Origin: an uncultured Litoreibacter sp.
Lineage (GTDB): Bacteria > Pseudomonadota > Alphaproteobacteria > Rhodobacterales > Rhodobacteraceae
Direction of reading: 5' to 3'
Assembly (NCBI GenBank): GCA_947494645.1
Contig: CANLVO010000001.1
Location: 1,488,001 to 1,552,000 of the forward strand
DNA: 64,000 bases
Each line of letters begins with the position of its first letter. Position 1 is the first letter of the stretch. Shown in pieces: positions 1 to 64,000 of this stretch. The notes under the pieces were generated by a model. The model ran no database searches, was not told where the DNA came from, and saw only the letters and a program-made list of their open reading frames with translations. Both the position numbers and the translations under genes were made by a program.

Positions 1-2
1 CT

Positions 3-710
3 TTGGCCACCACCGACAACATGAATTTCGGTAACCCCGAAAAGCCGGAGATCATGGGCCAGTTTGTCGGCGCCATCAAAGGCATCGGCGAAGCCGTCGC
101 CGCGCTCGACATGCCCATCGTCTCGGGCAACGTCTCGCTTTACAATGAAACCGACGGCTCCGGCATCCTGCCCACCCCCACCATCGGCGCGGTCGGCCTG
201 ATCGAGCACACCGACCAGATCATCGCAGGCAAAGTGCAAGAGGGCTACATCGCCCTGCTTCTGGGCGACGAAGGCACCCATCTGGGCCAATCCGCCCTTC
301 TGTCCGAGGCCTTCCACCGCGAGGAAGGCGACGCACCCGCTGTGGACCTCGACGCTGAGAAATGGAACGGCGATTTCATCCGCAAACACCGCGACCTGAT
401 CGACACCTGTACAGATCTCGCCGATGGCGGTCTTGCCTTGGCCGCGTTCGAGCTGGCCGATGCCGCAGGCGTGGGCGTCACCTTGAAAGAAAGCAGCATC
501 GAAGCGCTTTTCGGCGAGGATCAGGCCCGCTACCTCATCGCTTGCACACCCGCCCACGCCAAAGCCCTGCTGCAAGCCGCGGACGGCGTGGCCCTGCTCA
601 CAGAGGTCGGGCACTTCACCGGCGACACCGTGACATTCGGCGAGCACAGCGCACCCCTGGCCGAGATGTCAGCGCTCTACCGCACCAGCTTTGCCCAAGC
701 GGTCGGCTAG
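3..710 (+). CDS. purL: Phosphoribosylformylglycinamidine synthase subunit PurL, C-terminal part (5' end outside window)
   Basis: PurL converts FGAR and glutamine to FGAM in de novo purine synthesis. Only the last 235 or so residues are present; the frame is open to the window edge, so the TTG at position 3 is not a true start. Visible family motifs are [11 protein letters not shown] near the N-terminal side, [11 protein letters not shown], and the glycine-rich DLADGGLA segment of the second AIRS-like C-terminal ATP-binding domain. The stop is 60 bp upstream of bolA, so the genes may be co-transcribed. Identification is confident; the full length cannot be judged here. Confidence 0.95.
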
Positions 711-769
711 TGCGCCCTTGCCACCTGCCCCCGCGCTTCCTACGTTAAGCTCAAACAAGGACGACATTC

Positions 770-1000
770 ATGGCCATCACCGCTCAAGAGGTCGAAGACC
801 TCATCCGCGCCAGCTTCCCCGACGCCACCATCAAAGTGGACGGGGCCGACGGCGTGCATTTCACCGGTCTGGTCATTGACGAAAGCTTCCGCGGCCAAAA
901 CCGCGTCCAACAACAACGCGCCGTCATGGCCGCGATCAAAGACAAAGTCGACAGCGGCGAGATTCACGCGCTGGGCCTCACAACGAAAATACCGGAGTGA
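770..1000 (+). CDS. bolA: BolA/IbaG-family protein
   Basis: A 76-residue BolA-fold protein. The family binds monothiol CGFS glutaredoxins and shares a [2Fe-2S] cluster with them, in iron-sulfur trafficking or sensing. The core FRGQNRVQQQRAVM segment and the terminal [11 protein letters not shown] match the short IbaG/BolA2-like type rather than long E. coli BolA. A purine-rich AAGGACGA lies just before the ATG. Its TGA overlaps the GTG of the next small gene (GTGA), and a glutaredoxin follows, which is the expected partner. Members of this set are often annotated simply as BolA family. Confidence 0.92.
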   Translation: MAITAQEVEDLIRASFPDATIKVDGADGVHFTGLVIDESFRGQNRVQQQRAVMAAIKDKVDSGEIHALGLTTKIPE

Positions 1001-1155
1001 AAGGGATTGGGACACTCGGGGCTTTCGCCATTCTGGGGATCATGTTCGGCATTTTGATACTCATTGGCTTACCCGGGCTGATCTTGCATTACTGGCCAAA
1101 GTTAAGAGAACAAGGGGCGTCAGCCCAAAGTGACAATCAGGAGACGTCTAAATGA
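997..1155 (+). CDS. Small single-span membrane protein between bolA and grxD
   Basis: A 52-codon frame starting with GTG at 997 and ending with TGA at 1153-1155. It is linked at both ends: its GTG shares bases with the bolA stop (GTGA), and its stop overlaps the grxD start (ATGA). Residues about 6-32 are almost entirely hydrophobic ([20 protein letters not shown]), giving one membrane helix, followed by HYWPKLREQ and a polar tail. GGAG directly precedes the start, which suits translational coupling. I know no named family. By position it could tether the BolA-glutaredoxin pair to the membrane, but that is inference. Confidence 0.75.
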
Positions 1156-1514
1156 CCGACGCAAACGCACAGATCAAAGAGACCGTGACCGCCAACGATG
1201 TGGTGCTGTTCATGAAGGGCACTTCGCAGATGCCGCAATGTGGCTTCTCATCCAAAGTGGCGGGCGTGCTGAACTACATGGGCGTCGAATACACCGACGT
1301 GAACGTGCTGGCCGATGACGCGATCCGCGCGGGCATCAAAGACTATTCCGACTGGCCCACCATCCCGCAGCTTTACGTCAAAGGCGAGTTCATCGGCGGC
1401 TGCGACATCGTCACGGAAATGACTCTGTCCGGCGAGCTGGACACCCTGCTGGAAGAAAACGGCGTGGCGTTTAACAAAGAAGCAGCCGATACGATCAGAG
1501 CGCATAACAGCTAA
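1152..1514 (+). CDS. grxD: Monothiol glutaredoxin, Grx4/CGFS type
   Basis: A 120-residue monothiol glutaredoxin. The active site reads MPQCGFSSK, with one cysteine in the CGFS motif that ligates a glutathione-bound [2Fe-2S] cluster shared with BolA proteins. [20 protein letters not shown] is the conserved cis-proline and glutathione-binding stretch. The length is slightly above the usual 105-115 residues because of the tail. The start overlaps the stop of the upstream small membrane protein by four bases, so bolA, the small gene and grxD are probably translated together. Confidence 0.97.
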
Positions 1515-1561
1515 CGTCATCCCCGCGAATGTGCTCGTCATCCCCGCGAAAGCGGGGACCC
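1515..1561. repeat. REP-like palindromic repeat, partial copy plus full copy
   Basis: A truncated copy (CGTCATCCCCGCGAA, from 1515) is followed by a full copy at 1536-1560 in which CCCCGC and GCGGGG flank a GAAA loop. The same element recurs before acsA at 52561-52632. It is a dispersed intergenic hairpin repeat; no encoded transposase is nearby. Confidence 0.75.
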
Positions 1562-1619
1562 CGCTGAACGGCGCACCACTTAACATCGAGCTTCCCGCTT
1601 CCACGGGACTGACAAAGAA

Positions 1620-1649
1620 AAAAGGCCGCCCCACCCGGAGCGGCCTTTT
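1620..1649. terminator. Bidirectional terminator between grxD and tkt
   Basis: AAAAGGCCGC at 1620-1629 pairs perfectly with GCGGCCTTTT at 1640-1649 around a 10-base loop. Flanking A and T tracts let it work for both convergent genes. Confidence 0.85.
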
Positions 1650-1669
1650 CTCATTCCCAATCAATCACT

Positions 1670-3688
1670 TCAGCTCAGAAGTTCACGCACTTTCGCGGCC
1701 GCATCCTGCGCCGTGATCCCGAAATGTTCGAAAAGCTCGCCCGCTGGTGCAGACGCGCCAAAGCTGTCCATGCCGACAAAGCCCGCCTTCTCACGGCGGC
1801 CGCGCTCGTCACACAGCCAGCGGTCCCAGCCAAAGCGGACGCCTGCTTCAACGGCGACGCGCACAGGCCCCGCAGGCAGCACCTTGCGGCGGTATTTCTC
1901 GTCTTGCTCTTCGAACAGCTCCCAGCATGGCATCGACACGACCCGGCAGCCAATGCCGTCCGCCTCCAGCAGCGCCTTGGCGTCCATCGCCACCGACACT
2001 TCCGAACCCGTCGCCATCAAGATCGCCTGCCGCTTGGCCTCCGCCTCTGCCAGAACATAGGCGCCTTTCGACACCTCGTTGCGCGTGGTGTGCGTGGTCC
2101 GCAAGGTTGGCAGGCCTTGGCGCGACAGCGCCAGCACCGCAGGCGTGCGCTCGGACGTCATCGCACATTCCCACGCCTCGGCAGTCTCCACCGCGTCACA
2201 GGGCCGGAACACATGCGTGTTCGGTGTGGCCCGCAACATCGCCAGATGCTCCACCGGTTGGTGGGTCGGGCCATCTTCACCCAGCCCGATGCTGTCATGC
2301 GTCATCACATAGGTCACCGGAATGCCCATCAGCGCCGACAGCCGCATGGACCCGCGCGCGTAGTCAGTGAAACACATGAATGTCCCGCCGTAAGCCTTTG
2401 TTCCGCCGTGCAAAGCCATGCCGTTCATTGCCGCCGCCATGCCGTGCTCCCGTACGCCGTAATACATGTAACGACCCTTGCGGTTCTCAGGGCTGAACAC
2501 CCCCAAGTCGCTCGTCAAAGTGTTGTTCGATCCGGTCAGATCGGCAGAGCCGCCAAAGGTCTCTGGCATGATCGGGTTGATCACTTCCAGCGCCATCTCA
2601 GAGGCCTTCCGCGTCGCCACTTTCGGCGCGCTTTCAGAAATCTGCTTTTTCAGCGCCTTGATCGTGGCCGACAATTTCCGTGGCGCCTCGCCAGATTGCT
2701 CACGGGCAAACTTGGCCTGTTTCGAGGCCGAAACGCCCTCAAGCCGCGCCTCCCACTCATCCCGCGCAGCAGCGCCGCGCGAACCGATTGCCTCCCAGGC
2801 AGATTTGATATCCTCAGGGATCACAAACGGCCCATGGCTCCAGCCATACACCTTGCGCGTGTCCGCGATCAGTTCGTCGCTGGTCAGCGCCCCATGCCCC
2901 TTGGACGTGTCCTGCGCCGAGGAGCCCAGCGCGATATGCGTCTTGCACGCAATCATCGACGGCTTCTTTGTCTTCTTGGCCTTCTCAAGCGCGGCATCAA
3001 TCGCTGCCGGGTCATGGCCGTCGATCTCTTGGACATGCCAGCCCGCCGCCTTGAAGCGCTGCGGCTGGTTGGTGCGGTCTGACAGCTCAACCGTGCCGTC
3101 GATGGTGATGTTGTTGTTGTCCCACAGCACAATCAGCTTGCCCAGCTCGTGGCGTCCCGCAAGGCCAATCGCCTCGTGGCTGACCCCTTCCATCAGGCAG
3201 CCATCGCCCGCGATGCAATAGGTGTAGTGGTCCACCAGCTTCTTGCCGAACCGCGCGCGCTGCACCTCTTCGGCCAGCGCGAAGCCGACCGCGTTGGCAA
3301 TCCCTTGGCCTAGCGGCCCGGTCGTGGTCTCAATGCCTGACGCGTGGCCAAATTCGGGATGGCCCGCCGTGATCGCACCCAGCTGGCGGAAGTTCTTGAC
3401 CTGCTCCAGCGTCATGTCCTCATAGCCGGTCAGGTGCAGCAGTGAATAAAGCAACATCGAGCCATGGCCCGCCGACAGGATAAACCGGTCGCGGTCCGGC
3501 CAGTTCGGGGCGGACGCATCGAACTTCAGATGCCTTTCAAACAGCACAGTGGCGACGTCGGCCATGCCCATCGGCATGCCGGAATGGCCTGAATTGGCGG
3601 CAGCAACAGCATCCAGCGTCATCACGCGGATCGCGCAGGCCTTGTTCCAATGCTCCGGGTGGTCTTTACGAAGGCTGGCAATATCCAC
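1670..3688 (-). CDS. tkt: Transketolase
   Basis: A thiamine diphosphate enzyme moving two-carbon units between ketoses and aldoses in the pentose phosphate pathway. The 672 residues match the family length. Seen in order: the N-terminal PP domain with [12 protein letters not shown] and the TPP/Mg motif [13 protein letters not shown] ending in WDNNN, the Pyr domain with [11 protein letters not shown] and [15 protein letters not shown], and the C-terminal domain. The start [14 protein letters not shown] is typical. It is transcribed away from the zapA-gap block and shares a terminator with grxD. Confidence 0.98.
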
Positions 3689-3907
3689 GGTGTTCTTCCC
3701 CTATTGGGCCCGCTGGGGGCCGCGATTTCGTTGCTGAGGTGATAGCAGCGTGGTCGCTGAGTTCAAGCGCTACGGCAATGTCCCGCCGCAAGGGCTTTGA
3801 AATCGCCGCTAAATTCCGTAGGCTTTCGTCAAACAAAGCTAGGGTGGGCCGTTTCTCGATTCGATCCACGCAAAACCTTGCTGAAAACAGACGATCAGGG
3901 GACAGAA

Positions 3908-4387
3908 ATGTCAGATATTTCCGAGCTCGAAAGCCGTATCACGGCGGCACTGGACCGTATTGCATGGTCCGTTGAAAATGGGCTGGACCAGCCCGCAACC
4001 GCCACCGCTGCACAGGCCCCCGCGCCCGCAAGTGACAGTGAGATCGCTGAAGAGCTCGAGATCGAGCGCGCCGCCAACCAAAAGCTCTCCGCCGCCCGCG
4101 AACAGAACATGGCCCAGATCGAGCGGCTCGAGGTGCGCGTCTCCCGCCTCACCGACCGGCTCGAGCAAACCGATGCCGAAAACAAGCGCCTCGAGAACGT
4201 GATCGAGACATTGAGCCAGAACAACAATGCCCTGCGGGAGGCCAATGCCGCCTATCAGGGTGACGCCGCCACCGCCGATGCCAGCGCCAGCACCCAGCTG
4301 GAACATCTCCGCGCCCTGCGCGAGGCCGACCGCGGCGAACTGGACGACATCATGGCCGAGCTGGCCCCTATCGTGAAGGAAGGTTGA
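3908..4387 (+). CDS. Coiled-coil protein of unknown function upstream of zapA
   Basis: 159 residues. I chose the ATG at 3908, preceded by AGGGGACAGAA, over the longer frame from 3797, whose extra residues look non-coding. Residues about 50-125 form a long heptad-rich stretch (AANQKLSAAREQNMAQIERL and following), with an Ala/Asp-rich segment and a short acidic tail. The gene ends three bases before zapA and is surely co-transcribed with it. It is a common zapA neighbour in Rhodobacterales. A coiled-coil partner in Z-ring assembly is plausible but only inferred. Confidence 0.85.
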   Translation: MSDISELESRITAALDRIAWSVENGLDQPATATAAQAPAPASDSEIAEELEIERAANQKLSAAREQNMAQIERLEVRVSRLTDRLEQTDAENKRLENVIETLSQNNNALREANAAYQGDAATADASASTQLEHLRALREADRGELDDIMAELAPIVKEG

Positions 4388-4390
4388 GCC

Positions 4391-4774
4391 ATGCCCGAAG
4401 TGAATATCGAAATCGGCGGCCGCATGTTTCAGGTGGCTTGCCAGACTGGCGAAGAGCACTTTTTGCAATCCGCAGCAGGATTGCTCGACAGCGAGGCCAG
4501 CGTGCTGGCCGAACAAATCGGCCGCATGCCCGAGACCCGCATGTTGCTGATGGCAGGCCTGATGCTGGCCGACAAAACCGCCGGCATCGAGGAAGAACTC
4601 CGCGCCGCCGAGGCCCGTATCGAGGCCATGAACCGCGAGCTGACCACCCTCAAATCCTCTCCGCCCGAGCAGGTCGAGGTCGCCGTGATCCCGCCACAGG
4701 TCACCGACAGCATGGCCGAGCTTGCCGCCCGCGCCGAAGCCATCGCCGACAGCCTTGAGGCCAAGGCCGGATAG
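4391..4774 (+). CDS. zapA: Cell division protein ZapA
   Basis: 127 residues. ZapA binds and bundles FtsZ filaments early in division. The N-terminal beta domain (PEVNIEIGGRMFQVACQTGEE) is followed by the long C-terminal helix (LMAGLMLADKTAGIEEELRA) that forms the tetrameric coiled coil, and a variable tail. It follows the coiled-coil gene by three bases. In many proteobacteria 6S RNA lies just downstream of zapA; I could not recognise it here. Confidence 0.9.
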   Translation: MPEVNIEIGGRMFQVACQTGEEHFLQSAAGLLDSEASVLAEQIGRMPETRMLLMAGLMLADKTAGIEEELRAAEARIEAMNRELTTLKSSPPEQVEVAVIPPQVTDSMAELAARAEAIADSLEAKAG

Positions 4775-4856
4775 ACCACGGCCGATTTTCCCGCCCAAAA
4801 CACGTCAGACCGGATGCAAGAATCATTCCGGCGCCATTATGCTGCGCGCCGGAAAC

Positions 4857-4870
4857 AGTTATCGCTAACG
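4857..4870. promoter_or_regulatory. LacI-type operator-like palindrome, gap1 distal site
   Basis: AGTTATCGCTAACG, about 160 bp before the gap1 start. It fits the form TGTTA-NCGN-TAACA at the central GTTA and TAAC arms. The form resembles sites of the Rhodobacter carbon regulator CceR; the link is inferred. Confidence 0.5.
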
Positions 4871-4918
4871 GCAAAAACTGTCCGTCCAAACCGTTACATT
4901 CTGGCCAACTCGGACCCA

Positions 4919-4932
4919 TGTTAACGCTATCA
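4919..4932. promoter_or_regulatory. LacI-type operator-like palindrome, gap1 proximal site
   Basis: TGTTAACGCTATCA, centred 62 bp downstream of the distal site and about 100 bp before the gap1 start. It differs from TGTTA-NCGN-TAACA at one arm base. Two sites six helical turns apart would suit looped repression. Confidence 0.55.
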
Positions 4933-5028
4933 TTTTGAATTCACGTGACAATCCGGGTTCTCGCAATCGGCCCTGCCCTGTATATGCGTGCACAGGGGCA
5001 CCACCGGGTTACGAGGGAAATGAGTACC

Positions 5029-6027
5029 ATGACCACCACTGTCGCAATCAACGGATTTGGCCGCATCGGCCGCTGCACACTGGCTCACATCGCGCAAAGC
5101 GGTCGCAACGACGTGCAAGTCGTCGCCATCAACGCCACCGGCCCGATCGAGACAAACGCCCATCTGCTGAAATACGATAGCGTCCATGGCCGCTTCCCCG
5201 GCGAGGTCACCACCACCGCCGACACCATGGATCTGGGCCGCGGCCCGATGAAGGTCTTCTCCACCTACAACCCCGACGAGCTCGACTGGTCCGGCATCGA
5301 CGTCGTCATGGAATGCACCGGCAAGTTCAACTCAAAGGAAAAAGCCGCCGTCCATCTGGAGCGCGGCGCCAAGCGGGTGCTGATCTCGGCCCCGGGCAAA
5401 AACGTCGACAAGACCATCGTCTACGGCGTCAACCACCGCGACCTCTTGCCCGAGCACGGCGTCGTCTCCAACGGCTCCTGCACCACGAACTGCCTCGCCC
5501 CATTGGCCAAAGTGCTCAACGACGCCATCGGCATCGAGGAAGGCATCATGACAACGATCCACAGCTATACGGGCGACCAGCCCACGCTGGACCGCCGCCA
5601 CGATGACCTCTACCGCGCCCGCGCCGCCGCCATGGCGATGATCCCCACCTCAACCGGAGCGGCCAAGGCACTGGGCGAAGTTCTGCCGGAGCTCTCAGGC
5701 AAGCTCGACGGCAGCGCCATCCGGGTGCCCACGCCAAATGTCTCCGCTGTGGATCTGACATTTCAGGCCGGCAAGGACGTAACCGCCGAGAATGTAAACG
5801 AAATTGTCCGCGAAGCCGCCGCCGGTCACATGGGCGCGGTGCTTAGCTACGACCCCGAGCCCAAGGTCTCCATCGATTTCAACCACACCAACTACTCCTC
5901 CATCTTCGCCCCCGACCAGACAAAGGTTGTGGGCAAGCGCATGGTTCGGGTATTGGCGTGGTATGACAATGAATGGGGCTTTTCCTGCCGCATGGCCGAC
6001 GTGGCCGCCGCAATGGGACGCCTCTAA
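5029..6027 (+). CDS. gap: Glyceraldehyde-3-phosphate dehydrogenase, isozyme 1
   Basis: 332 residues from ATG 5029. I preferred it to 5020 or 4945 because GAGGG at 5013 is far enough upstream and the protein then begins [14 protein letters not shown], as the family does. The catalytic Cys lies in [12 protein letters not shown], and HSYTGDQ supplies the catalytic His region. The coenzyme loop reads AINATG at residues 33-38: alanine replaces the usual NAD-selecting Asp. The loop LDRRHDD also carries two arginines where NAD enzymes often have Leu-Pro. Both hint at NADP use; see findings. A paralogue, gap2, lies 3 kb downstream. Confidence 0.96.
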   Translation: MTTTVAINGFGRIGRCTLAHIAQSGRNDVQVVAINATGPIETNAHLLKYDSVHGRFPGEVTTTADTMDLGRGPMKVFSTYNPDELDWSGIDVVMECTGKFNSKEKAAVHLERGAKRVLISAPGKNVDKTIVYGVNHRDLLPEHGVVSNGSCTTNCLAPLAKVLNDAIGIEEGIMTTIHSYTGDQPTLDRRHDDLYRARAAAMAMIPTSTGAAKALGEVLPELSGKLDGSAIRVPTPNVSAVDLTFQAGKDVTAENVNEIVREAAAGHMGAVLSYDPEPKVSIDFNHTNYSSIFAPDQTKVVGKRMVRVLAWYDNEWGFSCRMADVAAAMGRL

Positions 6028-6048
6028 GCCACTCAGCGCCGAGGCCTC

Positions 6049-6192
6049 ATGACCAACAAAATTGCAATCGCCTTGGCGTTGGTCATCCTGTCCCTCTTCG
6101 CGCTCGATTACTTCGTGATCAAGGCCGATATCCACATCTTTCTGGGTCGCAAACTGGGTGAGTTGATCGAGTACCTCGCCTTCTGGCGCTAA
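6049..6192 (+). CDS. Small single-span membrane protein downstream of gap1
   Basis: 47 residues from ATG 6049 to TAA 6190. It starts 21 bp after the gap1 stop, with a GAGG sequence before it. Residues 5-25 (IAIALALVILSLFALDYFVI) form one hydrophobic helix, followed by an amphipathic end LGRKLGELIEYLAFWR. From memory of the group, similar 45-50-residue proteins ending in FWR follow gap in other Rhodobacteraceae, where they are often left uncalled or misnamed. Function unknown. Confidence 0.75.
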   Translation: MTNKIAIALALVILSLFALDYFVIKADIHIFLGRKLGELIEYLAFWR

Positions 6193-6339
6193 CCCTCTTC
6201 CTCAAGCCCCGCTCCCATCGCCCGAGTGTCAGGCAATCCTGTCGCGCATGACGAGCGTCACCGCCCATGCCACGGGTTGGCGCAAGACAGGATGCACGTC
6301 CACCGTTTCTCAATCCAGCCGGTCGCACGAAACATCGCC

Positions 6340-8025
6340 TTAATTCTTGCGCCCGAAAATGCTCCAATTCTCCGGGGCTGCGAGCGTCTCAAAGCCTTCA
6401 CCGCCCGGCGCATCCGCCACGGCCGCCTCAACAAGAACATGCAAATCTCCGCCGCCGCTCGGTCGGTGTGGATATGTGTGCGCAATCACGTAATCAACGG
6501 CGCCGTCCTCGATTGCTTTTGCAACGCTTTGTCCGTCAATGCTGATCGGCTCAAGCGTGCAGGAAAGAGCGAAGAACACACACAGGTTTTCGCTCGTTGC
6601 GAGCCTGATCTCTGTCCGTTGCTGGCTCGCTGCGTCCAAAGCAATCGTCTCAAGCACGTCCAAGACCGGATCCTCAATCACTGGCAATGGTTTCAACAGG
6701 GCGAGCGTCCCGGTTGCCGCAACAATTGCAAACCCGGTCGCGAGCGGTTCACTCAAACGCCTCCGGATGCTTCGAAAATCCACCATCACAAGCGAAGATG
6801 CCAGAAGGAGAACGTAACTCATTTGCAAATAGTTCGTACGCGGGAAAATGAGCAGCAAAATCATCAAGGTCGGGAGAGGCGCGAGACCTATGATGCATCG
6901 CCAAAGGTCAAGATCATCTCCACCCCCCGCGCGCCATCTTGAGACGACGCCGCGAATAAGTATGCGTAAGCTTGCGAAATAGAAGATAAGAGCCAACACC
7001 CAACCCAAGGCCCCAACGGGATCAGACAGCGCCCAGTTCGCAAAGATGTATTTCAGGTTGGCCGCTATATGATCAAAAACCGCTGCTGGGTTGTTGCTCA
7101 GCGCACCCGAGATGGACGTCGCGTCTCCAAAATACTCTTCAAAGACAAGCTCGCTTTCGGTCCAGGGGTCCCTCGCGTCGTCACTCCGAAGCCAGAGGTT
7201 GTAGGCGAAGTGCTGATAGAAAGCGACATGACTGCGATACTTGTCCAGAAACACAGGCTTATCGATCGCAAGAGAAAGGCTAAGCAAGAGGCCAGCACAA
7301 AGCGCAATTGGCCATGCGAATTTTTGGCGCCAAGCGGTCCAGCTTCGCCATTTCAAGCCCAACAGCAATGCCCAGACGATACCCAAAAGAAGTGCCAGAT
7401 AGAGGCTCAGGATCTGCTCAGCGCGGGCAAAGCCAACCAAAAAATAAAGCACTGTGATGCAGCAGGCAAACAGCAGGAATGGTGGTTTTTTCGGAACGAG
7501 CAGAAGCCCTGCCAGCATGATGATGCAGACGGTCTGATTGGAGTGCGGCCAAGCGCGAAGGCCGGACTCGCCAGCCAGCAACAAAGGTGCGGCGAGCAGA
7601 ACGGCTATCAACGCCGATCCCGTTTGACGCAGGACATGAAGTTGAAACAAGAAGACCATGATATAAAACGGAACAAATGCGTTCAGCTGATAATTTCTCA
7701 CTGGGTCTGCTTCGAATAGTCCTGTCATTGCGTAGGTGAGAATATGCATTGGGAATGAGTAAATATTCCACGGCTCGGGCCTATCCAGATTCTGCAAGGC
7801 GGACTGCAGGTAGCCTACTTCATCGGTCAGCTGAATTGGGAACCGTGTGACATCCAGATGTGTCATCAAAATCATGGCCGCAATCGTGAAAAGCGCCAAA
7901 GATACACAAGTTGCCAGATGCATCTTGGGCTCATCCTGCGCCGCCACTGCTACTCCATCGTCTTTGGCAACAAACCCGTCGGAATTGCTAAGCTGACTTT
8001 CGATCTGGGGTCTTTCAGCCATCAT
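6340..8025 (-). CDS. Multi-pass membrane protein, possibly a GT-C-type glycosyltransferase
   Basis: 561 residues, with about 10-11 hydrophobic segments from residue 38 to about 440 and a soluble C-terminal domain of about 110 residues. An early loop carries LTDEVGYLQSAL; an acidic residue in the first periplasmic loop is typical of the GT-C (ArnT/PMT-like) glycosyltransferases, but I see no decisive signature. The gene is alone on its strand inside the glycolytic block and is visibly AT-richer than its neighbours, suggesting later insertion. The start may be either of the adjacent ATGs at 8025 and 8022. Confidence 0.7.
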   Translation of the reverse strand: MMAERPQIESQLSNSDGFVAKDDGVAVAAQDEPKMHLATCVSLALFTIAAMILMTHLDVTRFPIQLTDEVGYLQSALQNLDRPEPWNIYSFPMHILTYAMTGLFEADPVRNYQLNAFVPFYIMVFLFQLHVLRQTGSALIAVLLAAPLLLAGESGLRAWPHSNQTVCIIMLAGLLLVPKKPPFLLFACCITVLYFLVGFARAEQILSLYLALLLGIVWALLLGLKWRSWTAWRQKFAWPIALCAGLLLSLSLAIDKPVFLDKYRSHVAFYQHFAYNLWLRSDDARDPWTESELVFEEYFGDATSISGALSNNPAAVFDHIAANLKYIFANWALSDPVGALGWVLALIFYFASLRILIRGVVSRWRAGGGDDLDLWRCIIGLAPLPTLMILLLIFPRTNYLQMSYVLLLASSLVMVDFRSIRRRLSEPLATGFAIVAATGTLALLKPLPVIEDPVLDVLETIALDAASQQRTEIRLATSENLCVFFALSCTLEPISIDGQSVAKAIEDGAVDYVIAHTYPHRPSGGGDLHVLVEAAVADAPGGEGFETLAAPENWSIFGRKN

Positions 8026-8362
8026 CCATCTCTAGACTTTCTAAGCATCGGTGCATTTGAGGTGAACTGCTATATCTGTGCAACCCGTAAGAGCATGTTT
8101 TTAGGACGTCTTTGTATTTCACACCGAGATTGGACCAATCCCAGCAAGTCTCGACGCAGCGCAGACCGTAATACCGCAATCGACGTTGGGCGGGACCGCT
8201 TTAGCCCAGCAGACCTGTCAAACGACTGTCTGCACGTTTGGCTGGACTGTTTGTCACCACTGCAATCGGGCATCTTGATCTTAACCACTTGCCGCTCTCT
8301 CAAATCTGTACCACCACTCTCTTAGCGCTTCCCTAAACCTGCACCCGAGAAGGCCCTGCCCC
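8026..8362. other. Intergenic region, 337 bp
   Basis: Divergent space between the membrane protein gene and rpiB. I see no convincing ORF, tRNA or hairpin with a T run. It is AT-richer on the membrane-protein side and presumably holds both promoters. Confidence 0.5.
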
Positions 8363-8797
8363 ATGTCATCCAAACGTATCGTCCTGTCCTCCGACCACGC
8401 TGCCCTCGCCCTGCGCGCGCGGATTGCGGAACATGTCCAATCCCTCGGCTGGGAGGTCGAAGATATCGGCCCCACCACGAATGAGAGCACCCATTACCCG
8501 ATCCACGGCGCAGCCGCCGCCGCGCGCGTGGCCTCTGGCGACTGCCAGTTCGGCATCATTCTGTGTGGCACAGGTCAGGGCATCATGATGGCCGCCAACA
8601 AGGTCAAAGGCATCCGCTGCGGGGTCTGCTCCGATCCGTTCTCCGCCCGGATGATCCGGCAGCACAATGACGCCAACATGCTCTCCATCGGTGCGCGGGT
8701 TGTGGGCGAGGATCTGGCCCTCGATATTGTTAACGCTTTCTTATCCGCCGAGTTCGAGGGCGGGCGTCACCAGACCCGTGTCGAGATGATCGAGTAA
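8363..8797 (+). CDS. rpiB: Ribose-5-phosphate isomerase B
   Basis: 144 residues of the RpiB/LacAB family, interconverting ribose 5-phosphate and ribulose 5-phosphate. Seen: SSDHAALALR at the N-terminus, the catalytic-loop motif ILCGTGQGIMMAANKVKGIRC (read in two parts, with Cys as acid/base), and the phosphate-binding RQHNDANMLSIGARV. The start ATG follows CGAGAAGG. It sits before gap2 and so links the pentose phosphate and triose parts of the block. Confidence 0.95.
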   Translation: MSSKRIVLSSDHAALALRARIAEHVQSLGWEVEDIGPTTNESTHYPIHGAAAAARVASGDCQFGIILCGTGQGIMMAANKVKGIRCGVCSDPFSARMIRQHNDANMLSIGARVVGEDLALDIVNAFLSAEFEGGRHQTRVEMIE

Positions 8798-8803
8798 ACA
8801 GAA

Positions 8804-8890
8804 GGTTAAGAAATTGGCCACTGAGTTTTGTACAAAATGGGTTTTGGGGCTAAAAATTTGACCCCAATTTGTACAAAACCCGTCACACTG
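8804..8890 (+). repeat. 87-bp repeat with paired TTTTGTACAAAA palindromes, copy 1
   Basis: It aligns without gaps to 57021-57107; my hand count gives about 65 of 87 identical bases. The element holds a perfect palindrome at 8826-8837 and a second GTACAA palindrome centred 41 bp further on, so GTTTTGTACAAA and TTTGTACAAAAC also form a 12-bp inverted repeat. It lies between rpiB and gap2. Whether it is an operator pair or an RNA hairpin is open. Confidence 0.7.
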
Positions 8891-8933
8891 CTCTGTGAGG
8901 GCCCAAAGCTTGACCTTTCCGCCGAAATGCCTT

Positions 8934-8947
8934 TGTTAGCGGTAACG
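8934..8947. promoter_or_regulatory. LacI-type operator-like palindrome before gap2
   Basis: TGTTAGCGGTAACG, 42 bp before the gap2 start. It fits TGTTA-NCGN-TAACA except at the last base, the same form as the two sites before gap1. Confidence 0.6.
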
Positions 8948-8988
8948 GGGCACATGACACCCTATCATTTTTCAAGGAGCCTTCTCTT

Positions 8989-9993
8989 ATGTCCGTAAAA
9001 GTCGCCATCAATGGGTTTGGCCGCATTGGCCGCAACGTCCTGCGCGCCATCATTGAGTCCGGCCGCACCGACATAGACGTCATTGCAATCAATGACTTAG
9101 GCCCTGTAGAGACCAACGCCCACCTGCTGCAATTCGACACTGTCCATGGCCGCTTCCCACATGAGGTCGTGGTCAAGGGCGACACGATCGACGTCGGCCG
9201 CGGACCCATGGCCGTCACCGCCATCCGCAACCCCGCCGACCTACCTTGGAACGACGTCGACATTGTTTTGGAATGCACTGGTATCTTCACGTCCAAAGAC
9301 GCATGCCAAGCCCATCTCGAGAACGGATCGTCGCGCGTTCTGATTTCCGCACCGGGTAAAAGCGCTGACAAAACAATCGTTTACGGGGTGAACGATAGCG
9401 CCCTCACGGGCGACGATCTGGTTGTTTCAAACGGCTCCTGCACCACAAACTGCCTGGCTCCACTGGCCAAAGTGCTGAACGACGAGATCGGTTTGGTCAA
9501 AGGTTTCATGACCACCGTGCACAGCTACACGGGCGACCAGCCGACCTTGGACACGATGCACAAAGACCTCTATCGCGCCCGCGCAGCAGCGCTTTCGATG
9601 ATCCCAACCTCGACCGGCGCCGCCAAAGCTCTGGGTCTGGTCTTGCCTGAAATGGAAGGCAAGCTGGACGGGGTGGCGATCCGGGTGCCGACGCCGAATG
9701 TAAGCTGTGTGGACCTGACCTTTGAAGCCTCCCGCGAGGTGACGGCGGATGAGGTTAACGCCGTGATGAAGGCTGCCTCGGAGAAAGGCCCGTTGAAAGG
9801 CGTGCTGGGCTATTCGGACCGGCCTTTGGTGTCGTCTGACTTCAACCACGACCCGCGCTCATCTATCTTTGCCTCAGAGCAGACCAAGGTTCTGGGCGGC
9901 AACATGGTGCGGGTGCTCAGTTGGTATGACAACGAGTGGGGCTTCTCCAACCGGATGAGCGACACGGCGGTTGCGATGGGCAAGCTGATCTGA
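8989..9993 (+). CDS. gap2: Glyceraldehyde-3-phosphate dehydrogenase, isozyme 2
   Basis: 334 residues, starting [14 protein letters not shown] after an AAGGAGCC ribosome-binding site. The catalytic Cys lies in [12 protein letters not shown]. The coenzyme loop reads AINDLG at residues 33-38, so the NAD-selecting Asp is present, unlike gap1; the 187-188-type loop reads LDTMHKD. With pgk and fba following on the same strand, this is the likelier NAD-dependent glycolytic isozyme. A hairpin with a T-rich tail follows the stop. Confidence 0.97.
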
Positions 9994-10010
9994 AACACTC
10001 CCCCTTGAAT

Positions 10011-10026
10011 GCGACGCATGCGTCGC
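10011..10026. repeat. Perfect 16-bp palindrome after gap2
   Basis: GCGACGCATGCGTCGC is self-complementary over its whole length and sits 17 bp after the gap2 stop, just before a terminator-like hairpin. It may extend transcript-end structure; no protein site is known to me. Confidence 0.5.
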
Positions 10027-10039
10027 GAGGCGAATTGAT

Positions 10040-10066
10040 AAGCAATCCCAACGGGTTGCTTATTTT
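10040..10066 (+). terminator. Terminator or attenuator after gap2
   Basis: AAGCAATCCC pairs with GGGTTGCTT around AAC with one bulged base, followed by ATTTTCG. It precedes pgk and could partly uncouple it from gap2. Confidence 0.7.
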
Positions 10067-10101
10067 CGTTAGGCATTTGTTAACTTGAGGGATGCGGCGA
10101 T

Positions 10102-11280
10102 ATGGGCTGGAAAACACTCGATAATATGGACGTAGACGGCAAAACGGTTCTGATCCGGGTGGACATAAACGTGCCCGTTGAGGACGGCCAGGTTACCGAC
10201 GATACCCGGATCGAGCGCATTGTCCCAACAGTCCACGAAGTGCTTGAGCGTGGCGGCAAAGCCGTGTTGATGGCGCATTTCGGACGTCCCAAGGGTCAGA
10301 TCGTTTCTGACATGTCGTTGGCCCAGATCGTCCCTGCAGTGGAGAAATGTCTGGCCCGCCAAGTGCATTTCATCGATGGCAATTACGGCGCCACCGTAGG
10401 AGCGCTGGAAGTCGGCAGCGTCGCCCTACTGGAGAACCTGCGGTTCAACCCCGGCGAGGAAAAGAATGACGCGGGCTTTGCGCAAAGGCTCGCCTCGCTG
10501 GGCGACATCTACGTCAATGACGCCTTTTCTGCCGCGCACCGGGCCCATGCCTCGACAGAGGCCATTGCCAAGCTGCTGCCCTCTTGCGCGGGCCGCTTGA
10601 TGCAGGCGGAGCTAAGCGCCCTGGAGACCGCTTTGGGCACCCCGAAACGGCCCGTTGTCGCCGTCGTCGGCGGGGCCAAAGTGTCCACAAAACTCGAGCT
10701 GCTCTCAAATCTTGTCGAGAGGACCGATCATCTGGTGATTGGCGGCGGCATGGCCAACACGTTTCTGGCGGCGCAGGGCATTGATGTCGGAAAATCGCTG
10801 GCTGAGCATGACATGACGGACACGGCGCTGGACATTGTTAGCAAAGCAAAATCAGTCGGTTGCACGATACACTTACCATCCGACGTGGTCGTGGCCCGCG
10901 AATTCAAAGCGGGGGCCGAGAATGAAACAGTCGCCGCAAATGCGTGTCCACACGACGCGATGATCCTCGACGCCGGACCCGCAACTGTCGCCAATCTCCA
11001 GGGTGTCTTTGAGACATGCGAAACACTGATCTGGAACGGACCACTGGGTGCATTTGAAATCCCACCCTTCGACGCCGCAACCAACGCAGCAGCCGCCAAA
11101 GCGGCGGAGCTGACGAAAGCGGGCAAGCTGATCTCTGTTGCTGGTGGCGGTGACACGGTTGCCGCGCTGAATGTCAGCGGTGCGGCGGACGCGTTTACCT
11201 ACATTTCCACCGCTGGCGGCGCTTTTCTGGAATGGATGGAAGGCAAGACCCTGCCCGGCGTTGCGGCGCTAGAGGGCTGA
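10102..11280 (+). CDS. pgk: Phosphoglycerate kinase
   Basis: 392 residues, the usual length. The enzyme transfers phosphate from 1,3-bisphosphoglycerate to ADP. Seen: [11 protein letters not shown] (substrate-binding N-lobe), HFGRPKG, the hinge region with [10 protein letters not shown], and the nucleotide-binding [13 protein letters not shown] near the C-terminus. It starts [14 protein letters not shown]. It lies 108 bp after gap2, the preceding pathway step, and 160 bp before fba. Confidence 0.97.
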
Positions 11281-11344
11281 AACCCACCCCTTTCCTGTGC
11301 CATATGGGGCGCAATCCAGTCGGAAACACTTAATTTCTGAGATC

Positions 11345-11358
11345 TGTTAGCGCCACCA
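11345..11358. promoter_or_regulatory. LacI-type operator-like half palindrome before fba
   Basis: TGTTAGCGCCACCA, about 85 bp before the fba start. The left arm TGTTA-GCG is perfect and the right arm is degenerate. It is weaker than the gap sites, but shares their promoter context. Confidence 0.4.
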
Positions 11359-11441
11359 TAATTGCAACAAAAATGCCTGTCACATAAGTGATGCGCGACG
11401 GCACAGTGTCGTCGCGACATTCTTGAAGGGTATACGAGCAC

Positions 11442-12335
11442 ATGGCCAACCAGAAACAAGCCGAGAAAATCACCAAAGGTCCCGGATTTATCGCCGCATT
11501 GGATCAGTCCGGTGGCTCTACCCCCAAAGCCCTGCGACTCTACGGTGTGGAAGAAAGCGCTTATAGCTCTGAAGACGAGATGTATGACCTTATCCACGCG
11601 ATGCGGTCGCGTATTGCTGAAGCCCCAGAATTTACCGGCGACAAGGTAATCGGCGCCATCCTGTTTGAAAAAACGATGAACCGCGACATTGGCGGCAAAC
11701 CTGCGGGTCTTTACCTGTGGGAAGACAGCGGCGTCGTGCCGTTTCTGAAGGTCGACAAAGGCCTTGAAGATGGCTCTGACGGCGTGAAGCTGATGAAGCC
11801 AATTGACGGTCTGGATGACCTGCTGAAACGCGCCGTCGAGGCGCAGATGTTCGGCACCAAAATGCGCTCCGTCATCGACGCGGCATCGCGGACCGGAATC
11901 GCGGCCAATGTCGCGCAACAGTTTGAAATCGGACGGCAAATTCTTAGCCACAGCTTGGTTCCGATCATCGAGCCTGAGATCACTATCTCGATCGATGACA
12001 AGGCGGAGGCCGAGGCCATTTTGCTCGATGAAATCGGCAAGCAGCTGGACACGCTGAAACCCGGCGAAGAGATCATGCTGAAGCTGACCCTGCCCGAGAC
12101 ACCAAACCAGTACAAACCGCTCGTCGATCATGACCGCGTGATGCGTGTCGTGGCCTTGTCAGGTGGCTATTCCCGTGAAGAGGCAAATGCGCGTTTGGCG
12201 AAGAATGCAGGCGTGATCGCCAGCTTCTCCCGTGCGTTGACTGAAGGGCTTTCGGCTGCTCAGGATGAGGCGGAGTTCCGCAAACAACTGGCTGCAACCA
12301 TCGACAGCATCTACAACGCGTCGGTCGCGGGCTGA
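11442..12335 (+). CDS. fba: Fructose-bisphosphate aldolase, class I
   Basis: 297 residues. It resembles the bacterial class I (Schiff-base) aldolases: ALDQSGGSTPKAL near the N-terminus, AILFEKTMNRDIGG, and IIEPEITI; a lysine in the strand MLKLTLPE is the probable Schiff-base residue, by family analogy. No zinc-ligand pattern of class II aldolase is present. It follows pgk, so gap2-pgk-fba encode consecutive steps. The start ATG lies after GAAGGGTATACGAGCAC. Confidence 0.93.
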   Translation: MANQKQAEKITKGPGFIAALDQSGGSTPKALRLYGVEESAYSSEDEMYDLIHAMRSRIAEAPEFTGDKVIGAILFEKTMNRDIGGKPAGLYLWEDSGVVPFLKVDKGLEDGSDGVKLMKPIDGLDDLLKRAVEAQMFGTKMRSVIDAASRTGIAANVAQQFEIGRQILSHSLVPIIEPEITISIDDKAEAEAILLDEIGKQLDTLKPGEEIMLKLTLPETPNQYKPLVDHDRVMRVVALSGGYSREEANARLAKNAGVIASFSRALTEGLSAAQDEAEFRKQLAATIDSIYNASVAG

Positions 12336-12374
12336 TTCACCCGTAAAACAGCTGCCATTTAGGCAGTTTCATGC

Positions 12375-12408
12375 CACCGACGCCAAATTTTACGTCGGTG
12401 TTACGTTT
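12375..12408 (+). terminator. Terminator after fba
   Basis: CACCGACG (12375-12382) pairs with CGTCGGTG (12393-12400), then TTACGTTTTA. It separates fba from ftsB. Confidence 0.65.
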
Positions 12409-12493
12409 TAGGGATTCACACGGCGAATCACCTCGCGTATGTTCTTGCTAAGCCGCTGGACACAAAGCGGCATGCAAGAAACAGGTTTTAACC

Positions 12494-12796
12494 ATGTCCT
12501 CTACGCGCAACTCGCCCGGCCTGACCTCACTGTTGATGTTCTGCGTGCTGTTCTCGATGGGCGCGTATTTTACGTTTGCCGCTGTTCAGGGTGACTTTGG
12601 CATCTTCCGCCGCGTGCAGGTCGAGGCCGAGGTTCAGACCTTGCGTGCTGAACTAGACGCGTTGGAAGCTGAAGTGGCCGAGATGCGCAACAAGACCCGC
12701 CGGATATCAGACGGGTATCTTGATCTGGACCTGCTCGACATGCAGGCCCGCGAGATCCTTGGCCTGATGCGCGCCGACGAGATCATCATTCGATAA
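12494..12796 (+). CDS. ftsB: Septum formation initiator, FtsB/DivIC family
   Basis: 100 residues. One membrane helix near residues 10-30 is followed by a heptad coiled coil (about residues 38-68, VQVEAEVQTLRAELDALEAE) and a short C-terminal region with LDMQAREILG. This is the layout of FtsB, a bitopic divisome protein that pairs with FtsL and FtsQ. Its place directly before pdhA is common in alphaproteobacteria. It has its own upstream space and probably its own promoter. Confidence 0.88.
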   Translation: MSSTRNSPGLTSLLMFCVLFSMGAYFTFAAVQGDFGIFRRVQVEAEVQTLRAELDALEAEVAEMRNKTRRISDGYLDLDLLDMQAREILGLMRADEIIIR

Positions 12797-12918
12797 TCCC
12801 AAAATTCAGGAACCTTATTCGCTGTCACGCGTTTGACGTGACGGAAAGCTATGCTCTGACGGCATGGCGGTTCTGAAAAAAACTGGACGTGCATTGGTAT
12901 GTCTGGTCTGATACAAAA

Positions 12919-12936
12919 TAGTTTAACGTTAAACTA
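12919..12936. promoter_or_regulatory. Perfect 18-bp palindrome in the pdhA promoter
   Basis: TAGTTTAACGTTAAACTA is exactly self-complementary and lies 28 bp before the pdhA GTG. Its core TTA-ACGT-TAA shares the CG-centred form of the gap sites, but the outer bases differ. It is likely the operator that controls the pdh genes; the regulator is unknown. Confidence 0.7.
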
Positions 12937-12964
12937 CTTTTCAAATCTGGGAGGATGACGCGCC

Positions 12965-13966
12965 GTGGCCGCCAAAAAACCCGCTAAGAAAGCGAATGTT
13001 TCGAAGGACGAGCTCCTTCAATATTACAAGGACATGCTGTTGATACGCCGCTTCGAAGAGAAAGCGGGCCAGCTATACGGCATGGGGCTCATTGGCGGGT
13101 TCTGCCACCTCTACATAGGTCAAGAGGCCGTCGTGGTTGGTTTGGAAGCCGCGGCCAAAGAAGGCGACAAGCGCATTACTTCCTACCGCGACCACGGCCA
13201 CATGCTGGCATGCGGCATGGACCCTAAGGGCGTGATGGCCGAGCTGACGGGCCGCGAAGGCGGGTATTCCAAAGGCAAAGGCGGCTCGATGCACATGTTC
13301 TCGAAAGAGAAGCATTTCTACGGGGGCCACGGTATCGTCGCCGCGCAAGTGCCTCTAGGCGCCGGACTGGCGTTTTCCGACAAATACAAAGGAAATGACA
13401 ACGTGACTTTCACCTATTTTGGTGATGGTGCGGCGAACCAGGGCCAAGTCTACGAAGCATATAACATGGCCGAGCTGTGGGACCTACCGGTGGTTTTTGT
13501 CATTGAAAACAACCAGTACGCGATGGGGACATCGACCAAGCGCTCTACCAAGTCACCGTCCTACTGGGAACGCGGTGCCGCTTACGGCATTGAGGGGGAA
13601 GAAGTAGACGGCATGGATGTGCTGAAGGTGAAAGAGGCCGGCGAGAAGGCCGTGGCCCACTGCCGTGCGGGCAATGGTCCTTACATCCTTGAGATCAAGA
13701 CCTACCGCTACCGCGGGCATTCCATGTCGGACCCGGCCAAATACCGGACCCGCGAAGAAGTGCAGAAAATGCGCGACGAGCGTGACGCTATTGAACAGGT
13801 CCGCGATATGCTACTGACCGGCAAGCATGCGTCCGAGGACGACCTGAAGGCGATCGACAAAGAGATCAAATCGGTGGTGAACGAGGCGGCTGAGTTCTCC
13901 AAAGAAAGCCCGGAGCCCAGCTTGGACGAGCTTTACACAGACATCTACATGGAAGCGGAGGCGTAA
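12965..13966 (+). CDS. pdhA: Pyruvate dehydrogenase E1 component, alpha subunit
   Basis: 333 residues. The start is GTG 12965, supported by GGGAGGA at 12949-12955 with good spacing. The TPP/Mg motif runs from GDGAANQGQVYEAYN to IENNQYAMGTS. RYRGHSMSDPAKYR carries the conserved His and the phosphorylation-loop region. With pdhB it forms the heterotetrameric E1 that decarboxylates pyruvate. It is followed by pdhB after three bases. Confidence 0.98.
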   Translation: MAAKKPAKKANVSKDELLQYYKDMLLIRRFEEKAGQLYGMGLIGGFCHLYIGQEAVVVGLEAAAKEGDKRITSYRDHGHMLACGMDPKGVMAELTGREGGYSKGKGGSMHMFSKEKHFYGGHGIVAAQVPLGAGLAFSDKYKGNDNVTFTYFGDGAANQGQVYEAYNMAELWDLPVVFVIENNQYAMGTSTKRSTKSPSYWERGAAYGIEGEEVDGMDVLKVKEAGEKAVAHCRAGNGPYILEIKTYRYRGHSMSDPAKYRTREEVQKMRDERDAIEQVRDMLLTGKHASEDDLKAIDKEIKSVVNEAAEFSKESPEPSLDELYTDIYMEAEA

Positions 13967-13969
13967 GAC

Positions 13970-15328
13970 ATGGCGACCGAAATCCTAATGCCCGCCCTCT
14001 CCCCCACCATGGAAGAAGGCACTTTGGCCAAATGGCTTGTCAAAGAAGGTGACACCGTCTCCTCGGGCGACATTCTAGCCGAGATCGAAACCGACAAAGC
14101 CACCATGGAATTTGAAGCCGTTGACGAAGGCATCGTTGGCAAAATTCTGGTGGCCGAGGGCACCGAAGGCGTGAAAGTGAACACTGCTATCGCTGTGATG
14201 ATCGAGGAAGGCGAAAGCGCGGATGATGTGGCTGACGCAAAACCGGCTGAAGCGCAAGCAACCCCTGACGCGCCTGCCGCTGCCGCACCTGCTGCACCGG
14301 TCGCCGTTGTGACCCCGGCGGAGATGGACATCCCCGAGGGCACTGAAATGAAGCAAACGACCGTACGCGAAGCATTGCGCGACGCCATGGCCGAAGAAAT
14401 GCGGGCTAATGAGAACGTGTTCCTGATGGGCGAAGAAGTTGCCGAATATCAGGGTGCTTACAAGATCAGCCAAGGCTTGCTGGACGAGTTCGGCGCACGC
14501 CGTGTGATCGACACTCCCATCACCGAGCACGGATTTGCCGGGATCGGCGTGGGCGCAGCCTTTGGCGGCCTGAACCCCATTGTCGAATTCATGACCTTCA
14601 ACTTCGCCATGCAGGCGATTGACCACATCATCAACTCCGCCGCGAAGACATTGTATATGTCAGGTGGTCAGATGGGCGCGCCGATTGTGTTCCGTGGCCC
14701 GAACGGCGCGGCTGCTCGTGTGGGCGCTCAGCACTCCCACGACTACGCGTCTTGGTATAGCCAAGTGCCCGGTCTCAAAGTGGTGATGCCCTACTCGGCC
14801 TCTGACGCAAAAGGCCTGCTGAAAACAGCGATCCGCGACCCGAACCCCGTGATCTTCCTGGAGAATGAAATCCTCTACGGCCAGTCTTTTGATGTGCCGG
14901 TGATGGATGACTACACCGTGCCTTTTGGCAAAGCCAAGATTTGGCGCGAAGGGTCGGACGTGACCATCGTCAGTTTCGGTATCGGGATGAAATACGCGTT
15001 GGAAGCAGCCGATGAGCTGGCCACGGAGGGTATCTCAGCAGAGGTCATCGACCTGCGGACCCTGCGCCCGCTGGACTTGCCGACGGTGATCGAAAGCGTA
15101 AAGAAAACAAACCGTTGCGTGACGGTCGAAGAAGGGTTCCCCGTCTGCTCAATCGGCAGCTACCTGAGTGCCCAGATCATGACGGAGGCGTTCGATTATC
15201 TTGACGCTCCGGTGCTCAACTGCACCGGCAAGGACGTTCCAATGCCTTATGCCGCCAACCTTGAAAAGCTTGCGCTGACCACGACCAAAGAAGTCATGGA
15301 CGCCGTCAAAGCCGTCACCTACCGCTAA
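13970..15328 (+). CDS. pdhB: Pyruvate dehydrogenase E1 component, beta subunit with N-terminal lipoyl domain
   Basis: 452 residues. Residues 1-77 form a lipoyl domain with the modified Lys43 in [10 protein letters not shown]. An Ala/Pro linker follows (about 80-115), then the E1-beta transketolase-like domain (about 125-450) with [14 protein letters not shown] and [14 protein letters not shown]1-beta carrying a lipoyl domain is a known alphaproteobacterial arrangement. The lipoyl domain is nearly identical to that of pdhC, suggesting duplication within the operon. Confidence 0.98.
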
Positions 15329-15340
15329 GGAGAGCCGGAT

Positions 15341-16633
15341 ATGCCTATTGAACTGCTCATGCCCGCCCTCTCCCCCACGATGGAAGAAGGCACGCTGGCC
15401 AAATGGTTGGTCAAAGAGGGCGACACTGTCGCGTCGGGCGACGTGATGGCGGAGATTGAGACCGACAAAGCCACCATGGAATTTGAAGCCGTGGACGAAG
15501 GTGTGATTGGGAAAATTCTGATCGAGGAAGGCACCGAGGGCGTGAAAGTAAACACGCCAATTGCGGTGATTTTGGAAGATGGGGAAAGTGCGGATGACAT
15601 TGGGGCGGCCTCGAGCGCGCCTGCGGCTGCTCCGGCTGCTGCCGCTGCCGAGGCTCCAGCGGACGCACCTGCCGCCGCCGCTGCGCCTGCCGCTCCCGCC
15701 AAAGACGGCGACCGCGTCTTTGCCTCACCCTTGGCGCGTCGGATTGCCAAAGACAAAGGTCTGAACCTGTCTGCGATCAAAGGCACCGGTCCGAAAGGCC
15801 GGATTGTCAAAGCGGATGTGATGGGCGCCAAACCAAGTGCAGCCCCTGCCCCTGCGGCGTCTGCCCCCGCTGCAGCAGCGGCACCTGCCGCGATGGCTGC
15901 TGGCCCTGCAACGGATGCGATCCTGAAAACCTACGCCGACCGCGAGTTCGAAGAAGTGTCATTGGACGGTATGCGCAAGACCATCGCCGCGCGCTTGACA
16001 GAGGCCAAGCAATCCGTGCCGCACTTCTACCTGCGCCGCGACATTGAATTGGACGCGTTGCTGAAGTTCCGCAGCCAGCTGAACAAAACACTGGAACCAC
16101 GCGGTATCAAGCTGTCGGTCAACGATTTCATCATCAAGGCCTGCGCCCTGGCACTGCAGCAGGTGCCCGACGCGAACGCCGTTTGGGCAGGCGACCGCAT
16201 GCTGTCGTTGAAACCATCCGACGTCGCCGTGGCGGTGGCAATCGAAGGGGGGCTGTTCACGCCGGTTCTGAAAGATGCAGAGATGAAATCGCTGTCCGCG
16301 CTGTCGGCGGAGATGAAGGACCTCGCGTCCCGCGCCCGCGACCGCAAGCTGGCCCCGCACGAATATCAGGGCGGCAGTTTCGCGATTTCCAACCTCGGCA
16401 TGTTCGGCATCGACAATTTCGATGCGATCATCAACCCGCCCCACGCTGCCATTCTGGCTGTTGGCGCTGGGGCGAAGAAACCGGTCGTTGGTGAGGACGG
16501 CGAGGTCAAAGTGGCGACTGTGATGTCCACCACCTTGAGCGTCGATCACCGCGTGATCGACGGCGCCCTCGGCGCAAACTTGCTAAATGCCATCAAGGAC
16601 AACTTGGAAAATCCGGTGATGATGCTGGCCTAG
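15341..16633 (+). CDS. pdhC: Pyruvate dehydrogenase E2 component, dihydrolipoamide acetyltransferase
   Basis: 430 residues. The lipoyl domain (1-77) has Lys43 in [10 protein letters not shown], then an Ala/Pro linker, a peripheral subunit-binding domain (about 125-160, [16 protein letters not shown]), a second linker, and the catalytic acyltransferase domain (about 200-430) with [11 protein letters not shown] holding the active-site His. There is one lipoyl domain here and another on E1-beta. E3 (lpd) is not in the window. A strong terminator closes the operon. Confidence 0.98.
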
Positions 16634-16656
16634 TAATTGGTCGCTACTGAACAAAA

Positions 16657-16694
16657 AAGAGCCCCTCGCGATCCCGCGAGGGGCCCTCTTTAAT
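16657..16694. terminator. Terminator after pdhC, shared with cysE
   Basis: CCCCTCGCG (16662-16670) pairs with CGCGAGGGG around ATCC, extended by GAG/CTC across a 2-base bulge and flanked by A and T runs. It serves the convergent pdhC and cysE. Confidence 0.85.
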
Positions 16695-16710
16695 CAAGAA
16701 TCTAGGGAAC

Positions 16711-17520
16711 TTAAACTTTGCCGGACAGCAGCTGATCCATGGAAAGCGCAGGTTGTGAGCAGCCCGCCTCCCCCACGATCTTCGCAGGCACACCAGCAAC
16801 CGTCTTCATCGGTGGCACTGGCTCAAGAACAACAGAGCCCGCCGCAACACGCGAGCAATGCCCAACTGTGATATTGCCCAAAACCTTGGCTCCCGCTCCG
16901 ATCAAAACACCGTTCTCAATCTTCGGGTGCCGGTCATCGTCTTCCTTGCCGGTCCCGCCTAAGGTCACGGAGTGAAGCATCGACACGTTGTCACCAACCA
17001 CGGCCGTCTCGCCAATCACGATTGAATGCGCGTGGTCGATCATGATCCCCCGGCCGATCTTGGCAGCCGGGTGAATGTCGATCCCAAACATCTCGCTCAC
17101 GCGCATCTGGAAGAAATAGGAAAGGTCTTTACGACCGTTTTGCCAAAGCCAATGGCCAACCCGATAAGCCTGAATAGCTTGAAAGCCTTTGAAATAGACC
17201 AACGGCTGCAAAAAGCGATGGCAGGCTGGGTCACGTTCGAACACGGCCATAATGTCGGCCCGTGCCGCGGCGCCAAGTTCCGGGTCAGCCCGGTAAGCCT
17301 CATCGGATATTTCCCGCAAGATCTGAGACGACATCTCGGCAGAGGCCAGTTTCTCGGAAATCCGAAACGACAAAGCCCGCTCAAGCGAGCGGTGATGCAG
17401 GATCGTCCCATGCAAAAGCCCGCCAAGCAGCGGCTCTTCTGCAATCGCATCACGCGCCTCGTCCGAAATGCGCTGCCAGACCGGATCAATCTCCGTGATT
17501 TGCGGGCTCTGATGCTGCAT
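16711..17520 (-). CDS. cysE: Serine O-acetyltransferase
   Basis: 269 residues. It makes O-acetylserine for cysteine synthesis. The N-terminal helical domain (about 1-150) precedes a left-handed beta helix of hexapeptide repeats: MIDHAHSIVIGETAVVGDNV, VTLGGTGKEDDDRHPKI and the ILGNITVG-type turns. The His of DHAHS and the Asp/His of DDRHP fit the active site. It lies next to the GTA remnant; cysE1 adjoins the GTA cluster in Rhodobacter capsulatus, where published work links it to GTA-mediated transfer. That synteny supports reading the neighbour as a decayed GTA. Confidence 0.96.
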   Translation of the reverse strand: MQHQSPQITEIDPVWQRISDEARDAIAEEPLLGGLLHGTILHHRSLERALSFRISEKLASAEMSSQILREISDEAYRADPELGAAARADIMAVFERDPACHRFLQPLVYFKGFQAIQAYRVGHWLWQNGRKDLSYFFQMRVSEMFGIDIHPAAKIGRGIMIDHAHSIVIGETAVVGDNVSMLHSVTLGGTGKEDDDRHPKIENGVLIGAGAKVLGNITVGHCSRVAAGSVVLEPVPPMKTVAGVPAKIVGEAGCSQPALSMDQLLSGKV

Positions 17521-17622
17521 AACAGTCTCCTTTGCTTGCCTCAGTGCTACAGCAAACCAAGGACGGGGGTAAAGGACAATGGCTCAACCGCTCACAAGGT
17601 TGAGATCGGCGAGCAACAGCGC

Positions 17623-18336
17623 TTAGTCGCCCAAAGGCAGATCAAACCGCATAAGATGAACGGCCAGCCGAACCGCTCCTCCGGTAAAGCTGCCGCCGTT
17701 CGCGGTCAGATCCAACCGCGTCGCGTTGTAATAGGTTACTGGTTGCCCCGTAAGTCCACGTAGCCAGGAACCTGCTCCCAGACCGAGGCCATCTCCATAG
17801 CGTGTTGCAGACCCATCCACACCCAAGGACCAATCGCTCAGATCGCCGGTGATCGTCTGCAACACCCGGCCCGTGATCCCCCAGACGCTGGTGTGTGACG
17901 GGATGACATATCCCGTTTGCTCCAACACGCCGCCACTTAAGACGTGGTCCACCTCAACGATGTCGGCGTGCATCGCGGCCTTATTGCTAGATACCGCCAG
18001 CGCATTGTCGATCCAAGTGTCGCCCGTATAGGTAAGCCGCCGAAATTCGTCAGAAACCCAAATCTCCCACCCCGGAAGCGGCAGAAAGAACGCCCAAGCG
18101 CCGTTAAGAAAGCTGGTCACCTCACCATCATGGCCCTGCCACGCATTAACAGCCCCCGGCGGGATCAAATAGGCCTCCCCTTCGCCGACCACCAGCGGCG
18201 GTGATTGCAGTGTCCGGCTCTCGGCTGTGACCTGCACCATGGCGTCTACCCGCGCCAACGCCTCGTTCACAGTCACATGTTTTTGCGCCTGCGCGGCGGC
18301 GACAAATGGCAATTGCAGTCTAGCTGAATCAGGCAT
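17623..18336 (-). CDS. DUF2793-type phage/GTA structural protein
   Basis: 237 residues. I start at ATG 18336 (MPDSARLQLPFV), which overlaps the stop of the upstream fusion gene by eight bases; the longer frame from 18429 lies inside that gene. The N-terminal segment AAQAQKHVTVNEALARVDAMV is the DUF2793 hallmark seen in Rhodobacterales GTA and prophage tail regions. The middle (INPPGAVNAWQ-like, WEIWVSDEF) is typical of the domain. It is the gene normally found just after gp15. Its exact role is not established to my knowledge. Confidence 0.8.
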   Translation of the reverse strand: MPDSARLQLPFVAAAQAQKHVTVNEALARVDAMVQVTAESRTLQSPPLVVGEGEAYLIPPGAVNAWQGHDGEVTSFLNGAWAFFLPLPGWEIWVSDEFRRLTYTGDTWIDNALAVSSNKAAMHADIVEVDHVLSGGVLEQTGYVIPSHTSVWGITGRVLQTITGDLSDWSLGVDGSATRYGDGLGLGAGSWLRGLTGQPVTYYNATRLDLTANGGSFTGGAVRLAVHLMRFDLPLGD

Positions 18337-20830
18337 CAATAATCTTCCTTGCAAAGGGCCCAGGCCCGAAACTCTGTGAAATCTGTGCGACTTGGACTTC
18401 AAATGGAGCAAACGCCCCGTCCAGAGCACTCAGCGCCGCAGGATAACTCCAATGAGGCGCTGTGGTGGTCACTTCCCGCAGGACTGAATCATCCTTGATG
18501 ATCCGTACTTGATAAGCTTCCAAATCCTCACCGAGCGGCACTTCGAACGAAGCCCAACTGTCGCCATCTATCCGGGTGCGTCTGACCCAAGATATCTCCA
18601 TCGCGTTGGCGGCTTGGGCGACGCGCAAGTGCGCAGGCGCGTAGGGTCGTAAACCAACCCCAGAGAACGCTTCGACATAGTGACGATAGGAAGGATCATC
18701 GATAGGGCGCAATCCCGGTCCGACGCGGTAATGGCGTGCAAGATCGCGATGCGACAGGCTGTGCTCCAGCTGTGTTGGTGCACCATCAAGCACGACGATC
18801 CTGCTGCCAACGGGCCACACCGAAGGCATCAGCCCATCCGTCCCGGCTTGCCCGCGTAGCAGGTCCGACAGGTCATAAGTGTTCGGCGCGATGAGATCAG
18901 CCAGCGCAAACTGTAAAATTTCCCAGTTGTCTGATGAGCCGTCGCCAATGGCGAGAACGTTCTTTCCCGATAGGACCTCAGATCGGCTCGCTGAACTCAA
19001 CGCGCCGTCTTGCAACACCACCCTCACAACCTGACCCGCCGCCCAACGACCGCTTTCTGAATGCTCAAGTGCTGTAGCGGTAACGCCAATTGACGAAGGC
19101 CGTTCTATGAGTGTGTTCAGCTCGTAGCCCGCATCCTCTGCCGCATCATAGACCGCTGCTGAACCGGGCCAGGGATTGGCCGAAACGGCAATGTAAGGCG
19201 CGTGCGGCACCTCGTCTCCGCGCAAAAGCGGCAGATCAAGAAATTGCGCCGTGATCGGAATAGGCACGCTAAACGCCCGCTGCAGAGGCGTGCTCTCTAC
19301 TCTCTGGCTCGGCGCATAAATCTGACGCTCAATCCGGGTTGCTTCCAAAGTCCGCGCCCCGGAGATCTCCACCCGATCCACCCGATACTCTGCTCCTTCA
19401 GCGCCAGACACGCGCAAAGTGTCACCCGCCCGGATCTCACTGCGAGACGCAGGCACACTCAGACGCAAACTCTCCCGCGCAACCCGTGCCTCCGAAAGCC
19501 AGCGTTCCGCAACGCTATTGGCCTCCGACCGCGTCAAACTCAGTGGCACCTCATTGTGAGTGATCTGCGCCGCAGCATTATCTGGAAATCTTGCAGACAC
19601 AACACGGCTCTCAAACGCACCATCCCCTGCGGGGTAGCCCAGCCGGACCTCACCTACGACCTCCGCCTCGGGCGCCCGGATCGCCTCCACCACAGCTTGG
19701 CCCCCATCGGACAGCACGTGATCTTCAGGCCCCAACTCATGCGCCTCCGCCAAGCTACGGTTACGAAACACCAGCCGACCGTTTGCCTCAACCGCATCAA
19801 TGGCATAGACCACCATCAGCGTCTGAATGCTGGCCCTCGGGCTTTCACTGTCCGACACCGTGAACCCGCGCAGCACGCCGTGCAGCATGCTGACGTCATA
19901 CGCCGTAATGCCGGCCGCTTCGCACAGCTCCGCCACGACGGCTGCCAAAGTCTGGTTGCTGCTGCGCCCGGTGATCCAGTGGCCTGTCAGGTAATTCTCT
20001 CCATCGCTCCAAACTTCGCGATTGTTCGGAAAATCCGGCCAGGGCCGCGCGTCCCAAGCCCACACATGGGTCTTGGACATGTCCACCATCGGCCCATCAT
20101 AAATGGCCGATACCGGGTTGTTCTCGGGCGTGGCGTAAAACTCCGCATAGGCCCTCAAAAACTGATGCTGAATATAGTCATCCCGCACGCCCGAGCTGAA
20201 ATGCGGCAGGGCGCTTTCGCTGGATTTGGCGTCGACAAACTTGTTTGGCTCATTTGATCCCTTGTCGATCGCGGCACATCCAAGCTCGTCGACCCATGCT
20301 GCGTCAAACTGCGGGCCGCGCAACCCTTCAGGGCTAGAGGCAGAGTAACACTCCGCAATCGCGCCATTGGGCCAGACCAGCCTGCGCCGCGTCGCCTGCC
20401 ATTCCGGACGCCTGTCTGGCGGCGAGCACGCCAGAATGCCGTTTTCACCGAACACCATCACGTCCCGCACTTGATCAAAGGTCTCGCCCACAAGCGCAAC
20501 CCTACGCGCGGTTCCTTCGTCCAGTGGCAAATCCCCCTCCACTATCGAACGCACCCATTCCGCGCCCGCTCTCGTCTTGCCAGCGCCACGCCCACCCAAG
20601 ATCACCCAGGAGCGCCAGTCGCCCTCCGGGGGCACTTGATGATCCATGGCCCAGAACTCGAACATATAGGGCAAGGCGTGCAACGCGTTCTCGCTCAGGC
20701 TGGCCAGAAACTCATCTGTTTCCTCTGGCGTCGCGGAGGCGAGCGAGACGGCGCCCGACCTCAGTTCGGGCGCTCCCAATGTCGACGGCATGTTTGCCAG
20801 CTTGGCCAAGGCGTTGGGCGAGCTTTTCAT
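18329..20830 (-). pseudogene. In-frame fusion of GTA large terminase (gp2, N-terminus) and GTA baseplate protein gp15 (C-terminus)
   Basis: 833 residues. Residues 1-184 are the GTA large terminase N-terminus: ALPYMFEFWAM, Walker A GGRGAGKTRAGAEW (79-92), and Walker B FDAAWVDELG (175-184). Without a break it becomes gp15: CAAIDKGSNEPNKFVDAKSSE, VWAWDARPWPDFP and WITGRSSNQTLA belong to the TIM-barrel and baseplate region. The junction is near 20280. The terminase nuclease domain, portal, protease, capsid and tail genes, and the gp15 N-terminus are missing, so this looks like a deletion. The start may be ATG 20830 or 20791. The neighbours (gp1-like gene, DUF2793, cysE) are those expected at the ends of a complete cluster. 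Confidence 0.88.
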
Positions 20831-21152
20831 GGATCTTGATCTCCTGTTGCATCGACTGGGTTATCAATGGCTCGAACCGCTTGATAACTTCGTTGACGTC
20901 CTTGTCGGGGTCGGCGCCGGCACGGATCCGAACCGTGTGGTCGTGGATTGCCTCCTTCAACCTGCCGAACTGGCCTTTGAAGATTGCGAGGTTGGTGTCG
21001 ATCATCTCCGTGTAGCCGTCATCCAAGGTGCTGTCCGTGGCGCCTGTCTCTTCCTGCGCGGCGGAGGCTTCGGTGTCGTCGTGGCCTTGTTGTATCGGGT
21101 GGTCCTTGTCTTGGCCGCTTTGCGAGGCTGTGTCGTTCGAGTTGTGATCCAT
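20712..21152 (-). CDS. Probable GTA gp1-like protein (small terminase position)
   Basis: 146 residues from ATG 21152; the extra residues of the longer frame (to 21203) look non-coding. The N-terminal 50 residues are polar and Gln/Asp/Thr-rich. Residues about 55-146 are helical (NLAIFKGQFGRLKEAIHDHT). It lies immediately before the terminase, where RcGTA encodes gp1, shown to be the small terminase. Its 3' end overlaps the terminase frame by 80-119 bp depending on that start. The function is assigned by position only. Confidence 0.55.
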   Translation of the reverse strand: MDHNSNDTASQSGQDKDHPIQQGHDDTEASAAQEETGATDSTLDDGYTEMIDTNLAIFKGQFGRLKEAIHDHTVRIRAGADPDKDVNEVIKRFEPLITQSMQQEIKIHEKLAQRLGQAGKHAVDIGSARTEVGRRLARLRDARGNR

Positions 21153-21387
21153 CAACGCCTCCTGGTTGCGCCGCTCGACACGACGCCAACGTATAGGAAA
21201 CAAAAAAGCGGCCCCGTGCCCGAAGACCCGTGCCGCTCGCCCATTTCTGTGGCTAACTTGAAATAAGAAAGGCCAGCCCGCCCTGTTCGGCGCCGCTGAC
21301 CCAATTCGTCCATCTTGTCAAAACGTATGCCCTAGACCGTTCGCAGAGTCAATGCATTTCTCGCCGATTTGCCAATAAAATTATTTA

Positions 21388-21402
21388 TTAACAATGACTT
21401 AA
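21388..21402. promoter_or_regulatory. CtrA-box-like TTAA-N7-TTAA site
   Basis: TTAACAATGACTTAA matches the full CtrA recognition form TTAA-N7-TTAA. It lies about 240 bp upstream of the gp1-like start. Four bases on, the second half-site runs into TTAACGTTAA. CtrA is required for GTA expression in Rhodobacterales, though mainly indirectly in R. capsulatus; direct binding here is inferred. Confidence 0.5.
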
Positions 21403-21449
21403 CGTTAACCTTTTCAGCTCAGACGCCGCAGAAGGTACTAGCAAAACAT

Positions 21450-21485
21450 AGCCCCGCGCATTGAAATAATGGTTAACGCGGGGCT
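21450..21485 (-). terminator. Hairpin after mltG
   Basis: AGCCCCGCG (21450-21458) pairs with CGCGGGGCT (21477-21485). On the minus strand it follows mltG but is trailed only by ATGTTTTG, so it is a weak terminator at best. Confidence 0.45.
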
Positions 21486-21492
21486 GAATTTC

Positions 21493-22653
21493 CTAGTTAT
21501 TCGCGTTCCGTTCGGCCTCGATCTTGCGCCATTCCGCTACGTTCGCGTTGTGCTCTGCAATCGTCACAGCAAATGCATGGCCCCCGGTCCCATCTGCAAC
21601 AAAGAAGATGTAGGGCGTCTCGTCGGGGTTCAGCGCAGCCTCAATAGCCAATTTGCCCGGGTTGGCAATCGGCCCCGGCGGCAACGCAGGGATCACGTAG
21701 GTATTATAGGCGTTGCGCGCCCGCAGCTCCGATTGGCGAATGCCGCGACCCAAACCATTGCCCTCACCATTGGTGATCCCGTAGATCACCGTCGGGTCGG
21801 TTTGCAGCTTCATGCCTTGGTTCAGCCGGTTGACGAACACGCTGGCCACCTGCCGACGTTCTTCGGCCAGGCCCGTCTCTTTCTCCACGATGGAGGCAAG
21901 CACCAGCGCCTCTTCCTTCGTCTCCAACGGCAGCCCGTCAGCACGGTTTGCCCAAGCCTCGTCCAGAATACGCACCTGCGCTTCGGCCATGCGGTCCAGT
22001 ATCTCGCCCCGCACCGCACCGCGCTTCACTTCATAAGTGTCCGGCGCAAGCGATCCCTCGGCGGGCAATTCACCAACCTCGCCTTCCAGGAAATCCGCGC
22101 CCTTCAACCCTTCGACAATCTGCCAGCTGGTCAGCCCCTCGGCCACAGCCAGACGGTAGATGATCGGCAGCTCTGCCGCCACAGCCTCGGTATAGGCTTC
22201 AGGCAATGGCTCGCCTGCTTTGAACTCGGCAAGCACAACCTCTTCGCCTGTGCCCGGCGTCCGCTCCCGGAATCGCAGCTCACCACCCGTGTTGCGGATC
22301 ACGTAAGTCGCCACATAGCGAAAGGTCGACGGCCCCCCAGCGGTGACGATATCGATGATCTCCGCCATCGAGGCCCCCGCAGGCAGCTCGTAATTGCCAA
22401 ATTTCAGCTTAGAGGCCATGTCGCTATATTCAGCACCGATCCTAAAGATGGACGCATTGGTAATCGCACCCTGCGCGGCCAGCTTTTCCGAGACCGAGCG
22501 CAAGGACGCCCCGCGTGGCACCTCAAAGAACACTGCGCTTTCCAGCGGTCCCTCGGATTTATACTGCGACTGCCCCCAACCGATCAGCCCGCCAAGCACA
22601 AACAGGCCGACAATGAAGACCGTCAGGAAATTGGAGGCGATGGATTTCCACAT
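21493..22653 (-). CDS. mltG: Endolytic murein transglycosylase MltG
   Basis: 386 residues. MltG cuts nascent glycan strands and sets their length. A membrane helix lies at about residues 8-27 (FLTVFIVGLFVLGGLIGW), then a LysM-like region (FFEVPRGASLRSVSEKLAAQG), and the YceG catalytic domain with ASIVEKETG, whose Glu is the catalytic residue by family analogy, and QTDPTVIYGI. The length suits the family. It follows fabF by eight bases on the same strand, a common arrangement in the group. Confidence 0.95.
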   Translation of the reverse strand: MWKSIASNFLTVFIVGLFVLGGLIGWGQSQYKSEGPLESAVFFEVPRGASLRSVSEKLAAQGAITNASIFRIGAEYSDMASKLKFGNYELPAGASMAEIIDIVTAGGPSTFRYVATYVIRNTGGELRFRERTPGTGEEVVLAEFKAGEPLPEAYTEAVAAELPIIYRLAVAEGLTSWQIVEGLKGADFLEGEVGELPAEGSLAPDTYEVKRGAVRGEILDRMAEAQVRILDEAWANRADGLPLETKEEALVLASIVEKETGLAEERRQVASVFVNRLNQGMKLQTDPTVIYGITNGEGNGLGRGIRQSELRARNAYNTYVIPALPPGPIANPGKLAIEAALNPDETPYIFFVADGTGGHAFAVTIAEHNANVAEWRKIEAERNANN

Positions 22654-22661
22654 CTCTCAGC

Positions 22662-23915
22662 TCACACCTTGCCCATGATCAGGCAGGCATTCGTCCCACC
22701 AAACCCGAAGGAATTCGACAGCACGACCGACACATCCCGTTTGACCGCGGCGTTGGCACAGAGGTCCATCTCAGTCTCAGCCGCCGGGTTGTCCAGATTG
22801 ATCGTCGGCGGACATACTTGGTCACGAATAGCCAGAATGCAGAAGATCGCTTCAATCGCGCCAGCCGCACCCAGCAAATGCCCGGTCATCGATTTGGTGG
22901 ACGACATCGCCGTCCCGGCCGCTGCATCGCCCAGCAGACGCTCTACCGCGCCCAGCTCGATCGTATCCGCCATGGTCGAAGTGCCATGCGCGTTCACATA
23001 GTCAATCGCACTCACGTCAATGCCCGCGCGCTTCACCGCCGCACGCATCGCACGTTCCGCACCTTCATGGTCCTCTGGCGGCGCGGTGATGTGATGCGCG
23101 TCACCCGACAACCCATAACCCAAAACTTCGGCGTAGATCGTCGCACCACGCGCCTTGGCATGCTCGTATTCTTCCAAGACGACAACGCCCGCGCCTTCGC
23201 CCATCACGAACCCGTCGCGATCCGCATCCCATGGGCGCGAGGCCTTTTGCGGATCATCGGGATGCGCGGTCGACAGCGCCTTACAAGCGTTGAACCCGGC
23301 AATCCCAATTTCGCAAATCGGGCTTTCCGCGCCGCCCGCAATCATCACATCCGCATCGTCCAAAGCAATCAGCCGCGCCGCGTCACCAATGGCATGGGCG
23401 CCCGTCGAGCAGGCTGTGACAACCGCGTGGTTTGGCCCCTTGAAGCCGTACTTGATCGACACCTGACCCGAGACCAGGTTGACCAAGGCACCGGGGATAA
23501 AGAACGGCGACACCCGGCGTGGCCCGCGTTCCTTGATCAAGACGGCGGTCTCGGCAATCGACTGCAACCCACCAATGCCGGACCCGATCATCACGCCCGT
23601 GCGCTCCAGCGCAGCGCGATCCTCGGGCTGCCAGCCCGCATCTTCGACGGCCATTTGCGCGGCAGCCATCCCGTACAGGATAAAGTCATCCACTTTACGG
23701 GCATCTTTGGCAGCCATGAAATCGTCCGGGTTAAACTCGCCGGGCCCCTCGCCACGCGGCACTTCGCAAGCGTAGCCGGTACCCAGATGCGAGGCGTCAA
23801 ATTTCTCAATGGTGCGCGCGCCGGATTTGCCCGCCAAAGCGTTCTTCCAGCTTTCCTCAACACCGCTGCCCAGCGGCGTGACCATACCCAAACCTGTTAC
23901 GACGACTCGACGCAT
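22662..23915 (-). CDS. fabF: 3-oxoacyl-ACP synthase II
   Basis: 417 residues. It condenses malonyl-ACP with acyl-ACP in fatty acid elongation. The thiolase fold is clear: N-terminal MRRVVVTGLGMVTPLG, the nucleophile Cys169 in VVTACSTGAHAIG, the two catalytic histidines in NAHGTSTMADTIE and SMTGHLLGAAGA, and the glycine-rich NSFGFGGTNACL near the end. It should follow acpP in the operon, but two opposite-strand genes now lie between them. Confidence 0.98.
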   Translation of the reverse strand: MRRVVVTGLGMVTPLGSGVEESWKNALAGKSGARTIEKFDASHLGTGYACEVPRGEGPGEFNPDDFMAAKDARKVDDFILYGMAAAQMAVEDAGWQPEDRAALERTGVMIGSGIGGLQSIAETAVLIKERGPRRVSPFFIPGALVNLVSGQVSIKYGFKGPNHAVVTACSTGAHAIGDAARLIALDDADVMIAGGAESPICEIGIAGFNACKALSTAHPDDPQKASRPWDADRDGFVMGEGAGVVVLEEYEHAKARGATIYAEVLGYGLSGDAHHITAPPEDHEGAERAMRAAVKRAGIDVSAIDYVNAHGTSTMADTIELGAVERLLGDAAAGTAMSSTKSMTGHLLGAAGAIEAIFCILAIRDQVCPPTINLDNPAAETEMDLCANAAVKRDVSVVLSNSFGFGGTNACLIMGKV

Positions 23916-24101
23916 AAATGCCCCCTAATTCCGCTTTCCCGAAGGTTCTGTGCCAACTTCTATTCAGCTTCTACACGCGGGGCGCGGCAAGGGAAAGTGG
24001 CGCGGCGCATTTCTGCTTGCCATCCGCGTGCCGCTTCCCCCTTGCACCGACGCACGAAACCGATACTCCTTGCACTGAATACGCATTCAAGAGGCCCAGC
24101 C

Positions 24102-25133
24102 GTGACTGACTTCCAACCCGCCAAATCTGTGGCCCGCGCCTATATGGCAGCATTTGACGCAGCCCCTGCCGCAAAGCGGTTGGATGCGCTCAAAGCACAC
24201 ACCACGGCGGAGTATCACTGGCGCGGTCTCCACCCTTTCCACGAACAATCCGGCGCAGAGGCCGTGATGGGGGCGTTCTGGACCCCGTTCCTCGACGCGT
24301 TCTCTGCCCTCCAGCGCCGCGAAACCATCTTCTTTGCAGGGCGCAATGATTGCGACGCAGGGGCCACCACATGGACCTGCTCTATGGGGCATTTCAAAGC
24401 TCTCTTTGACGCGCCTTGGCTGGGCATCGCCCCCAACCGCAAGACGGTGATGATCCGCTACGCAGAGTTTCACCGCATCGAAGGCGACAAGATCGCCGAA
24501 ACCGCGCTTTTCATCGACATTCTCAGCGTCATCAAACAGGCGGGCTTCTGGCCGCTGCCGCCCATGACCGCCGCCGATTTCATCCACCCCGGACCGCTCA
24601 CCAATGACGGCCAGCTGTTCGAGCCGCAAGACCCGGCCGAGGGCACCAAGACGCTCGCGACAATCAACGACATGGCTGCCAATATCTCCAAGGCCAACGC
24701 CACGTTGCAGGGCAAGCCAGGCGGTTTCAGCCTGTCGCCCCGCGAAGAACTGCAGCTGACATGGCACGATGACATGGCGTGGTACGGCCCCGCTGGTATC
24801 GGTGCGGTCTTCACCATCGACCGCTATATCGAGCAGCACCAACAGCCCTTCCGCCGCCAACTCGCCGACCGCGTTTTTAACGGCCATGTCGCCCGCATGG
24901 CGGAAGGCAACTATGGCGGCTTCTTCGGCTGGCCCAACCTGACGGTGACGCCCACAGGCGGCTATCTCGGCCTTCCCGGCACCGGCAAACCCGCTGACAT
25001 GCGCGTCGTCGACGTCTATCGCCGCGACGGCGACAAACTGGCGGAGAACTGGGTCTTCATCGACATGCTGCACTTTCTCAACCAACAAGGCCTCGACGTA
25101 CTGGCGCGCCTGAAAGACGTTCCTCAGACATAG
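24102..25133 (+). CDS. Tandem SnoaL-like (ester cyclase) domain protein
   Basis: 343 residues from GTG 24102, preceded by AAGAGG at 24089-24094. The much longer frame from 22818 is antisense to fabF and is rejected. Two NTF2-like SnoaL domains are visible: residues about 10-145 (WRGLHPFHEQSGAEAV ... HRIEGDKIAETALFID) and about 185-335 (YGPAGIGAVF ... DVYRRDGDKLAENWVFIDM). The repeated G-D-K-(I/L)-A-E motif marks each. Such proteins include polyketide cyclases but most have no known substrate. It interrupts the fab cluster. Confidence 0.82.
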   Translation: MTDFQPAKSVARAYMAAFDAAPAAKRLDALKAHTTAEYHWRGLHPFHEQSGAEAVMGAFWTPFLDAFSALQRRETIFFAGRNDCDAGATTWTCSMGHFKALFDAPWLGIAPNRKTVMIRYAEFHRIEGDKIAETALFIDILSVIKQAGFWPLPPMTAADFIHPGPLTNDGQLFEPQDPAEGTKTLATINDMAANISKANATLQGKPGGFSLSPREELQLTWHDDMAWYGPAGIGAVFTIDRYIEQHQQPFRRQLADRVFNGHVARMAEGNYGGFFGWPNLTVTPTGGYLGLPGTGKPADMRVVDVYRRDGDKLAENWVFIDMLHFLNQQGLDVLARLKDVPQT

Positions 25134-25210
25134 AAGACACCCAAAAACCTGTCCTTAACCAATGCAAGCCTAGGATCGCGGCAAAACCACCGAGTTCACC
25201 GAGGTCCCGA

Positions 25211-26113
25211 GTGCACATCCATGTCTACGCGCTGGCCGCCAGTCTTTGGCTGGCCTTCCCAGCCTTCGCGACCCCGGAGCCGCAGGAATGCTCCGAATTT
25301 CCCAATCTGGCCGAATTGATCGAACAAACCGACATTATTGAAGCCTCACAATCCGAAACCACCGCCATCACCGCCGCCCTGCGCATCGAAGCCCTGCGCA
25401 AGAAGATCCTCACCTCCCACATGCAGACCCGTCTTCAGGAGCTCGGCCTGTCGCGCCATCTCGCAGAAGTCACCGCCTTTCGGGTCCGCCTTGGCGCTTT
25501 GGCACGCATCGCGCGCACCAGCGGGCGCGACGGGCTGCGCCCCTATCTCTTTGGGTCGGGCTTCCAGCAGTCCAAGCAGCATGTCCGCGAGCTGTTGGAG
25601 CGGCTCTGCGCGGATATGCCCTCCACCGCCCCTTCGCGGGACGCTTGGCGGGAAATAACCCTGTGGACCGGCACGCCCTTGTCGAGCCGCCCGTCCTTCA
25701 TGATGGCTACGGGGATTGGATTGCTGACGCTCGCAGTCTTATTGCTGGCCACATTGCACAGCTATCGAAGATGGCGACAGCAGCGCGACAAGCGCATTGG
25801 CAAACGCGTGGCGTGCGACATCCCGGTGCAGGTCTCGATCGCTGGCCAAACCCAGCACAGCACACTGGTCGATATCAGCCGTGGCGGGGCCAATCTTGCC
25901 CATCAGCTGGGGCTAAAAACCGGGCAAACACTCAAACTGACATTCGGCGAAACGCAGCTCAAAGCGCAGGTCATGTGGGCCAATGACAAATTCGCTGGCA
26001 CCAAATTCGAGCGCATCCTCAACAATCGCGAGCTATCCGTCGCGCTCAAGAGCCAGCGCGCTTCGACCAGACCCCAAAAACAGAAACGCGGCGCCCAATG
26101 GGGCACCGCGTGA
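25211..26113 (+). CDS. Membrane-anchored PilZ-domain protein
   Basis: 300 residues from GTG 25211. A signal peptide covers residues 1-20 (AASLWLAFPAFA), followed by a periplasmic helical region of about 140 residues, one membrane helix at 163-183, and a cytoplasmic PilZ domain (about 194-280). The c-di-GMP motifs are present: R195-x3-R199 (KRIGKR) and DISRGG at 221-226. It probably relays c-di-GMP binding to a periplasmic segment, or the reverse. It lies opposite to the flanking fab genes. Confidence 0.85.
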   Translation: MHIHVYALAASLWLAFPAFATPEPQECSEFPNLAELIEQTDIIEASQSETTAITAALRIEALRKKILTSHMQTRLQELGLSRHLAEVTAFRVRLGALARIARTSGRDGLRPYLFGSGFQQSKQHVRELLERLCADMPSTAPSRDAWREITLWTGTPLSSRPSFMMATGIGLLTLAVLLLATLHSYRRWRQQRDKRIGKRVACDIPVQVSIAGQTQHSTLVDISRGGANLAHQLGLKTGQTLKLTFGETQLKAQVMWANDKFAGTKFERILNNRELSVALKSQRASTRPQKQKRGAQWGTA

Positions 26114-26174
26114 ATTCTCAAACATGCATCCCGCCAAGGGTCAAAACCCGGCGGCGGGGGCCGCGAAAAGCGCC

Positions 26175-26408
26175 TTAGGAGGCTTCTTTGATGAATTTGG
26201 CGGCGTCGCCAAATGTCTGAATGTTTTCAGCAGCGTCATCAGGAATTTCGATCCCGAACTCTTCTTCGAACGCCATGACCAGCTCGACAGTATCAAGACT
26301 GTCCGCGCCCAAATCGTCGATAAAGGACGCGTTCTCGACAACTTTGTCTTCTTCAACGCCCAGGTGCTCGACAACGATCTTTTTAACGCGATCTGCGATG
26401 TCGCTCAT
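26175..26408 (-). CDS. acpP: Acyl carrier protein
   Basis: 77 residues from ATG 26408, the start giving [16 protein letters not shown]. The phosphopantetheine site is Ser37 in [12 protein letters not shown]. Acidic helices II and III follow as in all ACPs. The longer frame to 26510 would add an untypical N-terminus. It lies downstream of fabD-fabG on the same strand, as is usual. Confidence 0.98.
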
Positions 26409-26592
26409 GATGAGTATCCTCGTATTGGGACGGGAATGCCCCGCCAGTGTTGATGGCCATTTGGCCTTGATTGCCGCCTCAAGACGGCCACCTCGGCAAC
26501 GGTAAAACACCGCGCTTTGGCAAATCTCGTGCGCCTATAGCACACCAAATGGGGAACGCAAACGGTTCATGCAACCCCCATTTTACGCCGCA

Positions 26593-27330
26593 TCACAGCA
26601 TGGCCATGCCGCCATTTACATGCAAGGTGGTGCCTGTGACATAGCTGGCCCCGGGGCTCGCCAGATAGAGCACGCCGCTGGCTATCTCTTCCGGATCACC
26701 CATCCGCCCTGCTGGGATCTGGGTCAAAATTCCGGCCTTCTGGTCGTCGGTCAGCTTGTCGGTCATTGCTGTCGCAATAAAGCCCGGGGCCACGCAGTTG
26801 ACGGTGATCCCGCGCGAGGCCACCTCATAGGCTAGTGATTTGGACATGCCGACCATACCCGCCTTGGAGGCCGCGTAATTGCCCTGACCCGGGTTGCCCG
26901 TGGCCCCCACAACGCTGGAGATATTCACGATCCGCCCCCACCGCGCCTTCATCATCCCGCGCAGCACGCCTTTGCACAGTTTGAAGGTCGAGGTCAGGTT
27001 GACGTCAATCACCGAGCGGAATTCGTCATCCGACATGCGCATAAACAAATTGTCCCGCGTGATCCCCGCATTGTTGACCAACACATCCACCGAACCCATC
27101 GCCGCAGCCGCGTCTTTGGGCAAAGCCTCCACCGCGTCGAAATCCGACAAGTTGCATGGCAATACATGAGCACGTTCGCCCAACTCAGCGGCCAGTGCCT
27201 CTAAAGGCTCCACCCGCGTGCCTGACAAAGCCACCGTGGCGCCAGCGCTGTGCAGCGCGGTCGCAATCGCGCCGCCAATGCCGCCCGATGCACCTGTGAT
27301 CAGCGCATTTTTCCCAGTCAAATCAACCAT
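26593..27330 (-). CDS. fabG: 3-oxoacyl-ACP reductase
   Basis: 245 residues from ATG 27330 (MVDLTGKNALITG), with GAGGG at good distance; the ATG at 27345 lies in that site. The SDR features are present: TGASGGIG (12-19), NNAG (87-90), Ser138/Ser139, and Tyr152-x3-Lys156 in NYAASKAG. It reduces 3-oxoacyl-ACP with NADPH. It starts four bases after the fabD stop and precedes acpP. Confidence 0.97.
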   Translation of the reverse strand: MVDLTGKNALITGASGGIGGAIATALHSAGATVALSGTRVEPLEALAAELGERAHVLPCNLSDFDAVEALPKDAAAAMGSVDVLVNNAGITRDNLFMRMSDDEFRSVIDVNLTSTFKLCKGVLRGMMKARWGRIVNISSVVGATGNPGQGNYAASKAGMVGMSKSLAYEVASRGITVNCVAPGFIATAMTDKLTDDQKAGILTQIPAGRMGDPEEIASGVLYLASPGASYVTGTTLHVNGGMAML

Positions 27331-27334
27331 GTCT

Positions 27335-28273
27335 CTATCCCTCAAGCGCGGCAGCCGCCGCTTTTACGTCATCCGGGCTCAGCACGGCACGGCACTCAAT
27401 ATCACGGTTGATCCGCCGGATCATGCCCGACAGCGCCTTGCCTGCCCCGATCTCCCAAATCTCAGTGACGCCTTGCGCGCCCATCCACTCCACTGAGCTC
27501 ATCCAGCGCACCTGCCCCGTCACCTGCTCAACCAAAAGCGCCCTGATCCGGTCTGGCTCGGAGACAGCCTCCGCTACGACATTGGCCACCACAGGCACCA
27601 CAGGCGCGGCCATCTCGACTGTGCCAAGGGCTTCCGCCATCACATCAGCCGCAGGGGCCATCATCGCGCAATGAAACGGCGCGGACACAGGCAGCAACAA
27701 CGCCCGCTTCGCGCCAGCCTCCTTGGCCATGCCAACGGCACGCTCAACAGCGGCCTTGCTGCCGGAAATCACGTTTTGCGTCGGGTCGTTCTGGTTGGCC
27801 ACCTGGCAGACGTCACCATCTGCGGCGTCAGCCGCAAGCTTGGTCACACCGTCAAAATCCAGACCCAGCACCGCCGCCATCGCCCCTTGGCCCACGGGCA
27901 CCGCCGCCTGCATCGCCTCGCCGCGCTTGCGCAGCAGCCGCGCCGTGTCGGCCACGCTGAACGTACCTGCCGCCGCCAGGGCCGAATATTCACCCAAGGA
28001 ATGGCCCGCCACGAAAGAGGCCGCGTCCATTCCGACACCTTCCGCCTTCAAGGCCGCCATCACTGCCAGCGATGTGGCCATCAAGGCAGGCTGCGCGTTT
28101 TGCGTCAGCGTCAGGGCATCAAGGTCCTCGCCCCAGATGATATCTGACAGCTTTTCGCCCAGCGCGTTATCGACCTCGTCAAAAATCGCCTGTGCCGCCG
28201 GATAGGCCTGCGCAACATCGCGCCCCATCCCAAGCGCCTGCGCGCCCTGCCCCGGAAAAACAAATGCTCTCAT
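27335..28273 (-). CDS. fabD: Malonyl-CoA:ACP transacylase
   Basis: 312 residues from ATG 28273 (MRAFVFPGQGAQ); the frame further upstream is non-coding. The nucleophile is Ser92 in VAGHSLGEYSAL, with QPALMATSLA and the conserved PVSAPFHCAMM His region. It loads malonate onto ACP and leads the fabD-fabG-acpP operon. Confidence 0.97.
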   Translation of the reverse strand: MRAFVFPGQGAQALGMGRDVAQAYPAAQAIFDEVDNALGEKLSDIIWGEDLDALTLTQNAQPALMATSLAVMAALKAEGVGMDAASFVAGHSLGEYSALAAAGTFSVADTARLLRKRGEAMQAAVPVGQGAMAAVLGLDFDGVTKLAADAADGDVCQVANQNDPTQNVISGSKAAVERAVGMAKEAGAKRALLLPVSAPFHCAMMAPAADVMAEALGTVEMAAPVVPVVANVVAEAVSEPDRIRALLVEQVTGQVRWMSSVEWMGAQGVTEIWEIGAGKALSGMIRRINRDIECRAVLSPDDVKAAAAALEG

Positions 28274-28445
28274 GCCCTGCCCTCGTTTATTGCTTTTCCC
28301 AATTATGTAGCCAAACCCGGCTGCCCCCACAAGCAAACCCGCACAAACTCTGTGACCAGATGCGGGATTTTGTGCGGCCCCGTTTGGTTTACGACGGCTC
28401 AGCTTTACGACAAACTGGCCCAGACACCGCAAGCGAGAGCCCCCC

Positions 28446-29630
28446 ATGCGCAGCAACTCCACAACCACCTATGGCAGCGTCACCAAGAGCTTTCACTGGC
28501 TCATCGCCGCGCTGATCATCACCATGATCCCGTTGGGGATTGTCGCCAATGGCATGGCCGATGCCGACCCGTTGAAACCCACGCTGTTCTCGTTGCACAA
28601 GACCGTCGGCATTTTCATCTTCTTCGTGGCCTTGGCGCGCATTCTTTGGGCCGTGACGCAGCCCAAACCCGCGCATCTGCACCCCGACCGCAAGGCAGAG
28701 ACGTTTCTCGCCACGCTGGTTCACTGGCTGCTCTACGCTTCGCTGGTGCTGGTCCCGCTGTCGGGCTGGGTCCATCACGCCGCCACCACCGGCTTTGCGC
28801 CCATCTGGTGGCCCTTGGGCCAAGGCCTGCCCGGCATTCCCATCTCCGACAGCATCGCGCATACTTCCGCCAGCCTGCACATCATATTCGAGCGCGTCCT
28901 CGCGGCCTCCATCCTGCTGCATGTCGCAGGCGCTCTGAAACACCACTTCATCGACAAAGACGACACGCTCGCCCGCATGACCTTCGGCCATACAGAGCCG
29001 CACCCGGCTCCTACGCCCATGCCCAGCTCAAAAACCGCCCCCGTCGCCGCCGTCGGCGTCTACGCCGCAGCTTTGGCCATCGGTGCAGGTCTCGGCCTCT
29101 TCAAACACGACAAGATCGAAGCCGAAGCTCTGGCTCAAGCCATCAGCCAATGGCGGGTCGAAGACGGCACGCTGGCCATCTCCGTGACCCAGTTGGGCTC
29201 CAAGGTGGAGGGCAGCTTTTCCGACTGGACCGCCGCGATTACCTTTGACGAGACGCCCGACGCAGAGGGCAAGCACGGCGACGTCCGCGTCACCGTCTCC
29301 ATCCCGTCGCTGACACTGGGCTCCGTCACCAGCCAAGCCATGGGGGCCGACTTCTTCAATGCAGAGGCCTTCCCCACCGCCACTTACATGGCCGACATCT
29401 TTTCCGAAGGTGACGCCTACATCGCCAAAGGGACGCTTACGATCCGCGATCAATCCACCCCGGTAGAGCTGCCATTTACCCTCGCTATCGACGGCAAAAC
29501 CGCTCAGATGGCAGGCAGCACTGAGCTCAACCGCATGGACTACAATATCGGCGCGGGCACGCAGCCCTCCGAAGGCTCACTGGCCTATCCCGTTGCGCTC
29601 AACGTCACGCTGACCGCGATCAGCAATTAG
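28446..29630 (+). CDS. Cytochrome b561-YceI fusion protein
   Basis: 394 residues. Residues about 8-185 are a cytochrome b561 unit with four membrane helices and heme-ligand histidines in KSFHWLIAAL, LHKTVGIF, VHWLLYASL and LHVAGALKHH. A further membrane helix lies at about 196-216, then a YceI lipocalin-like domain (about 228-394) with the FSDW-, DFFNAEAFPTATY- and DYNIGAG-type motifs. YceI folds bind isoprenoid quinones or lipids, so an electron link between membrane heme and a periplasmic quinone-binding domain is plausible. A second YceI gene lies 2.8 kb away. Confidence 0.9.
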   Translation: MRSNSTTTYGSVTKSFHWLIAALIITMIPLGIVANGMADADPLKPTLFSLHKTVGIFIFFVALARILWAVTQPKPAHLHPDRKAETFLATLVHWLLYASLVLVPLSGWVHHAATTGFAPIWWPLGQGLPGIPISDSIAHTSASLHIIFERVLAASILLHVAGALKHHFIDKDDTLARMTFGHTEPHPAPTPMPSSKTAPVAAVGVYAAALAIGAGLGLFKHDKIEAEALAQAISQWRVEDGTLAISVTQLGSKVEGSFSDWTAAITFDETPDAEGKHGDVRVTVSIPSLTLGSVTSQAMGADFFNAEAFPTATYMADIFSEGDAYIAKGTLTIRDQSTPVELPFTLAIDGKTAQMAGSTELNRMDYNIGAGTQPSEGSLAYPVALNVTLTAISN

Positions 29631-30382
29631 CCCAGCGCAGTCATCCAGCCCAAACCATCCGCCGTTTTGCCGGATAACGGCTTGTACTCCGCACCCAATG
29701 GCGCCGCGTAGCCCAGCTCCTTCAGGTAGGCGAAGATATGGGCGTAGTTCACCTCTCCCAGATCCGGCTCCGCCCGCTCCGGCACTGAGGCAAACTGAAC
29801 GTGCCCGATGATATCAAGGTGATGCGTCAGTCGCCGGGTCAGGTCGCCTTCGAGAATCTGCAGATGGTAGCAGTCAAACATCAGCTTCAAATTGGGCCGG
29901 TCCACCTCCGCGATGATATCCGCCGCTTGGGTCGAGCCGCTCAGAAAATACCCCGGCGCGTCATGGTGGTTCAGCGGCTCAATCAGGATCACCCGGTCGG
30001 GGGCCGCGTCGCAGGCGTAGCGCAGGTTCTCCACGAAACACGCCTGCGCCTCCGGCCCGTCCGCAAACCCGGCCATCACATGAATCGCGCCCGCATCAAC
30101 CTCAGCCGCGTACCGCACCGCCTGATCAATGGAGGCCTGCGCCTCGTCAACCCGCCCGGGCAAAGCACAAAGCCCGTTCTCCCCTTCTGCACCTCGCACG
30201 GTGTTGATCCCCAGCAGCGGCAGGCCCGTCTCCTCCAAAGCAGCGCGGATCTCGGACGCGTCCGTATCATATGGCCAATGCATTTCGACAGCGGAAAACC
30301 CCGCCTTTTTGGCAGCACGAATGGCGTCAGGCAGGGACAGTTCCGTCCACAAGAACCCCAGATTTGCCGAAAACTCAGTCAT
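29627..30382 (-). CDS. otnI: 2-oxo-tetronate isomerase, hydroxypyruvate isomerase-like
   Basis: 251 residues with a xylose isomerase-like TIM barrel. Seen: VEMHWPYDTDASEIR, VIMAGF-type and LIEPLNHHDAPGYFL segments (metal-binding Glu) and FDCYHLQILEGDL. In the OtnKCI pathway it converts 2-dehydrotetronate to its 3-dehydro isomer. otnC and otnK lie directly upstream. Alone it would be annotated hydroxypyruvate isomerase; the context favours OtnI. Its stop overlaps the end of the b561-YceI gene by four bases on the other strand. Confidence 0.9.
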   Translation of the reverse strand: MTEFSANLGFLWTELSLPDAIRAAKKAGFSAVEMHWPYDTDASEIRAALEETGLPLLGINTVRGAEGENGLCALPGRVDEAQASIDQAVRYAAEVDAGAIHVMAGFADGPEAQACFVENLRYACDAAPDRVILIEPLNHHDAPGYFLSGSTQAADIIAEVDRPNLKLMFDCYHLQILEGDLTRRLTHHLDIIGHVQFASVPERAEPDLGEVNYAHIFAYLKELGYAAPLGAEYKPLSGKTADGLGWMTALG

Positions 30383-30387
30383 ATGCT

Positions 30388-31035
30388 CTAGTCATCCCAT
30401 TCCACCCCAAATTTGCGTACCAAGCCTTGCACCTGCGCGTCACTCAGCAAAGTTGGCCCCATCCCGCGCGTCATCAGCGCCAGCTTGGCCGTCTCCTCCA
30501 GCTCTTCCATCGCATAGCACGCGGCCTCAATGTCTTTGCCCGCCACGACGGGCCCGTGATGCGCCAACACCACCGCCGAGCGTTTGCCCGCCAGCCCTTT
30601 GATCGCATCCCCCATCGCCGGGTCGCCCGGCATGAAATAGGGCAACAACGCCACCTTGCCGAGCTTCATCACGCCATAGGCCGTGATCGGCGGCAGCATA
30701 TTGTCCGGGTCTGTATCGGGCAGCACCGACAACGCAACCGAATGGCACGAATGCAGATGCACCACCGCGCCCGTCGCGCTGCGCGTGTCATAAAATGCCG
30801 CGTGCAAGGCCACCTCTTTCGTAGGCGCGTCGCCTGCGACATGCGCACCGCCATCCAGCACCGCCAGCCGCCCCGGGTCGAGCCCCCCAAAGCAGCTGCC
30901 CGTGGGCGTCACCAGCAAGCGGCCATCGTCCAGCCGCGCTGAGATATTCCCCGAAGAGCCCCCCGTCAGCCCACGATCAAACATCGACTTGGCCAGCAGG
31001 CAGATATCTTCGCGCAGCCTTGCCTCCGCGCTCAC
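30388..31035 (-). CDS. otnC: 3-oxo-tetronate 4-phosphate decarboxylase, class II aldolase family
   Basis: 215 residues of the class II aldolase/adducin fold. The zinc ligands are in VVHLHSCHSVALS and a later HHGPVVAG; GGSSGNISARL is the phosphate-binding segment. In the tetronate pathway it decarboxylates 3-dehydrotetronate 4-phosphate to DHAP. It overlaps the otnK end by four bases and is five bases from otnI. On sequence alone, other aldolase-family activities are possible. Confidence 0.9.
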   Translation of the reverse strand: MSAEARLREDICLLAKSMFDRGLTGGSSGNISARLDDGRLLVTPTGSCFGGLDPGRLAVLDGGAHVAGDAPTKEVALHAAFYDTRSATGAVVHLHSCHSVALSVLPDTDPDNMLPPITAYGVMKLGKVALLPYFMPGDPAMGDAIKGLAGKRSAVVLAHHGPVVAGKDIEAACYAMEELEETAKLALMTRGMGPTLLSDAQVQGLVRKFGVEWDD

Positions 31036-32300
31036 GACAACATCTCCAACGCATCCGCAAAGAAGCTCTCCGCGCCGAAATTGCCCGATTTCAGCGTCAG
31101 CGCGATGTCATGCCCACCTGAGCGGGTAAAGGTCCAGGGCACGCCCGGCGCGATCTCCCGGCCAATCGACAGCTTGTCCACGCCCAGCGATTTGGTCACC
31201 GCCCCCGAGGTCTCCCCGCCCGCCACAACGAACCGCCGCACGCCTGCGTCACGCCCTGTCTGCGCCAGTGCGGCCAAGGCGTCCTCGACCAGCTTGCCCG
31301 CACGCGCCACGCCCAGCTTGTCCTGCGCCGCCCCCACGGATTTCGGGTCCGCCGTCGCGTAAATGATCTTCGGCGCGTCCGCAGGCTTGCCACGCAGCCA
31401 CTCCTGCGCAGCGCCCACGCCTGTTTCCGCCAATTCCAGCGGGTCCAATCGGTACCCGTCAGCATGCTGCAAATACGCGGCCACCTGCGCCCGCGTCATG
31501 GCCGAACAGCTGCCCGACAGCACCAACGCGCCGCCCGCAGGCGCTTTGAACTGCGCCCCATCAGCGCCAGCGCCAAGCAGCCCCATCCCTCGGTAAATCG
31601 CGGGCAAAGGCATGGCCACGGCGCTGCCGCCAGTCATCAGCCGCATATCGGCGCACGCCCGGGCAATTATCGTCAGGTCCGCATCCGAGACAGCATCGAC
31701 CACCACATGCGCCACACCCTCGCCATGCAACGCGGCAAACCGGGCGCGCAACGCCTCCACGCCTTTGTCGACCACCAATCGGTTTGCCAGCCCCACGGGC
31801 CGCGTCACCTGCGGCTCCAGCAACCGCATCAGATTGCTGTCACGCATCGGCGTCAGCGGGTGGTCCTTCATCGGGCTTTCCGCCAAAGGCTGCTCGCCCA
31901 CAAACAGGTTGCCCATGAAAATCGAACGCCCGTTCTCCGGGAATGCCGGGCAATAGATCGTCTGAGAGGCCCCCAGATCGGCCATCAAAGCTTCCGAGAC
32001 CGGACCGATATTGCCCTGCGCCGTGGAATCAAAGGTAGAGCAATACTTCCAGAAAAACCGCTCCGCCCCCGTCTGCTTCAGCCACGCCAGTGCGGCACGT
32101 GTCTCTGCCACGGCCTCGGCCACCGGCTCCGTTCGGCATTTCAGCGCGATCACTTCGAAATCAGCGGTCTCCGAGGGCGGTCCCTCCGGTATGCCGATCC
32201 GCAGGTTTACCTTGGCCCCAGATCGCGCCAGCAACCCGGCCAAATCCGTGGCTCCGGTGAAATCGTCAGCAATGCACCCCATCACGGTCATAACGGCCAT
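31032..32300 (-). CDS. otnK: 3-oxo-tetronate kinase, DUF1537 family
   Basis: 422 residues from ATG 32300; a closer start at 32288 (MTVMGCIADDFTGATDLA) is also possible. GCIADDFTGATDL is the DUF1537 signature, with FWKYCSTFDSTAQGNIG and the C-terminal nucleotide-binding VAGGETSGAVTKSLG. It phosphorylates 3-dehydrotetronate with ATP. It leads otnK-otnC-otnI. A palindrome (AACGTATACGTT) lies 11 bp upstream. The dehydrogenase that makes the oxo-acid is not in the window. Confidence 0.93.
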   Translation of the reverse strand: MAVMTVMGCIADDFTGATDLAGLLARSGAKVNLRIGIPEGPPSETADFEVIALKCRTEPVAEAVAETRAALAWLKQTGAERFFWKYCSTFDSTAQGNIGPVSEALMADLGASQTIYCPAFPENGRSIFMGNLFVGEQPLAESPMKDHPLTPMRDSNLMRLLEPQVTRPVGLANRLVVDKGVEALRARFAALHGEGVAHVVVDAVSDADLTIIARACADMRLMTGGSAVAMPLPAIYRGMGLLGAGADGAQFKAPAGGALVLSGSCSAMTRAQVAAYLQHADGYRLDPLELAETGVGAAQEWLRGKPADAPKIIYATADPKSVGAAQDKLGVARAGKLVEDALAALAQTGRDAGVRRFVVAGGETSGAVTKSLGVDKLSIGREIAPGVPWTFTRSGGHDIALTLKSGNFGAESFFADALEMLS

Positions 32301-32310
32301 GTCCCTCAAC

Positions 32311-32322
32311 AACGTATACGTT
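32311..32322. promoter_or_regulatory. Operator-like palindrome before otnK
   Basis: AACGTATACGTT is perfectly self-complementary, 11 bp upstream of the otnK start, and runs into TTAACG. The GTATAC core is common in GntR/FadR-type operators. No regulator gene is adjacent. Confidence 0.5.
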
Positions 32323-32385
32323 AACGCGAATGAGCCTGCGAATGGCCCGAAGGTCAATCACCTATTGCATAGAACCACACAAAGA

Positions 32386-32415
32386 AAAGCCCGCCACAGC
32401 AATGCTGGGCGGGCT
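32386..32415 (-). terminator. Terminator after the yceI gene
   Basis: On the minus strand GAGCCCGCC pairs with GGCGGGCTTTTC around a CAGCATTGCTG-containing inner stem, ending in TTTTCTTTG. It follows the yceI stop by about 20 bp. Confidence 0.8.
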
Positions 32416-32435
32416 CATTCAAAGACGCCGCTGTC

Positions 32436-33008
32436 TTACTCAGCCTTCTGCGCCTCGATAGAAATCATGATTTTCACTTCGTCGCTGACCGCCGGGGCAA
32501 ACGCGCCAAGGCCAAAATCAGAGCGTAAAACCGTGGTGGTCGCGTCAAACCCGAGCCATGGCTTGCCGGCCAGCGGGTTGTCGCCCGCCTGGTTCAGCTT
32601 GGCGGCCAGAATGACGGGCTTGGTGGTGCCTTGGATGGTCAGGTCGCCCGTTATGTTGGCGGTGTCCTCGCCGGTCACTTCGATAGCTGTCGACGCAAAC
32701 GTCACAATGTCGCCCTCGGACGCGTTAAAGAAGTCTGGGCCAAAGAAATGCCCTTCGCGGGCCTCCCAGCCGGTGAACATGGATTTCACAGGGATCGACA
32801 CATTGACCGAAGAGGCCTCCGGCGCGTCCGCATCAAACATGATGTCGCCTGCAAAGCCCGAGAACATGCCATAGGTCGTCGAGAAACCAAGGTGGTTATA
32901 TGTAAACACAACCTGGCTGTGGCTGCTGTCGAGCGTGTATTTCTCGGCGTCAGCAAAAGCGGCGGCGGAGGAAAGCGCCAATGCGGCGGCGAATGCGATG
33001 GATTTCAT
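32436..33008 (-). CDS. Periplasmic YceI-family protein
   Basis: 190 residues from ATG 33008. The signal peptide (1-19, IAFAAALALSSAAAFADA) is followed by the YceI lipocalin-like barrel: KYTLDSSHSQVVFTYNHLGF, FGPDFFNASEGD, and a C-terminal strand with IMISIEAQ. The family binds long-chain isoprenoids. It is related to the C-terminal domain of the b561-YceI fusion, on the other side of the otn cassette. In many Rhodobacteraceae the two types sit side by side. Confidence 0.92.
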   Translation of the reverse strand: MKSIAFAAALALSSAAAFADAEKYTLDSSHSQVVFTYNHLGFSTTYGMFSGFAGDIMFDADAPEASSVNVSIPVKSMFTGWEAREGHFFGPDFFNASEGDIVTFASTAIEVTGEDTANITGDLTIQGTTKPVILAAKLNQAGDNPLAGKPWLGFDATTTVLRSDFGLGAFAPAVSDEVKIMISIEAQKAE

Positions 33009-33271
33009 AAGACTGAACCTTTCGGTGAGTTGGTTTTCGGCGCTCTTATCCAACGCGGCCCCATCGCTGGCAATTCGCAGCCGTTCAACAGAATGTGTGC
33101 GCGATGGGAGTTGGTCCGGTCTCATCGGGATTTAACGCTTGATCGCAGCCCCATCCCCTGTAAAAGGGCGCATCCTCCGCATTACTTTTAATTGCGGTGC
33201 CCCTCGTGACCGGGGAGCGGAGGTCTCATGCCCGGTCTTTGAAGCACGCACGTAAAAACTGGAGAACGCAC
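33009..33271. other. Region upstream of rpsF, 263 bp
   Basis: Holds the divergent promoters of yceI and the ribosomal operon. Between about 33195 and 33245 there is a GC-rich hairpin-forming leader (GCCCCTC with GGGGAGC). An S6:S18-type autoregulatory leader is possible, but I cannot confirm its signature. Confidence 0.35.
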
Positions 33272-33622
33272 ATGCCTTTGTATGAGCACGTGTTTATCTC
33301 GCGCCAAGACCTCTCGAATGCGCAAGCCGAGGGTCTGATTGAGCATTTCGGCGCCGTCCTCGCGGACAATGGCGGCAAAGTGGTCGAGCACGAGTATTGG
33401 GGCCTGAAAACGATGGCCTATAAGATCAACAAGAACCGCAAAGGCCACTACGCCTATGTCCGTTCCGATGCACCGGCGCCCGCCGTGCAGGAAATGGAAC
33501 GCCTGATGCGCCTGCATGACGACGTCATGCGTGTTCTGACCATCAAGGTCGATGAGCACGAAGAAGGCCCCTCGGTTCAGATGCAGAAGCGCGACGAGCG
33601 TGAACGCCGTCCCCGCCCGTAA
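33272..33622 (+). CDS. rpsF: 30S ribosomal protein S6
   Basis: 116 residues from ATG 33272 (MPLYEHVFISRQDLS), after TGGAGAACGCAC; the frame from 33197 is too long. The ferredoxin-like RNA-binding fold is recognisable in EYWGLKTMAYKINKNRKGHY. S6 binds 16S rRNA together with S18, which is encoded next. A charged C-terminal tail is usual in this class. Confidence 0.98.
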   Translation: MPLYEHVFISRQDLSNAQAEGLIEHFGAVLADNGGKVVEHEYWGLKTMAYKINKNRKGHYAYVRSDAPAPAVQEMERLMRLHDDVMRVLTIKVDEHEEGPSVQMQKRDERERRPRP

Positions 33623-33654
33623 TTCAATTCGACTTTAAGAACAGGAGCTAAATC

Positions 33655-33882
33655 ATGGCATCAAAACCATTTTTCCGCCGTCGTAAGTCGGATCCGTTTG
33701 AGGGCGATAACGCCCCCAAGATCGACTACAAAGACACACGTACTCTGCAGCGCTACATCTCTGAGCGTGGCAAGATCGTTCCATCGCGCATCACAGCCGT
33801 GGGCGCCAAAAACCAACGTGCGCTGGCCCGTGCCATCAAACGTGCGCGTTTCTTGGCCCTGCTGCCATACGCCGTTAAGTAA
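33655..33882 (+). CDS. rpsR: 30S ribosomal protein S18
   Basis: 75 residues, the usual length. [19 protein letters not shown] and [16 protein letters not shown] are diagnostic. An AGGAGC site precedes the start. It lies between rpsF and rplI in the conserved order. Confidence 0.98.
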
Positions 33883-33893
33883 GGAGCAAGCAC

Positions 33894-34529
33894 ATGCAAG
33901 TCATCCTTATGGAACGCGTCGCCAAGCTCGGCCAGATGGGCGATGTGGTAGACGTCAAACCGGGCTTCGCCCGCAACTTCCTGCTGCCCCAAGGCAAAGC
34001 CATGAACGCGACCGACGCGAACAAGGCCCAGTTCGAGGCACAGAAGGCGCAGCTTGAAGCCCGCAACCTGGAAACCAAGAAAGAGGCCGAAGCACTGGCC
34101 GACAAACTTGGTGGTCAGCAATTCGTCGTGATTCGTCAGGCTTCTGACGCGGGCGCGCTCTACGGCTCCGTCACCACCCGTGACGCCGCTGAGGCCGCAA
34201 CCGCCGAAGGCTTCACCGTAGATCGCGGTCAAGTCGCGCTGGAACGTCCGATCAAATACCTCGGTCTGCATGACGTGCTCGTCACGCTGCACCCAGAGGT
34301 GGACGTGACCTTCACGCTGAACGTCGCACGCTCCGCTGAAGAAGCTGAGCTTCAAGCCTCCGGCAAGTCCATTCAGGAACTGGCCGCCGAGGAAGAAGCA
34401 GAAGCAGAATTCGAGATCGCCGAATTGTTCGACGATATCGGCTCCGCAGCATCTGAAGACGAAGAACTGGCCGAAGCCGTCGCCGAAGAGGCCCCTGCTG
34501 AAGACGCAGCCTCCGAAGACGAAGACTAA
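33894..34529 (+). CDS. rplI: 50S ribosomal protein L9 with acidic C-terminal extension
   Basis: 211 residues. The N-terminal rRNA-binding domain shows [17 protein letters not shown] and [10 protein letters not shown], then the long connecting helix and the C-terminal domain to about residue 150 ([13 protein letters not shown]). The last 55-60 residues are an Asp/Glu/Ala-rich tail that E. coli L9 (149 residues) lacks; similar tails occur in Rhodobacterales. Its role is unknown. Confidence 0.97.
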
Positions 34530-34549
34530 GCCGACCACACAGAATCAAA

Positions 34550-34584
34550 GAGGCCGCCTTTCAACGAAGGGCGGCCTTTTTCTG
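34550..34584 (+). terminator. Terminator after rplI
   Basis: AGGCCGCCTTTC pairs with GAAGGGCGGCCT around AAC, with one bulge, followed by TTTTT. Confidence 0.88.
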
Positions 34585-34604
34585 TTCCAACTCCCGAAAA
34601 CCCT

Positions 34605-35165
34605 CTAAGCCCGGTTCAGCTCCCGGCGCATGCCGCCTAGCAAAGGCTCCAGCTCACTCACATCGCCGCAGATCAGCGCCAGCTTGCGCCCCTGCTGCCA
34701 TGTCAGCTCAATCCGGCCCATATCCCAGCTCAGCGCCGCTGCAGGCGCGTCCAGCGGTGACAGCCGGTCAACCATCTCAAGATCAATCACCTCTTCAAAC
34801 CGGACTGTATTGGTCCGTCTCGGATGCCCCGACGGGCTGCGTCGCACCAAATGAAACGCGCGCCCGCGCCGGTCTACTTCTAGTTCGACCGGACGGCGCA
34901 CCAACGCGCGCGTTCCAAGGGCCACAGAAGCCAATCCGCCCGCAACAGCCGCAAGCGTGACTATCTGATCAGCCGCAAGCGCACCAAAGGCAACGGCGCT
35001 CAAGCCCGCGATGACAGCCAGACCAGCCAACCGGAAACGGCCCTTTGTCGCCGCGACAGAGCGGCGCACAAAATATCCGCCGCGCGACGCCTCGGTCTCC
35101 AGCGACAATACCGCCTCAGAGCTGTCCTTAACCTTTCCAGAATACCCGAAATCAACGAGTGCCAT
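34605..35165 (-). CDS. Predicted membrane protein of unknown function
   Basis: 186 residues. Two hydrophobic segments lie at about 45-63 (LAGLAVIAGLSAVAFGALAA) and 68-86 (IVTLAAVAGGLASVALG), forming a hairpin. After them comes a basic stretch (RRGRAFHLVRRSPSGHPRR) and a soluble C-terminal region of about 70 residues. I do not recognise the family. It lies alone between the rplI terminator and tig, with a poor ribosome-binding site. Confidence 0.7.
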   Translation of the reverse strand: MALVDFGYSGKVKDSSEAVLSLETEASRGGYFVRRSVAATKGRFRLAGLAVIAGLSAVAFGALAADQIVTLAAVAGGLASVALGTRALVRRPVELEVDRRGRAFHLVRRSPSGHPRRTNTVRFEEVIDLEMVDRLSPLDAPAAALSWDMGRIELTWQQGRKLALICGDVSELEPLLGGMRRELNRA

Positions 35166-35337
35166 TCATAGTCCCCATATGCTTGCCCAATGCTGGGGCC
35201 AGTCGCTGCGGTAAAAATAACCCGCGCGCAGTCCCCGACTTCCCTATTCGCCTCGCATTTAAAGTTTCCAAATGCGGCAAAATTTTAACCAAGTTCGGAA
35301 GAAACCGAGGTAAGCAGAAACAATGTGGCAAACACAA

Positions 35338-35372
35338 AAAGGCCGCCCCCGGTGACAGGAGCGGCCTTTCGT
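35338..35372 (-). terminator. Terminator after tig
   Basis: AAAGGCCGC (35338-35346) pairs with GCGGCCTTT (35361-35369). On the minus strand it lies about 30 bp after the tig stop and ends in TTTTTGTG. Confidence 0.85.
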
Positions 35373-35402
35373 ATCTGATAAGGTTGCCCTAAGGGCTGCG
35401 CT

Positions 35403-36740
35403 TTAGGCTGCGTCTTCTTCCAGCGCTTCGACAGCTTTCTCAAGATCGGCCTTCTTGACCTTCTTGTCTTTCACTTCGGCCAGCTCAAAGACGAAGTCGA
35501 CAACCTTGTCTTCAAAGATCGGCGCACGCATCTGCTGCTGCATCTGCGGGTTCTTCTGAACAAACTCGAAGAACTGACGTTCTTGGCCACGATACTGACG
35601 CGCTTGGTTCATGATCGCTTGCGTCATCTCGGCGTCGGTCACCTCGATCTCGTTTTTCTGACCCAGCTCGGCCAGCAACAGGCCCAGACGGACGCGGCGC
35701 TCCGCCAGAGACTTGTGCTCGTCGGTGGCTTCAATCTCAGGGTGGTCATGGCCTTGGACGTCAGGGTTTTCCTCATGCCACAGCTGATGCGCGATCTGGC
35801 CCGCTTCGGCCTCCACCAGCGATGGTGGCAGCTCGAACTTCACCAGCTTGTCCAGCTCGTCCAGCAGCTTGCGCTTCATCACGGCCCGCGAGGCGCCGGT
35901 AAACTCTGCTTCCAGACGCTCTTCAACCTGTGCGGTCAGCGCCTTCAGGTCTTCCGCGCCAAACTGCTTGGCCAGCTCGTCATTGATCTCGGCGGGCTTG
36001 GGCTCTTTGACAGCCTTCACAGTGCATTCAAACACGGCCGCTTTGCCAGCAAGATTTTCAGCCTGATACTCGGCCGGGAAGTCAACTTTGACCTCGACCT
36101 CATCACCAGCTTTCGTGCCAACCAGCTGCTCTTCAAAGCCCGGAATAAAGGAGCCTGAGCCCAGCACCAGCGGGTAGTCATCGGCCTGGCCACCATCAAA
36201 CGGCTCGCCGTCCACTTTGCCCAGAAAATCAATCACAACCTGATCGCCGTCCTTGGCTTTCGAGCCTTTCTTGCGGTCTTCAAAATTCTGCGCATTCTCA
36301 GCGAGGTTGCTCAGCGCCTCGTCGACGTCTTTTTTGTCGGCTTTGACGACCATGCGCTCCAGCTTGATCTTCTTCATGTCGACGTCAGGAATGGTCGGCA
36401 GCGTCTCGTAAGAGACATTCACCTTCACATCGTCGCCCGGCTTCCAATCGTCGCTGTCCATCTTCATTTCAGGCTGCATCGCAGGGCGGTCGCCGCTGTC
36501 TTCAAAATGCTTGGACATCGCGCCGTCGATGGTCTCTTGCAGGGCCTCGCCCATGACCTTGTCGCCGAACTGCTTTTTCAGCAGCGCCATCGGGACTTTG
36601 CCCTTGCGAAAGCCCTTCATCTCAACGTCGGGCTGCGCTTCGAGCAGCTTTTCATTCACCTTCTCATCCAACTCGGAGGCGGCAATGTCGATGGTGTAGC
36701 CGCGCTTGAGGCCTTCGTTCAGGGTCTCGGTGACCTTCAT
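35403..36740 (-). CDS. tig: Trigger factor
   Basis: 445 residues. A ribosome-bound chaperone for nascent chains. The N-terminal ribosome-binding domain carries [17 protein letters not shown] (the ribosome-docking loop), the central FKBP-like PPIase domain shows [20 protein letters not shown] and [11 protein letters not shown], and the helical C-terminal domain follows. The length is typical. tRNA-Leu lies 23 bp upstream on the same strand. Confidence 0.98.
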
Positions 36741-36763
36741 GTCTGTCCGTCCTTATCTCATCA

Positions 36764-36848
36764 TGGTGCGGGTGAAGGGACTTGAACCCCCACGCCTTGC
36801 GGCGCCAGAACCTAAATCTGGTGCGTCTACCAATTCCGCCACACCCGC
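36764..36848 (-). tRNA. tRNA-Leu (anticodon UAG)
   Basis: An 85-base tRNA on the minus strand with an encoded CCA. The acceptor GCGGGTG pairs with CACCCGC. The anticodon stem CCAGA/TCTGG encloses TTTAGGT, giving UAG. A variable arm (CGCCGCAAGGCG) marks a class II tRNA, and GGTTCAAGTCC forms the T arm. It reads CUA/CUN leucine codons. Confidence 0.97.
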
Positions 36849-37105
36849 AAAAACCTAAGACAGCCGCCGGGATCACCAGCGGCTGCGTTCGGAGCGTCTC
36901 TAACAAAGGTGATGCGCAGATGCGAGGCCAAATCGCACGCGTAAACGGGGTTTTTGCGCGCTTTGCCCAGTTCTTGCCGATCAGGCCGCACGAAGACGGT
37001 CTCGAAATGATCCAGACATCGCCTGCAATCGGGCACAGACCCGCCCGAATTGCGCCTCAATTGGCGGCAAACACTCAAGGAGTAACAATTGATCGGAGAA
37101 CGAGC

Positions 37106-37618
37106 ATGTCTGCCAACACGCTAGAAACTTCCGGTGGGGGAAACGAAACAACACCAACCGCGCGCACTGCCGGGCTGCTTGGTGGCTGTAATATCCTCAC
37201 CATCCAAGGCTACCGCCCTATCGAGGACCTTGTCCCGGGCAACCGGATCATCACACGGTCGGGTCTGCGGGTCTTGAGCGATATCACCACAGAAATCGAA
37301 GAGTTTGCCGCCATCAGCGTCAAATCCGGCAGCTTGGGCTTTGACCGCCCGGCCAGCGATATGAAAATTGCCCCTCAACAGGACGTCATGGTCCGCGACT
37401 GGCGTGCAGAGGTTCTGTTCGACGCCGACATGGCCATCGTCCCCGTAGAGCAGCTTTGCGACGGCACGTATATTTGCCGCGACGCGGAGCCGAAATCACA
37501 CTTGGTCTACCGCTTGGAATTTGACCAGCAAGAAGTGTTCTACGCAGACGGCGTCGAAATCGTCTCCGTCTTTGAGACCGCTGAAACTCCCGAGCTGGAT
37601 CTCGCAGACGCGGCCTAA
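37106..37618 (+). CDS. Small Hint-domain protein
   Basis: 170 residues from ATG 37106, after GGAGAACGAGC; the frame from 36782 runs over the tRNA and is rejected. Residues about 22-160 resemble the Hint (hedgehog/intein) fold: GLLGGCNILTIQGYRPIEDL, VPGNRIITRSG, and the later QDVMVRDWRAEVLFDADMAIV. Such proteins are numerous in Rhodobacteraceae. No attached effector or adhesin repeat is present, and I cannot tell whether it self-cleaves. Just after the stop, GGTCTAG and CTAGACC form a small hairpin over the nnrD stop. Confidence 0.8.
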   Translation: MSANTLETSGGGNETTPTARTAGLLGGCNILTIQGYRPIEDLVPGNRIITRSGLRVLSDITTEIEEFAAISVKSGSLGFDRPASDMKIAPQQDVMVRDWRAEVLFDADMAIVPVEQLCDGTYICRDAEPKSHLVYRLEFDQQEVFYADGVEIVSVFETAETPELDLADAA

Positions 37619-37640
37619 CATGTCTGCACAGGTCTAGGGC

Positions 37641-38480
37641 CTAGACCCCCAGATCGCGAAACACCTTCGGAAGCATGCCCGGCAGGTCGCTTGCGATCAA
37701 ACCGGGGCCTGCGGCCTGTGCGGCTTTGACATGCAGTACGGCCCCAAGCTCAGCGGCGTCTTTGGTGCACACCCCTCGCGCCAGAAGCCCCGCGATCAGA
37801 CCAGACAGCACGTCCCCCGCCCCCGCCGTCGCCAGCCAGGGGGCGGCTTGCGTCTCACGGCTGTCGATGGTGGCCACCTCGCCGCCACCCGGCGCGGCAA
37901 TGACAGTACGCGCGCCCTTAAGCAGCACAACACACCCCATCTGCGCCGCAGCACGGCCCACCGCGTCCGAGCCGTCCTGACCAGACATCTTGGGAAAGAG
38001 CCGTGCAAACTCGCCAGCATGAGGCGTCATAACGCACTGCGCATGAACAGCCCTCGCCAGCGCGTCATGTTGGGCAATCAGTGTCAAAGCATCTGCGTCC
38101 AGCACCAAAGGCCGCCCGCTGCGCAGCGCATGCATGACAAGATCGGCGCCATGCTGGTCCACGCGCAGCCCCGGCCCAATGCACAGGGCGTTGATCCGCG
38201 GGTCTGCGTTCAGCAAGGCCGCCAGCGCCGCGCCGGTCTCTATCTGGGTCAGCATAACCTCCGTGAGATGCGCCGCCAGTTCCGGCAAGGTGCGTTCGGT
38301 CGCCCCCATCGTCACCAACCCCGCGCCCACGCGCAGCGCCGCCACAGCCGCCAGCCGCGCCGCACCCGTTTGATAACGGGGGCCGGACAGAACCAGCAGA
38401 TGCCCGTGGTCGTACTTGTGTTGATGCGGATGCTTCCGCAGCAGGCCAATTTGCTTGGCAGTGAGCATGGGACCGGTCAC
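37641..38480 (-). CDS. nnrD: ADP-dependent NAD(P)H-hydrate dehydratase
   Basis: 279 residues from GTG 38480, which overlaps the nnrE stop (GTGA); ATG 38468 is an alternative. It repairs hydrated NADH and NADPH. The ribokinase-like fold shows HKYDHGHLLVLSG, GAARLAAVAALRVGAGL, and GAGDVLSGLIAGLLARG with the catalytic Asp. In most Rhodobacterales, as I recall, this domain is the C-terminal half of one bifunctional protein; here it is a separate frame. Confidence 0.9.
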   Translation of the reverse strand: MTGPMLTAKQIGLLRKHPHQHKYDHGHLLVLSGPRYQTGAARLAAVAALRVGAGLVTMGATERTLPELAAHLTEVMLTQIETGAALAALLNADPRINALCIGPGLRVDQHGADLVMHALRSGRPLVLDADALTLIAQHDALARAVHAQCVMTPHAGEFARLFPKMSGQDGSDAVGRAAAQMGCVVLLKGARTVIAAPGGGEVATIDSRETQAAPWLATAGAGDVLSGLIAGLLARGVCTKDAAELGAVLHVKAAQAAGPGLIASDLPGMLPKVFRDLGV

Positions 38481-39274
38481 AGGCCTATGTCCTTCACCAC
38501 TGTCTTTCCGCACAAGAATTCTGCGTTCCCGCGAAGGTGCCCGGGTTTCTTTCGATGAAACGTGACAGTCAGGTCTGCGTGGATTGCCAACAGATAAAGC
38601 GACGTTACCGGATCGCAGATCGCCGCTTCGCCTGTATCGCTGTTCATTCCGCTGGGCGTATCTACAGCAACACATCTCGGGGTAAGTATTGGGTGGGGAT
38701 CATCTCTCAAGAACTGATAGTGCTCTATTTCTTCTAGCAATGGTTGCAACGCTGTTGGCGGCCTGCTGAGACCCAACCCAAATAGCGCATCAATGATCAA
38801 AGACGTCCCACTTATGTCGTTCGTCTTGACCCAAAACTCTTCAATGTCCTCTTGCGTCAATTGGGGAAAGCCGAGCAATCCAATCGGGTTTGCGTCCGTC
38901 CACCTGTCATAGTTCGCTCTCGCATCTGCACCGAGCCGATCTTTGCCACCATAGAAGAGGAGTTCTACATCCCAATCCAACGCCTTAAACAGTCGGGCGA
39001 CAACAAACCCGTCGCCACCATTGTTGCCGGGACCACATAGGACGACGACTCGACGGGCTAACGCTATTTCCTCGAAGTCGTTCTCATTTACCCTGTCTCT
39101 CCACACTTGAATCGGAAGACAAGTTGCCAGCTCCGGCCATTCCTCAAAAATCGCGTCAACCACGCCTTGGCCGGCACGTTCCATCAGCTCCAGCCCTGTG
39201 ACCTTGCCGCTCTCAATCGCCGCCTGTTCCAAGGCGCGCATGTCGTCGGAGGTGATCGTCACAGGCTCTGTCAT
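38477..39274 (-). CDS. nnrE: NAD(P)H-hydrate epimerase
   Basis: 265 residues of the YjeF N-terminal Rossmann-like domain. It epimerises R-NAD(P)HX so nnrD can dehydrate it. Seen: ALEQAAIESGKVTGLELMER, the nucleotide-binding VVVLCGPGNNGGDGFVVARL, and the later IDALFGLGLSR and VAVDTPSGMNSDTG. The DNA is AT-richer than nnrD or glnB beside it, and the stop falls exactly at the usual domain boundary. Fission or replacement of the first half of a fused gene would explain both. Confidence 0.9.
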   Translation of the reverse strand: MTEPVTITSDDMRALEQAAIESGKVTGLELMERAGQGVVDAIFEEWPELATCLPIQVWRDRVNENDFEEIALARRVVVLCGPGNNGGDGFVVARLFKALDWDVELLFYGGKDRLGADARANYDRWTDANPIGLLGFPQLTQEDIEEFWVKTNDISGTSLIIDALFGLGLSRPPTALQPLLEEIEHYQFLRDDPHPILTPRCVAVDTPSGMNSDTGEAAICDPVTSLYLLAIHADLTVTFHRKKPGHLRGNAEFLCGKTVVKDIGL

Positions 39275-39311
39275 TCGCGCGCGATTCCATTTAGATGTAT
39301 TTACAAGCTAC

Positions 39312-39773
<462 letters not shown>

Positions 39774-39812
39774 ATCCACCCACATACCCAACAAGAAGAA
39801 GGAACCGGTCAC

Positions 39813-41219
39813 ATGAGCGCTAAAGAGATGCTGAAGACCATGAAGGACGAGGAAGTCGAATATGTCGACATCCGTTTCACAGACCCGCGCGGCAAGCTGC
39901 AGCACGTCACCGTTATGGCCGATCAGGTCGATGAAGACTTCCTCGAAGAGGGCTTCATGTTTGACGGCTCCTCCATCGCAGGTTGGAAATCCATCGACGA
40001 ATCCGACATGAAATTGATGCCGGACCCCTCTTCCGCCTATGTCGATCCCTTCTACGCCGAGAAAACGCTCTGCGTGCACTGCACCGTGGTCGAGCCCGAC
40101 ACAGGCGAAAGCTACGAGCGCGACCCACGCGGCACAGCCGAGCGCGCCGAGGCCTACCTGAAGTCCACCGGCATCGGCGATGTGTCCTACTTCGGGCCAG
40201 AAGCCGAGTTTTTCCTGTTCGACGACGTTCGCTTCTCCGTCGAGATGAACAAGGTTTCCTACGAGGTCGACGCGAATGACGCCTCCTGGAACACCGACGC
40301 CGAATACGAAATGGGCAACATGGGCCACCGTCCGGGCATCAAAGGCGGCTACTTCCCCGTCAACCCAACGGATGCCGCACAAGACCTGCGCTCCGAGATG
40401 CTCTCCACCATGAAGCGCATCGGCATGAAGGTCGACAAGCACCACCACGAAGTGGCGTCTTGCCAGCACGAGCTGGGCCTGATCTTCGGCTCGCTGACCC
40501 ATCAGGCCGACGAACTGCAGAAATACAAATACGTGATCCACAACGTGGCCCACGCCTACGGCAAATCCGCCACTTTCATGCCCAAGCCCATCGCGGGCGA
40601 CAACGGCACCGGCATGCACGTGAACATGTCGATCTTCAAAGATGGCAAGCCTTTGTTTGCAGGCGACAAATACGCCGACCTGTCTCAGGAAGCGCTGTAT
40701 TTCATCGGCGGCATCCTGAAGCACGCCAAGGCGCTGAACGCGATCACCAACCCATCGACCAACAGCTACAAACGCCTGATCCCAGGCTTTGAAGCGCCGG
40801 TTCTGCGCGCCTACTCCGCGCGCAACCGCTCGGGCTGCGTGCGTATCCCATGGGCCGAAAACCCCAAGGCAAAGCGCGTCGAGGCCCGCTTCCCCGACCC
40901 GGCGGCCAACCCGTATCTGTGCTTCGCGGCCCTGCTGATGGCTGGCCTCGACGGCATCAAGAACAGGATCGACCCGGGTGCGGCTTCCGACAAGGACCTC
41001 TACGACCTGCCCCCAGAAGAGCTGGCCGAAATCCCAACGGTCTGTGGCTCCCTGCGCGAAGCGCTGGAAGCTCTGGAAGCCGATCACGAGTTCCTCACTG
41101 CCGGCGACGTCTTCACCAAGTCGCAGCTGGAAGGCTACATGGAACTGAAATGGGAAGAGGTCTACGCCTACGAGCACACCCCTCACCCAATGGAATACAA
41201 GATGTATTACAGCTGCTAA
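39813..41219 (+). CDS. glnA: Glutamine synthetase, type I
   Basis: 468 residues, standard for GS-I. Seen: [43 protein letters not shown] with metal-binding Glu residues, the ATP-binding [14 protein letters not shown] region, and [10 protein letters not shown]. The adenylylation site is Tyr397 in DLYDLPPEE, so activity is probably controlled by GlnE and PII. It is closed by a terminator. Confidence 0.98.
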
Positions 41220-41240
41220 GCCAGCCCATATACCAACATC

Positions 41241-41268
41241 GAAAGGCGTCCCTCGGGGCGCCTTTCTT
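41241..41268 (+). terminator. Terminator after glnA
   Basis: GAAAGGCGTCCC pairs with GGGGCGCCTTTC around TC, ending TTTCTTG. Confidence 0.82.
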
Positions 41269-41300
41269 GTATCTGACGAGCGACGCCTCGCGTTACAAAG

Positions 41301-42308
41301 CTACCCCGCCTTCGGCACCGGAACAGGCACCGGCACTTCATCACCCTGCGCCGTAACCGCCACCTGCCCGTCCAAAGCAGCAACCTCCGGCCCAGCCAAG
41401 CCCTCCGCCGTCAAATCGGTATCCTGAAACGCCACCTGAGCAGGCCCCGGCGGGCCATCTGCAACCCGGCCACCCTGCATCTGCGTGATCCGTACCGCCC
41501 GCGCGCCATGCAAACGGCCCAATCGCGCGGACGCAAACTGCGCGCCGGTGCAATCGCGCAGGGCAACATCTGATATCGCACTTGCAGGCAAAGGCAGCAC
41601 GCTGCCCTGCGTCAGCCGCGCCAGTGCCAAAGCACTGACCTCGACCCCGTCCACCTGCGCCATCAGATCCACTTTGCAACGGTCCAAGACGGCCTTCATC
41701 GCGCCAGAGGCAGGCTTTGCCGGAGCCACAACAGGCCGCGCCACCTCTGCCGGAAGCCAGATCGTGCAAACCCCGGTCTTGATCCCCGGCCCCAGATCAA
41801 TCTGCGCCCGCAACACGTCAAAGCGCCCCTCTCCCAAAGCCAGCCGCAAAGCCGCGCGGTCTTGTTGTGGGCCCAACGTCGTAAGGCCCGACACCCCCGC
41901 TGGCCCCGCGTTCAATGCCTCTAACGAGGCCCGCACAAACACTTCGCTCAATCCCGCATCGATGGCCGTTATAGGCCGGTTCAACCGCGCCATGCCCATC
42001 ACTTTTCCCAGCATTTGCAGCTCGATCAGCGCGTCGATCAATGCGCCGTCTATGGTGAACAAGCCGCGTCCGTCCCGCCCCGTATCAAGCAAGAACGGCA
42101 AGGTCACTGGCGCCATCGCGTCCAGCGCGTCCGAGGCAGCCATCTGGGTCCCGCCCACATCCGCCAAAGCCACATCCACATCGAAAGAGGTCTTGAACAG
42201 GTCCCGCATCAGGCGGTCGGCCTCTGTCGCCCACCAAGCCAGCGACACGCCTTGCGCCACCCTGCGCGGGCGCAACTTCTTGCGGAGAATGTCGCCTGTG
42301 CTGCTCAC
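41301..42308 (-). CDS. Orphan FliM/FliN-family (SPOA) C-ring-like protein
   Basis: About 335 residues from GTG 42308; the ATG at 42398 lies before a poorly coding stretch that overlaps the kinase end. Residues about 30-190 resemble the FliM middle domain (LIDALIELQMLGKVMGM). Residues about 205-290 are an SPOA domain (LDRCKVDLMAQVDGVEVSAL ... LPASAISDVALRDC). The CheY-binding N-terminal EIDALL peptide of FliM is absent. A Pro/Val-rich tail (VPVPVPVPK) ends it. No flagellar gene is nearby. It may be the FliM of a flagellum encoded elsewhere, or serve the adjacent kinase. Confidence 0.75.
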   Translation of the reverse strand: MSSTGDILRKKLRPRRVAQGVSLAWWATEADRLMRDLFKTSFDVDVALADVGGTQMAASDALDAMAPVTLPFLLDTGRDGRGLFTIDGALIDALIELQMLGKVMGMARLNRPITAIDAGLSEVFVRASLEALNAGPAGVSGLTTLGPQQDRAALRLALGEGRFDVLRAQIDLGPGIKTGVCTIWLPAEVARPVVAPAKPASGAMKAVLDRCKVDLMAQVDGVEVSALALARLTQGSVLPLPASAISDVALRDCTGAQFASARLGRLHGARAVRITQMQGGRVADGPPGPAQVAFQDTDLTAEGLAGPEVAALDGQVAVTAQGDEVPVPVPVPKAG

Positions 42309-42387
42309 AACTTGGTCCGGGCCTGCAAATAGAAGGCTTACCCTCGCGCAAGAACCTTTAGAAACCGTTATGCCGGGCCAAACACGG

Positions 42388-45039
42388 CTAAACCGCAACC
42401 ATCTCCGGCTCCAGCGGCAGGCTCACCCGAAACGCGGCTCCACCTTGCCCCGGAACATAGTGAACCGTGCCGCCCAGCCGGGCCATGACTTCGCGGCAAA
42501 TCGCCAGGCCAAGCCCTGCGCTTCCGGCTGAACTATGGTCGCTAAGCCTCGAGAATTTCTCGAAAATCAGGCTCTCCTGGTCGCGCGGAATCCCTGACCC
42601 GTTATCCACAAAATCGATATCCACCTGATCGCCGCTGCGCCGCACCGAAATCACCAGTTCGGGCGTCTCGGCATCACAATACTTCTGAGCATTCGAGATA
42701 AGATTGATGAAAACCTGGCTCAATCGGTCGCTATCGGTGCGCAGCATCACCCCTTCGCCCCCCGGAGCCCGCGTAACCGCAAGCCCCCCAACCCCAGCCG
42801 AGGACACTGCACGCTCTAGCAAAGCATCGAGCGCGGTCACTTGCGCGTTCAGCACCACTTGCCCGCTTTCCAGAAAGCTCAGATCCAGCAAATCATCCAG
42901 CAGCCGCGTCAGTCGAATACTCTCATCATGGATAATGTTGGAATACCGCACCCGGTCCGCAGCCTTCATGCCGCCTTCCATCAGAAACTCGGAAAACGAC
43001 CGAATTGACGTCATCGGCGTGCGCAATTCATGGCTGATCTGGCTTAGGAAGTCATCCTTTTGCACCGACAGCGCCGTCAGCTTTTCATTGGCGTCGCGCA
43101 ATTGCCGGGCGGTTTGCTCAAGCTCTTTCGATTTGGCCTCCAGCTGGCTGGAATATTCCAGCATCTGCGCAGATTCGTCCGCCACCGCCAGCAAATCCTG
43201 CACCGATACCGACGCGTTGCCGTCAATCTGGCGCACCATCGCATGTGCCGTCGCCGCCCCGACAGAGCCCGCCAGTTCTCGTTCCAACAAAGCCACGAAT
43301 TCCGGCGACGGGTCCGGCAAATACCCGGTCTTACCCTGCTCTGCCGCCGCACCCTGAAACAGCGCCTGCGCTTCGCGCGCGCCCAGCAGGCGCTGTGCCA
43401 TCACCAGCAAGTCCTCTGTCTCTGCTACCCCGCCCACATAGCCCGCGCCACCGCCGCCGCGCTCAAACACATGCACGAAAGCCGCACTTTGCAGCCGCTC
43501 GATGGGGCTCGGGAAGGTAACAAGCGAGACCGCCAAAAACGCCACGCTATTGAGCGCAATTGACCAGAAGATTGAATGCACCAGCGGGTCCACACCCGTC
43601 ATGCCAAACAACGCCTGCGGGCGCAGCCACGCCAGCCCCAACGGACCTGCTTCCATGATCGTTGCAGGCAACAGCCCGATGGCAGGCACAAACAGCGTAT
43701 ACCCCCAGACGGCAAAGCCCACGATCAGCCCCGCCAGCGCACCGCGCCGCGTGGCCCCCCGCCAGTAAAGCCCGCCCAGCAAGGCCGGCATGATCTGCGC
43801 AACGCCAGCAAAACTCACCAGCCCGATAGAGGCCAGCGCCGCCGTCCCACCCGTCACCCGGAAATAGGCGTATCCCAGCGCTAGAACCGCCCCGATGGAC
43901 AGCCGTCGCGACAAGATCATCACGCCGCGCACGTCCCCTGACACAGTAGCGCGTGGCCCCTGCAGGCTCAGCCACAGCGGCAGCACAATATGGTTCGACA
44001 CCATGGTCGACAGCGCAATCGCCGCGACAATCACCATCGACGTGGCCGAGGAGAACCCGCCCAAAAACGCCAGCATCGCCAGCATCTCCTGATCCAGCGC
44101 CAAAGGCAGCGTCACCACGAAAAGGTCCGGGTTCGCGCCCTCTGGCAGCACCGCCAGCCCGACGGCGGCAATCGGCAACACGAAAAGGCTGATCAGCAGC
44201 AGGTAAAGCGGAAACGCCCAGCTGGCGACGGTCAGGTGCCGCTCGTCCTCGTTCTCCACGACCATCACCTGAAACATCCGCGGCAGGCAGATCACTGCCG
44301 CAGCGCTCAGGAAAGTCATGCCCACCCAGCGCCCGGCATCAGGTTGCCATTCGGCCACCGGGCTGGATTCGATAATTTGCAACGTGTCCGACAACCCGCC
44401 CGAGACGCCCCAAACCACGAACATGCCCACCGCCAGCAACGCCACCAGCTTGACCACCGCCTCCACCGCGATGGCAGTGACCACCCCGTGATGGCGTTCA
44501 TTGGCATCCAGGTTTCGGGTCCCGAACAGGATGGTAAACAACGCCAGCCCGGCGGCGACCCACAAAGCAGTGGCGTTCACGTCCCCCCCTTCGGGCGCAA
44601 AGGCCGCAAAGCTCAGCGCCACCGATTGCAACTGCAGCGCGATATAGGGCGTGGTGCCCATCACCGCCAGTGAGGTCACCAAGACCGCCAGCCCCGTGGA
44701 TTTCCCGAACCGTGACGAGATCAAATCCGCAATCGACGTGATCCGCTCCGCCCGGCCAATCCGGACCAGTTTGCGCAGCAGCACCCAGAAGGCAAAGAAC
44801 ACCAGCGTCGGGCCCAGATAAATCGTCAGGTACTCCAACCCCGACCGCGCCGCGTTGCCCACCGCACCGTAAAAGGTCCACGCGGTGCAGTAGACGCTCA
44901 GCGACAACGTATAGGTCAGCGGCGAGCGCAGCCATTTGTTGCCGCCCCGCCGGGCGCTGCGGTCGGCGTAAAACGCGATCACGAACAACGCCACCACATA
45001 GGCCACGGCCACCGTGACAAGGATGTTGAACGTCACCAT
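42388..45039 (-). CDS. CrbS-like sodium:solute symporter-sensor histidine kinase
   Basis: 883 residues. Residues 1-510 are an SLC5/PutP-type transporter with about 13 membrane helices (SPLTYTLSLSVYCTAWTFYG, RFGKSTGLAVLVTSLAVMG). A linker of about 60 residues and a coiled coil (about 610-655) lead to a HisKA domain with His670 in ISHELRTPMTSIRSF and a HATPase_c domain with NLISNAQKY, DNGSGIPRD and SAGLGLAICRE. CrbS is known to control acs in other proteobacteria. Here a receiver, an ScfR regulator and acsA are neighbours. It overlaps the upstream small gene by one base (TGATG). Confidence 0.93.
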   Translation of the reverse strand: MVTFNILVTVAVAYVVALFVIAFYADRSARRGGNKWLRSPLTYTLSLSVYCTAWTFYGAVGNAARSGLEYLTIYLGPTLVFFAFWVLLRKLVRIGRAERITSIADLISSRFGKSTGLAVLVTSLAVMGTTPYIALQLQSVALSFAAFAPEGGDVNATALWVAAGLALFTILFGTRNLDANERHHGVVTAIAVEAVVKLVALLAVGMFVVWGVSGGLSDTLQIIESSPVAEWQPDAGRWVGMTFLSAAAVICLPRMFQVMVVENEDERHLTVASWAFPLYLLLISLFVLPIAAVGLAVLPEGANPDLFVVTLPLALDQEMLAMLAFLGGFSSATSMVIVAAIALSTMVSNHIVLPLWLSLQGPRATVSGDVRGVMILSRRLSIGAVLALGYAYFRVTGGTAALASIGLVSFAGVAQIMPALLGGLYWRGATRRGALAGLIVGFAVWGYTLFVPAIGLLPATIMEAGPLGLAWLRPQALFGMTGVDPLVHSIFWSIALNSVAFLAVSLVTFPSPIERLQSAAFVHVFERGGGGAGYVGGVAETEDLLVMAQRLLGAREAQALFQGAAAEQGKTGYLPDPSPEFVALLERELAGSVGAATAHAMVRQIDGNASVSVQDLLAVADESAQMLEYSSQLEAKSKELEQTARQLRDANEKLTALSVQKDDFLSQISHELRTPMTSIRSFSEFLMEGGMKAADRVRYSNIIHDESIRLTRLLDDLLDLSFLESGQVVLNAQVTALDALLERAVSSAGVGGLAVTRAPGGEGVMLRTDSDRLSQVFINLISNAQKYCDAETPELVISVRRSGDQVDIDFVDNGSGIPRDQESLIFEKFSRLSDHSSAGSAGLGLAICREVMARLGGTVHYVPGQGGAAFRVSLPLEPEMVAV

Positions 45040-45320
45040 CAGTCGTCAGGCTCGGCAGGCAGGTTGCGCACCAAAACGGCGCACAGCATGATCAGGACAA
45101 TCCACATGAAGAAGAAATACACCAGCCGCAAAGCGGTCGAGCCCGTCTCCCCGCCCAGGATCAACGCGGGCAGCAGGAACAGGCACGCGCCCAGCACGGG
45201 CAACAACTTGATGGCGTCGATCAACCGGCGGCGGCGGTAGACGCTGCGCTCCAGAAACGTTGTCCGTCCGGGCTTGTGCTCCGCCTTGGGGCCAACCTCT
45301 TTGTCGTCGCCCTCGCTCAT
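45039..45320 (-). CDS. Small two-TM membrane protein between receiver and CrbS-like kinase
   Basis: 93 residues. After a charged, basic N-terminus (KPGRTTFLERSVYRRRRLID) come two membrane helices at about 37-56 (AIKLLPVLGACLFLLPALIL) and 64-86 (LRLVYFFFMWIVLIMLCAVL). It overlaps the receiver stop (ATGA) and the kinase start (TGATG), so all three are translated in sequence. SLC5 transporters often need a small DUF4212-type partner; this protein sits in that place but I do not see the family signature. Confidence 0.8.
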   Translation of the reverse strand: MSEGDDKEVGPKAEHKPGRTTFLERSVYRRRRLIDAIKLLPVLGACLFLLPALILGGETGSTALRLVYFFFMWIVLIMLCAVLVRNLPAEPDD

Positions 45321-45706
45321 GGGTCCGCCGGAGGCGCACGCCCTTCCGCCAGATCCCGCACCGTTTGCAGCATCTGCGCGTTAGAGAACGGCTTGGTCAT
45401 GAAACAACTCACCCCGTAGCTATGGGCCAGTTCCCGGTCTTTCGTCTGCCCCCGCGCGGTCAGCATCAGCACCGGCAGGTCGGGCCGGGCGGCCCCTTGG
45501 CGCAGCTCTTTCAAGATGTCGAACCCGCTGCGCCCCGGCAGCATCACGTCCAGCACCACCACATCCGGCGACGCGGCGGCCACGGCCTCCACTGCGCCCT
45601 CACCCTCGGTGTGCAGGCGCACGGTCCAGCCGTCGCGCTCCAGCAAAAAGCTGATCGCCTCTATGATGTTCGGCTCATCTTCAATCAGCAAGACAGAACG
45701 TCCCAA
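45317..45706 (-). CDS. Stand-alone response regulator receiver
   Basis: 129 residues from TTG 45706, chosen because GGAGGG lies six bases upstream and the product then starts LGRSVLLIEDEPN; the ATG at 45730 has no such site. The phospho-acceptor is Asp53 in VVLDVMLPG, with acidic residues IEDE at the N-terminus, Thr in MLTARGQT and Lys in FMTKPFS. There is no output domain, so it must act through partners. It is the likely acceptor of the adjacent kinase. Confidence 0.88.
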   Translation of the reverse strand: MGRSVLLIEDEPNIIEAISFLLERDGWTVRLHTEGEGAVEAVAAASPDVVVLDVMLPGRSGFDILKELRQGAARPDLPVLMLTARGQTKDRELAHSYGVSCFMTKPFSNAQMLQTVRDLAEGRAPPADP

Positions 45707-45751
45707 ATGCCACCCTCCCCAAACTGGCAATCTGCCGGACTGCAGTAAGGC

Positions 45752-47047
45752 CTACAATTCCGGCGCTGTCAAAACCTCGCCGCTCAAACTTGACGGCTCT
45801 CTGCGGGCCGCGCAGGCCTGACGCGGGCAAACCCGGCAGGTGGCACCGATCTCCAGCGCATCCTCCGTGCTGCCCTCTGCGGCCACCATCGCCATCGTGG
45901 CCTGCACGATCAGCGGCGCGTCAAAGCTTGCAGGCCCCACACGCTCGGCCACCGCATAGACCTCAAACACCCCGCCGTCGCTGGTCTGCACACGCTGCTT
46001 TATGGGCATATCAGGTTGGCGCAACGCGCCAAAGACCGGCCAAAGCGGGCACGCCGCCCCAAAGCGCGGCAAGGCAAACCCGGTGCACGGCTTGGCCAAC
46101 AGCACCGCGCCTGCGGCATCACAACTGACCAATCCAAATTCCGGCAGCCCCACCTGACGCGGCATCGCCGCAAGACGGCGCAAGACCCGGGCCAACCCGG
46201 CCCCGGTCAGCGCCGCCAATCGGGCCGGGTCAAACCCGCACCCCTCCCCAGCCTCAATAAACCCCGGCATCGGCAACAGCGCGGCGTCCTGCGCGTAGCG
46301 CTCCAGCACGCCGCGCCCCAGATCGCGCGCGCCGCTGTCGCCCAGCGTGTCCAGCAGCGCGTCGATGGCCTCGGCGCCGCGCTCTTCAATCTCAGCAATA
46401 TGAAATCCCCGCGCAGCCAGCATCCGGCCCACGGCCTCCAGCGGGTCCGATCCGCTGGTCCCGTCGCTCATCAGCCGGTCAAAGTGATGCGCCATCGCGC
46501 CCGAGCTCTCCGCCAGCCTGCGGCTTTCCGTGTCGATATTGCTGTGAAACCGCGCCCGCCAATCCGCATCAATATCGGGGTTGTCTACCAGAATAGACGA
46601 GGTCGAGCGGATCGCGGCCACCGCCGCCAGCACGTCATGCATCCGGTCCGACAGCACCGGATCATGGGTCAGCCGGTCGTTTTGGCGTTGCAAACGCTGC
46701 TCTAACGCTTCGATCCGGCGGGCTTGTTCCGCCAGTTGCTCGGCCCATCCGGGGAACCGTCCGACCAGATCTTCGACCCGCGCGACCTCCGCAGGGCCGT
46801 CTGTCATGGCCCGCAAATCATCCAGCAATACGGCATCCGCCCCCTCGCTCAAAACCTGCGGCGAGACGTCTAGGGTCGCGGCCAGATCGTTCAAGACTTT
46901 GCCGCCGATCCGCCGCCGGTTGTGCTCGATCAAGTTCAGATAGCTGGCGGAAATGCCTGCATCCCGCGCCACGTCCGCTTGTTTCAGTCCAAGGGCAAGA
47001 CGGCGTTCGCGGATCCGCGATCCGGTCAAACTGCGTGGTTTCACCAT
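45752..47047 (-). CDS. Short-chain fatty acyl-CoA regulator (ScfR), XRE-type
   Basis: 431 residues. Residues about 9-62 form an XRE helix-turn-helix (IRERRLALGLKQADVARDAG ... YLNLIEHNRRRIGG). Residues about 150-430 are the ScfR C-terminal region, ending with a Cys-rich ATCRVCPRQACAARR typical of RamB/PccR-type regulators of acetate and propionate use. It is divergent from the ABC importer and upstream of the receiver. It most likely controls one or both flanking operons. Confidence 0.9.
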   Translation of the reverse strand: MVKPRSLTGSRIRERRLALGLKQADVARDAGISASYLNLIEHNRRRIGGKVLNDLAATLDVSPQVLSEGADAVLLDDLRAMTDGPAEVARVEDLVGRFPGWAEQLAEQARRIEALEQRLQRQNDRLTHDPVLSDRMHDVLAAVAAIRSTSSILVDNPDIDADWRARFHSNIDTESRRLAESSGAMAHHFDRLMSDGTSGSDPLEAVGRMLAARGFHIAEIEERGAEAIDALLDTLGDSGARDLGRGVLERYAQDAALLPMPGFIEAGEGCGFDPARLAALTGAGLARVLRRLAAMPRQVGLPEFGLVSCDAAGAVLLAKPCTGFALPRFGAACPLWPVFGALRQPDMPIKQRVQTSDGGVFEVYAVAERVGPASFDAPLIVQATMAMVAAEGSTEDALEIGATCRVCPRQACAARREPSSLSGEVLTAPEL

Positions 47048-47124
47048 GATTTCACTCTGATTTTACTGCCATTTTTCGCGCACCCTGTAGCCCGCCCCCC
47101 GCGCATTGCTGCGCCGCCTTGACA

Positions 47125-47167
47125 ATAACTTTACATTTTCTGCGCAAGCAAAGTCCATAACTTTACA
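47125..47167 (+). promoter_or_regulatory. Direct repeat in the ScfR/ABC importer intergenic region
   Basis: ATAACTTTACA occurs at 47125-47135 and again at 47157-47167, a 32-bp period or three helical turns. A TTGACA (47119-47124) abuts the first copy. A same-face activator or repressor pair is likely; ScfR is the obvious candidate. Confidence 0.6.
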
Positions 47168-47300
47168 AAAAAACCAAGCCCATGGCGTGGCTTGTTGCCC
47201 TGTTTGCTTCAATCCCACGATACTGGCGCCATCTCGGGACAACCGAGGCGGGTGCGGTTCGGAGGAGGACACGCACCCCGTATCTCTAAGGGAGGATTTA

Positions 47301-48650
47301 ATGTCCAAATCTAACTTCACACGTCGTGGGCTGCTGAAGACGTCTGCCGTTGCAGGCGGCGCAGCACTGGCCGCACCACGTTTCTTCAGCCCATCCTGGG
47401 CCGACGGCCACGCTGGCTACCTGAATGCGCCACAAGGTGACACCGTCACTTTGGGCTTCAACGTACCGCAGTCCGGCCCTTACGCCGACGAAGGTGCAGA
47501 CGAGCTGCGCGCATATGAGCTTGCTGTTGAGCACCTGAACGGTGGCGGCGACGGCGGCATGATGAACACGTTCTCGTCCAAAGCCCTCACCGGCAACGGC
47601 ATCCTCGGCAAAAAAGTCGAGTACGTCACGGGCGACACACAGACCAAGCCAGACGCAGCACGCGCCTCGGCGAAGTCGATGATCGAAAAAGACGGCGCAA
47701 TCATGATCACTGGTGGCTCGTCCTCTGGTGTTGCTGTGGCTGTGCAAGCGCTCTGCCAAGAAGCTGGTATCATCTTCATGGCGGGTCTGACCCACTCCAA
47801 CGACACCACCGGTAAGGACAAGAAGGCCAACGGTTTCCGTCACTTCTTCAACTCCTACATGTCTGGCGCGGCGCTGGCCCCGATCTTGGGCAACGCCTAC
47901 GGCACAAACCGTAAAGCCTACCACCTGACAGCCGACTACAACTGGGGCTACACCACCGAAGAAGCGGTGCGTACGTCCACAGAAGCCATGGGTTGGGAAA
48001 CTGTTGCGGCTGTTAAGACACCGCTGGCACAGACCGACTTTAAAGACTACGTGGCACCCGTGCTGCAGTCCGGCGCTGACGTTCTGGTTCTGAACCACTA
48101 CGGCGGCAACATGGTGAACTCGCTGACCTCCGCCGTTCAGTTCGGCCTGCGTGAAGCGCAAGCCAACGGCCAGGACTTCCAGATCGTTGTTCCTCTGTAC
48201 TCTCGCCTGATGGCGAAAGGTGCTGGCGAAAACGTTAAGGGCATCTTCGGCTCCACCAACTGGCACTGGTCGCTGACAGACGAAGGCTCCAAAGCATTCG
48301 TCAAGTCGTTCGGCGAAAAGTACGGCTTCCCACCTTCGCAGGCGGCGCACACATGCTACGTGCAAACCCTGCTCTATGCGGATGCGGCCGAGCGTGCTGG
48401 CACTTTCAACCCGTGCGGCATCGGCGAAGCGCTGGAAGGCTTCGAGTTCGACGGCATGGGCAACGGCCCAACGCTGTACCGCGCCGAAGATCACCAGTGC
48501 TTCAAGGACGTGCTTGTTGTGAAGGGTAAAGAGAACCCATCCTCCGAGTTCGACCTTCTGGAAATCGTCGAAGTCACACCTGCGGCGCAGGTGACATATG
48601 ATGCCTCCATCTTTGGCGGCGAGCTGGGCACCTGTAACCCAGGCGCATAA
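47301..48650 (+). CDS. ABC importer substrate-binding protein, Tat-exported, LivJ/urea type
   Basis: 449 residues from ATG 47301 after AGGGAGGA. The N-terminus FTRRGLLKTSAVAGGAALAA is a twin-arginine signal, with cleavage near SWADGHA. The type I periplasmic binding fold (peripla_BP_6) is clear: VTLGFNVPQSGPYADEGADE, ITGGSSSGVAVAVQALC and VLVLNHYGGNMVNSL. It is longer than amino acid-binding LivJ and more like amide, urea or carboxylate binders. Gene context with acsA and ScfR suggests a short-chain acid or a precursor as ligand; this is inferred. Confidence 0.9.
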   Translation: MSKSNFTRRGLLKTSAVAGGAALAAPRFFSPSWADGHAGYLNAPQGDTVTLGFNVPQSGPYADEGADELRAYELAVEHLNGGGDGGMMNTFSSKALTGNGILGKKVEYVTGDTQTKPDAARASAKSMIEKDGAIMITGGSSSGVAVAVQALCQEAGIIFMAGLTHSNDTTGKDKKANGFRHFFNSYMSGAALAPILGNAYGTNRKAYHLTADYNWGYTTEEAVRTSTEAMGWETVAAVKTPLAQTDFKDYVAPVLQSGADVLVLNHYGGNMVNSLTSAVQFGLREAQANGQDFQIVVPLYSRLMAKGAGENVKGIFGSTNWHWSLTDEGSKAFVKSFGEKYGFPPSQAAHTCYVQTLLYADAAERAGTFNPCGIGEALEGFEFDGMGNGPTLYRAEDHQCFKDVLVVKGKENPSSEFDLLEIVEVTPAAQVTYDASIFGGELGTCNPGA

Positions 48651-48665
48651 TACCACCACTCACGG

Positions 48666-48700
48666 TGCGGTCCCGCCCCCTCTTTTCGGGCGGGGCCGCA
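48666..48700 (+). terminator. Hairpin between substrate-binding protein and permease genes
   Basis: TGCGGTCCCGCCC pairs with GGGCGGGGCCGCA around CCTCTTTTC, with little T run after it. It probably attenuates or stabilises the transcript so the binding protein is made in excess. Confidence 0.75.
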
Positions 48701-48781
48701 TAACTTGAATTTCTTCTCAACGACACGTCGCCTGGACCCCTCTTCGAGGGAGAGCCGTGTCACATCTTTGGGGTCGGCAAG

Positions 48782-49813
48782 ATGGAAGCAATTGTTCTTC
48801 AACTTCTCAGTGGACTGGATGGGGGCTCCGCTTACGCGTTGATCGCCCTCGGCCTGACGCTGATCTTCGGCACGCTCGGCGTGGTCAACTTCGCCCATGG
48901 GGCGCTGTTCATGATCGGGGCGTTCTGCACCGTGACCCTGCAGCGCATCCTGACGCTCAGCCACACCGTCATTGACGACACCCAAAAGGACTTCCTCGGC
49001 AACCCGCTGAAGGTGCAGGTCCCCTACATTCAGGACTGGGTCGGCGAAAGCGCCGCGGCCTCCATCATCGACTGGTCGGTGCCCCTCGCGATCCTCTTCG
49101 CCATCCCCGTGATGCTGCTGATCGGCATCATCATGGAGCGCGGGCTGATCAAGCATTTCTACAAACGCCCCCATGCGGACCAAATCCTTGTGACCTTCGG
49201 TTTGGCCATCGTGCTGCAGGAGATCATCAAGTATTTCTTCGGCGCCAACCCGATCCCGGCCCCGGCACCTGACGCCTTCAAAGGCAGCTTCGATTTCGGC
49301 GTGCTCCTGGGCTTTGACCCCAACGTCATCATCTACCCCTACTGGCGGCTGGTCTACTTCGCCTTCGCCGCAATCATCATCGCGGGCGTGTTTGCCTTCC
49401 TGCAATTCACCACCTTCGGCATGGTAGTCCGCGCCGGCATGGCCGACCGCGAAACCGTGGGGCTCTTGGGCATCGACATCGACAAGCGCTTCACCATGAT
49501 GTTCGGCCTCGCCGCCGTCGTGGCAGGCCTTGCCGGGGTGATGTACACGCCCATCAACTCCCCCAATTACCACATGGGCATGGACTTCCTCGTGATCTCC
49601 TTCGTGGTGGTGGTTGTGGGCGGCATGGGATCCCTCCCCGGAGCGGTCCTCGCGGGCTTCGTCCTCGGCATCCTGCAGAGCTTTGCCTCCATGCGCGAGG
49701 TGATCGAGTTCCTGCCCGGCATCAACCAGGTCGTCATATATCTGGCAGCCATCGTAATTCTATTGACCCGTCCACGCGGCCTTCTGGGCAAGCGCGGCGT
49801 GATGGAGGACTGA
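48782..49813 (+). CDS. ABC importer permease, LivH type
   Basis: 343 residues with about eight membrane helices. Family features are [20 protein letters not shown] near the start, [16 protein letters not shown], and the transmembrane loop [20 protein letters not shown], which contacts the ATPases. An unusual loop at about residues 60-90 ([20 protein letters not shown]) is longer than in LivH proper. It follows the binding protein by 131 bp and precedes the LivM-type gene by four bases. Confidence 0.92.
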
Positions 49814-49817
49814 TCCC

Positions 49818-51017
49818 ATGTTTGGCCTGAACGCAAAGAACACACGGCTTCTTTTCCTGGTCATCTTTTTGGTCGCCTTCGCGCCCTTCTTGATGAACCC
49901 GTTTCCCACGGACAGCGCCATGGCGCAGTTCAACGCGGGCTATCCCGACCTGATGCAACGCTTCGTCATCTTTGGCATCTTCGCCATCGGGTTCAACATC
50001 CTCTTTGGCCTCACCGGCTATCTCAGCTTCGGCCACGCCGCTTTCTTGGGTGTGGGCTCTTATGCCGGGGTCTGGATGTTCAAGCTTCTGGGCATGAACA
50101 TCATCCCGGCCATCGCGGCCTCCGTGGTGGTGGCAGGGCTGTTATCGGTGGTCATCGGCTTTGTCTGCCTGCGCAGATCGGGCATCTATTTCTCGATCCT
50201 GACGCTGGCCTTCGCGCAGATGATGTTCTCGCTGGCGGCCTCCGTGCTGACGCCCATCACGGGCGGCGAAACCGGGCTGACGCTGTCCCTGAACGATCCC
50301 CGTATCTTTGGCGCGGGCGCTGTCGACGGCAACATCCCCGTCCCCGGCTTCTTCGGGCTGGAAATGCGCAGCACCTACGAGATGGTCATGGGCGGCTGGT
50401 CCTTCAGCTTCAACACCGGCTACTACTTCTGCGCCATCATCATGGTGCTGGCCTTCTACGCCTCGATCCGCATCTTCCAGTCCCCGTTCGGGCTGATGCT
50501 GCGGGCGATCAAAACCAACCAGACCCGGCTGAACTACACCGGGCTGAACTCGCGCCCTTACACGCTGGCGGCCTTCGTGATCTCCGGCATGTATGCCGGT
50601 CTCGCAGGCGGCTTGATGGTCGCGATGGACCCTCTCGCTGGCGCAGAGCGCATGTTCTGGACGGCCTCCGGTGAGGTGGTGATCATGACCATTCTGGGCG
50701 GCGCGGGCACGATGATCGGACCGGTGCTTGGCGCGGGCGCGATCAAATACATGGAAAACATCGTCTCCAAGATCAACAAAGGCATCCTGGAGCAATGGTT
50801 CTCCTTCATGCCTGACGGGATGAGCGATATCTTCGTGACCCTCATCTACCCGTTCATCGGCAAGGGCTGGCACCTGACCTTGGGTGTGGTGTTCATGCTG
50901 GTCATCATCTTCCTGCCCGGTGGGCTGGTCGAAGGCGGACAGCGCATCAAGTCGATTTTCTCTCGCAAGAAAACCGAAGACACGCCCGCTGACGGCGCCA
51001 AGACACCTGCAGAATAA
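49818..51017 (+). CDS. ABC importer permease, LivM type
   Basis: 399 residues with about ten membrane helices. Seen: [26 protein letters not shown]-type helices, the coupling loop [20 protein letters not shown], and [18 protein letters not shown] near the end. The cytoplasmic tail ([17 protein letters not shown]) is polar. It pairs with the LivH-type permease. Confidence 0.92.
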
Positions 51018-51029
51018 GGAGCATCAGAC

Positions 51030-51788
51030 ATGGGTATCCTAGAGATCAAAAATGTCGGCAAACGCTTCGGCGGGTTGCAAGCGCTGGGCGACGTCAACCT
51101 CAGCATTGAGGAAAACACCGTCCACGCCATTATCGGACCAAATGGCGCGGGCAAGTCGACGCTGCTCAACTGCCTCGTCGGCAAGCTGATCCCCGACACA
51201 GGGAGCGTCACCTTTCAAGGCCAAAGCCTTCTGGGCCGCAAGCCGCATGAGATCAACCAGATGGGGGTCTCCCGCGTGTTCCAAACGCCCGAGATCTTCG
51301 CCGATCTCACCGTGCTGGAAAACATCATGATCCCCTGCTTCGCGCACCGCGACGGGGCCTTCAAGATGAACGCCTTCGCCACCCTGCGCGGCCAAAGCGA
51401 CATCACCACACAGGCCGAGCAAATCCTGGATGACGTCAACATGCTTGAGAAAAGCCACATGCACGCGGCCTCGCTCTCGCGCGGTGACAAGCGTCGTTTG
51501 GAAATGGCCATGTGTCTGGTGCAGGAGCCGAAACTCTTGCTCCTCGACGAGCCGACAGCAGGCATGGCGCGGGCCGACACGAACAACACGATCGACCTGC
51601 TGAAAGAGATCAAGGAAAAGCGCGACATCACCATGGCGATCATCGAGCATGACATGCACGTGGTCTTCTCCATGGCCGAACGCATCACTGTGCTCGCACA
51701 AGGCACGCCTCTGGTCGAAGACACGCCGGAAAACATTAAAGGCCACCCCAAGGTACGCGAAGCGTATCTCGGCGAGGCTCAGGTCTGA
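51030..51788 (+). CDS. ABC importer ATPase, LivG type
   Basis: 252 residues. Walker A GPNGAGKST, the Q-loop region FQTPEIFADLTV, the signature SLSRGDKRRLEMA (a variant of LSGGQ), Walker B LLLLDEPTAGM and the H-loop His in IIEHDMHV. The AKG-AGA start follows AAGGAGCAT. It works with the LivF-type ATPase encoded next. Confidence 0.95.
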   Translation: MGILEIKNVGKRFGGLQALGDVNLSIEENTVHAIIGPNGAGKSTLLNCLVGKLIPDTGSVTFQGQSLLGRKPHEINQMGVSRVFQTPEIFADLTVLENIMIPCFAHRDGAFKMNAFATLRGQSDITTQAEQILDDVNMLEKSHMHAASLSRGDKRRLEMAMCLVQEPKLLLLDEPTAGMARADTNNTIDLLKEIKEKRDITMAIIEHDMHVVFSMAERITVLAQGTPLVEDTPENIKGHPKVREAYLGEAQV

Positions 51789-51801
51789 GGAAAATCACGC
51801 T

Positions 51802-52557
51802 ATGAATGTGAAACCCGACTTCAACAAGAACGCCAACAACGCGGCGACCCACCCGGCCTTTCTGAGCCTGTGGGATGTGGAGGCCTATTACGGCGAAAGC
51901 TTCATCGTCCAAGGCATCAGCTTCAACGTGCATGAGGGCGAAATCCTCGCGCTTCTGGGCCGCAACGGGGCGGGCAAGACCTCTACCCTGCGCGCCATCG
52001 CGCGGATGGACGACCCGCAGGTCAACCACGGCGAAATCTGGCTCGATCATCAGCCACTGCACACCATGAAATCATGGCAGGCCGCCCAAGCCGGCATCGC
52101 GCTGGTCCCCGAAGACCGGCGCATCATCCAGGGCCTGACGGTTGAAGAAAACCTGAAGCTTGCTCAGATCGCGCCGCCCATCGGCTGGTCGCTGGAGCGC
52201 GTCTACGAGCTGTTCCCGCGCTTGGGCGAGCGCCGCAAACAAGACGGCTCCACGCTGTCTGGCGGCGAACAGCAAATGCTGGCCATCGCCCGCGCGCTCT
52301 GCCGCGACGTGAAAGTGCTGCTGCTGGATGAGCCATACGAGGGCCTCGCCCCCGTGATCGTGCAGGAAATCGCCAAAACGCTCGGCATCATCCGCGATCA
52401 GGGCATCACCACGATCATCGTGGAGCAAAACGCCGTCGCCGCCCTGAAACTGGCCGACCGCGCCGTGATCCTCGATACAGGCTCCGTCGTCTATGACGGC
52501 TCCGCCCAAGAAGTGCTGGACGACGAAAAGCTCCGCGCCGAATATCTGGCCATCTAA
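51802..52557 (+). CDS. ABC importer ATPase, LivF type
   Basis: 251 residues from ATG 51802, following TGAGGAAAATC; the frame from 51649 lies in livG. Walker [27 protein letters not shown], signature [15 protein letters not shown], Walker [14 protein letters not shown] and [11 protein letters not shown]. The N-terminal extension ([20 protein letters not shown]) is longer than usual for LivF. It completes a five-gene importer whose next neighbour is acsA. Confidence 0.95.
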
Positions 52558-52560
52558 AGT

Positions 52561-52632
52561 GTCATCCCCATGAAAATGGGGACCCCGACACAAGACGCGC
52601 CTCACCTGGCATCCCCGCGAAAGCGGGGACCC
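52561..52632. repeat. REP-like palindromic repeats, two copies before acsA
   Basis: Copy one (52561-52584) reads GTCATCCCC-AT-GAAA-AT-GGGGACC; copy two (52610-52632) has CCCCGC-GAAA-GCGGGG as at 1536. The change of CG and GC pairs to AT and TA keeps the stem paired, so the hairpin itself is conserved. Confidence 0.8.
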
Positions 52633-52667
52633 AGATGACACAACAAACCAGACCTGGGGGACACCCA

Positions 52668-54617
52668 ATGACCGACACGACCTACGCACCTTCCAAGGAA
52701 TTTGCGGCCAACGCGCATGCCGACAAGGCAACCTATGACAAGATGTATGCCGACAGCATCAACGACCCGGCCGCCTTCTGGGGCGAGCACGGCAAGCGCA
52801 TCGACTGGATCAAGCCCTACTCAAAGGTCAAAGACACCACCTACGAACACGGCAAGGTCGACATCAAATGGTACGAGGACGGCACGCTCAACGTGTCGGC
52901 CAACTGCATCGACCGCCATCTGGCGACCCGTGGCGATCAGACCGCCATCATCTGGGAGCCAGACAGCCCCACCGACGCAGCACTCCATATCACCTATAAC
53001 GAGCTGCACGCCCGCACCTGCAAATTCGCCAATGTGCTGAAGGCCATGGGCGTGGGCAAAGGCGACCGGGTGGTGATCTACATGCCGATGATCCCCGAGG
53101 CCGCCGTCGCCATGCTCGCCTGCACCCGCATCGGCGCCATCCATTCCATCGTCTTCGCGGGTTTCTCCGCCGACGCGCTGGCCGCCCGCGTGAACGGGTC
53201 GCAAGCCAAGGTCGTTATCACCGCCGACGAGGCCCCGCGCGGCGGCAAGAACACGCCCCTTAAGGTGAACTGCGACAAAGCCTTCGACGCCGTCACCCAC
53301 GACGCTCAAATGCTGGTCGTCCGCCGCACCGGCGGCGACGTCGCCATGACCAATGGCCGCGACCACTGGCTGCACGAGATGGAGGCCGATGTCCCCGCCG
53401 ACTGCCCTCCGCAAGAAATGAACGCCGAAGACCCGCTCTTCATCCTCTACACGTCTGGCTCGACCGGCATGCCCAAAGGCGTGGTCCACACGACCGGCGG
53501 CTACATCGTCTACGCCTCGATGACGCACCAATACACGTTCGACTACCATGACGGCGATATCTTCTGGTGCACCGCCGATGTCGGCTGGGTCACCGGCCAC
53601 AGCTATATTGTCTACGGACCTCTGGCCAACGGGGCGACGACGCTAATGTTCGAAGGCGTGCCCACCTACCCCGACGCAGGCCGGTTCTGGGCCGTCTGCG
53701 AGAAGCACAAAGTGAACCAGTTCTACACCGCCCCCACCGCCATCCGCGCGCTCATGGGCCAAGGCGACAGCTTTGTGGAGCCCTACGATCTCTCCTCCAT
53801 CAAAGTGCTCGGCACCGTGGGCGAGCCGATCAATCCGGAAGCCTGGAACTGGTACCATGAGGTGGTCGGCAAAGGCACCTGCCCCATCGTCGACACGTGG
53901 TGGCAAACCGAAACCGGCGGCCACCTGCTGACGCCCCTGCCCGGTGCCACCACCACCAAACCAGGCTCCGCCACCACGCCTTTCTTCGGCATCAAACCCG
54001 TGATCCTAGAGCCCACCACAGGCGAGGAAATCACCACGACCGAGGCCGAGGGCGTGCTCTGCATCGCCGACAGCTGGCCCGCGCAGATGCGCACCGTCTT
54101 TGGCGACCATGAACGCTTCATGAAAACCTATTTCGACGACTACAAAGGCTATTACTTCACCGGCGACGGCTGCAAACGCGACGCAGACGGCTACTATTGG
54201 ATCACCGGCCGGGTCGATGACGTCATCAACGTTTCCGGCCATCGCATGGGCACGGCGGAGGTCGAAAGCTCCCTCGTCGCGCACCCCAAGGTCTCCGAGA
54301 GCGCCGTGGTCGGCTATCCGCATGATATCAAGGGTCAGGGCATCTACGCCTATGTCACCCTTATGGGCGGGGAGGAACCCTCCGAAGAACTCCGCAAGGA
54401 GCTTGAGGTCTGGGTCCGCAAAGACATCGGCCCCATCGCCAAGCCGGATCTCATCCAATGGGCCCCCGGCCTGCCGAAGACCCGGTCCGGCAAGATCATG
54501 CGCCGCATCCTGCGCAAGATTGCCGAAGACGACTTCGGCGCGCTCGGTGACACGTCCACCTTGGCCGACCCATCGGTGGTCGATGACCTGATCGAGAACC
54601 GGATGAACCGCGGGTAA
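52668..54617 (+). CDS. acsA: Acetyl-CoA synthetase
   Basis: 649 residues from ATG 52668; the frame from 52635 would start in the repeat. It activates acetate to acetyl-AMP and acetyl-CoA. Motifs: [41 protein letters not shown], and [15 protein letters not shown], whose last Lys is the usual acetylation site. The N-terminal [18 protein letters not shown] is characteristic. It lies after the importer genes, about 110 bp downstream of the LivF-type gene. Confidence 0.97.
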
Positions 54618-54730
54618 TCCCGAGGCGATTTTAGCCAAATCTTAAGAAACTCCCCCGGCCCTGTTTACGCATCATTAAGGGCCGGGCGACAGCATCTGGC
54701 GCGTGGGGGCCTCAAGACAAGAGGACCAAG

Positions 54731-55036
54731 ATGCTTACAAACCAAATGATCGGCGCGGCACATAATGTGGGCGTCCACACGCCACGCAGCTCTGTGCCTG
54801 AGCCCCCGACGGTGGCCATCCCATCCCAGACGGCGGACCGCCCCGCGACAGACCAGATCAGCGCGCGTGCCGTGACCCCCAACACAAAGGCAGACGGTGC
54901 CGACACCACATTCGCCGACCGCCCGCCTCTGCAAACGCCCAAACGCGCAGAGATGCAGGTCGCGGTGGTCGATTCCATGCCCGACGTGGTGCCCGAAAGC
55001 ATTTACAAAGCCAAAGTCGCAGAGGCTGACGCGTAG
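54731..55036 (+). CDS. Hypothetical protein, Pro/Thr/Asp-rich
   Basis: 101 residues. It begins MLTNQMIGAAHNVGVHTP after AAGAGGACCAAG. The composition is low-complexity and probably disordered (Pro, Thr, Ala, Asp), with a more conserved-looking end RAEMQVAVVDSMPDVVPESI. There is no signal peptide or membrane segment. I know no family. It sits between acsA and accB. Confidence 0.6.
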   Translation: MLTNQMIGAAHNVGVHTPRSSVPEPPTVAIPSQTADRPATDQISARAVTPNTKADGADTTFADRPPLQTPKRAEMQVAVVDSMPDVVPESIYKAKVAEADA

Positions 55037-55164
55037 CCGCCCCCAATTCCGGGGAACGTCACATGACATTGCTCACTTTTCACCTCCCCTCGCTTGCCCT
55101 ATAAGCATGTGCAATGACAGATCCCGGGTCACCGGGACGCGGTAAGGGTGAGGAGTATTCCCGG

Positions 55165-55668
55165 ATGGCAAAGACGCCACATGACAGCGACGTCGCCTTC
55201 ATCAAGGCACTTGCAGAGCTTTTGAACGAAAACGAGCTGACCGAGCTGCGCGTCAAACGCGAATACAGCACCGATGACAGCCTTGATGTGCGCGTCTCCA
55301 AAGGCGGCAATGCAGTACAGGCCGTGGTCGCGGCACCTGCCCCGGCTCCGGCCTCCGCGCCCGCGCCCGCCGCTGCAGCACCCGCGGTGCCAGCCGCCGC
55401 GCCCGCAACCAGCACCGATGATCCCGCCCAGCACCCGGGCGCCGTCACCTCGCCCATGGTTGGCACCTGCTATCTGCAGGCAGAGCCCGGCACACCTTCC
55501 TTTGTCAGCCAAGGCGACAAGGTCAAAGAAGGCCAGACCATCCTGATCATCGAAGCGATGAAGACGATGAACCAAATCCCCGCGCCCAGATCCGGCACGG
55601 TAAAACGTATCCTCGTCGAAGACGGCTCGCCGGTTGAGTTTGGCGCGCCCCTGATGATCATCGAATAA
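55165..55668 (+). CDS. accB: Acetyl-CoA carboxylase biotin carboxyl carrier protein
   Basis: 167 residues from ATG 55165, with AGGAG at 55151; the frame from 55114 gives an atypical N-terminus. Residues 55-85 are an Ala/Pro linker. The C-terminal biotinyl domain carries Lys133 in EAMKTMNQIPA. The usual MKM is MKT here, a common BCCP variant. It forms an operon with accC four bases on. Confidence 0.96.
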   Translation: MAKTPHDSDVAFIKALAELLNENELTELRVKREYSTDDSLDVRVSKGGNAVQAVVAAPAPAPASAPAPAAAAPAVPAAAPATSTDDPAQHPGAVTSPMVGTCYLQAEPGTPSFVSQGDKVKEGQTILIIEAMKTMNQIPAPRSGTVKRILVEDGSPVEFGAPLMIIE

Positions 55669-55671
55669 GCC

Positions 55672-57015
<1,344 letters not shown>

Positions 57016-57020
57016 CAAGT

Positions 57021-57107
57021 GGTTAGGAATCTGGCCCGAAAGTTTTGTACAAAATGGGTTTTGACCCTAAATATCTTACCCCAAAATGTACAAAACTCTG
57101 ACACCTG
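57021..57107 (+). repeat. 87-bp repeat with paired TTTTGTACAAAA palindromes, copy 2
   Basis: The second copy of the element at 8804. The first palindrome lies at 57043-57054; the second is centred 41 bp further on, the same distance as in copy 1. The right palindrome covers the aat start codon (ATGTACAAAAC), so the element overlaps the first seven aat codons. See findings. Confidence 0.75.
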
Positions 57108-57709
57108 AGCTGATCCTGACCGCCTATGCCCGTGGCATCTTCCCGATGTCCGAGTCCCGCGACGACCAGGACCTGTTCTGGGTCGATCCCGACCGCCGAG
57201 GCGTCATAAAACTGGACGATTTCCACATCTCCAGATCCTTACGCAAGACCATCCTGCGCGAACCCTATGACATCCGCATCAACACCGACTTTGCAGGCGT
57301 GGTCGAGGGCTGCGCCAATCGCGAAGAGACTTGGATAAACGCAGAAATATTCAGCATTTACATGGCCTTACACCACGAAGGCCATGCACATTCTGTGGAG
57401 GTTTGGGACGGCTCCGAGCTGGTCGGCGGCGTCTACGGCGTCACCTTGCGGGGGGCATATTTCGGGGAAAGCATGTTTTCGCGCCGCCGCGACGCGTCTA
57501 AGATCGCGCTTGCCTATCTGGTGTCCCGCCTCAAAGCCGGAGGCTTCCGCCTCTTCGACACCCAATTCATCACGCCCCACCTAAGCTCTTTAGGCGCAAC
57601 AGAAATTTCCAGATCTAGTTACCACCAAGCCCTTCGGGCCGCACTAAAGGTCGAGGCGAACTTTCACCAGCAACCACAGCCGGTGTCCGGTCATCAAGTT
57701 TGCACCTAA
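57086..57709 (+). CDS. aat: Leucyl/phenylalanyl-tRNA-protein transferase
   Basis: 207 residues. It adds Leu or Phe to N-terminal Arg and Lys, marking proteins for ClpAP under the N-end rule. Motifs are LILTAYARGIFPMSESRDD, FWVDPDRRGVI and YGVTLRGAYFGESMFSRRRDASKIAL. The start ATG has no Shine-Dalgarno sequence and lies in the right arm of the 87-bp repeat. The last 95 bp overlap the convergent DUF2155 gene. Confidence 0.95.
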   Translation: MYKTLTPELILTAYARGIFPMSESRDDQDLFWVDPDRRGVIKLDDFHISRSLRKTILREPYDIRINTDFAGVVEGCANREETWINAEIFSIYMALHHEGHAHSVEVWDGSELVGGVYGVTLRGAYFGESMFSRRRDASKIALAYLVSRLKAGGFRLFDTQFITPHLSSLGATEISRSSYHQALRAALKVEANFHQQPQPVSGHQVCT

Positions 57710-58142
57710 GCGCCCAGACGTCATATCTCGGATGGTCCAAGGCGCTCAGCGCCGGGCTCGATGCAACCATCCATCCCTGAAAGACCGTCTTGTCTAACCC
57801 ATTGTCTACAATAGTTAATTGGACATAGGCGTCGCCGTTCGGGTTGTTCCTCGGGTAGCGGCAATCATGCATGATGATCTCAAGGCGCCCAAATTCCAAA
57901 GGCACAAGGCGGGTCATCACGATGTCCTCGCTCTCACCCGACAGCTTATCAAGCCCCCGTAACACCGCCGCCTCTGCCGGCGTTACCTCCGCACGCACCT
58001 TCGTCGTAACATTCTTGGACGTCCCCGGTCTTCGACCGTCATTGCCAAGCCTAATCGTGGTGTTGTCGCCCTCAATAGTAACCTGAGCTGGAAGAGGTAA
58101 CGTGCTGATACAAATGCACAAAATGCCAGCAAGCAGCCTCAC
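57615..58142 (-). CDS. DUF2155-domain secreted protein
   Basis: 175 residues. A signal peptide spans about 1-19 (LLAGILCICISTLPLPAQ). The DUF2155 core (about 60-155) shows RLVPLEFGRLEIIMHDCRYP, DAYVQLTI and FQGWMVASSPALSALDHPRYDVW. The family is widespread in alphaproteobacteria, with no known function. It overlaps mlaD by four bases (ATGA) and its 3' end overlaps aat by 95 bp. Confidence 0.85.
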   Translation of the reverse strand: MRLLAGILCICISTLPLPAQVTIEGDNTTIRLGNDGRRPGTSKNVTTKVRAEVTPAEAAVLRGLDKLSGESEDIVMTRLVPLEFGRLEIIMHDCRYPRNNPNGDAYVQLTIVDNGLDKTVFQGWMVASSPALSALDHPRYDVWALRCKLDDRTPAVVAGESSPRPLVRPEGLGGN

Positions 58143-58588
58143 TCGTCGCTGCCTGACACGAATTTCAATAGCAGACTGACAAGGCTGACCGAGCTTTGCG
58201 TGTCCTCAATCTCGCCACCGGGATCAAGGTTGAACGGCGAGCCACCTGGAATGATCTCGACAAAACTGCCACCTAGCAACCCCTCAGACGAAATCGAGAT
58301 CGCGCTGTCATCCGGGATCTCAATGTCGTTTCTCACAGTAAAAGACGTATCCGCGCGAAACGTCTCCGCATTCAGATCAAGCCCCGTGACGGTCCCAACC
58401 TTCACGCCCGCCAACCTGACATCCGTTCCCACAGACACCCCCTCCGCCGAACGGAAGCTGGCCGACAAAGCGTAGCTGTCAGTGGATTGTGCGGCAAACC
58501 CGGTTTGCCCAGCCGCATAGAATACAAAAGCCGCGGCGACACCGAGCACCGCGGTTCCAACTAGAATTTCTGTCGTGTTTTCAGCCAT
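58139..58588 (-). CDS. mlaD: MlaD-family (MCE) lipid transport protein
   Basis: 149 residues from ATG 58588 (MAENTTEILVG). One N-terminal membrane helix (about 8-27) precedes an MCE domain: FRSAEGVSVGTDVRLAGVKVGTV and SISSEGLLGGSFVEIIPG. MlaD forms a hexameric ring that passes phospholipids between membranes. No mlaE or mlaF is in the window, so its partners lie elsewhere. It shares an operon with the DUF2155 gene and follows the NDUFA12-type gene by 20 bp. Confidence 0.9.
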   Translation of the reverse strand: MAENTTEILVGTAVLGVAAAFVFYAAGQTGFAAQSTDSYALSASFRSAEGVSVGTDVRLAGVKVGTVTGLDLNAETFRADTSFTVRNDIEIPDDSAISISSEGLLGGSFVEIIPGGSPFNLDPGGEIEDTQSSVSLVSLLLKFVSGSDE

Positions 58589-58608
58589 TTGATCCGCCCC
58601 TTGGCGTT

Positions 58609-58995
58609 TTACCCTTCGGGTGACCACGCCTCATAGTCACGCCGGTCTGCCGGTTCCGGTCGCCGGATCGAGCCCGCTGGCGCATAAGCCATTGGGGTCC
58701 CGGTTAGGTTTTCCTGATGCTCTTTTTCCCAGGCTTTACGCTTGAGCGGTGCTTCAGTCGGGGCGTCTTTGTAGGTGTGATGCAACCAGCCATGCCACTC
58801 CGGGCTGACCCGTGAGGCCTCCGCCTCGCCATTGTAGATCACCCAACGACGCTCACCATTGGCGGACTGATAGAAGATATTTCCTTCGTCATCCTCACCA
58901 ACTTTCTGACCGTTGCGCCACGTCCAAAACTGCGTGTTGAGCGTTTGCCCATTCCACCAGGTCACTGCGCGCAAGATCGAGTTGAGAATGCCCAT
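58609..58995 (-). CDS. NDUFA12-family subunit of NADH:ubiquinone oxidoreductase
   Basis: 128 residues from ATG 58995 ([16 protein letters not shown]). The NDUFA12 (B17.2) signature [20 protein letters not shown] and [20 protein letters not shown], then [10 protein letters not shown], is clear. In alphaproteobacteria it is an accessory subunit of complex I. It is encoded far from nuo genes and heads this small operon. Confidence 0.92.
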
Positions 58996-59078
58996 CGGGG
59001 TGCCTCCAAATACGTTAGTTGAGATATGGCCCATGGGCGCGCGAAGGTCCAGTGGCAAGGCTCACGAACCGCGTGCCG

Positions 59079-59462
59079 TCATGCGCCTTTGTATGCCGTG
59101 ACCTCGATTTCGATCCTGTATTTTGGGTCGATCAGCCCACATTCCGTCATCGTGGCCGCTGGTGGATTGTCGCCGAACGCGGCCTTCAGCGCTGGCCAAC
59201 AGGCCTCGAACTCATGGCGGTCGGGCAGGATGTAGGCCACGCGCACAACATGCTCAAAGCCGCACCCGGCCTCTTGCAAGGCCTTTTTGATGATAGAGAG
59301 CGCGCTGTCGCATTGCGCCTTCGCACCCGCAGGCGGCTCGCCGTTTTCTTCCGGCGCCGCCACGGTGCCCGAGACATGGACCCAGTCGCCTGCGACCACG
59401 ACGCGGCAATAGCCGACCTTGGGTTCAAATGCCCCGCCGGAATGAATGCGTTTGATTGCCAT
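59079..59462 (-). CDS. RidA-family protein (reactive intermediate deaminase)
   Basis: 127 residues from ATG 59462 (MAIKRIHSGGAFEP). The YjgF/YER057c/UK114 fold is recognisable: GDWVHVSGTVA, CDSALSIIKKALQEAGCGFEHVVRVAYIL and VEVTAY near the end. The lineage may deaminate enamines, but the conserved Arg position should be checked. It lies upstream of the NDUFA12 gene by 83 bp and follows the clpX terminator. Confidence 0.9.
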   Translation of the reverse strand: MAIKRIHSGGAFEPKVGYCRVVVAGDWVHVSGTVAAPEENGEPPAGAKAQCDSALSIIKKALQEAGCGFEHVVRVAYILPDRHEFEACWPALKAAFGDNPPAATMTECGLIDPKYRIEIEVTAYKGA

Positions 59463-59479
59463 CTTGGTTCTCCTCATAG

Positions 59480-59511
59480 AAAAACCGGCTGCGTTTCAGC
59501 AACCGGTTTGC
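59480..59511 (-). terminator. Terminator after clpX
   Basis: On the minus strand AAACCGGTTGC pairs with GCAGCCGGTTT around TGAAAC, then TTTCTATG. It lies 20 bp after the clpX stop. Confidence 0.8.
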
Positions 59512-59531
59512 CGTTCTTCAAGCGAACATCC

Positions 59532-60797
59532 TTAGCCGGCTTCGGCTTCGGCCTTCTTTTTCTTTTCGCCGTAAATGATCAGCGGTTTGGCTTCGCGGCC
59601 AACAGCTTCCTCGTTGACGACGACCTCGTCGACACTTTCCAGACCGGGCAGGTCGAACATAGTGTCGAGCAGGATATCTTCCAGAATGGACCGCAGCCCC
59701 CGTGCGCCAGTTTTACGTTCGATTGCACGTTTGGAGATCGCGCTTAGCGCATCATCGGTGAACTTGAGATGCGCGTCTTCCAGCTCAAACAGTCGCTGGT
59801 ACTGTTTGACCAAGGCATTCTTGGGTTGCGTCAAGATAGTGACCAGCGCGTCTTCGTCCAAGTCTTCCAGCGTCGCGATAACCGGCAAGCGGCCGACGAA
59901 TTCCGGAATTAGACCAAATTTCAACAGGTCTTCAGGCTCAAGTTCTTGGAAGAACTCGCCGACGCCTTTGTTTTCTTCGTCCCGCACGTCAGCTCCGAAG
60001 CCCATGGCAGAGCCTTTGCCACGCTGCGCGATAATCTTTTCAAGGCCCGCGAATGCGCCACCGCAGATGAAGAGGATGTTCGTCGTGTCGACCTGCAGGA
60101 ATTCTTGCTGCGGATGCTTGCGGCCGCCTTGTGGCGGCACGGATGCAACCGTGCCTTCCATGATTTTCAGAAGCGCCTGCTGAACGCCTTCGCCCGACAC
60201 GTCGCGCGTGATAGACGGGTTATCAGACTTACGCGTAATCTTGTCGACCTCATCGATATAAACGATGCCGCGCTGTGCGCGCTCGACGTTATATTCTGAC
60301 GCCTGCAGAAGCTTGAGGATGATGTTTTCGACATCTTCACCGACATAGCCCGCTTCTGTCAGCGTCGTTGCATCCGCCATAGTAAACGGCACGTCCAGAA
60401 TGCGTGCCAGCGTTTGGGCCAGCAGTGTCTTACCGCAGCCCGTCGGGCCGATCAGCAAAATATTGGATTTCGCCAGCTCGATATCGCCGGATTTGGCGGA
60501 GTGGTTGAGCCGCTTATAGTGATTGTGAACCGCGACCGAGAGCACGCGTTTCGCGTGGCCCTGACCGATCACATAGTCATCCAAAACATCACAAATCTCT
60601 TGTGGGGTTGGAACGCCTTCGGAGGATTTCAGCCCGCCAGTTTTCGTCTCTTCGCGGATGATATCCATGCACAGCTCAACGCATTCATCGCAGATGAACA
60701 CCGTGGGGCCCGCAATGAGCTTGCGCACCTCATGCTGAGACTTTCCGCAGAAAGAACAGTAGAGGGTGTTTTTGCTGTCACCGGAATTGTTCGCCAT
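59532..60797 (-). CDS. clpX: ATP-dependent Clp protease ATP-binding subunit ClpX
   Basis: 421 residues from ATG 60797; GTG 60800 is directly before it. The zinc-binding domain has Cys pairs in [12 protein letters not shown] and [10 protein letters not shown]. The AAA+ domain shows Walker [13 protein letters not shown], Walker [12 protein letters not shown], the pore-loop region and [18 protein letters not shown]. It unfolds substrates for ClpP, encoded upstream on the same strand. Confidence 0.98.
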
Positions 60798-60920
60798 CAC
60801 ACACCTATCTGCGGTATCGCCAGGAAATTAACGCTATTGCCAGCCATACAATCGGCCAACACTTGTATTTGTCCGGAAGATTAGGCCAGCCACCAAGGAG
60901 GCACAATCCGAAAATCCCAG

Positions 60921-60958
60921 ACTTGGGCGCGGCAGAGTCTTTCCCGCAACGCCCAAGT
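60921..60958 (-). other. Hairpin between clpP and clpX
   Basis: ACTTGGGCG (60921-60929) pairs perfectly with CGCCCAAGT (60950-60958). On the minus strand there is no immediate T run. It lies just after clpP and may be a transcript stabiliser or weak terminator. Confidence 0.45.
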
Positions 60959-60984
60959 ATTTATCGCCGCCTATCGTGTTGGCA

Positions 60985-61611
60985 TTATGACTTTTCGTCG
61001 TCACTCGCGCGGCTGGTCACAATCTCGTCAAGGTGACCCCATTCCAGCGCCTCCTCAGGGGACATAAAGTTGTCCCGCTCCAGCGCTTTCTCGACCGATT
61101 TCACGCTTTGTCCGGTGTGTTTGGAGTAGATCTCGTTAAGCTGTTTCTTGAGCTTCAGGGTTTCTTCGGCGTGGATCTGAATATCTGTGGCTTGCCCCTG
61201 ATATCCGCCCGACGGCTGGTGCACCATGATCCGCGCGTTGGGCAGCGCAAACCGCATGCCAGGCTCACCCGAACAGGCCAACAGCGACCCCATGGACGCC
61301 GCCTGCCCGACAATCAAAGTCGAAACCTTCGGACGGATGTATTGCATCGTGTCGTAAATCGACAGACCCGCCGTCACCACGCCACCGGGCGAGTTGATAT
61401 ACATCGAGATGTCCTTTGACGGGTTTTCAGCCTCAAGGTGAAGAAGCTGCGCGACGATCAACTGGCTCATCCCGTCATGCACCGGGCCGTTGAGGAAAAT
61501 AATCCGCTCTTTCAGCAAGCGGGAGAAGATGTCGTAGGCGCGTTCGCCACGGCTGGTTTGCTCGACCACCATCGGCACGAGGTTCATGTAGGTTTCAATC
61601 GGATCGGTCAT
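60985..61611 (-). CDS. clpP: ATP-dependent Clp protease proteolytic subunit
   Basis: 208 residues from ATG 61611 ([19 protein letters not shown]), after GGCAGGCAGG; the frame to 61656 is a poor N-terminus. The catalytic Ser106 is in [11 protein letters not shown] and His131 in MVHQPSGG, with the Asp further on near WGHLDEI. It forms the tetradecameric chamber used by ClpX and ClpA. Together with aat in the same window it covers two parts of the N-end rule pathway. Confidence 0.98.
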
Positions 61612-61875
61612 AGCCTGCCTGCCTGTTTTGTCTGCACGTATGGGTGCGTTAGTCACGCGAGTTACGCGCGAAAGATGAAGATGACGTTAGTTGCGGAAGA
61701 ATCCGGCTGCAAGAGGCCGTTCCCGCAGGGTCGCCTGCTTGAAATGGGCGCGACCTCAGCATTATCAAGCGCCACGGAAGTTCTGCGACCCCGCTGGCGC
61801 AGAATGACTGTTTAAAACTTGGGATTAGTTCGGTTCTCGCTTGCTCCAAGTACTGCATGAGCTAAACTCTGCAAC

Positions 61876-63210
61876 ATGATGAAAAGCATTATCATTCCGT
61901 CTTTGTGTTCGTCACTCGCGGTGGCGATTTCTGCAGCGCCAGTTTGGGCCGATGGCCGCCCAAAGCCGCTCAGCAACAGCGACTTTATGGAGATTGACCT
62001 GCAAGAAGCGAAGCTAGGCCAATTGCTTTTCTACGACCCAATTCTGTCGGGGAACAAGAACATTTCCTGTGCAACCTGCCATCACCCGGAATTCGCAACG
62101 GGCGACGGGGTGTCACTTTCCATCGGCGAAGGCGGCATCGGTCTTGGGCCTGAACGACATCCCGATCCGCAAAATATGCCGGAGCAACGTATTCCACGGC
62201 ACGCCCAAGCGCTCTTCAACCTTGGCGCAAAAGAGTTCACCCGACTGTTCCACGACGGCCGTGTCGAAGTGGATGCCTCGCAACCCGGCGGCCTGCGCAC
62301 ACCGATGGACACGGATATGACCCAAGGTTTTGCCAATATGCTGTCCGCCCAAACCATGTTTCCCGTGCTGAGCGCCGACGAAATGGCAGGACATTACAGC
62401 GAGAATGACATCTCCAAAATGGTGCGCTCTGGCAGAATCACCGGGCCGGGTGGCGCGTGGGATTTGATTTCCAAACGCGTCGAGGCCATCCCTGAATACC
62501 GCGATCAGTTCAAAGCCATCTATCCTGAGATCAAGGCCGGCCGGGAGATCGCCTTCACCGATATTTCCAACGCGATCGCGGTGTTTATCGCCCATGAATG
62601 GCGCTCCGATACCGCGCCGTTTGACGCCTACCTTCGCGGTGGCGCCCTGCCTTCAAAAGCACAGGCCGGATATGATTTGTTTTACGGGGAAGCAGGATGC
62701 AGCGACTGCCATTCCGGCGCGCTTCAAACAGACCATGACTTTCACGCGATGGGTTTGCCGCAATTTGGCCCGGGCAAGGCCGCCCGGTTTGAAAGCCATC
62801 GCCGTGACATCGGCCGGATGCGGGTCACGGGGCTTCCCGAAGATGCGTACGCATTTCGTACACCCAGCTTGAGGAATGTCACAAAGACAGCGCCTTACGG
62901 GCATAACGGCGCTTACGCCGATCTCACGCAATTCCTGCCTGAGCATACTGATCCGAAAGGGTCCGTCGCGCGCTTTGAACGCGAGACTCCGGTCTTTCCA
63001 AAGTTTCAGGCCGATGACTGGTGGGTACTTGATCGCCCAGAGGAAACCCACGCAATCGCCGCAAGCGCAGTGAGCTACAAGGCTGATCTGTCCGAGGCGC
63101 AAATCGACCAAATCATCCTGTTCCTTGAAACTCTTGAAGATCCCGTTGCGCTGGAAGGACGGCTCGGCATTCCCGACCGTGTCCCAAGCGGCCTTAAGAT
63201 TGACCGGTAA
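61876..63210 (+). CDS. Di-heme cytochrome c peroxidase (MauG/CcpA type)
   Basis: 444 residues. A signal peptide covers about 1-25 (VAISAAPVWA). Two heme c motifs are present, Cys65-Ala-Thr-Cys-His69 and Cys275-Ser-Asp-Cys-His279. LGQLLFYDPILSGNKNISC and TPSLRNVTKTAPYGHNGAYA are typical of the BCCP/MauG family. It could reduce peroxide or, like MauG, oxidise a protein. It is convergent with an FG-GAP/ASPIC gene whose stop lies five bases away. Confidence 0.92.
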   Translation: MMKSIIIPSLCSSLAVAISAAPVWADGRPKPLSNSDFMEIDLQEAKLGQLLFYDPILSGNKNISCATCHHPEFATGDGVSLSIGEGGIGLGPERHPDPQNMPEQRIPRHAQALFNLGAKEFTRLFHDGRVEVDASQPGGLRTPMDTDMTQGFANMLSAQTMFPVLSADEMAGHYSENDISKMVRSGRITGPGGAWDLISKRVEAIPEYRDQFKAIYPEIKAGREIAFTDISNAIAVFIAHEWRSDTAPFDAYLRGGALPSKAQAGYDLFYGEAGCSDCHSGALQTDHDFHAMGLPQFGPGKAARFESHRRDIGRMRVTGLPEDAYAFRTPSLRNVTKTAPYGHNGAYADLTQFLPEHTDPKGSVARFERETPVFPKFQADDWWVLDRPEETHAIAASAVSYKADLSEAQIDQIILFLETLEDPVALEGRLGIPDRVPSGLKIDR

Positions 63211-63214
63211 AGCC

Positions 63215-64000
63215 TTATTTTTTCAATATAATTACGCGCCTATTGGCATCGAAAGCTTGCCACTCCGACAAGGACCCATCCGGCCAGAGCACCCGCAACT
63301 CCGCACTAACCGCGTCACCCAAACCAAAATGGAGCGCTGTGGCCTGCCCACTGGCATGACCGCCGCCAACCGTCACTTCCTGCTCCTGCGACACGCCGCC
63401 TGCGCGAAGTTCGACCCAAGCGCCAACCGCATTCAGATTGGCCCCCGATAAGCGCGGCGACACCGCGATCCAGTTGCCTGCGTTTTGTGTCACATTTTCG
63501 TATAGCTCCGCCTCCGCACGGCGGTTGACCACGACAATATCCAGCAAACCGTCATTGTTGAGATCAACCAGCCCCGCCCCGCGCGAACGTGCGAAATTTG
63601 CGATGCCCGCGACATCGCCTGCCTCCGTAAAAATGCCGTCTGCGCCTTGCATGAGCAGGTTGTTGGGATCCTTGGTTGCAAGGCCCGGCATCTGATCGAC
63701 GTTGCCTTTGGCAATGAACAGATCCGGACGGGTGTCGTTGTTCACATCCCCAAACTGTGCATGCCAGCCGGTCGATGGCCTGCCATCATCACCGGTATAG
63801 GGTCGATGCGCATAGGACCCGATGCCAAACGGAGCCGCTTCGTACCCCGTATCACTGGCAATCTGCATCAGTTGGTCACCCATCGAGGTCAAAACCACCT
63901 CAGGACGACCGTCCCCAGTAATGTCACGCGACGCGATCCCCATGCCCCAAATGCTGATCGGCTTCCAGCCGTCACCTTGCATCAGTGTTAGGTCCGGCAT
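63215..64000 (-). CDS. FG-GAP repeat protein with ASPIC/UnbV C-terminal domain (CRTAC1-like), partial
   Basis: 261 residues; the frame is open to the window edge, so the true start is probably outside. FG-GAP/VCBS blades are seen in GIASRDITGDGRPEVVLTS, FGDVNNDTRPDLFIAKG and GLVDLNNDGLLDIVVVN (Ca-binding D-x-N-x-D). The C-terminal 90 residues are an ASPIC/UnbV domain (NWIAVSPRLSGANLNAVGAW ... LHFGLGDA, VLWPDGSLSEWQ). Such proteins are secreted and of unknown function. Confidence 0.88.
   Translation of the reverse strand: MPDLTLMQGDGWKPISIWGMGIASRDITGDGRPEVVLTSMGDQLMQIASDTGYEAAPFGIGSYAHRPYTGDDGRPSTGWHAQFGDVNNDTRPDLFIAKGNVDQMPGLATKDPNNLLMQGADGIFTEAGDVAGIANFARSRGAGLVDLNNDGLLDIVVVNRRAEAELYENVTQNAGNWIAVSPRLSGANLNAVGAWVELRAGGVSQEQEVTVGGGHASGQATALHFGLGDAVSAELRVLWPDGSLSEWQAFDANRRVIILKK

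Follow-up and report, generated by a model that had tools for sequence, protein, structure and literature searches.

Within a 64,000-nt stretch of DNA from an uncultured Litoreibacter sp. (the window), the start of a terminase gene runs straight into the end of a tail gene, which raises the question as to how this union of two gene transfer agent (GTA) genes arose and what it may be good for. The open reading frame (18329–20830, minus strand, as are all features named below) encodes 833 amino acids and has zero internal stops. By its sequence, it is residues 1–182/184 of an RcGTA-type large terminase (TerL) that continue in frame into the C-terminal half of the megatron (gp15), from the Glu-x-Gly-Cys of the latter on. 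Residues 77–183 match Terminase_6N (PF03237, Pfam; 52.9 bits, cut-off 22) at positions 2–105 of the 215-position profile only. Residues 173–268 match GTA_TIM (PF13547, Pfam) with 131 bits, above cut-off, and cover just the last 96 positions of the profile (204–299 of 299). The TIM barrel of the megatron peripheral domain is incomplete, and its terminal remnant was placed at 20027–20281 from Pfam and an AlphaFold model. Two further Pfam matches correspond to the central, hub-like part of the megatron (Phage-tail_3, residues 327–488; 19367–19852) and to its fibre-binding region (Rcc01698_C, residues 580–679; 18794–19093), with domain limits and names following the relevant passages of PMC7296036. 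The NCBIfam equivalog profile GTA_megatron (NF048004) matches residues 174–829 at its positions 640–1297 of 1299; the 752 bits fall below the whole-protein cut-off of 800, compared to 1794.5 for the intact megatron of the relative G018. Aligned separately to this relative, the TerL part corresponds to residues 1–184 of 472 with 89% identity, and the megatron part to residues 677–1333 of 1333 with 81% identity. Because both G018 parents read E-L-G at this point, the junction can be placed only to the codons E182-L183-G184 (20279–20287) and is ambiguous within them. These matches confirm the in-frame TerL–gp15 fusion that an earlier note on this DNA had proposed. The span given there, 18329–21152, contains the fusion but exceeds it: the fusion itself stops at 20830, and 21152 is the likely start of a gp1-like gene.

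The locus is a collapsed GTA cluster, as had also been suggested. G018 retains the cluster, ~11.4 kb longer, and there the terminase is separated from gp15 by the genes for portal, protease, capsid and tail. None of these lies between the two halves of the fusion; missing along with them are TerL past codon 182 and half of the megatron, and gp1, the chimera and DUF2793 are left. The gp1-like gene (20712–21152; ORF, tblastn to relatives with 76% to G012 and 54% to G018) occupies the position of the RcGTA small terminase and overlaps with the fusion at the latter's 5′ end. Directly downstream of the fusion lies the DUF2793 gene (17623–18336; ORF and Pfam), with its start inferred at an internal Met of an ORF that reaches 18429, and then cysE, coding for serine acetyltransferase (16711–17520; ORF and Pfam). 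These three genes still bound the locus ends, in agreement with the earlier note. Two upstream ORFs that served as local markers are presumably mltG-like (21493–22653) and fabF-like (22662–23915). In the host genome (3.44 Mb, 8 contigs, 99.4% complete), a search with the fusion protein returned no second match to either half, and a profile search for Phage_portal, run on this genome alone, returned no match; a second GTA copy is therefore dismissed. Residues 1–184 of 472 are the sole terminase match, and a full-length large terminase is missing. Since the head and tail genes and half of the megatron are gone, we infer that this host cannot make a GTA particle.

The idea of a single deletion event did not hold. 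We defined the recurrent fusion as TerL W-x-D-E joined to megatron x-G-C in one frame, a pattern that includes the window fusion. The same join occurs in 3 of 21 genomes of the host's genus, 10 of 54 Ruegeria genomes, 8 of 84 Roseovarius genomes (among the matches listed) and 3 of 13 genomes of a Roseicyclus-like genus. In a sample of 394 genomes from the family, at least 15 also have it; two candidates were scored per genome there, and one of the 15 (G357) was counted without junction inspection. The join thus recurs across Rhodobacterales, and four further records with it carry Hyphomicrobiales names. In a protein search that did not preselect the junction, 35 of 35 distinct fusion genomes inspected had the identical junction; TerL (472) and megatron (1333) of G018 permit ~629,000 in-frame joins. 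A pattern search returned 75 loci, from which three chance matches (L070, L096 and L101) were dropped; of the remaining 72, L062 is interrupted immediately ahead of the junction. Following DE, the fusions carry the residue of the local megatron: Ruegeria has L, the Roseicyclus-like genus F and most Roseovarius Y. Deletions with different ends occur beside the fusions (G414, G416, G417, G420, G439, G442, G445 and G460), and of three more collapsed Ruegeria loci examined at base level (G414, G439 and G442), only G439 is another in-frame join. We also looked for the fusion as the normal form in intact clusters and did not find it so: apart from G480, which has a terminase-only match at 42%, the fusion genomes of these surveys show no second match to the fusion protein, with two candidates scored per genome in the family sample.

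On the gene trees, the fusion would have arisen no fewer than 21 times in four genera, provided that it is irreversible. In the host's genus, the three fusions form three all-fused clades nested among non-fused relatives, and a single origin there is not supported. Ruegeria has nine all-fused clades for ten fusions, the Roseicyclus-like genus three for three, and Roseovarius six for eight under thin sampling, with 12 of 76 non-fused genomes in the trees. One of these 12, G500, is itself partly deleted, with its two genes only ~4 kb apart. Ruegeria fusions are scattered like shuffled labels (nine all-fused clades, shuffled mean 9.3), which points to fast turnover. Over 156 megatron-half sequences, fusions do cluster (31 label changes against a shuffled mean of 51.8), but with few intact genomes from outside the four genera this carries little weight. 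One Roseovarius clade has four fused species out of five, with an intact member inside. The proposal that Silicimonas-type genera are an old fused clade was dropped, as the two genera tried comprise one genome each.

What happens at the DNA level? The earlier note had seen the probable cause of the deletion in a short stretch of identity at the ELG codons. The two deletion sites of 44 intact clusters have 0–8 nt of identical DNA in common, compared to 87–340 repeats of at least 8 nt nearby; in most Roseovarius, whose megatron side is without the TGG present elsewhere, little beyond the GAR codon is common. A microhomology deletion was thus rejected. No conserved DNA motif was seen at the deletion ends, and synonymous sites there are not unusually conserved, which gives no sign of a recombinase or nuclease site. 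A phage or plasmid source was rejected as well: none of 50,697 phage records and none of 72,556 plasmid records had one place covering 80% of the fusion, and viral contigs gave zero matches to the junction pattern.

Constraint on the fusion genes appears similar to that on intact ones. For the megatron half, nonsynonymous over synonymous counts, summed over five rows with partly deleted loci left out, are 365/1324 = 0.28 in 16 fusions and 1233/4392 = 0.28 in 57 intact genes. Other collapsed Ruegeria loci differ little: the values for other collapsed, fusion and intact genes are 0.32, 0.29 and 0.25 in the megatron half, and 0.31, 0.24 and 0.18 in the terminase half. In a separate count the megatron half was slightly raised (0.26 vs 0.22, p = 0.037), and the count with 16 fusions and 57 intact genes showed a rise over the first ~80 residues (0.55 vs 0.31, p = 0.013). 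Among the four fused members of the Roseovarius clade, dN/dS is 0.07–0.16 in both halves, without a stop in any. Counted by locus with duplicates included, 64 of the 73 fusion loci not cut by the locus end have an unbroken ORF and a consensus Walker A. Among the nine odd ones, L185 (G452) is unusual solely in its mismatch to the Walker A pattern, L039 has the same sequence as L121, and L191 (G450) has a TGA. Two potential controls for decay were uninformative: all 21 genomes of one set and all 54 of another have the GTA holin, and gp1 is open in all eight fused loci examined. Extreme youth would likewise give constrained counts, so both readings of the earlier wording, recent or under selection, still stand.

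The conserved motifs sit uneasily with the predicted structure. Across 51 aligned fusions, residues 79–81 and 83–86 of Walker A (GGRGAGKT, residues 79–86; 20573–20596) are invariant and residue 82 is at least 90% conserved. D181 and E182 are likewise invariant, at the end of AAWVDE (residues 177–182; 20285–20302), which we take to be the Walker B strand with the catalytic Glu. The proposed ATP-binding half is therefore present in sequence, but the AlphaFold chimera has no P-loop strand, whereas intact TerL forms one at residues 74–78 at similar alignment depth. The junction (183–218), the P-loop (78–81) and residues 256–291 are under pLDDT 50, and the TIM-barrel remnant is largely modelled as disordered. 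This model and the intact-TerL control do not support a new fold in which the Walker B strand replaces a barrel strand. Like RcGTA-type TerL (gp2), the fusion has the first 182–184 residues with Walker A and the Walker B Asp-Glu; unlike it, the fusion has lost everything past the Walker B Glu, namely the remainder of the ATPase fold together with the nuclease-bearing C-terminal half. Fusion residues 172–830 match residues 643–1301 of the RcGTA megatron (Rcc01698; PDB 6TBA chain 8A, 6TEH; E 4e-221), but the iris/penetration domain, the adhesin-like domain and most of the peripheral domain are missing. The best Foldseek match is the megatron of roseophage vB_DshS-R4C (PDB 8GTC chain M, E 1e-39), which also matches in sequence; in contrast to the fusion, it is a full-length phage tail protein with no terminase attached. 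The fusion, DUF2793 and gp1 proteins match none of the PADLOC defence families at E up to 1.

As a whole, we consider a convergently selected chimera the best explanation, with a probability of roughly 45%. An in-frame deletion of ~11.4 kb would join TerL codon 182, the Glu of the Walker B Asp-Glu, to the matching Glu codon of the megatron, close to where its TIM barrel ends. Since separate lineages arrive at the same residue with 0–8 nt in common and no DNA motif, this exactness probably stems from selection on the protein. Lineages that do not produce GTAs may be favoured repeatedly, as the published "cheater" idea holds, and the deletion that creates the chimera would be preferred over other possible ones and retained for a time. 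Least certainly, activation of the GTA operon would lead to production of the chimera. The folded central and fibre-binding modules of the megatron on a TerL-derived N-terminal segment could then act as a decoy or dominant negative in tail or baseplate assembly of GTAs or related phages, or alternatively as a fibre-binding scaffold; in either case the chimera would not be an ATPase.

The strongest competitor, though an unlikely one, is that one or a few old fusion alleles move between species by homologous recombination in the flanking arms, which later turn local so that only the junction is identical by descent. RcGTA packages fragments of a few kb; such a fragment is long enough for the deletion but too short for an intact cluster of ~14 kb, and the deletion would spread more easily for it. 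Movement of this kind would account for the exact junction, the scatter and the Roseovarius clade with its intact member. The mosaic look of G526 near the junction, the codons GTC GAC GAG CTT common to G000 and G007 at that place, and the drop in G419 to 23 of 30 bases against its sister over the last ten TerL-half codons (~94% further out) also fit. On the other hand, label permutation and divergence profiles, with power limited by synonymous sites near saturation, found no common junction tract. Fusions are not closer to one another over 4–20 codons on each side in four genera (permutation fractions 0.30–0.94; 0.077 for the N side alone at 4 codons) or over 5, 10 and 20 codons in Ruegeria alone (0.77–0.996), and no clear divergence peak marks the junction. 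Fusion lineages have local sequence on both sides and retain lineage-specific residues within a few codons of the join. The identity profile of the host genome, with a misaligned N-side row for G005 left out, has no long imported tract.

Slightly less probable again is a precise mutational hotspot with a functionless product, carried by young and short-lived lineages. The random scatter over Ruegeria agrees with this, and similarly low decay in other collapsed loci makes youth plausible; with an ATPase that the AlphaFold model leaves incomplete, youth and selection both fit. A hotspot is difficult to reconcile with the scant DNA common to the ends, the many equal or longer repeats nearby, the Roseovarius sites that mostly have GAR alone in common, and the ordinary synonymous sites. 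An error-prone join should moreover leave out-of-frame variants at the same place, and the listed Ruegeria matches contain none.

Ordinary one-off decay, with exact recurrence as coincidence, is very improbable: GTA pseudogenisation and loss are known (PMC10883770) and deletions with other ends do occur, but 35 of 35 inspected fusions share one residue. We give assembly collapse or another artefact equally little credence, as we found nothing in its favour, the ends have too little common sequence to collapse, and the same join appears in many separate assemblies of isolates as well as MAGs, some of 2–4 contigs (G472, G007, G124 and G005).

As far as genome sequences tell, many marine bacteria have lost a DNA-shuttling virus-like particle by one precise, repeated deletion. 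The passages of PMC10883770 on GTA loss describe pseudogenisation or absence, with cheater lineages in scattered alphaproteobacteria. The lineages described here resemble these in that GTA production is lost; they differ by a recurrent identical in-frame fusion, of which those passages make no mention and which accounts for 10 of the 18 collapsed Ruegeria clusters noted. If the fusion is a circulating allele, a deletion is spreading by recombination; if it marks a hotspot, an unusually precise deletion process works without homology. If the chimera is selected, gene fusion would here have led to a striking molecular convergence, one that offers a way into the question of how non-producers outcompete GTA producers. 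More tentatively than the selected chimera itself, we propose that GTAs have a preferred exit state: across Rhodobacterales and into Hyphomicrobiales, selection may repeatedly rebuild the same chimera as a new cellular factor of non-producers, such as one that poisons the assembly of GTA or phage tails.

The 833-residue open reading frame on the minus strand (window 18329–20830) belongs to a minus-strand gene set that also contains a gp1-like gene, a DUF2793 gene, cysE and two flanking genes that we take to be fabF-like and mltG-like. Its N-terminal part is an RcGTA-type large terminase (TerL; Terminase_6N at residues 77–183). The remainder is the C-terminal half of megatron (gp15), comprising the last third of GTA_TIM, Phage-tail_3 and Rcc01698_C. 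Residues 174–829 correspond to positions 640–1297 of the 1299-position NCBIfam model GTA_megatron, and among solved structures the best match is to residues 643–1301 of 6TBA chain 8A, the RcGTA megatron. Domain order and both matches agree with the in-frame TerL–gp15 fusion proposed in the earlier note, and we conclude that this fusion is real. Elsewhere in the same genome (G000) neither half has a second match, and Phage_portal has no match in that genome. The gp1-like gene (window 20712–21152) diverges far faster than the TerL half, with 54% versus 89% identity to G018, the closest relative whose cluster is both intact and continuous, and 76% versus 92% to its congener G012.

An NCBIfam scan of 10 ORFs from this part of the G018 genome named portal, protease, capsid, connector, major tail, tape measure, hub, peptidase and full megatron; the ORF in the TerL position had no NCBIfam match. 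In G018 numbering, the fusion retains residues 1–184 of 472 of TerL and 677–1333 of 1333 of megatron, and the two join points lie 11,372 bp apart.

The earlier note had assumed one deletion. This assumption is contradicted by the same join in the genus of G000 (one match in each of 3 of 21 genomes: G000, G005 and G007), Ruegeria (10/54), a Roseicyclus-like genus (3/13), Roseovarius (8/84) and other records. A family-wide draw of 394 genomes, close to one for each genus, includes 15 or more with the fusion. A degenerate DNA pattern of the junction matched 75 loci in the genome collection, 72 of them fusion contexts and 3 chance matches. Most pattern loci carry names that we assign to the order Rhodobacterales; four junction loci (L083, L095, L099, L127) carry Hyphomicrobiales names (Chelativorans multitrophicus, Mesorhizobium alhagi, Phyllobacterium calauticae and a Rhizobiaceae MAG). 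In one locus, L228 of G439, a different in-frame join links an N-terminal stretch of TerL to the end portion of megatron, and the frame is open over 239 codons.

The fusions of these four genera and the family draw were found by protein similarity without preselecting the junction. All inspected fusions contain W-x-D-E-x-G-C (35 of 35 distinct genomes; G357 of the family draw was left out). The residue after D-E is that of the local megatron: L in 36/36 non-fused Ruegeria megatrons matched by the pattern, F in 10/10 intact Roseicyclus-like clusters, and Y in 8/8 fused and 10 of 12 inspected non-fused Roseovarius genomes. The residues before D-E are those of the local TerL, such as FDLAW in the Roseicyclus-like genus; in Roseovarius, fused G498 and intact G543, its sister, both have FDCAW. 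Because both flanks match local genes, the crossover joins the TerL Glu to the megatron Glu with both sides local.

For the genus of G000, trees were built from each half of the fusion (N and C) and from flanking genes; G012, split over contigs, is absent from some. G000 groups with intact G012 and G018; G005 falls among intact G001, G003, G004, G006 and G014 and partly deleted G002; G007 lies outside both groups. All three fusions are separate, as are all three in the Roseicyclus-like genus. The 10 Ruegeria fusions form 9 all-fused clades, as many as shuffled labels yield (mean 9.3), and the 8 in Roseovarius form 6 (trees with 12 of 76 non-fused genomes). If deletion is irreversible, these trees, in which several nodes are weakly supported, would imply that the fusion arose no fewer than 21 times across the four genera.

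Could a circulating fusion allele account for this distribution instead? Hints of a shared tract are GTC GAC GAG CTT common to G000 and G007, the mosaic look of G526, and the final 10 codons of the G419 TerL half, where 23 of 30 bases match its sister. Similarity among fusions at the junction does not exceed what their flanks predict, either across the four genera (permutation fractions 0.30–0.94 for 4–20 codons each side; 0.077 for 4 codons of the N side alone) or in Ruegeria alone (0.77–0.996 at 5, 10 and 20 codons). As far as seen, the junction does not appear to be a shared tract. We consider a circulating allele a candidate explanation, less probable than convergent selection. The junction pattern had no match in viral contigs, and in no case among 50,697 phage and 72,556 plasmid records does a single place span 80% of the fusion protein. 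Among the phage matches listed for the megatron half, the top one (35% identity) is OP947159.1, by name a Desulfofustis phage, which is unexpected given the non-alphaproteobacterial host name. Some Ruegeria and Roseovarius genomes (e.g., G433, G523, G531, G545) contain extra megatron-like genes elsewhere (35–39% identity), probably prophages.

A putative process of precise deletion would fit the exact join and is, in our estimate, a further candidate of slightly lower probability than a circulating allele. Synonymous divergence among intact genomes is ordinary at both ends (observed/expected for codons 0–5 and 5–10: TerL side 0.93 and 1.30, megatron side 1.12 and 0.82), and therefore no conserved DNA motif is visible. 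Deletion through short identity, as the earlier note suggested, is rejected, since across 44 intact clusters, of which 32 are from Ruegeria and 12 from the genus of G000, only 0–8 nt match exactly at the site, versus 87–340 exact repeats of at least 8 nt between the same stretches of TerL and megatron, and the Roseovarius megatron side (R-F-[TSA]-E) is without the TGG present elsewhere and has little in common beyond GAR.

Substitution counts bear on selection versus youth of the fusions. Per-branch nonsynonymous/synonymous counts for the megatron half are 365/1324 in 16 fusions and 1233/4392 in intact clusters of 57 genomes, a ratio of 0.28 in each case; for the first ~80 residues the ratios are 0.55 and 0.31 (p = 0.013). 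An earlier count on 17 trios gave 0.32 (fusion) versus 0.28 (intact) for the N half and 0.26 versus 0.22 for the C half (p = 0.037). In Ruegeria, N- and C-half values are 0.24 and 0.29 for fusions, 0.18 and 0.25 for intact clusters, and 0.31 and 0.32 for other partly deleted clusters; the closeness of the last to the fusions suggests that collapse is recent in general. In one Roseovarius clade, four of five species are fused. Pairs of these four have dS of 0.26–0.66 and dN/dS of 0.07–0.16, and comparisons with the intact member give similar dN/dS (0.08–0.17). This constraint would speak against pure youth, with descent of the fused pairs from one fusion being putative. Other fused pairs, likewise of putative common inheritance, have dN/dS of 0.04–0.33 (Rhodobacterales) and 0.29–0.81 (Hyphomicrobiales). 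Counted by locus (98 underlying loci, 79 distinct sequences), 64 of the 73 not cut by a locus end retain an unbroken ORF and consensus Walker A.

The fused loci L073 and L098 have lost the NKF.D.KSSES stretch otherwise conserved just 3′ of the junction; their ORFs are open over the remaining length (dN/dS ~0.16), pointing to an older fusion in which this linker is dispensable. In L093 and L190 (G441) the open frame extends ~470 codons further upstream than the start of the fusion, to a total of 1310 codons (putatively coding). The GTA holin PF11351 is present in all 21 genomes of the genus of G000 and all 54 Ruegeria genomes, also where the cluster is fused, partly deleted or, as in G009 and G011, almost or wholly undetected.

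A structural model of the chimera (51 sequences) is confident in the megatron central and fiber-binding parts and partly confident in the TerL part, with pLDDT <50 at residues 78–81 (P-loop), 183–218 and 256–291. Its Foldseek matches are the megatrons of phage R4C and RcGTA and other tail-tip proteins. In the model of intact TerL (50 sequences), the strand preceding the P-loop (74–78) and strands after Walker B are formed. Compared with these formed strands, the low-confidence P-loop of the chimera suggests that the chimera is unlikely to be a normal ATPase.

The literature consulted on GTA loss, fusion, deletion and megatron, mostly open-access (including PMC7296036, PMC7947584, PMC10883770 and PMC9662315), yielded no description of this TerL–megatron fusion; pseudogenized GTA clusters are discussed in PMC10883770 as possible recent cheaters. 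GTA collapse has repeatedly ended in this fusion, exact to the residue, and convergent selection for the chimera is the best single reading, with a probability of about 0.45.
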